Below, piece after piece: positions 1 through 15,930 of a stretch of 15,930 nucleotides of DNA. A model generated the notes under the pieces. The model saw only the letters and a program-made list of their open reading frames with translations, was not told the origin of the DNA and did not search any database. Origin of the DNA: a bacterium. Lineage in GTDB: Bacteria > UBP7 > UBA6624. The stretch spans positions 1 to 15,930 of the forward strand of contig JACNFQ010000065.1 of the NCBI GenBank assembly GCA_014384545.1, in the 5' to 3' direction. The stretch's first letter is position 1; every line of letters starts with the position of its first letter. The translations under genes were made by a program, and so were the position numbers.

Positions 1-1692
1 GAAGGGAAGAAGGGGCGGGGATCGTTGCTCTTTTTGGCTCTCGTTGTCGCTTCTTTCGGCTTGGCAGGGCACCCACAAGCGCTCGTCATCTCACTCGTTG
101 TGCTCGCTTTCTTCGTTCTGGCATTTCCCTTGCCCAAAAGGGGAAGAGGGATTCCTCAAGCTTTCGGGGCGGTATTCTTGGGTGTGGGCATAGCGTTGCC
201 AGCGTTGTATGCTACGGCGAATCTGGCAGCCTATTCCCGCCGTTCAGCGACGACCTTTGGGTCGCAGGGAGGACTAGGACTGACCGACTTCTTCAAGGGT
301 TGGATTCCCCTAGTAGAGGGGGGGGGAGCCGCAGACATTGCCGCTTTTGATCCTGTAGCAAGTGCCACACTCTCTTTCTTATGGCCCCTCGCTCTCATCC
401 TCCTTTTCTTCCAGGGTGTCAAAGGAAGGTCAGAGAGGTTTTTCCTATGGGGTGGCGGGCTTTCCCTTGTATTGGCTACGGGTCCTGGGTATGGTCTCCT
501 CGTTTCACTCCTCCCTTTTTTAGCAGTCTTTCGGGATGTTCACAGGTTCTTATTGGGCACCCTCTTCTTTCTGGCTGTATGGTGGGCAAAGCGTCTTTCA
601 AGGGATGAGCGAATCGCTCCCAAGGACGCTCTTTGGAGCGGGTTGGTCGTTGTGGTCCTTCTTGGTTTTCTGTTCAGAGAATCGCTTCTTGCTCCTTGGG
701 TCATAGGGAGCTTGGCGTTGGTGGGTATGGGTATCGTAGCGATCGTTCGAGGGGGGCGTTGGAAGAGGGTTTTGTGGGTGTTGCTTATTGTGGAGGTGGG
801 TGCAGGGTTGCCCCATAGATGGCACAGTCGGTTCTTTCACTACAATCCACAAGGTGAGGTTGACTCTCTTTCGGGAGAGGAGTGCCCCCGTGGTGTTTGG
901 TTTGTAGATATCTACCGCGAATCGCTGAAACAAGAAGCGATGGATACGGGAATTCCATATGGTGCGTATTTGGGTAGTCCTAATGGACCCCTGTGGGATG
1001 ATCCTCTTTTTGATTGTCCCAGGCGCGTCCTAAGGTACCAGTTGAATTCTCCTCTCCAAACGCGTTGGGCAAAAGACATTCAGGATCTCTTTATTCCAGC
1101 AAATGGGCTGGGGCACCCCACACTTTCCGATTACCTAATGATTGACGAAGTTTGGTCGCCCGCACCTTTAGAGGGGTGGCAGGGGGGCGAGCAACGGAGA
1201 GTAGGGCAACGGGTCTATTGGCGATATAAACGAGATGCACCCTTTGAATTCCACGGAGAATTGCTCCATTTTGGGGGGACAGTGGATGTGAGGGAAGGTG
1301 TTTGGGTGGATGAGCAGGGAAGAGAACCCGCCACTTTGGCACATCTCTTTGTAGGGAATCTTGACAGGTATCCCGTGTTGGGGGAGGGCTGGTTTGAAGA
1401 GGGCTGGCATGGGGGGATGCCTAAGCAAGAGTGGTTTATGGGGAATTGGTGGGTGCCAGGATGGGAAGAGAATGGGTCCCCACCCATTAGGGTCTTCTAT
1501 GCATTCGTGTCCGAAGAGGGAGTCATTGCGTTCAAGAACAGTAGCCCCACAGAAGGGGAGTGGGTTTTCAATGCGTCGAAAGGGAAGTTGATCTATCGTT
1601 TACCCGGGTTTTCGGTTCTGGCGCCCCTATCCCTATTTCTCCTACTTGGTGGGGTCTGGTGGTGGAGACCATGGGGGTTCAAGGCGCGTTAG
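1..1692 (+). CDS. YfhO-like multi-pass membrane protein, C-terminal part (5' end outside window)
   Basis: The reading frame is open from base 1, so the true start lies upstream; about 563 residues are visible, ending at TAG 1690-1692. Counting from the codon at 25, roughly nine hydrophobic segments lie within residues 1-260. They are followed by a polar domain of about 260 residues (about 265-525) rich in Trp, Gly and Pro, then one last membrane helix at about 530-548 with a WWWRPWG end. The stretch at 150-190 (ATGPGYG, then LLPFLAVFRDVHRF) matches the 'LxxLPxxxxFRxxxRF' signature of YfhO/GT-C-like bacterial membrane proteins. Those proteins also end in a soluble extracytoplasmic domain plus a terminal helix after a 'PGF' turn. 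YfhO members are linked to glycosylation of envelope polymers, but no catalytic residue can be assigned in this fragment, so the role is open. A run of nine G lies at 318-326 inside the frame. Family assignment is moderate; the coding call is strong. Confidence 0.75.
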   Translation, partial: EGKKGRGSLLFLALVVASFGLAGHPQALVISLVVLAFFVLAFPLPKRGRGIPQAFGAVFLGVGIALPALYATANLAAYSRRSATTFGSQGGLGLTDFFKGWIPLVEGGGAADIAAFDPVASATLSFLWPLALILLFFQGVKGRSERFFLWGGGLSLVLATGPGYGLLVSLLPFLAVFRDVHRFLLGTLFFLAVWWAKRLSRDERIAPKDALWSGLVVVVLLGFLFRESLLAPWVIGSLALVGMGIVAIVRGGRWKRVLWVLLIVEVGAGLPHRWHSRFFHYNPQGEVDSLSGEECPRGVWFVDIYRESLKQEAMDTGIPYGAYLGSPNGPLWDDPLFDCPRRVLRYQLNSPLQTRWAKDIQDLFIPANGLGHPTLSDYLMIDEVWSPAPLEGWQGGEQRRVGQRVYWRYKRDAPFEFHGELLHFGGTVDVREGVWVDEQGREPATLAHLFVGNLDRYPVLGEGWFEEGWHGGMPKQEWFMGNWWVPGWEENGSPPIRVFYAFVSEEGVIAFKNSSPTEGEWVFNASKGKLIYRLPGFSVLAPLSLFLLLGGVWWWRPWGFKAR

Positions 1693-1712
1693 AATACGAC
1701 CGTTCTAGGAGG
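1690..1712 (+). promoter_or_regulatory. Possible -10 hexamer and strong ribosome binding site before the iron-sulfur carrier gene
   Basis: AGGAGG at 1707-1712 lies 7 bases before the ATG at 1720 and fixes that start. TAGAAT at 1690-1695, which includes the stop codon of the previous gene, fits a -10 box; the same hexamer occurs in the murQ/polX spacer. TAGAA 1690-1694 and TTCTA 1703-1707 form an inverted repeat with an 8-base spacer, touching the Shine-Dalgarno sequence. No convincing -35 is visible. The ribosome binding site is solid; the promoter is a guess. Confidence 0.4.
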
Positions 1713-1719
1713 ACAAACT

Positions 1720-2277
1720 ATGAGTACAAAGACCGAGCCCGCGATCAAGAAAGAGATGACGATTGGAGATATCCTTTCTACCTATCCCTATGCTGCTGAT
1801 GTCATGACACGACACGGCATCCATTGTGTCGGTTGTGGAGCAGCGACTTTTGAGACCCTTGAACAGGGGTTGGCTGTCCATGGGAAGACGACTGAAGAAC
1901 TAGAAGCGCTCGTGGATGAGTTGAACGCTTTGGTCCTGGAAATGGATGGTGCCCTGTTCGTGATTACAGAGCGTGCTGCACGCATCATTTTGGATGTCAT
2001 GAAAGAGGAAAGCCCAGAGGCAAGTTTCTTGCGTATCAAAATAGTCCCGGGTGGCTGTTCTGGATTCCAGTATGAGTTTCTTTTTGAAGAGCAAGCGTCT
2101 GAGGAGGACACCTTGATTGAAAAGGATGGTCTACAAGTTGCCTTGGGACCACAGACATTGCCTTTGATTACGGGGTCCAGACTCGATTATGTGATGGGTG
2201 TCCAAGGGTCGGGGCTAAAGATCCATAACCCGAACGCCTCAGATGCCTGCGGGTGTGGCAACTCGTTCGGAGGGTAG
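1720..2277 (+). CDS. Fusion of DUF1858 redox-disulfide domain with A-type iron-sulfur carrier (IscA/ErpA/HesB family)
   Basis: This 185-residue protein has two domains. Residues about 12-72 match the DUF1858 / 'hybrid cluster protein-associated redox disulfide' domain: MTIGDIL, YPYAADVMTRHGIHCVGCG, then ETLEQGLAVHG, with the CVGC disulfide at C36 and C39. Residues about 80-185 are an A-type carrier: ITERAA at 82, VPGGCSGFQYEF with C113, and a C-terminal CGCG with C177 and C179. These are the three cysteines that hold a cluster in IscA/ErpA/SufA. The C-terminal domain is family-length and complete. A-type carriers accept or deliver [2Fe-2S]/[4Fe-4S] clusters; the N-terminal disulfide could supply or sense redox state (inference). 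The ferredoxin gene follows after 9 bases, so its cluster may be a client. Start ATG has an AGGAGG ribosome binding site. The fusion is in one uninterrupted frame. Confidence 0.9.
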   Translation: MSTKTEPAIKKEMTIGDILSTYPYAADVMTRHGIHCVGCGAATFETLEQGLAVHGKTTEELEALVDELNALVLEMDGALFVITERAARIILDVMKEESPEASFLRIKIVPGGCSGFQYEFLFEEQASEEDTLIEKDGLQVALGPQTLPLITGSRLDYVMGVQGSGLKIHNPNASDACGCGNSFGG

Positions 2278-2281
2278 GAGG
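2276..2281 (+). promoter_or_regulatory. Ribosome binding site of the ferredoxin gene
   Basis: AGGAGG lies 5 bases before ATG 2287 and overlaps the TAG stop (2275-2277) of the carrier gene. This fixes the ferredoxin start and makes translation of the two genes likely coupled. Confidence 0.8.
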
Positions 2282-2286
2282 ACTTT

Positions 2287-2538
2287 ATGACCTATGTGAT
2301 TTGTGACCCTTGTATCGGAGAAAAGGACCGAGCTTGTGTCGATGCATGTCCTGTGGATTGTATCCATCCTCGAGAGGAAGAGGACGCTGGCGAAGTCCAA
2401 CTTTTTATCGATCCGGATACTTGTATCGATTGTGGTGCCTGTGTACCAGTCTGTCCAGTTGAAGCGATATTCCCAGAGGAAGATGTCCCCACAAAGTGGA
2501 ATGCTTCAATTCATTTGAACGAAAACCACTTCAGTTAG
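2287..2538 (+). CDS. fdxA: Seven-iron ferredoxin ([3Fe-4S][4Fe-4S], FdxA/Thermus type)
   Basis: Small acidic electron carrier of 83 residues, cytoplasmic. The cysteine pattern is C9-x7-C17-x3-C21-P and C46-x2-C49-x2-C52-x3-C56-P. By analogy with Azotobacter FdI, C9, C17 and C56 should hold a [3Fe-4S] cluster and C21, C46, C49 and C52 a [4Fe-4S] cluster; C6 and C25 are extra. The ends MTYVICDPCIG and CIDCGACVPVCPVEAIFPEEDVP closely resemble, from memory, the Thermus seven-iron ferredoxin family. Length is normal. It sits directly downstream of the A-type iron-sulfur carrier with its own strong ribosome binding site, consistent with a cluster-maker/cluster-user pair. The redox partner is unknown; no reductase or oxidoreductase is adjacent. 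Confidence 0.93.
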   Translation: MTYVICDPCIGEKDRACVDACPVDCIHPREEEDAGEVQLFIDPDTCIDCGACVPVCPVEAIFPEEDVPTKWNASIHLNENHFS

Positions 2539-2540
2539 TT

Positions 2541-2570
2541 TCTCTCGTTGGGAGTTGCCGACAAGAGAGA
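2541..2570 (+). other. Imperfect hairpin between ferredoxin and phosphoglycerate mutase genes
   Basis: TCTCTC (2541-2546) and GTTGG (2547-2551) can pair with CCGAC (2558-2562) and GAGAGA (2565-2570). This gives an 11-bp stem with one G-T wobble, a 6-base loop and a 2-base bulge. It starts 2 bases after the ferredoxin stop codon. No T-run follows, so it is not a classical intrinsic terminator; it could act in RNA processing or partial termination. Seen by eye, not folded computationally. Confidence 0.4.
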
Positions 2571-2592
2571 TCTGTGATTCGGATCAGGTAGT

Positions 2593-3777
2593 TTGAGCTC
2601 TTTTCCTTGGTCTACAGTTCCTTCCCGCTCGGGTGGGAGAATGCTCCTCTTTGTTATGGATGGGGTGGGAGATTTACCCAATGATGATGGCGAGACGCCC
2701 CTTTCGTTGGCAAAGACTCCCCATCTAGATTCCTTGGCTAGGGGAGGGTCGGTTGGACTTCACATTCCGGTAGCACCTGGCGTCGCACCAGGGTCGGGGA
2801 TTGCCCATCTAGCCCTCTTTGGGTACGATCCAATACTCCACCCCATTGGGAGAGGGATTTTTGAGGCATTGGGGCTAGGGATGGAGTTAGTTCCTGGTGA
2901 TTTGGCCGTTCGTGGAAACTTGGCAACATTCCAAGACGGGAAGGTCATTGATCGGCGAGCAGGACGCATCCACGATGGCGCTGCTTTAGGAGCGATGGAG
3001 CGGTTGAGTCAGATTTCGGGGGCGGAGGGTTGTGCCTCTAAGGTCGTTGCGGGAAAAGGGCATCGCTTTGCCCTAAGGCTAAGGGGGGAAGGGTTGGGAG
3101 GACCTGTGGACGGTAACGATTTAGGAAGGACAGGTGTTGTTCCTACCTTTCCGCCCGTTCCACCCTATGGAAGACGGAGTCGTCTGGTCCTATCGGGGTG
3201 GTGGGACAGAGCGATGGATGCACTCCGTAGAGAGAAGCGAGCGAATGGGGTCTTGTTGCGGGGTGGAGATGTTCTTAGTAGGGTAGAGACTATGTGGGAG
3301 CGTCATCAGATTACTGGGAGGGCGATCGCCGATTATCCCTGTTATCGGGGTGTGGCTCGGTTGGTGGGCATGGAGGCAGATCCCTTACCATCCCATCCAG
3401 ACAAGCGACTCTGCGCTGCCGTTGAGGCACCAGAAGACCTCATCTTTTTCCACCATAAGGCGACAGACCAAGCAGGAGAGGATGGAGATTTTGAGGGCAA
3501 GAGAGAAGCGATTGAAGTGGGAGATTCCCTCTTGGGTCTGTTGTTGGAGAAGGGGTCGTTTGATGCTGTCTTGGTTACGGGAGACCACGCCACCCCCTGC
3601 ATACTCAAGACCCATTCCTCAGACCCCGTTCCTTATGTGCTATGGGGAGGAGACCGAAAGAATGGTGCCTCAAGAATGACCGAAGCAGAAGGGGCTAGGG
3701 GGCAGTTTATGAGGGGGATGGATCTCTTTCCTCTCCTCTTGGCTCGTGCGGGTCGACTAGGTACTTGGTTGGCATAG
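2593..3777 (+). CDS. apgM: 2,3-bisphosphoglycerate-independent phosphoglycerate mutase, archaeal type (ApgM)
   Basis: Cytoplasmic enzyme interconverting 3-phosphoglycerate and 2-phosphoglycerate in glycolysis/gluconeogenesis; alkaline-phosphatase superfamily, two metal ions, phosphoserine intermediate. Visible motifs: LLFVMDGVGDLP with metal ligand D23; APGSGIAHLALFGYDP with the likely nucleophile S68; HPIGRGIFEALG; HHKATDQAGEDGD with D292; VTGDHATP with D331/H332; and H341 in THSSDPVP. At position 296 a Glu stands where the superfamily pattern D-x3-H has His. Length 394 fits the family (about 400). The start TTG at 2593 has only a weak ribosome binding site, but the roughly 16 residues it adds before MLLFVMDG match the short extension of bacterial ApgM; ATG 2641 is the alternative. 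The stop overlaps the next gene. Confidence 0.93.
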   Translation: MSSFPWSTVPSRSGGRMLLFVMDGVGDLPNDDGETPLSLAKTPHLDSLARGGSVGLHIPVAPGVAPGSGIAHLALFGYDPILHPIGRGIFEALGLGMELVPGDLAVRGNLATFQDGKVIDRRAGRIHDGAALGAMERLSQISGAEGCASKVVAGKGHRFALRLRGEGLGGPVDGNDLGRTGVVPTFPPVPPYGRRSRLVLSGWWDRAMDALRREKRANGVLLRGGDVLSRVETMWERHQITGRAIADYPCYRGVARLVGMEADPLPSHPDKRLCAAVEAPEDLIFFHHKATDQAGEDGDFEGKREAIEVGDSLLGLLLEKGSFDAVLVTGDHATPCILKTHSSDPVPYVLWGGDRKNGASRMTEAEGARGQFMRGMDLFPLLLARAGRLGTWLA

Positions 3778-4211
3778 TGTCAGGATGGGTTCTCCATGGG
3801 TGGGTCGCCTGGGGATGGCTTGGGATCGTCTTCACCCGGCATCTTTCTGTGATGCGGCTCAAAGAGGGGCAGATGAAGACCGCTCGTTTCATAGAGGGTG
3901 CTTTGCGTAGATGGGAGATTCTCTTCATGTCCGTCGTCGTTCTGCTCCCCCCGATTCTCCTTATGACAGGGGATCCTGTCGGGATGATGGCACTCCTTGA
4001 TGCCGACCATATTCGCTGGAAGTTGATGGGTGCTATTCTGGCACTTCTAACAGAAGGTGCCGGGCTCCGAAGCGCCCACAAGGCCGCAGGAGAGGTCTTA
4101 GGCAAGGGCACCCATTTGGAAAGAGCAAAGGTGATGGCTAGGGGGACAGATTCCGTCTTTTTTCTCCTAGCAGCATGGGTTTTTTGGCTTGCTTTGGCGA
4201 AGCCCTTGTAA
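3777..4211 (+). CDS. Four-helix integral membrane protein of unknown function
   Basis: About 144 residues with four likely membrane helices: about 2-22 (GWVLHGWVAWGWLGIVF), 48-64 (ILFMSVVVLLPPILLM), 82-97 (KLMGAILALLTEGAGL) and 125-140 (VFFLLAAWVFWLAL). A His at residue 7 in helix 1 and an IRWKL motif before helix 3 recall small four-helix haem- or copper-associated families (HemJ, CopD, DUF2269-like). The match is too weak to name one. The start is taken as GTG 3777, whose G is the last base of the apgM stop (TAGTG), giving translational coupling. An in-frame TTG at 3765 is the alternative; neither has a clear ribosome binding site. The position between apgM and the thioredoxin-fold gene suggests co-expression, not function. 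Coding potential is supported by the clear helix/loop pattern. Confidence 0.65.
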   Translation: MSGWVLHGWVAWGWLGIVFTRHLSVMRLKEGQMKTARFIEGALRRWEILFMSVVVLLPPILLMTGDPVGMMALLDADHIRWKLMGAILALLTEGAGLRSAHKAAGEVLGKGTHLERAKVMARGTDSVFFLLAAWVFWLALAKPL

Positions 4212-4243
4212 TGGACGAAACTCCTATGCCGTTTGAAGAGTAG
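4211..4243 (+). other. Ten-codon ORF coupled to the upstream stop; possible leader peptide
   Basis: The stop of the four-helix membrane protein forms TAATG, and the ATG at 4211 opens a ten-codon frame (MDETPMPFEE) ending at TAG 4241-4243, 7 bases before the GTG start at 4251. Stop/start overlaps of this kind start several real genes in this window. It could deliver ribosomes to the next gene, or mark a small frameshift at the 5' end of that gene. It may equally be chance. Confidence 0.25.
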
Positions 4244-4250
4244 AGGGGTT

Positions 4251-4517
4251 GTGAGTGTTGTTGAAGTTTTCGTTTATGGGGACGAGATTGACCCCCAACT
4301 CCCCCAAAAAGTTATCGATCTTGTGGGGGATTCCCACGAAGTGGTGGTGTGGGATATTACGCTTTCAGACTTGGGGGGGTTGAGACGATCCAGAGAGCTT
4401 TCTGTCTCATCATTTCCAGCGGTTTATGTAGATGAAAAAAAAGTAGCTGGCTGTTCGTCGGGGTTGTGGAGTCCTATCGCCCTAGAGCGGGCACTGAAAG
4501 AAAAAGAGACCGAATAA
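4251..4517 (+). CDS. Small thioredoxin/glutaredoxin-fold protein lacking the CxxC motif
   Basis: 88 residues from GTG 4251. The order VEVFVYG (strand 1), a helix, EVVVWDIT (strand 2), a helix with RRSRELSV, SFPAVYVDEKKVAG (cis-proline loop at P56 with strands 3-4) and a C-terminal helix is the minimal thioredoxin fold. Where glutaredoxins carry CPYC after strand 1, this protein has DEIDP. Its only cysteine is C68 after the last strand, so ordinary disulfide exchange is unlikely. AGAGGGG at 4242-4248 lies just before the GTG and favours it over an in-frame TTG at 4233, which would add six residues. An A8 run lies at 4435-4442 and a G7 run at 4373-4379. It is the last gene of the block and ends 5 bases before the convergent hydrolase gene. 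Fold call is moderate; function unknown. Confidence 0.65.
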   Translation: MSVVEVFVYGDEIDPQLPQKVIDLVGDSHEVVVWDITLSDLGGLRRSRELSVSSFPAVYVDEKKVAGCSSGLWSPIALERALKEKETE

Positions 4518-4522
4518 CTTGC

Positions 4523-7234
4523 TTACCTGAGTGTTCCCATGATGGGGTTGTAGGACCAATCGTTGTCCCAAAAACCTGCCCCCAATAGCCCACCAGCACC
4601 CAGCCAACCAAAGTCGGAACCCAAGACAAGGTAGTCTGGAATGGTCGTTCCCGAAGCGCTGGGAAACACCTGAAATGTCTTTCTGAAACCCTCCTCATCA
4701 GTTCCAGCCAGAACGAGAGCAAGTTGGGATTCCCCCTTCGCTCCTTGGGGGATGGGTGCGAGGAACTGAATCCCCGTTTGAGGGGTATTGAATAGACGAT
4801 CTCCAACGATGAAGTGCCGTCCCTTGAAGAGGACGGGAAAAGAGGGAGAAAGGCGGGCAGATAGGGAGTTGGTAGAAGGTCCCCCAACTAAGATAAAGTT
4901 TTCGTCCCATTGAGAGATATCTTGGATGGCAGTATCGGGTTGAACCGATGTCTGTCCCCTGCTTCTCAGATACCAGTCGTTAGCTAGCCAAACGGCTTGA
5001 GTTAGCCGCGAGCGCGTTTCCTCGGTCGTTCCCATCGTGCCGTAGACAATCAAGAAGGGGCGTTCAAGGACTTGTCGAGCAGGTCCATATCGCCCTTTTC
5101 CTCTTTGAGTTTTTCGTTCTTCCATCTGGGCTTGTGTGCAGATCTCCCAACTCTGAACATGGCAGAAGGTCGTTGGGCTCGTCATGTGGAATAGATCGCC
5201 ATCGATTTGAATCTCGCGGGGCAGTCTGTTGTGCGTAGACCAAGACCCTCCTCCAAAGGTCATCGTCCGAATATTCTCCGTCGATAAATCGAGGAGAGGA
5301 CCAACCTGATTGGCATGGATTCGCCCCACCCTGTAGGGAATAATCAGCTGATTGACAGAAACTCCTCCTTTGGATTCCATAGATGCGGGGTTGAGAAGAG
5401 TCAGGGTAAAGGAGGGAGGAGAAGGGGGAAAACCGTTCTGGAACCTGGAAAAGAAATCTGACATCTCTTCATCATCCGCAACGCCTGTCCACCAATGCCC
5501 TTTCCCTGGAATCTCCGAAAGAGTGGCGTCAACTCCAAATCCTTCCAGAATGCGTACCATGCGTCGAAGATGCCAAGGAGGCACATTGTCGTCATCACCT
5601 CCCGTTCTCCCTAAGAAAGGAATACCGACCATATTCGTCGCATAGAGGTCGTTGTCATGTTCCGAAATCGCTGACTCCAAGATTCCCCTAAGTGTGGGGT
5701 CTACGAAACTATCTCCAAGACGGAGGAAGTAGGGGAGATAATGTTGGAACTTGATCCACCCTGCGGCTGGTGCTGCCAAGAGTGCACGGTCAGGATACCG
5801 CAAAGAGAGGCTCATTGCCCCATGCCCTCCCATAGAGTGTCCCGCAAAAAGAATCCTATGGGGGTCGCCTTTCTTTCCATCAAGAGCTGTCGCTCTGTTC
5901 AGGATGGGGGAGGGGAGGGCGTAAGGGGCCTGGAGTGCGGTGAGACGCCCAGGACCTTCCCAATCGTAACCAAATCTTCGGCGACCGGTGGGGGTCAATA
6001 CCCACAGGTCATCCCGTGAGCGGTAGACATCCGCTTTGTTTTCGGCACGAACCCCTGCGCCATGTGTGGACAAGAGAACAGGGCAGCCCCAAACTTCAGG
6101 AAAGCCATTGGGGTCGTAGGGGCAAGAACCCAAGGGGGCTCGCGCCCCTGCATATTGAACAGAGCGGTCGTATCCCAAGAAGGTAAACTTGAAGGATTGG
6201 TCAAGGGTACGACAACGGAGTTTGACCGAATGGCGTAGGGGAGAAATCTCCTGCGCATGGACCACAATCGTAAAGGTCAAGGGGCAAGAAGATTCGTCCA
6301 CGGTGATTCGCTCTCGGGAAAGAGCCTCATCAACCAATCTGTTCAGTCGCACCACCAAGGGAAATGCTTGACCAGGTGCTAGGTCAGGAGCTGGACCGCA
6401 CCTCCCTAAGATTTCACACGTAGAGGCAAGGGAGAAGGGAGCGTCTTCAAGAGAGACTTGAATCCCTCGAATCCAACGATCTGTTGTATTCAATAGAGGA
6501 ATAGACAGCCAATCCGAAACCAACTCCCCCTCCAAGATATCAGGCAGCGTATCATCTCCGGGTAATACAAAAAGGGGAGGAGGAGGCTCCTTGAACGAGC
6601 AATGGAAATGATCAGTTGTGAGTCCACCAATCTTGACACGAATCGTATGTGTCCCAGCTGTCAGGTGAACAGGGAACCAAGCATACCCATCGCCATAACG
6701 GTCTCCAGGAACACGAATGTGGTCGACAAAGAAAGAGCCTGTGGACAGACAACGAGCCAGATAGGTGCCGTTCTCTCTAACGGTAAAATCGCCCAAAGCC
6801 CATCCCTGAAAGAGAATGCCTGCTGTCCCATGGGCTTCTTCCAGAGGTTCCCATCTGATTTCGGGGAATGAGAGCGAAAGAGAACCGTTTTCATTCGCGT
6901 CCACCTCACGCCAACCCACGCGACCACCATCTGCCAACTCGCTCGGGTATGTCAAATCACCACCTCGGGGGATGCCTTCAATGCCTCCATAAGCCTCTAG
7001 GGGGTCTGCCCCCAACTCTCTGGCACCAAGAGGAAAGGGTCCCAAGATATCCCAAGTTGTGGGTGGAATGGGGTAGGGGGGTAATGGCAAAACCTCCACG
7101 ACAGGGGGGGGTGGGGATACATAACATCTTTGGATGGGGTTCCAGACAGCATCATCACTCTTCACTTCAAGGCAAAGGGGAAGCAGAAAGAGAAAGGCAA
7201 CCATGAAGGCAAGTCTAAATGGTGATAGACTCAT
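4523..7234 (-). CDS. Large exported alpha/beta hydrolase (prolyl-oligopeptidase/esterase-like serine hydrolase)
   Basis: 903 residues. The N-terminus (MSLSPFRLAFMVAFLFLLPL) is a signal peptide, followed by a Pro-rich stretch at 40-58. Residues about 60-345 form a beta-rich region with jelly-roll/PA14-like features (FFVDHIRVPGD, LTAGTHTIRVKIGG). The catalytic domain (about 350-605) has strand CPVLLSTHGAG, the nucleophile elbow FAGHSMGGHGA with S467, GGDDDNVPPWHL with acid D547-D549, and GKGHWW with H580. A C-terminal module (about 725-890; FLIVYGTMGT, FILVGGPSTNSLS, ALVLAGTDEEG) resembles tails of bacterial and fungal S9-like hydrolases. Eleven cysteines after the signal peptide suggest disulfides outside the cytoplasm. 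Substrate unknown: peptidase or esterase. A C8 tract (coding strand; 7104-7111) encodes Pro residues just after the signal peptide. Start ATG 7232-7234 is the only one giving a full signal peptide; its ribosome binding site is poor. Confidence 0.85.
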   Translation of the reverse strand: MSLSPFRLAFMVAFLFLLPLCLEVKSDDAVWNPIQRCYVSPPPPVVEVLPLPPYPIPPTTWDILGPFPLGARELGADPLEAYGGIEGIPRGGDLTYPSELADGGRVGWREVDANENGSLSLSFPEIRWEPLEEAHGTAGILFQGWALGDFTVRENGTYLARCLSTGSFFVDHIRVPGDRYGDGYAWFPVHLTAGTHTIRVKIGGLTTDHFHCSFKEPPPPLFVLPGDDTLPDILEGELVSDWLSIPLLNTTDRWIRGIQVSLEDAPFSLASTCEILGRCGPAPDLAPGQAFPLVVRLNRLVDEALSRERITVDESSCPLTFTIVVHAQEISPLRHSVKLRCRTLDQSFKFTFLGYDRSVQYAGARAPLGSCPYDPNGFPEVWGCPVLLSTHGAGVRAENKADVYRSRDDLWVLTPTGRRRFGYDWEGPGRLTALQAPYALPSPILNRATALDGKKGDPHRILFAGHSMGGHGAMSLSLRYPDRALLAAPAAGWIKFQHYLPYFLRLGDSFVDPTLRGILESAISEHDNDLYATNMVGIPFLGRTGGDDDNVPPWHLRRMVRILEGFGVDATLSEIPGKGHWWTGVADDEEMSDFFSRFQNGFPPSPPSFTLTLLNPASMESKGGVSVNQLIIPYRVGRIHANQVGPLLDLSTENIRTMTFGGGSWSTHNRLPREIQIDGDLFHMTSPTTFCHVQSWEICTQAQMEERKTQRGKGRYGPARQVLERPFLIVYGTMGTTEETRSRLTQAVWLANDWYLRSRGQTSVQPDTAIQDISQWDENFILVGGPSTNSLSARLSPSFPVLFKGRHFIVGDRLFNTPQTGIQFLAPIPQGAKGESQLALVLAGTDEEGFRKTFQVFPSASGTTIPDYLVLGSDFGWLGAGGLLGAGFWDNDWSYNPIMGTLR

Positions 7235-7243
7235 CCTTTGGAG
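7226..7243 (+). promoter_or_regulatory. Possible -10 box and ribosome binding site of the lipoprotein gene
   Basis: GGAG at 7240-7243 lies 9 bases before ATG 7253 and favours that start over an in-frame TTG at 7238 and ATG 7244. TAGACT at 7226-7231 could be a -10 box, although it lies inside the first codons of the divergent hydrolase gene. No -35 is evident. Confidence 0.35.
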
Positions 7244-7252
7244 ATGTGCGTA

Positions 7253-7699
7253 ATGAACCGAATGAAATCTTGGGGAAGATGGGTTCCCCTGTTGCTCCTT
7301 TTTCCACTTTTGTCTGGGTGTGGACTGGGGTACAAACTAAAGGCAAAAGCTTGGGGCGAGATTCTCCAGAATGAAGTGGATGCCAAGATCAAGAATGTTT
7401 CGGATACGATGAAACAGCGAAAGAGCGCTGCTTTTACCGATGCTGCCATCAAGAATCAACTCCTTACTACCTTGGAGGAAGTGGAGAACACCCTATTAGA
7501 TCTGCAGTTAGAGATTCCTGAGGATGGTCCCAGCCATCACAAGAACCTCATTGATGGTGTTCAACTGTTGCTGGAGTCGGTAGAAGCTGCCCAATCGGGC
7601 TTGAAATATGGGAACCGCGAAAAGATAGATGAATTCCAAGAAAAAGCGGGACGAGCAGGCTCTAAACTGAAGCGTTGGGGGGATGCCGTCCGCGGGTAG
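7253..7699 (+). CDS. Small alpha-helical lipoprotein of unknown function
   Basis: 148 residues from ATG 7253. A positively charged start (MNRMKSWGRW), a Leu-rich core and the lipobox LLSGC with C23 mark a signal-peptidase-II lipoprotein. The residue after Cys is Gly, not Asp, which in the Escherichia coli rule favours the outer membrane. The mature part of about 126 residues lacks recognisable motifs. It is rich in Lys, Glu, Leu and Gln with heptad-like spacing (for example 55-85 and 95-140), so it is probably a helical bundle or coiled coil. It starts 18 bases from the divergent exported hydrolase, and the pair may share regulation. It ends 18 bases before the convergent anmK stop. No family recognised. 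Confidence 0.75.
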   Translation: MNRMKSWGRWVPLLLLFPLLSGCGLGYKLKAKAWGEILQNEVDAKIKNVSDTMKQRKSAAFTDAAIKNQLLTTLEEVENTLLDLQLEIPEDGPSHHKNLIDGVQLLLESVEAAQSGLKYGNREKIDEFQEKAGRAGSKLKRWGDAVRG

Positions 7700-7717
7700 T
7701 AGATCAGCTTAGGAGAC

Positions 7718-8788
7718 CTAGGGGTCCCACCGCTCTCCCAAAACGACGCTCTTTCTTGCCCCTGTGGTTTGGGGCAAAGAGAGGGGTAAAGCGTGATAAG
7801 CGCCTTGTGCGAGATGGGCAAAGAGGATTCCTTCTCTTGCGTCCCCCCACGGGTCTTTGGTGATAGAAGGTAGTCCCAAACGATATAAGAGGGCTCGGCA
7901 TAGACCTTCATTCCTAGCCCCCCCTCCTGCAAGAACGACTTCTTGTGGGGGTGTAGGACAGTTCCTCTTTACCCAATCCCCAACTTGGGTTGCTATGAGC
8001 CGGGCAGCCGATGCCAGAGCGTCCATTCTTGTCAGATCATTCAGCGATTGAATCGTCTGTTCTTTTTCCGCAATCCAAGCGGATGTATGGGTGCTCTTTG
8101 GTGGTGGCAACTTCAAGAAAGGGTGGGCTAGGAGGGGAAGGCGACGAGGATCTTGGGCACGCCCTCTCGCAGTCTCTTTTCCCCCACGATCGAATGCTCC
8201 ATCTCCCCCATGGGCTTTCCAAAGAGAATCAAGGAGATCGTTGCAGAGACCGATATCCGAGGCAACGAGCGCGTCCTCTTTGGGAGAGAGAAAGGTGCCA
8301 TTCACGATCCCCCCCAGATTCAAACGGAGTGTGGGAGGTGCAATCTCATCAAGTTGGTAATGGTCAAGGATAGGAGCTAAGGGCGCTCCTTGACCCCCAG
8401 CGGCAATATCTCCATTCCGAAAGGCACTCCAAACGGGCAACTTCGTCATCTTGGCAACGAGAGAAGGATTCCCTACTTGGAGTGACCAACCCAAATCGGG
8501 TCTGTGAGCGGCGGTCTGTCCATGGAAACCAATCCCTTGGACATCATGTTCTAAGAGAGCCTCCAGAGCGACTTCTCCAAACTGGATGCCCATCTTATTC
8601 TCTAGTTTCTCATCTCGATCCGATGGCGTGGGGGAGGTCGCTTGGTAAGCTAGGAAGTCTTCCTTGAGTTTCGGGTGCCAAGGTCGATGAATGTGGTTGA
8701 GTACAGTCGCTTTCTTGAGCGGAACCGTTACGACAGCTGTAATGCCATCCATACTCGTTCCTGACAAGAGACCCATCCACGGTTTCAA
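7718..8788 (-). CDS. anmK: Anhydro-N-acetylmuramic acid kinase (AnmK)
   Basis: Cytoplasmic kinase that opens the 1,6-anhydro ring of anhydro-MurNAc and phosphorylates it to MurNAc-6-phosphate with ATP, in peptidoglycan recycling. The 356 residues carry the AnmK signatures in order: GLLSGTSMDGI (6-16), GIGFHGQTAAHRP (86-97), VWSAFRNGDIAAGGQGAPLAP (119-139), LRLNLGGIVNGTF (155-166), ASDIGLCNDLLDSLW (177-190), LPPPKST (227-233), MDALA (255-259), AGGGARN (287-293) and GDAREG (315-320). D178 is the likely catalytic base by position; the usual 'DxGPxN' around it reads DIGLCN, so Gly-Pro is changed to Gly-Leu. Length is slightly below the usual 365-385. The start overlaps the murQ stop by 4 bases (ATGA), so the two are translated together and supply consecutive steps. 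Confidence 0.95.
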   Translation of the reverse strand: MKPWMGLLSGTSMDGITAVVTVPLKKATVLNHIHRPWHPKLKEDFLAYQATSPTPSDRDEKLENKMGIQFGEVALEALLEHDVQGIGFHGQTAAHRPDLGWSLQVGNPSLVAKMTKLPVWSAFRNGDIAAGGQGAPLAPILDHYQLDEIAPPTLRLNLGGIVNGTFLSPKEDALVASDIGLCNDLLDSLWKAHGGDGAFDRGGKETARGRAQDPRRLPLLAHPFLKLPPPKSTHTSAWIAEKEQTIQSLNDLTRMDALASAARLIATQVGDWVKRNCPTPPQEVVLAGGGARNEGLCRALLYRLGLPSITKDPWGDAREGILFAHLAQGAYHALPLSLPQTTGARKSVVLGERWDP

Positions 8789-9609
8789 GAAGAAGACCCT
8801 AGGAGCTTAGATAGACCGTCACAAGCCAACCTCTTACGCGCCTCTTGGGGGGAGAGCCCCAAGTGGTGAATGACCAAAGCACAGTCCACTTCACCCCCTG
8901 AGGACTTGAGTAGAGCGATCGCTTCATCGGAGGTGGTGCCCCCAAGAGTTCTTACCAGTTCTTGGGCACGGAGACGGAGTTTTTCGTTTGTGCCCACAAC
9001 CTTGACCATGCGGTTCTGATAAACAGCACCCGTATGGGCAAAAGCCGCCGTAGAGAGAGCGACCATCACGCTACGAGTAGCACTCGCAGCCGCCATTCGG
9101 GTGCTCCCCCGCAGCCACTCTTCTCCGGTATCTATCACCACAGGGTGGTCAACGACCCTCGATAGAGCGCCTTGTTTGGTTGAAATACATCCCGTAGTAC
9201 AGCCGTTTCTCTTCGTCGTTTCAAGGGCAGAGAGAGTCCATGGGGTGGAGCCTGAAGCCGCAATTCCAATCGCCAAATCTCCTTCTTTTCCGCCCCATTC
9301 AGAAGCGACTCTTGCTCCGTCTATTAGGTCATCTTCTGCCCCTTCTTGGGCATGGGAAAGAGCGGCTATTCCTCCTGCGATAAACGCCTTTACTGTATCA
9401 GGATGTGCGCCAAAAGTGGGAGGGAGTTCAGCGGCATCAAGGAGAGCTAGTCGACCACTTGTACCAGCACCAAATAGAGCGATTCTCCCTCCTTTTTCAA
9501 GGGTGGAGTGGTAGGCAGTGGCGAGTTTTGACAGGGCAGGTATTACATCGATGAGGGCATTTCGGGACTTCCTTTCAGCGTTCAGAATACTCATAAGGTC
9601 CTTTTCCAT
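8785..9609 (-). CDS. murQ: N-acetylmuramic acid 6-phosphate etherase (MurQ)
   Basis: Cleaves the lactyl ether of MurNAc-6-phosphate to give GlcNAc-6-phosphate and D-lactate, the step after AnmK. One SIS domain with family motifs: GGRIALFGAGTSGRLALLDAAELPPTFG (40-67) with catalytic-site E61, HAQEGAEDD (86-94) with E92, GIAASGSTPW (115-124), EEWLRGSTRMAAASATR (163-179) and the C-terminal MVKVVGTNEKL. Its 274 residues are short because the usual opening of about 25 residues (TExRN...LD) is missing; the frame has a stop just upstream of 9609, so this is real in the given sequence. Start ATG 9609 lacks a Shine-Dalgarno but lies 7 bases after a -10-like TAGAAT, fitting a leaderless mRNA. ATG 9594 has AAAGGA in front and is the alternative. 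First gene of the murQ-anmK operon. Confidence 0.95.
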   Translation of the reverse strand: MEKDLMSILNAERKSRNALIDVIPALSKLATAYHSTLEKGGRIALFGAGTSGRLALLDAAELPPTFGAHPDTVKAFIAGGIAALSHAQEGAEDDLIDGARVASEWGGKEGDLAIGIAASGSTPWTLSALETTKRNGCTTGCISTKQGALSRVVDHPVVIDTGEEWLRGSTRMAAASATRSVMVALSTAAFAHTGAVYQNRMVKVVGTNEKLRLRAQELVRTLGGTTSDEAIALLKSSGGEVDCALVIHHLGLSPQEARKRLACDGLSKLLGSSS

Positions 9610-9646
9610 GCACTAGATTCTAGAATCACCAGCTGATGGACCTCAA
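9610..9646 (-). promoter_or_regulatory. Predicted promoter of murQ-anmK (probably leaderless)
   Basis: On the minus strand TTGAGG (9646 to 9641), an 18-base spacer and TAGAAT (9622 to 9617) form a good sigma-70-like promoter. The -10 ends 7 bases before ATG 9609, so transcription should begin at or next to the start codon. The -35 lies inside the first codons of the divergent polX. By-eye prediction. Confidence 0.55.
9616..9627. promoter_or_regulatory. 12-bp perfect palindrome in the murQ/polX divergent promoter
   Basis: GATTCTAGAATC is fully self-complementary. It places TAGAAT on both strands: 9617-9622 read on minus towards murQ, and 9621-9626 on plus towards polX, 9 bases before ATG 9636. 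It could serve as a shared overlapping -10 element, as an operator, or both. The plus direction has no visible -35. Confidence 0.5.
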
Positions 9647-11186
9647 CGGAAAAGTCTCTCTCCTTTTACTTGAATTGGCAAATGGACGAGAAATCAAAGG
9701 AGAAAACCCTTTTCGTGTACGAGCGCTACGCAAGGGAGCACGGTTGATTGGAAAATGGGAAGGGGACTTGGGGGAATGTGAAGACACTACAGTTTTGCCG
9801 GGAATAGGACCCTCCATGTCCGCCATGATTGAGGAAGTGAAGAAAAGCGGTGTCATTTCCCAGTTGGAGCGTTTGAGGGATGAGATTCCTAGTGGGGTTT
9901 GGGATCTACTTTCGATTCAGGGTATTGGACCATCCACTGCCGGAAAGCTGTGGCAAGAAGGCGTTACAGACCCGACGATCTTGCTGGAGATGTTAGAGAG
10001 CGGAGATTTGAGGAGCGTGAAGGGGACTCGTCGTTCCTTGGTGTTAGAAGGGCTCAAGCACCATTTTCTATATAAGGGCTCCTTCTTGAGGTCGGATGCT
10101 CTCAAGCTTCTTGAGGCGTTTTCCCAGGCACACCCAGAGTGGCAGATCTCTCCATCGGGGGGGTTTAGGCGTGGGCAAGAGGTCTTGGACCATATCCCTC
10201 TGTTGGTCTTGAAGGAGGATGGGGTGTCAGAGGCACTGTCCCTTCTCTTTGGGAATCCCCTCAGTCAGGGTCAATTCGAGGGTCGGTGGGGCGATCGCCA
10301 CTTCTTGATTAGATTGGCAAATCGCCAAGAGTGGGGGCGGGTTTCCATTGAGGAGAGTTCTACACCTGAGCATTTAGAGGGACTCCTATTGAGGGATGGT
10401 CAAACAGAGGAAGAGGTTTACAGGTTAGCTGGATCACCCTATTGGCCACCGGAACTCAGAGGTTATTCTCGTTCTCTCTATCCCAAAGGTCCTCCCAAGT
10501 TGGTCAAAGAAAAGGACATTCTCGCAGACTACCATACCCATACCCGTCAAAGTGATGGTCGTTCGTCTCTCCCAGAGATGGTGCACGCCGCTGCCCAGTG
10601 GGGGCACCGACGCGTAGCGATTACCGATCATAGTCAGACAGCTGGGTATGCTGGGGGACTAAGCCCCGAGAGTTTGTTGAGACAGCGTGAAGAGATTCGT
10701 CAGGGAGATTGGCCCCTTGAAGTGTGGGCGGGTACCGAGAGTGATATCTTGCCTGATGGTTCACTAGACTACAAAGACGACCTCTTAGCAAGACTAGATT
10801 GGGTAGTGGGCTCTATTCATCAGGGTTTGAAAGGAGACCAAACAGAGAGGGTCTTGGAGGCTCTGGATAACCCCCATCTGAAAGTTCTAGGACACCCAAC
10901 GGGACGAAGATTGTTACTTAGAGACGGTTTTTCGTTAGATTGGTCTAAGGTGTTGCCCAAGATGGCAGAAAGGGGAATCGCACTTGAAATCAATGGAAAC
11001 CCCGAGCGTCTTGATGCCGAGGCTGATGTCGCCAGAGAAGCATCAAGAGAGGGTGTAAAGATCGCCTTGGGGACAGATGCTCATCACACCAGCCACTTCG
11101 CTTTGATGTCATTTGGGGTGACCCAAGCACGACGAGCGGGTCTGACCAAAGATAATCTCTTGAATACCACCCTAGAATCCCACTGA
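9636..11186 (+). CDS. polX: PolX-family protein: degenerate DNA polymerase X with intact PHP phosphoesterase domain
   Basis: 516 residues. The N-terminal 8-kDa-like domain (NPFRVRALRKGARLI, 24-38) and helix-hairpin-helix motifs LPGIGPS (54-60) and IQGIGPS (94-100) are typical of bacterial PolX (about 570 residues). In the palm, SGGFRRGQEVLDHIPLLV (174-191) aligns with the canonical GSxRRxKExxxDxDxxV, but the two metal-binding Asp read H186 and P188. The third Asp (VDxR) is replaced near LIRLAN (224-229). The thumb motif TGSxxHN is absent and the region is shortened. The PHP domain (about 296-516) keeps its metal sites: H300/H302, D307, D331/H332, E368, H395, H420, D481/H483. Likely a 3'-5' exonuclease or AP-endonuclease-like enzyme without polymerase activity (inference). 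Start ATG lacks a ribosome binding site and may be leaderless. The stop overlaps alaS (TGATG). Confidence 0.9.
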   Translation: MDLNGKVSLLLLELANGREIKGENPFRVRALRKGARLIGKWEGDLGECEDTTVLPGIGPSMSAMIEEVKKSGVISQLERLRDEIPSGVWDLLSIQGIGPSTAGKLWQEGVTDPTILLEMLESGDLRSVKGTRRSLVLEGLKHHFLYKGSFLRSDALKLLEAFSQAHPEWQISPSGGFRRGQEVLDHIPLLVLKEDGVSEALSLLFGNPLSQGQFEGRWGDRHFLIRLANRQEWGRVSIEESSTPEHLEGLLLRDGQTEEEVYRLAGSPYWPPELRGYSRSLYPKGPPKLVKEKDILADYHTHTRQSDGRSSLPEMVHAAAQWGHRRVAITDHSQTAGYAGGLSPESLLRQREEIRQGDWPLEVWAGTESDILPDGSLDYKDDLLARLDWVVGSIHQGLKGDQTERVLEALDNPHLKVLGHPTGRRLLLRDGFSLDWSKVLPKMAERGIALEINGNPERLDAEADVAREASREGVKIALGTDAHHTSHFALMSFGVTQARRAGLTKDNLLNTTLESH

Positions 11187-13711
11187 TGAAAGGGTTGGAG
11201 ATTCGAAAGAGGTTCTTGTCCTATTTCCAGGCTCGGGATCATCTCGTTGTTCCCTCCTCTCCCTTACCCCTAGAAGGCGACCCCACGCTTCTTTTTACAG
11301 CGGCTGGTATGGTTCCCTTTAAGAGCTATTTCTTAGGGATTGAGAAAGCACCCCATCCTCGGGTGACGAGTAGTCAGCGATGTTTGCGTACGGTGGATAT
11401 TGACCAAGTGGGAAAGACGCCCCGCCACTGTACCTACTTTGAGATGCTGGGTAACTTCTCCTTTGGAGATTATTTCAAGGGACGAGCGATTGATCTAGCT
11501 ATGGGGTTCTTGACTGAAGAGTTGGGTTTATCCCCGCAAGATCTTTGGGTAACGGTACACGAAGATGATGAAGAGAGTGCCCATCTTTGGTTAGAGGAGA
11601 GGGGATTTCCTGAGAGTCGGTTCGAGCGGTTGGGTCAAGATAACTTCTGGAAAATGGGACCGACTGGCCCTTGCGGACCCTGTTCGGAGATCTTTTTTGA
11701 CTTTGGGACAAAAGGGCTAGAAAGCGAGAAACCCTCAGATGGAGGTATGAGGTTTATGGAGATCTGGAATCTCGTCTTCATGGAGAGCGAGAGGCAAAGT
11801 GATGGTTCGTTGGTTCCCTTGCCTAGGAAGAGTATTGATACAGGGATGGGGCTAGAGCGAATCACAGCAGCTTGCCAAGGAACTTCTTCTGTTTTTGATA
11901 CGGACCTCTTTGAAGATTTACGGGGCGTTGTGACCGAGAAAAGTGAAAAGGATATTCCTGAGAGTTCCCGCGTGGTCATGGACCACATGAGAGGAGCGAT
12001 TTTTGCGATTTCTGAGGGCGTGATGCCTTCAAACATTGGGCGAGGGTATGTCTTGAGACGGATGATACGGCGGGCGATTCGAGCCGGAAGACATTTAGGT
12101 ATTGAGGGCAGATTCTTAGGGGCATTGGTTCCCCCTGCGTTGGCACCGTACCAGGGGGAGGTTGATGCCGAAGGGTTGTCTAGGGTGATAGAGGGAGAAG
12201 AGGACGCTTTTATGAGAGCTATGGGGAAGGGTGAAAGAGAGCTTGAGAGGCTTTTGTCTCAGTTGGACGAGGGCGAAGAGACTCTATCTGGGCAAGCAGC
12301 CTTTTCTCTCTTTGACACTTTTGGACTCCCCTTTGAAGCGACAGAAGAAGCGTGTGGGGCAAGGGGATTGTTGGTTGATAGAAAGGGTTTTGAAGAGGCG
12401 ATGGTGCTTCAAAGGAAGAGGTCTCAGGCAGACAGACGAAAAGGGGGTGAGGGATGGATCAAGGTGGGAAAGGGAGGAAAAACCACCTATTTACGAGATG
12501 GGGAAGAGGCAACCTCAACCGTCTTGCGGGTTGACAAGAAAGGAGATAGGGTGCGCGTCGTTGTAGGCGCATCTCCCTTTTATAGAGAGGGAGGTGGGCA
12601 AGTGGGTGACCAAGGTGAGATTCTTTCCCTAGAGGGGAAGAGGCTCGTTGCTGTCACGAATACCGTTCTTGACAGGGGGGAGGTTTTTCATGAAGGGAAG
12701 CTTAGAGGGAAGATTGAGCCTGGAGAGGAGGTAAGGATGGTGGTGGAGAGAGCGAGTTCTTTGGGTTGTAGGAGGGCGCATACTGCGACCCATCTCCTCC
12801 ACGCCGCTCTCCGAGAAACCTACGGAGAGGGAGCAAGCCAGAAGGGTAGTCTTGTGGAAAGGGATAGATTGCGGTTTGATATTGCATTGTCTCAAGCACC
12901 AACGGACAAAGAAATCGCCGATTTGACAAGGCGGATTGGAGGTTGGATTGGTGGGGATGATTCGGTTGAAACGACCGAAATGACGATTGATGAAGCGCGT
13001 GCTTCCGGGGCGATAGCGTTATTTGGCGAAAGGTATGGGGAGAGGGTTCGGGTGGTCAAGATTGGTGGTTATTCCATGGAGCTTTGTGGCGGAAACCATC
13101 TTTCCAGCACAGGTGCCGTGGGTGGCTTTATCTTGACAGGGCATGCGGCCGTGGCACAAGGGGTTCGACGCTTTGAAGCGGTTACCGGCGAAAAAGCCCA
13201 AGAGGTAACTTCAGCGTTGTTTGGGGATTTCCAAGAGATGGGGCGTCGATGGAGTGTGGGAATTGAGGATGTGCCTGCTCGGGTACAGGTATTGGAGACT
13301 CGGCTAAGAGAGGCTGAGAGTGCTCTAGCCGCCATCAAGTCAACGGGAGCAGGAAAAATGGCGAACGAGTGGGTAAGCGAGGGGGTGGGTGTCGGGGAGA
13401 TCGTCTTCGTTTGTCAAGAAGTACCGTCCGAAGATCTGTTGCCGTTGGGGAAGGCGATGGGTGGGCGGGAGGATTCTGTGGTCGCATTGCTCGTATCTCC
13501 AGAGGGAAAGAGAGTGAAATACTTGGTTGTAGCGACTCAAGCGGCACAGGTCTTGGGCGCCAAGGCTGATCTGTTATTGGGGCTGGTAGCACCGACTTTC
13601 GGGGGAGGAGGAGGTGGGAACTCTGGGTTGGCTCAAGGGGGGGGAGGAGGATGGAAGGGGCTGGAAGAGGGGAGAGAGTTGCTTAGGGGGGCACTGAGGG
13701 AGATTCGTTGA
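11186..13711 (+). CDS. alaS: Alanyl-tRNA synthetase
   Basis: Class II synthetase charging tRNA-Ala, 841 residues (Escherichia coli 876). Catalytic core: motif 1 region PSSPLPLEGDPTLLFTAAGM (23-42), CLRTVDIDQVGKTPRHCTYFEMLGNFSFGDYFK (66-98), GPTGPCGPCSEI (158-169), WNLVFME (194-200) and motif 3 RKSIDTGMGLERI (214-226). The tRNA-binding helical region follows (about 265-460). The editing domain has the zinc/metal set H532-x3-H536 and C634-x3-H638; the loop reads CGGNH, where CGGTH is usual. The C-Ala domain is present (about 735-841) and ends in two Gly runs around NSGLAQ, one on a G8 tract (13637-13644). The ATG shares its first base with the polX stop (TGATG) and has no Shine-Dalgarno, so it depends on coupling. 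ruvX overlaps its end. Confidence 0.97.
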   Translation: MKGLEIRKRFLSYFQARDHLVVPSSPLPLEGDPTLLFTAAGMVPFKSYFLGIEKAPHPRVTSSQRCLRTVDIDQVGKTPRHCTYFEMLGNFSFGDYFKGRAIDLAMGFLTEELGLSPQDLWVTVHEDDEESAHLWLEERGFPESRFERLGQDNFWKMGPTGPCGPCSEIFFDFGTKGLESEKPSDGGMRFMEIWNLVFMESERQSDGSLVPLPRKSIDTGMGLERITAACQGTSSVFDTDLFEDLRGVVTEKSEKDIPESSRVVMDHMRGAIFAISEGVMPSNIGRGYVLRRMIRRAIRAGRHLGIEGRFLGALVPPALAPYQGEVDAEGLSRVIEGEEDAFMRAMGKGERELERLLSQLDEGEETLSGQAAFSLFDTFGLPFEATEEACGARGLLVDRKGFEEAMVLQRKRSQADRRKGGEGWIKVGKGGKTTYLRDGEEATSTVLRVDKKGDRVRVVVGASPFYREGGGQVGDQGEILSLEGKRLVAVTNTVLDRGEVFHEGKLRGKIEPGEEVRMVVERASSLGCRRAHTATHLLHAALRETYGEGASQKGSLVERDRLRFDIALSQAPTDKEIADLTRRIGGWIGGDDSVETTEMTIDEARASGAIALFGERYGERVRVVKIGGYSMELCGGNHLSSTGAVGGFILTGHAAVAQGVRRFEAVTGEKAQEVTSALFGDFQEMGRRWSVGIEDVPARVQVLETRLREAESALAAIKSTGAGKMANEWVSEGVGVGEIVFVCQEVPSEDLLPLGKAMGGREDSVVALLVSPEGKRVKYLVVATQAAQVLGAKADLLLGLVAPTFGGGGGGNSGLAQGGGGGWKGLEEGRELLRGALREIR

Positions 13712-14088
13712 AAGTCTTAGCATGCGATACGGGGACAAGGCGTCACGGCTTTGCTCTTTCGGATTCAAAGGGGCTATTCGTGGTCAGGACTTGGACAGCG
13801 GAGGCGGGGGAGAAACCCGAAAAACCGATTCTGGAATCGGCCAAGCGAGAAGGACTATCCGAAGTCGTATTGGGATTGCCCTTGACGATGTCGGGTACAG
13901 AGAGTGATCAATCCGTTTGGGTTCGGGCGTTGGGAAAGTCTATTGAAGAGGGGGGTGTTGGGGTCTGTTGGGTCGATGAAAGGCTAACGACGCCTGCAGG
14001 AGTAAGAGGTCCCAAGCGGGATGAGTGGGCAGCAGCAACGATCCTTGAAATCGCCTTACAACAGAGAAGAGGAGTTAGGGGGGGCTAG
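13708..14088 (+). CDS. ruvX: Putative pre-16S rRNA nuclease / Holliday-junction resolvase-like protein (YqgF/RuvX)
   Basis: 126 residues with an RNase H-like fold. MKVLACDTGTRRHGFALSD gives catalytic D7 (usual DPGxxRxG), EVVLGLPLTMSGTE (52-65) the second motif, WVDERLTT (88-95) the third, and D105 in KRDEWAAATILE the last carboxylate. Family members mature 16S rRNA 5' ends in Escherichia coli, and a resolvase role has been proposed. Between DERLTT and the final Asp only nine residues remain instead of about twenty, so a variable helix is shortened. Start TTG 13708 overlaps the alaS stop (TTGA) and has GAGGGAG 5 bases before it. An alaS-ruvX neighbourhood is common in bacteria. The gene ends in CTAG shared with the convergent antiporter stop. 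Confidence 0.92.
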   Translation: MKVLACDTGTRRHGFALSDSKGLFVVRTWTAEAGEKPEKPILESAKREGLSEVVLGLPLTMSGTESDQSVWVRALGKSIEEGGVGVCWVDERLTTPAGVRGPKRDEWAAATILEIALQQRRGVRGG

Positions 14089-15029
14089 GCAAGACCAGCA
14101 GCTAAGAATCCGAAATATCCGACAATCGCCAACCCCCCCAAGATGCGCTTGAGGGGTTGGCTCGCTTTCGTTCCCGCCAAGAAAACCGCAGTCGCCAGAA
14201 AGGCCCACAAAGTGGAAGGGAGAAAATTGGGCATGGCCACCGCACCTCCGAATGTGACTGCGGGTAGAGCAACGAGGGGATTGACGACATTGCTTCCTAG
14301 GATGTTCCCCTCCATCACTTGGAAACTCCCCTTGCGCAGAGCAGCAACGACGACAGCCAGTTCTGGAAGGCTCGTTCCCAAACCTAATATAGCACCTGCA
14401 GCGATTGCCCCTAAGCTCGTTTTCTCCACCCACAATAAAGCTCCATTTACGCAGTAAACACCCCCAATCCACATCAGCCCCCCCCCTACCAAAAGGACAA
14501 GGACAGAAACCGCTGTAGGGGTCTTAGAGAGAGCACGCTCTTTCCTCTCTTTTCGTTCGGCCCAAGCGTACACAGAAAAGTGACGCATGGTCATGATCCA
14601 AATACCCACCAAGATGAGCGCTTCAAAGGAGTTTAGGACACCATCTTTAGCCAATCCGTAGGTCATAAAGGGAGCCAGAAGTGCCATATAGGAACTCGGG
14701 CGAAAAACCCGCTTTTTTGAGAGCCCATAGACAAGAGCAATCCCCCCAATGAGGAGGGCATTTGCGACATTGCTTCCCATGACATTCCCCACAGCGACCC
14801 CTGCAGCGTTGTGGGGCGTATCGATGGGCCATTGGTCAGGAATCTCCCAACCGGCAACAGCGTTCGTAAAGATCTCTGGGAGACTCGTCAAGAGTGCTGT
14901 CAGCGTCAGCCCCACAACACGGCGAGCAATCCTAAGGCGCTGGGCGAGTTGCTCTGATGCCCAAATCGCCATTTCCCCCCCAAAAAAGAGGAGAAGAACC
15001 CCCGCAGAAATGAGGAGAATAACGCTCAT
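14085..15029 (-). CDS. Sodium/calcium antiporter (CaCA superfamily, YrbG/CaxA-like)
   Basis: 314-residue inner-membrane exchanger with about ten helices and the two inverted alpha repeats of the family. Repeat 1: GLTLTALLTSLPEIFTNAVAG (40-60) and VAVGNVMGSNVANALL (78-93), with E52 and N88. Repeat 2: LGLGTSLPELAVVVAALRKG, then EGNILGSNVVNPLVALP. The two Glu in 'TSLPE' and the 'GNxxGSN' motifs build the ion sites, so Ca2+ efflux coupled to Na+ entry is the likely function. An insert of about 15 residues (WEIPDQWPIDTPHNA) separates the halves of repeat 1, longer than usual. A G9 run (coding strand, 14478-14486) encodes Gly residues in a middle helix. Its ATG overlaps the stop of the upstream CCA-like gene by one base (TAATG), so the two are co-transcribed. 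Tail-to-tail with ruvX. Confidence 0.93.
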   Translation of the reverse strand: MSVILLISAGVLLLFFGGEMAIWASEQLAQRLRIARRVVGLTLTALLTSLPEIFTNAVAGWEIPDQWPIDTPHNAAGVAVGNVMGSNVANALLIGGIALVYGLSKKRVFRPSSYMALLAPFMTYGLAKDGVLNSFEALILVGIWIMTMRHFSVYAWAERKERKERALSKTPTAVSVLVLLVGGGLMWIGGVYCVNGALLWVEKTSLGAIAAGAILGLGTSLPELAVVVAALRKGSFQVMEGNILGSNVVNPLVALPAVTFGGAVAMPNFLPSTLWAFLATAVFLAGTKASQPLKRILGGLAIVGYFGFLAAGLA

Positions 15030-15930
15030 TACTCTTGGTGCTTTCGAACAAAAACGCGTGCTTCACTTTCGGAGTTCACCTTGCCTTCTACTTGAGCATC
15101 AAGGAGTTTCTCCAAAACCCTCCCCACTTCCGGGCCTTCATTCCACCCCATTTCAATGAGGTCGGTCCCCGTCAGGAAAGGGGTTGGATGAGAGATAAAT
15201 GGCTCTCGAAATGCAGCACTCAAAATGTGGTGATGAATCCGATGGTGCCTTGGGTCCAAAATCTCTGAAGCGATCGGTTCAGGATACCCTTTGGCATCCG
15301 AAAGATCCAGAAGAACTAAGGGGATGGCGAGTGCTCCAGTCGCCTTGAAATACCGCCTAAGGGCTTTCTTGGTGGGAATCCCTGTAGGACCTGAAATCTG
15401 GGCTACGCGCAGATGGAGAGAGATGAGTGAGAGCACTTCCTTTTTTTCACGGGAGGAAAGGGCAAGGTCGCTAAGTGCATTTTCCACAAGTCGCTCACCT
15501 CCTTGAGGGTGTTGGGGATAGGTGCGCTTCCCCTCCTGGAGTTTGAGGGTAATAGGCTTCCCGATATCGTGGAGGAGGGCACCTAAGTACCAATGCCAAG
15601 GAATGGGGGTGTTCTCCTTCCAATCTCTAAAGTATTCGGTGAATTCAGGGAAGGAAGAGCTGGGGTCAGTGAGGGTGTTGAAGAAGTTCTCTGAAACGGT
15701 GTAGGCGTGTTCCTCTACCGAGAAGTCGTCCAATATTCCTGCAGGTGTCGTTCTAGATTGTTCCCAAGGAAAGAGCGCATCCAAAACACCACTCTTGCCC
15801 AAATGGCGACCAAAGCTGGGTGAAGCGGGGAATCCCTTAGCCATTTCATGACGAATCCTCTCTCCAGAAGTAGCCACAAGGTTGGGTGATTCGTGGCGGA
15901 AGGCATCCCAAATCTCTGGTGTCGCCGTCA
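15029..15930 (-). CDS. cca: CCA tRNA nucleotidyltransferase (HD-containing, class II), C-terminal part; gene continues beyond the window
   Basis: The minus-strand frame is open to the window edge, so the N-terminal nucleotidyltransferase head is not visible; GTG 15877 is only an internal codon. About 299 residues are present. The opening EIWDAFRHESPNLVATSGERIRHE matches the neck region (VSxERIRxE) of class II CCA-adding enzymes and poly(A) polymerases. Counting from the codon at 15877, an HD phosphohydrolase domain follows: EEHAYT (H57), LLHDIGKP (H103, D104), YPQHPQGGERL (H123) and SLHLR (H155). The end, LIEMGWNEGPEVGRVLEKLLDAQVEGKV, is the typical C-terminal tRNA-binding module. The full enzyme adds or repairs the 3' CCA of tRNAs; the HD domain can give 2',3'-cyclic phosphodiesterase/phosphatase activity. 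Whether the catalytic head exists cannot be judged here. Confidence 0.88.
   Translation of the reverse strand, partial: TATPEIWDAFRHESPNLVATSGERIRHEMAKGFPASPSFGRHLGKSGVLDALFPWEQSRTTPAGILDDFSVEEHAYTVSENFFNTLTDPSSSFPEFTEYFRDWKENTPIPWHWYLGALLHDIGKPITLKLQEGKRTYPQHPQGGERLVENALSDLALSSREKKEVLSLISLHLRVAQISGPTGIPTKKALRRYFKATGALAIPLVLLDLSDAKGYPEPIASEILDPRHHRIHHHILSAAFREPFISHPTPFLTGTDLIEMGWNEGPEVGRVLEKLLDAQVEGKVNSESEARVFVRKHQE

Follow-up and report, generated by a model that had tools for sequence, protein, structure and literature searches.

The window, which is the whole 15,930-nucleotide stretch of contig JACNFQ010000065.1 that was analysed, carries polX, alaS and ruvX/yqgF one after the other on the forward strand (Table 1). 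The top NCBIfam match of the 516-residue polX product is the PolX model PRK08609 (E 1e-92), with a score of 311.6 bits that lies below the model's own naming level (cut-off 426). The best sequence matches in the PDB are the PolX proteins of T. thermophilus and D. radiodurans. Pfam places HHH_8 and PHP above threshold on the protein, and DNA_pol_B_thumb as a sub-threshold fragment only. The domain order (8 kDa, HHH, palm, fingers, PHP) matches that of PolX in the Pfam results, the PDB matches and the structure model.

Table 1. Features of polX and of the two genes that follow it, with positions in the window
Feature	Residues	Positions	Strand	Basis
polX, noncanonical PolX, 516 aa		9636..11186	+	ORF; NCBIfam; PDB matches
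8-kDa N-terminal helix-hairpin-helix domain (HHH_8)	9-72	9660..9851	+	Pfam PF14716, E 3e-14
Second helix-hairpin-helix	90-130	9903..10025	+	Pfam PF14520, 22.7 bits, below gathering score
Palm motif GGFRRGQEVLDHIPLLVL	175-192	10158..10211	+	Alignment (n=109); beta strand 187-192 in model
DxD replaced by H186 and P188, RR178-179 retained	186, 188	10191-10193, 10197-10199	+	Alignment (n=109)
Position of third catalytic Asp, L224 (FLIR for VDLR)	224	10305..10307	+	Alignment; beta strand 221-228
Degraded dNTP-binding motif EESSTPEHL (for YFTGSxxHN)	239-247	10350..10376	+	Alignment
Fingers truncation, H246 to P271 (25 residues, median 47)		10377..10448	+	Spacing comparison
PHP nuclease domain	298-512	10527..11171	+	Pfam, alignment
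alaS		11186..13711	+	TIGR00344, E 2e-210; shares 1 base with polX stop
ruvX/yqgF		13708..14088	+	PF03652, E 1e-16; shares 4 bases with alaS

Only three genomes of this phylum-level group, the window's included, were among those searched, and polX is present in all three. A single-protein scan of genome contigs found no relatives, whereas a four-protein profile did. The order polX-alaS-ruvX is identical in the window and both relatives, and a calcium/sodium antiporter gene lies beyond ruvX in all three. Co-transcription of polX, alaS and ruvX is plausible, given the overlaps of one and four bases and the gene order kept in both relatives.

Divergent from polX, at a distance of 26 bases, are murQ and anmK (window 8785-9609 and 7718-8788, reverse strand), for anhydro-muramic acid recycling. 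In both relatives this place is taken by a glycoside hydrolase that resembles GH20 hexosaminidases (judged by eye), encoded on the polX strand. The 903-residue product of 4523-7234 (reverse strand) is probably secreted and has an apparent alpha/beta-hydrolase core (GHSMGGHGA); such a protein is also encoded near polX in both relatives. At the contig end, a CCA-adding-type tRNA nucleotidyltransferase is cut short to its C-terminal HD part (15029-15928, reverse strand), and it is full length (455 residues) in both relatives. The gene at 1720-2277 (forward strand) appears by eye to fuse a DUF1858-like N-terminal domain to an IscA/HesB-type iron-sulfur carrier (ending CGCGNSFGG), and is followed by a ferredoxin gene.

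The palm string SGGFRRGQEVLDHIPLLVL was found in the 516-residue ORF. The alignment comprises 109 PolX proteins, gathered from 60 genomes and from public genomes with names. Here the canonical GSxRRxKETVxDxDxL pairs without gaps with GGFRRGQEVLDHIPL, placing H186 at the first catalytic Asp and P188 at the second. Both Asp of the DxD motif are thus replaced in the correct register, as the original prediction had it. The VDLR of the third position aligns with F223-L224-I225-R226, and the absence of the third Asp at VDxR is borne out by L224. The triad is therefore H/P/L, with acidic residues at none of the three catalytic positions. A canonical PolX has three catalytic acids in the palm and an altered PolX has at least one replaced; in the window protein all three are replaced.

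The dNTP-binding motif TGSxxHN of canonical PolX had been reported as missing from this protein. It is present in place but degraded: the position reads S241-S-T-P-E-H246-L247, the YF steric-gate pair is E239-E240, and the spacing from the third Asp position to the motif His is 22 residues, equal to that of every canonical protein. A degraded motif with a hydrophobic residue at the Asn279 equivalent, here L247, is a typical trait of altered PolX. The predicted net loss of about 55 residues is close to the 58 counted against the canonical median of 574, but the palm (about 7) and fingers (about 22) hold only around half of it. The rest has gone in small pieces from the linker between hairpin and palm, from PHP loops and from the C-terminus. 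Truncation of palm and fingers is common in altered PolX and not universal.

Two PolX from the genomes searched, L008:1489-3108 (the same gene as L036:5989-7608) and L035:2224-3837, have an intact D/D/D triad and TGS, with the motif Asn changed to Thr. Their palm and fingers are also shortened, with 87 residues from RR to PPE versus about 120. Since all double-truncated PolX in an earlier survey had altered triads (PMC9226535), these proteins may be an intermediate, where the shortening is judged without the domain boundaries of that survey.

The PHP domain retains all nine metal ligands of B. subtilis PolX (H300, H302, H332, E368, H395, H420, E451, D481 and H483), which form the intact HHHEHHEDH site of altered PolX. 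With HHH_8 and the sub-threshold PF14520 match, this agrees with the claim that helix-hairpin-helix motifs and PHP ligands remain. The DNA-path residues R424, R429, N453, R458 and R500 correspond to R469, R474, N498, R503 and K545 of B. subtilis PolX (PMC6616362). The position of B. subtilis Phe440, a residue proposed to help in AP-site recognition, is occupied by L398, and Leu is found in both relatives too. Leu or Met stands at this position in 12 of the 109 aligned PolX, the window family included. Because changing Phe440 to Ala in B. subtilis PolX severely impairs every one of its nuclease activities (PMC6616362), nuclease strength, AP-site cleavage or substrate range may differ in the window protein.

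An AlphaFold2 model built from 84 sequences has a pLDDT of 96.2 and a pTM of 0.92, and replaced a model from 4 sequences whose palm was of low quality (pLDDT 76). Over its full length the 84-sequence model matches the PolX of Thermus and Deinococcus. VIA-align gives Z 43.8 and rmsd 4.3 over 505 aligned residues with T. thermophilus PolX (3au6), and Z 40.1 over 443 with D. radiodurans PolX (2w9m), where the rmsd of 10.9 probably reflects domain movement. The expected beta strands of the palm are formed (187-192 and 221-228), and when read with the alignment they carry no Asp at the catalytic positions. The catalytic acids are hence absent from the palm, in line with the original prediction.

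Both relatives have lost the triad Asp too, with C/E/K in their place. Their truncations are those of the window protein. The residue changes and truncations are real and inherited in the lineage. For the pair of close relatives, dN/dS comes to 0.15 in the HHH part and 0.21 in what remains of palm and fingers, against 0.057 in PHP (Fisher p 0.0007 for palm versus PHP). The palm remnant diverges about three-fold more than PHP, a ratio reached by none of 26 canonical pairs of similar distance, which share sequences and are non-independent. Constraint on the palm is relaxed, yet a dN/dS of about 0.2 means that it is still under purifying selection, which fits a structural remnant.

In a tree built without the palm and fingers columns and with D. 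radiodurans left out, the three phylum proteins share one long branch that lies apart from the rest of the sampled PolX. A common group with the clade containing the Bacteroidota-type altered PolX is rejected (p-AU 0.03, and 0.002 with altered rows alone), and one with the Poribacteria-type altered PolX (p-AU 0.33) or with L008/L035 (p-AU 0.25) is not, in tests whose groups were picked after the tree was seen and which involve long branches and several rows of unusual composition. The window lineage probably lies outside the main noncanonical PolX cluster. Since the Bacteroidota-type grouping is rejected and the other two are not, an independent loss of the polymerase in this lineage is possible.

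The loss of the triad and dNTP motif, the truncated palm and fingers, the complete set of nine PHP ligands and a palm that evolves faster than PHP together support the proposed conversion to a nuclease that does not polymerise. We are confident that the protein is a noncanonical PolX that has lost its polymerase and keeps the PHP domain as a 3'-5' exonuclease, and the nuclease-only reading is very likely. By analogy with homologues, polymerase activity is probably absent, 3'-5' exonuclease activity probably present, and the role probably one in repair. With the two-metal site and the dNTP pocket gone, the Pol-beta-like core probably could not polymerise and would persist as a folded DNA-binding module of two helix-hairpin-helix elements and the palm remnant. 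This module may present 3' ends or damaged DNA ends to the C-terminal PHP domain, which would trim them as a metal-dependent (Mn-type) 3'-5' exonuclease. Filling of the gap would fall to Pol I, which all three phylum genomes encode. The window's genome also has an endonuclease IV-type (AP_endonuc_2) protein.

Some polymerase activity might survive if nearby acids (D185, E182, D220) or a shifted register provided an alternative metal site for weak, perhaps Mn-dependent, synthesis. D185 immediately precedes the first catalytic position, and D220 precedes the third by four residues. However, the alignment runs without a gap from RR178-179 to P188, which speaks against a register shift that would rescue an Asp, and no aligned canonical protein needs such a shift. 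The dNTP motif is lost as well, and the relatives differ in residue at all three triad places. The PolX of D. radiodurans (triad AEE) and D. gobiensis had no polymerase activity when tested (PMC9226535). Residual synthesis is thus very unlikely.

The truncations and L398 in place of Phe440 could also be read as decay of the whole protein, with PHP inactive too and the gene heading for loss. This is slightly less probable still, and was rejected on the full-length ORF, the complete ligand set, the low PHP dN/dS between the relatives, and the gene and its order kept in all three phylum genomes. With a draft genome split into 107 contigs, assembly or sequencing error was considered for the substitutions. 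A frameshift or sequencing error was rejected on the reading frame, which is continuous and aligns with the relatives through the region, and on two independently assembled relatives that also lack the triad Asp, with C/E/K and the truncations; error or chance is the least probable of the alternatives, and extremely so.

A nuclease-only PolX remains the preferred reading. An end-joining link has been proposed for altered PolX. No Ku and no LigD polymerase domain turned up in the three phylum genomes, which are 62-86% complete, and the link is not supported here. It is a tentative proposal, on the doubtful side, that the PolX polymerase was inactivated in an undescribed phylum by an event separate from the main Bacteroidota/Deinococcus one, without Ku/LigD and with Leu for Phe440. 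If true, this would point to a narrower 3'-end trimming nuclease outside end joining. The loss may have recurred in an undersampled phylum, perhaps without end-joining genes, which would suggest uses of the nuclease beyond NHEJ.

Noncanonical PolX are a published class. Prostova et al. (2022) described 809 prokaryotic members (given as 27.5%) in which at least one catalytic acid is missing. Palm and fingers are often shortened in these proteins, and 98% retain the PHP consensus; Deinococcus PolX was shown biochemically to degrade DNA 3' to 5' and not to polymerise (PMC9226535). A 2026 survey found the same trend, along with PolX-like proteins that have no polymerase region at all (PMC12926913). 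The nuclease-only class thus already has biochemistry behind it (PMC9226535), and the window protein is a further example. It leaves the current picture of PolX unchanged, and adds a poorly sampled lineage to the documented trend that in bacterial PolX the nuclease is better conserved than the polymerase.

With the noncanonical PolX (PMC9226535; D. radiodurans 2w9m) the window protein shares the domain order, an altered triad, a degraded dNTP motif with a hydrophobic residue for Asn, truncated palm and fingers and the intact PHP site. It differs in its triad (H/P/L, versus AEE in D. radiodurans), in standing apart phylogenetically from the sampled Bacteroidota-type proteins, in the Leu at Phe440, and in that Ku/LigD were not found. 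The Ku/LigD association is a statistical tendency of noncanonical PolX and does not define them; likewise, the main altered clade holds most members and belonging to it is not required. Fold, domain order and PHP ligands are also those of canonical PolX (B. subtilis YshC; T. thermophilus 3au2/3au6). The window protein has none of their three catalytic Asp, is without the TGS and Asn of their dNTP pocket, and is shorter by about 58 residues. The PolX-like proteins of Actinobacteria also have a PolX-type PHP without polymerase function, but no polymerase region, whereas the window protein keeps a palm remnant (PMC12926913). E. coli YcdX (1m65) has a similar PHP domain (Z 26.8) and, unlike the window protein, is a stand-alone PHP without the DNA-binding core.
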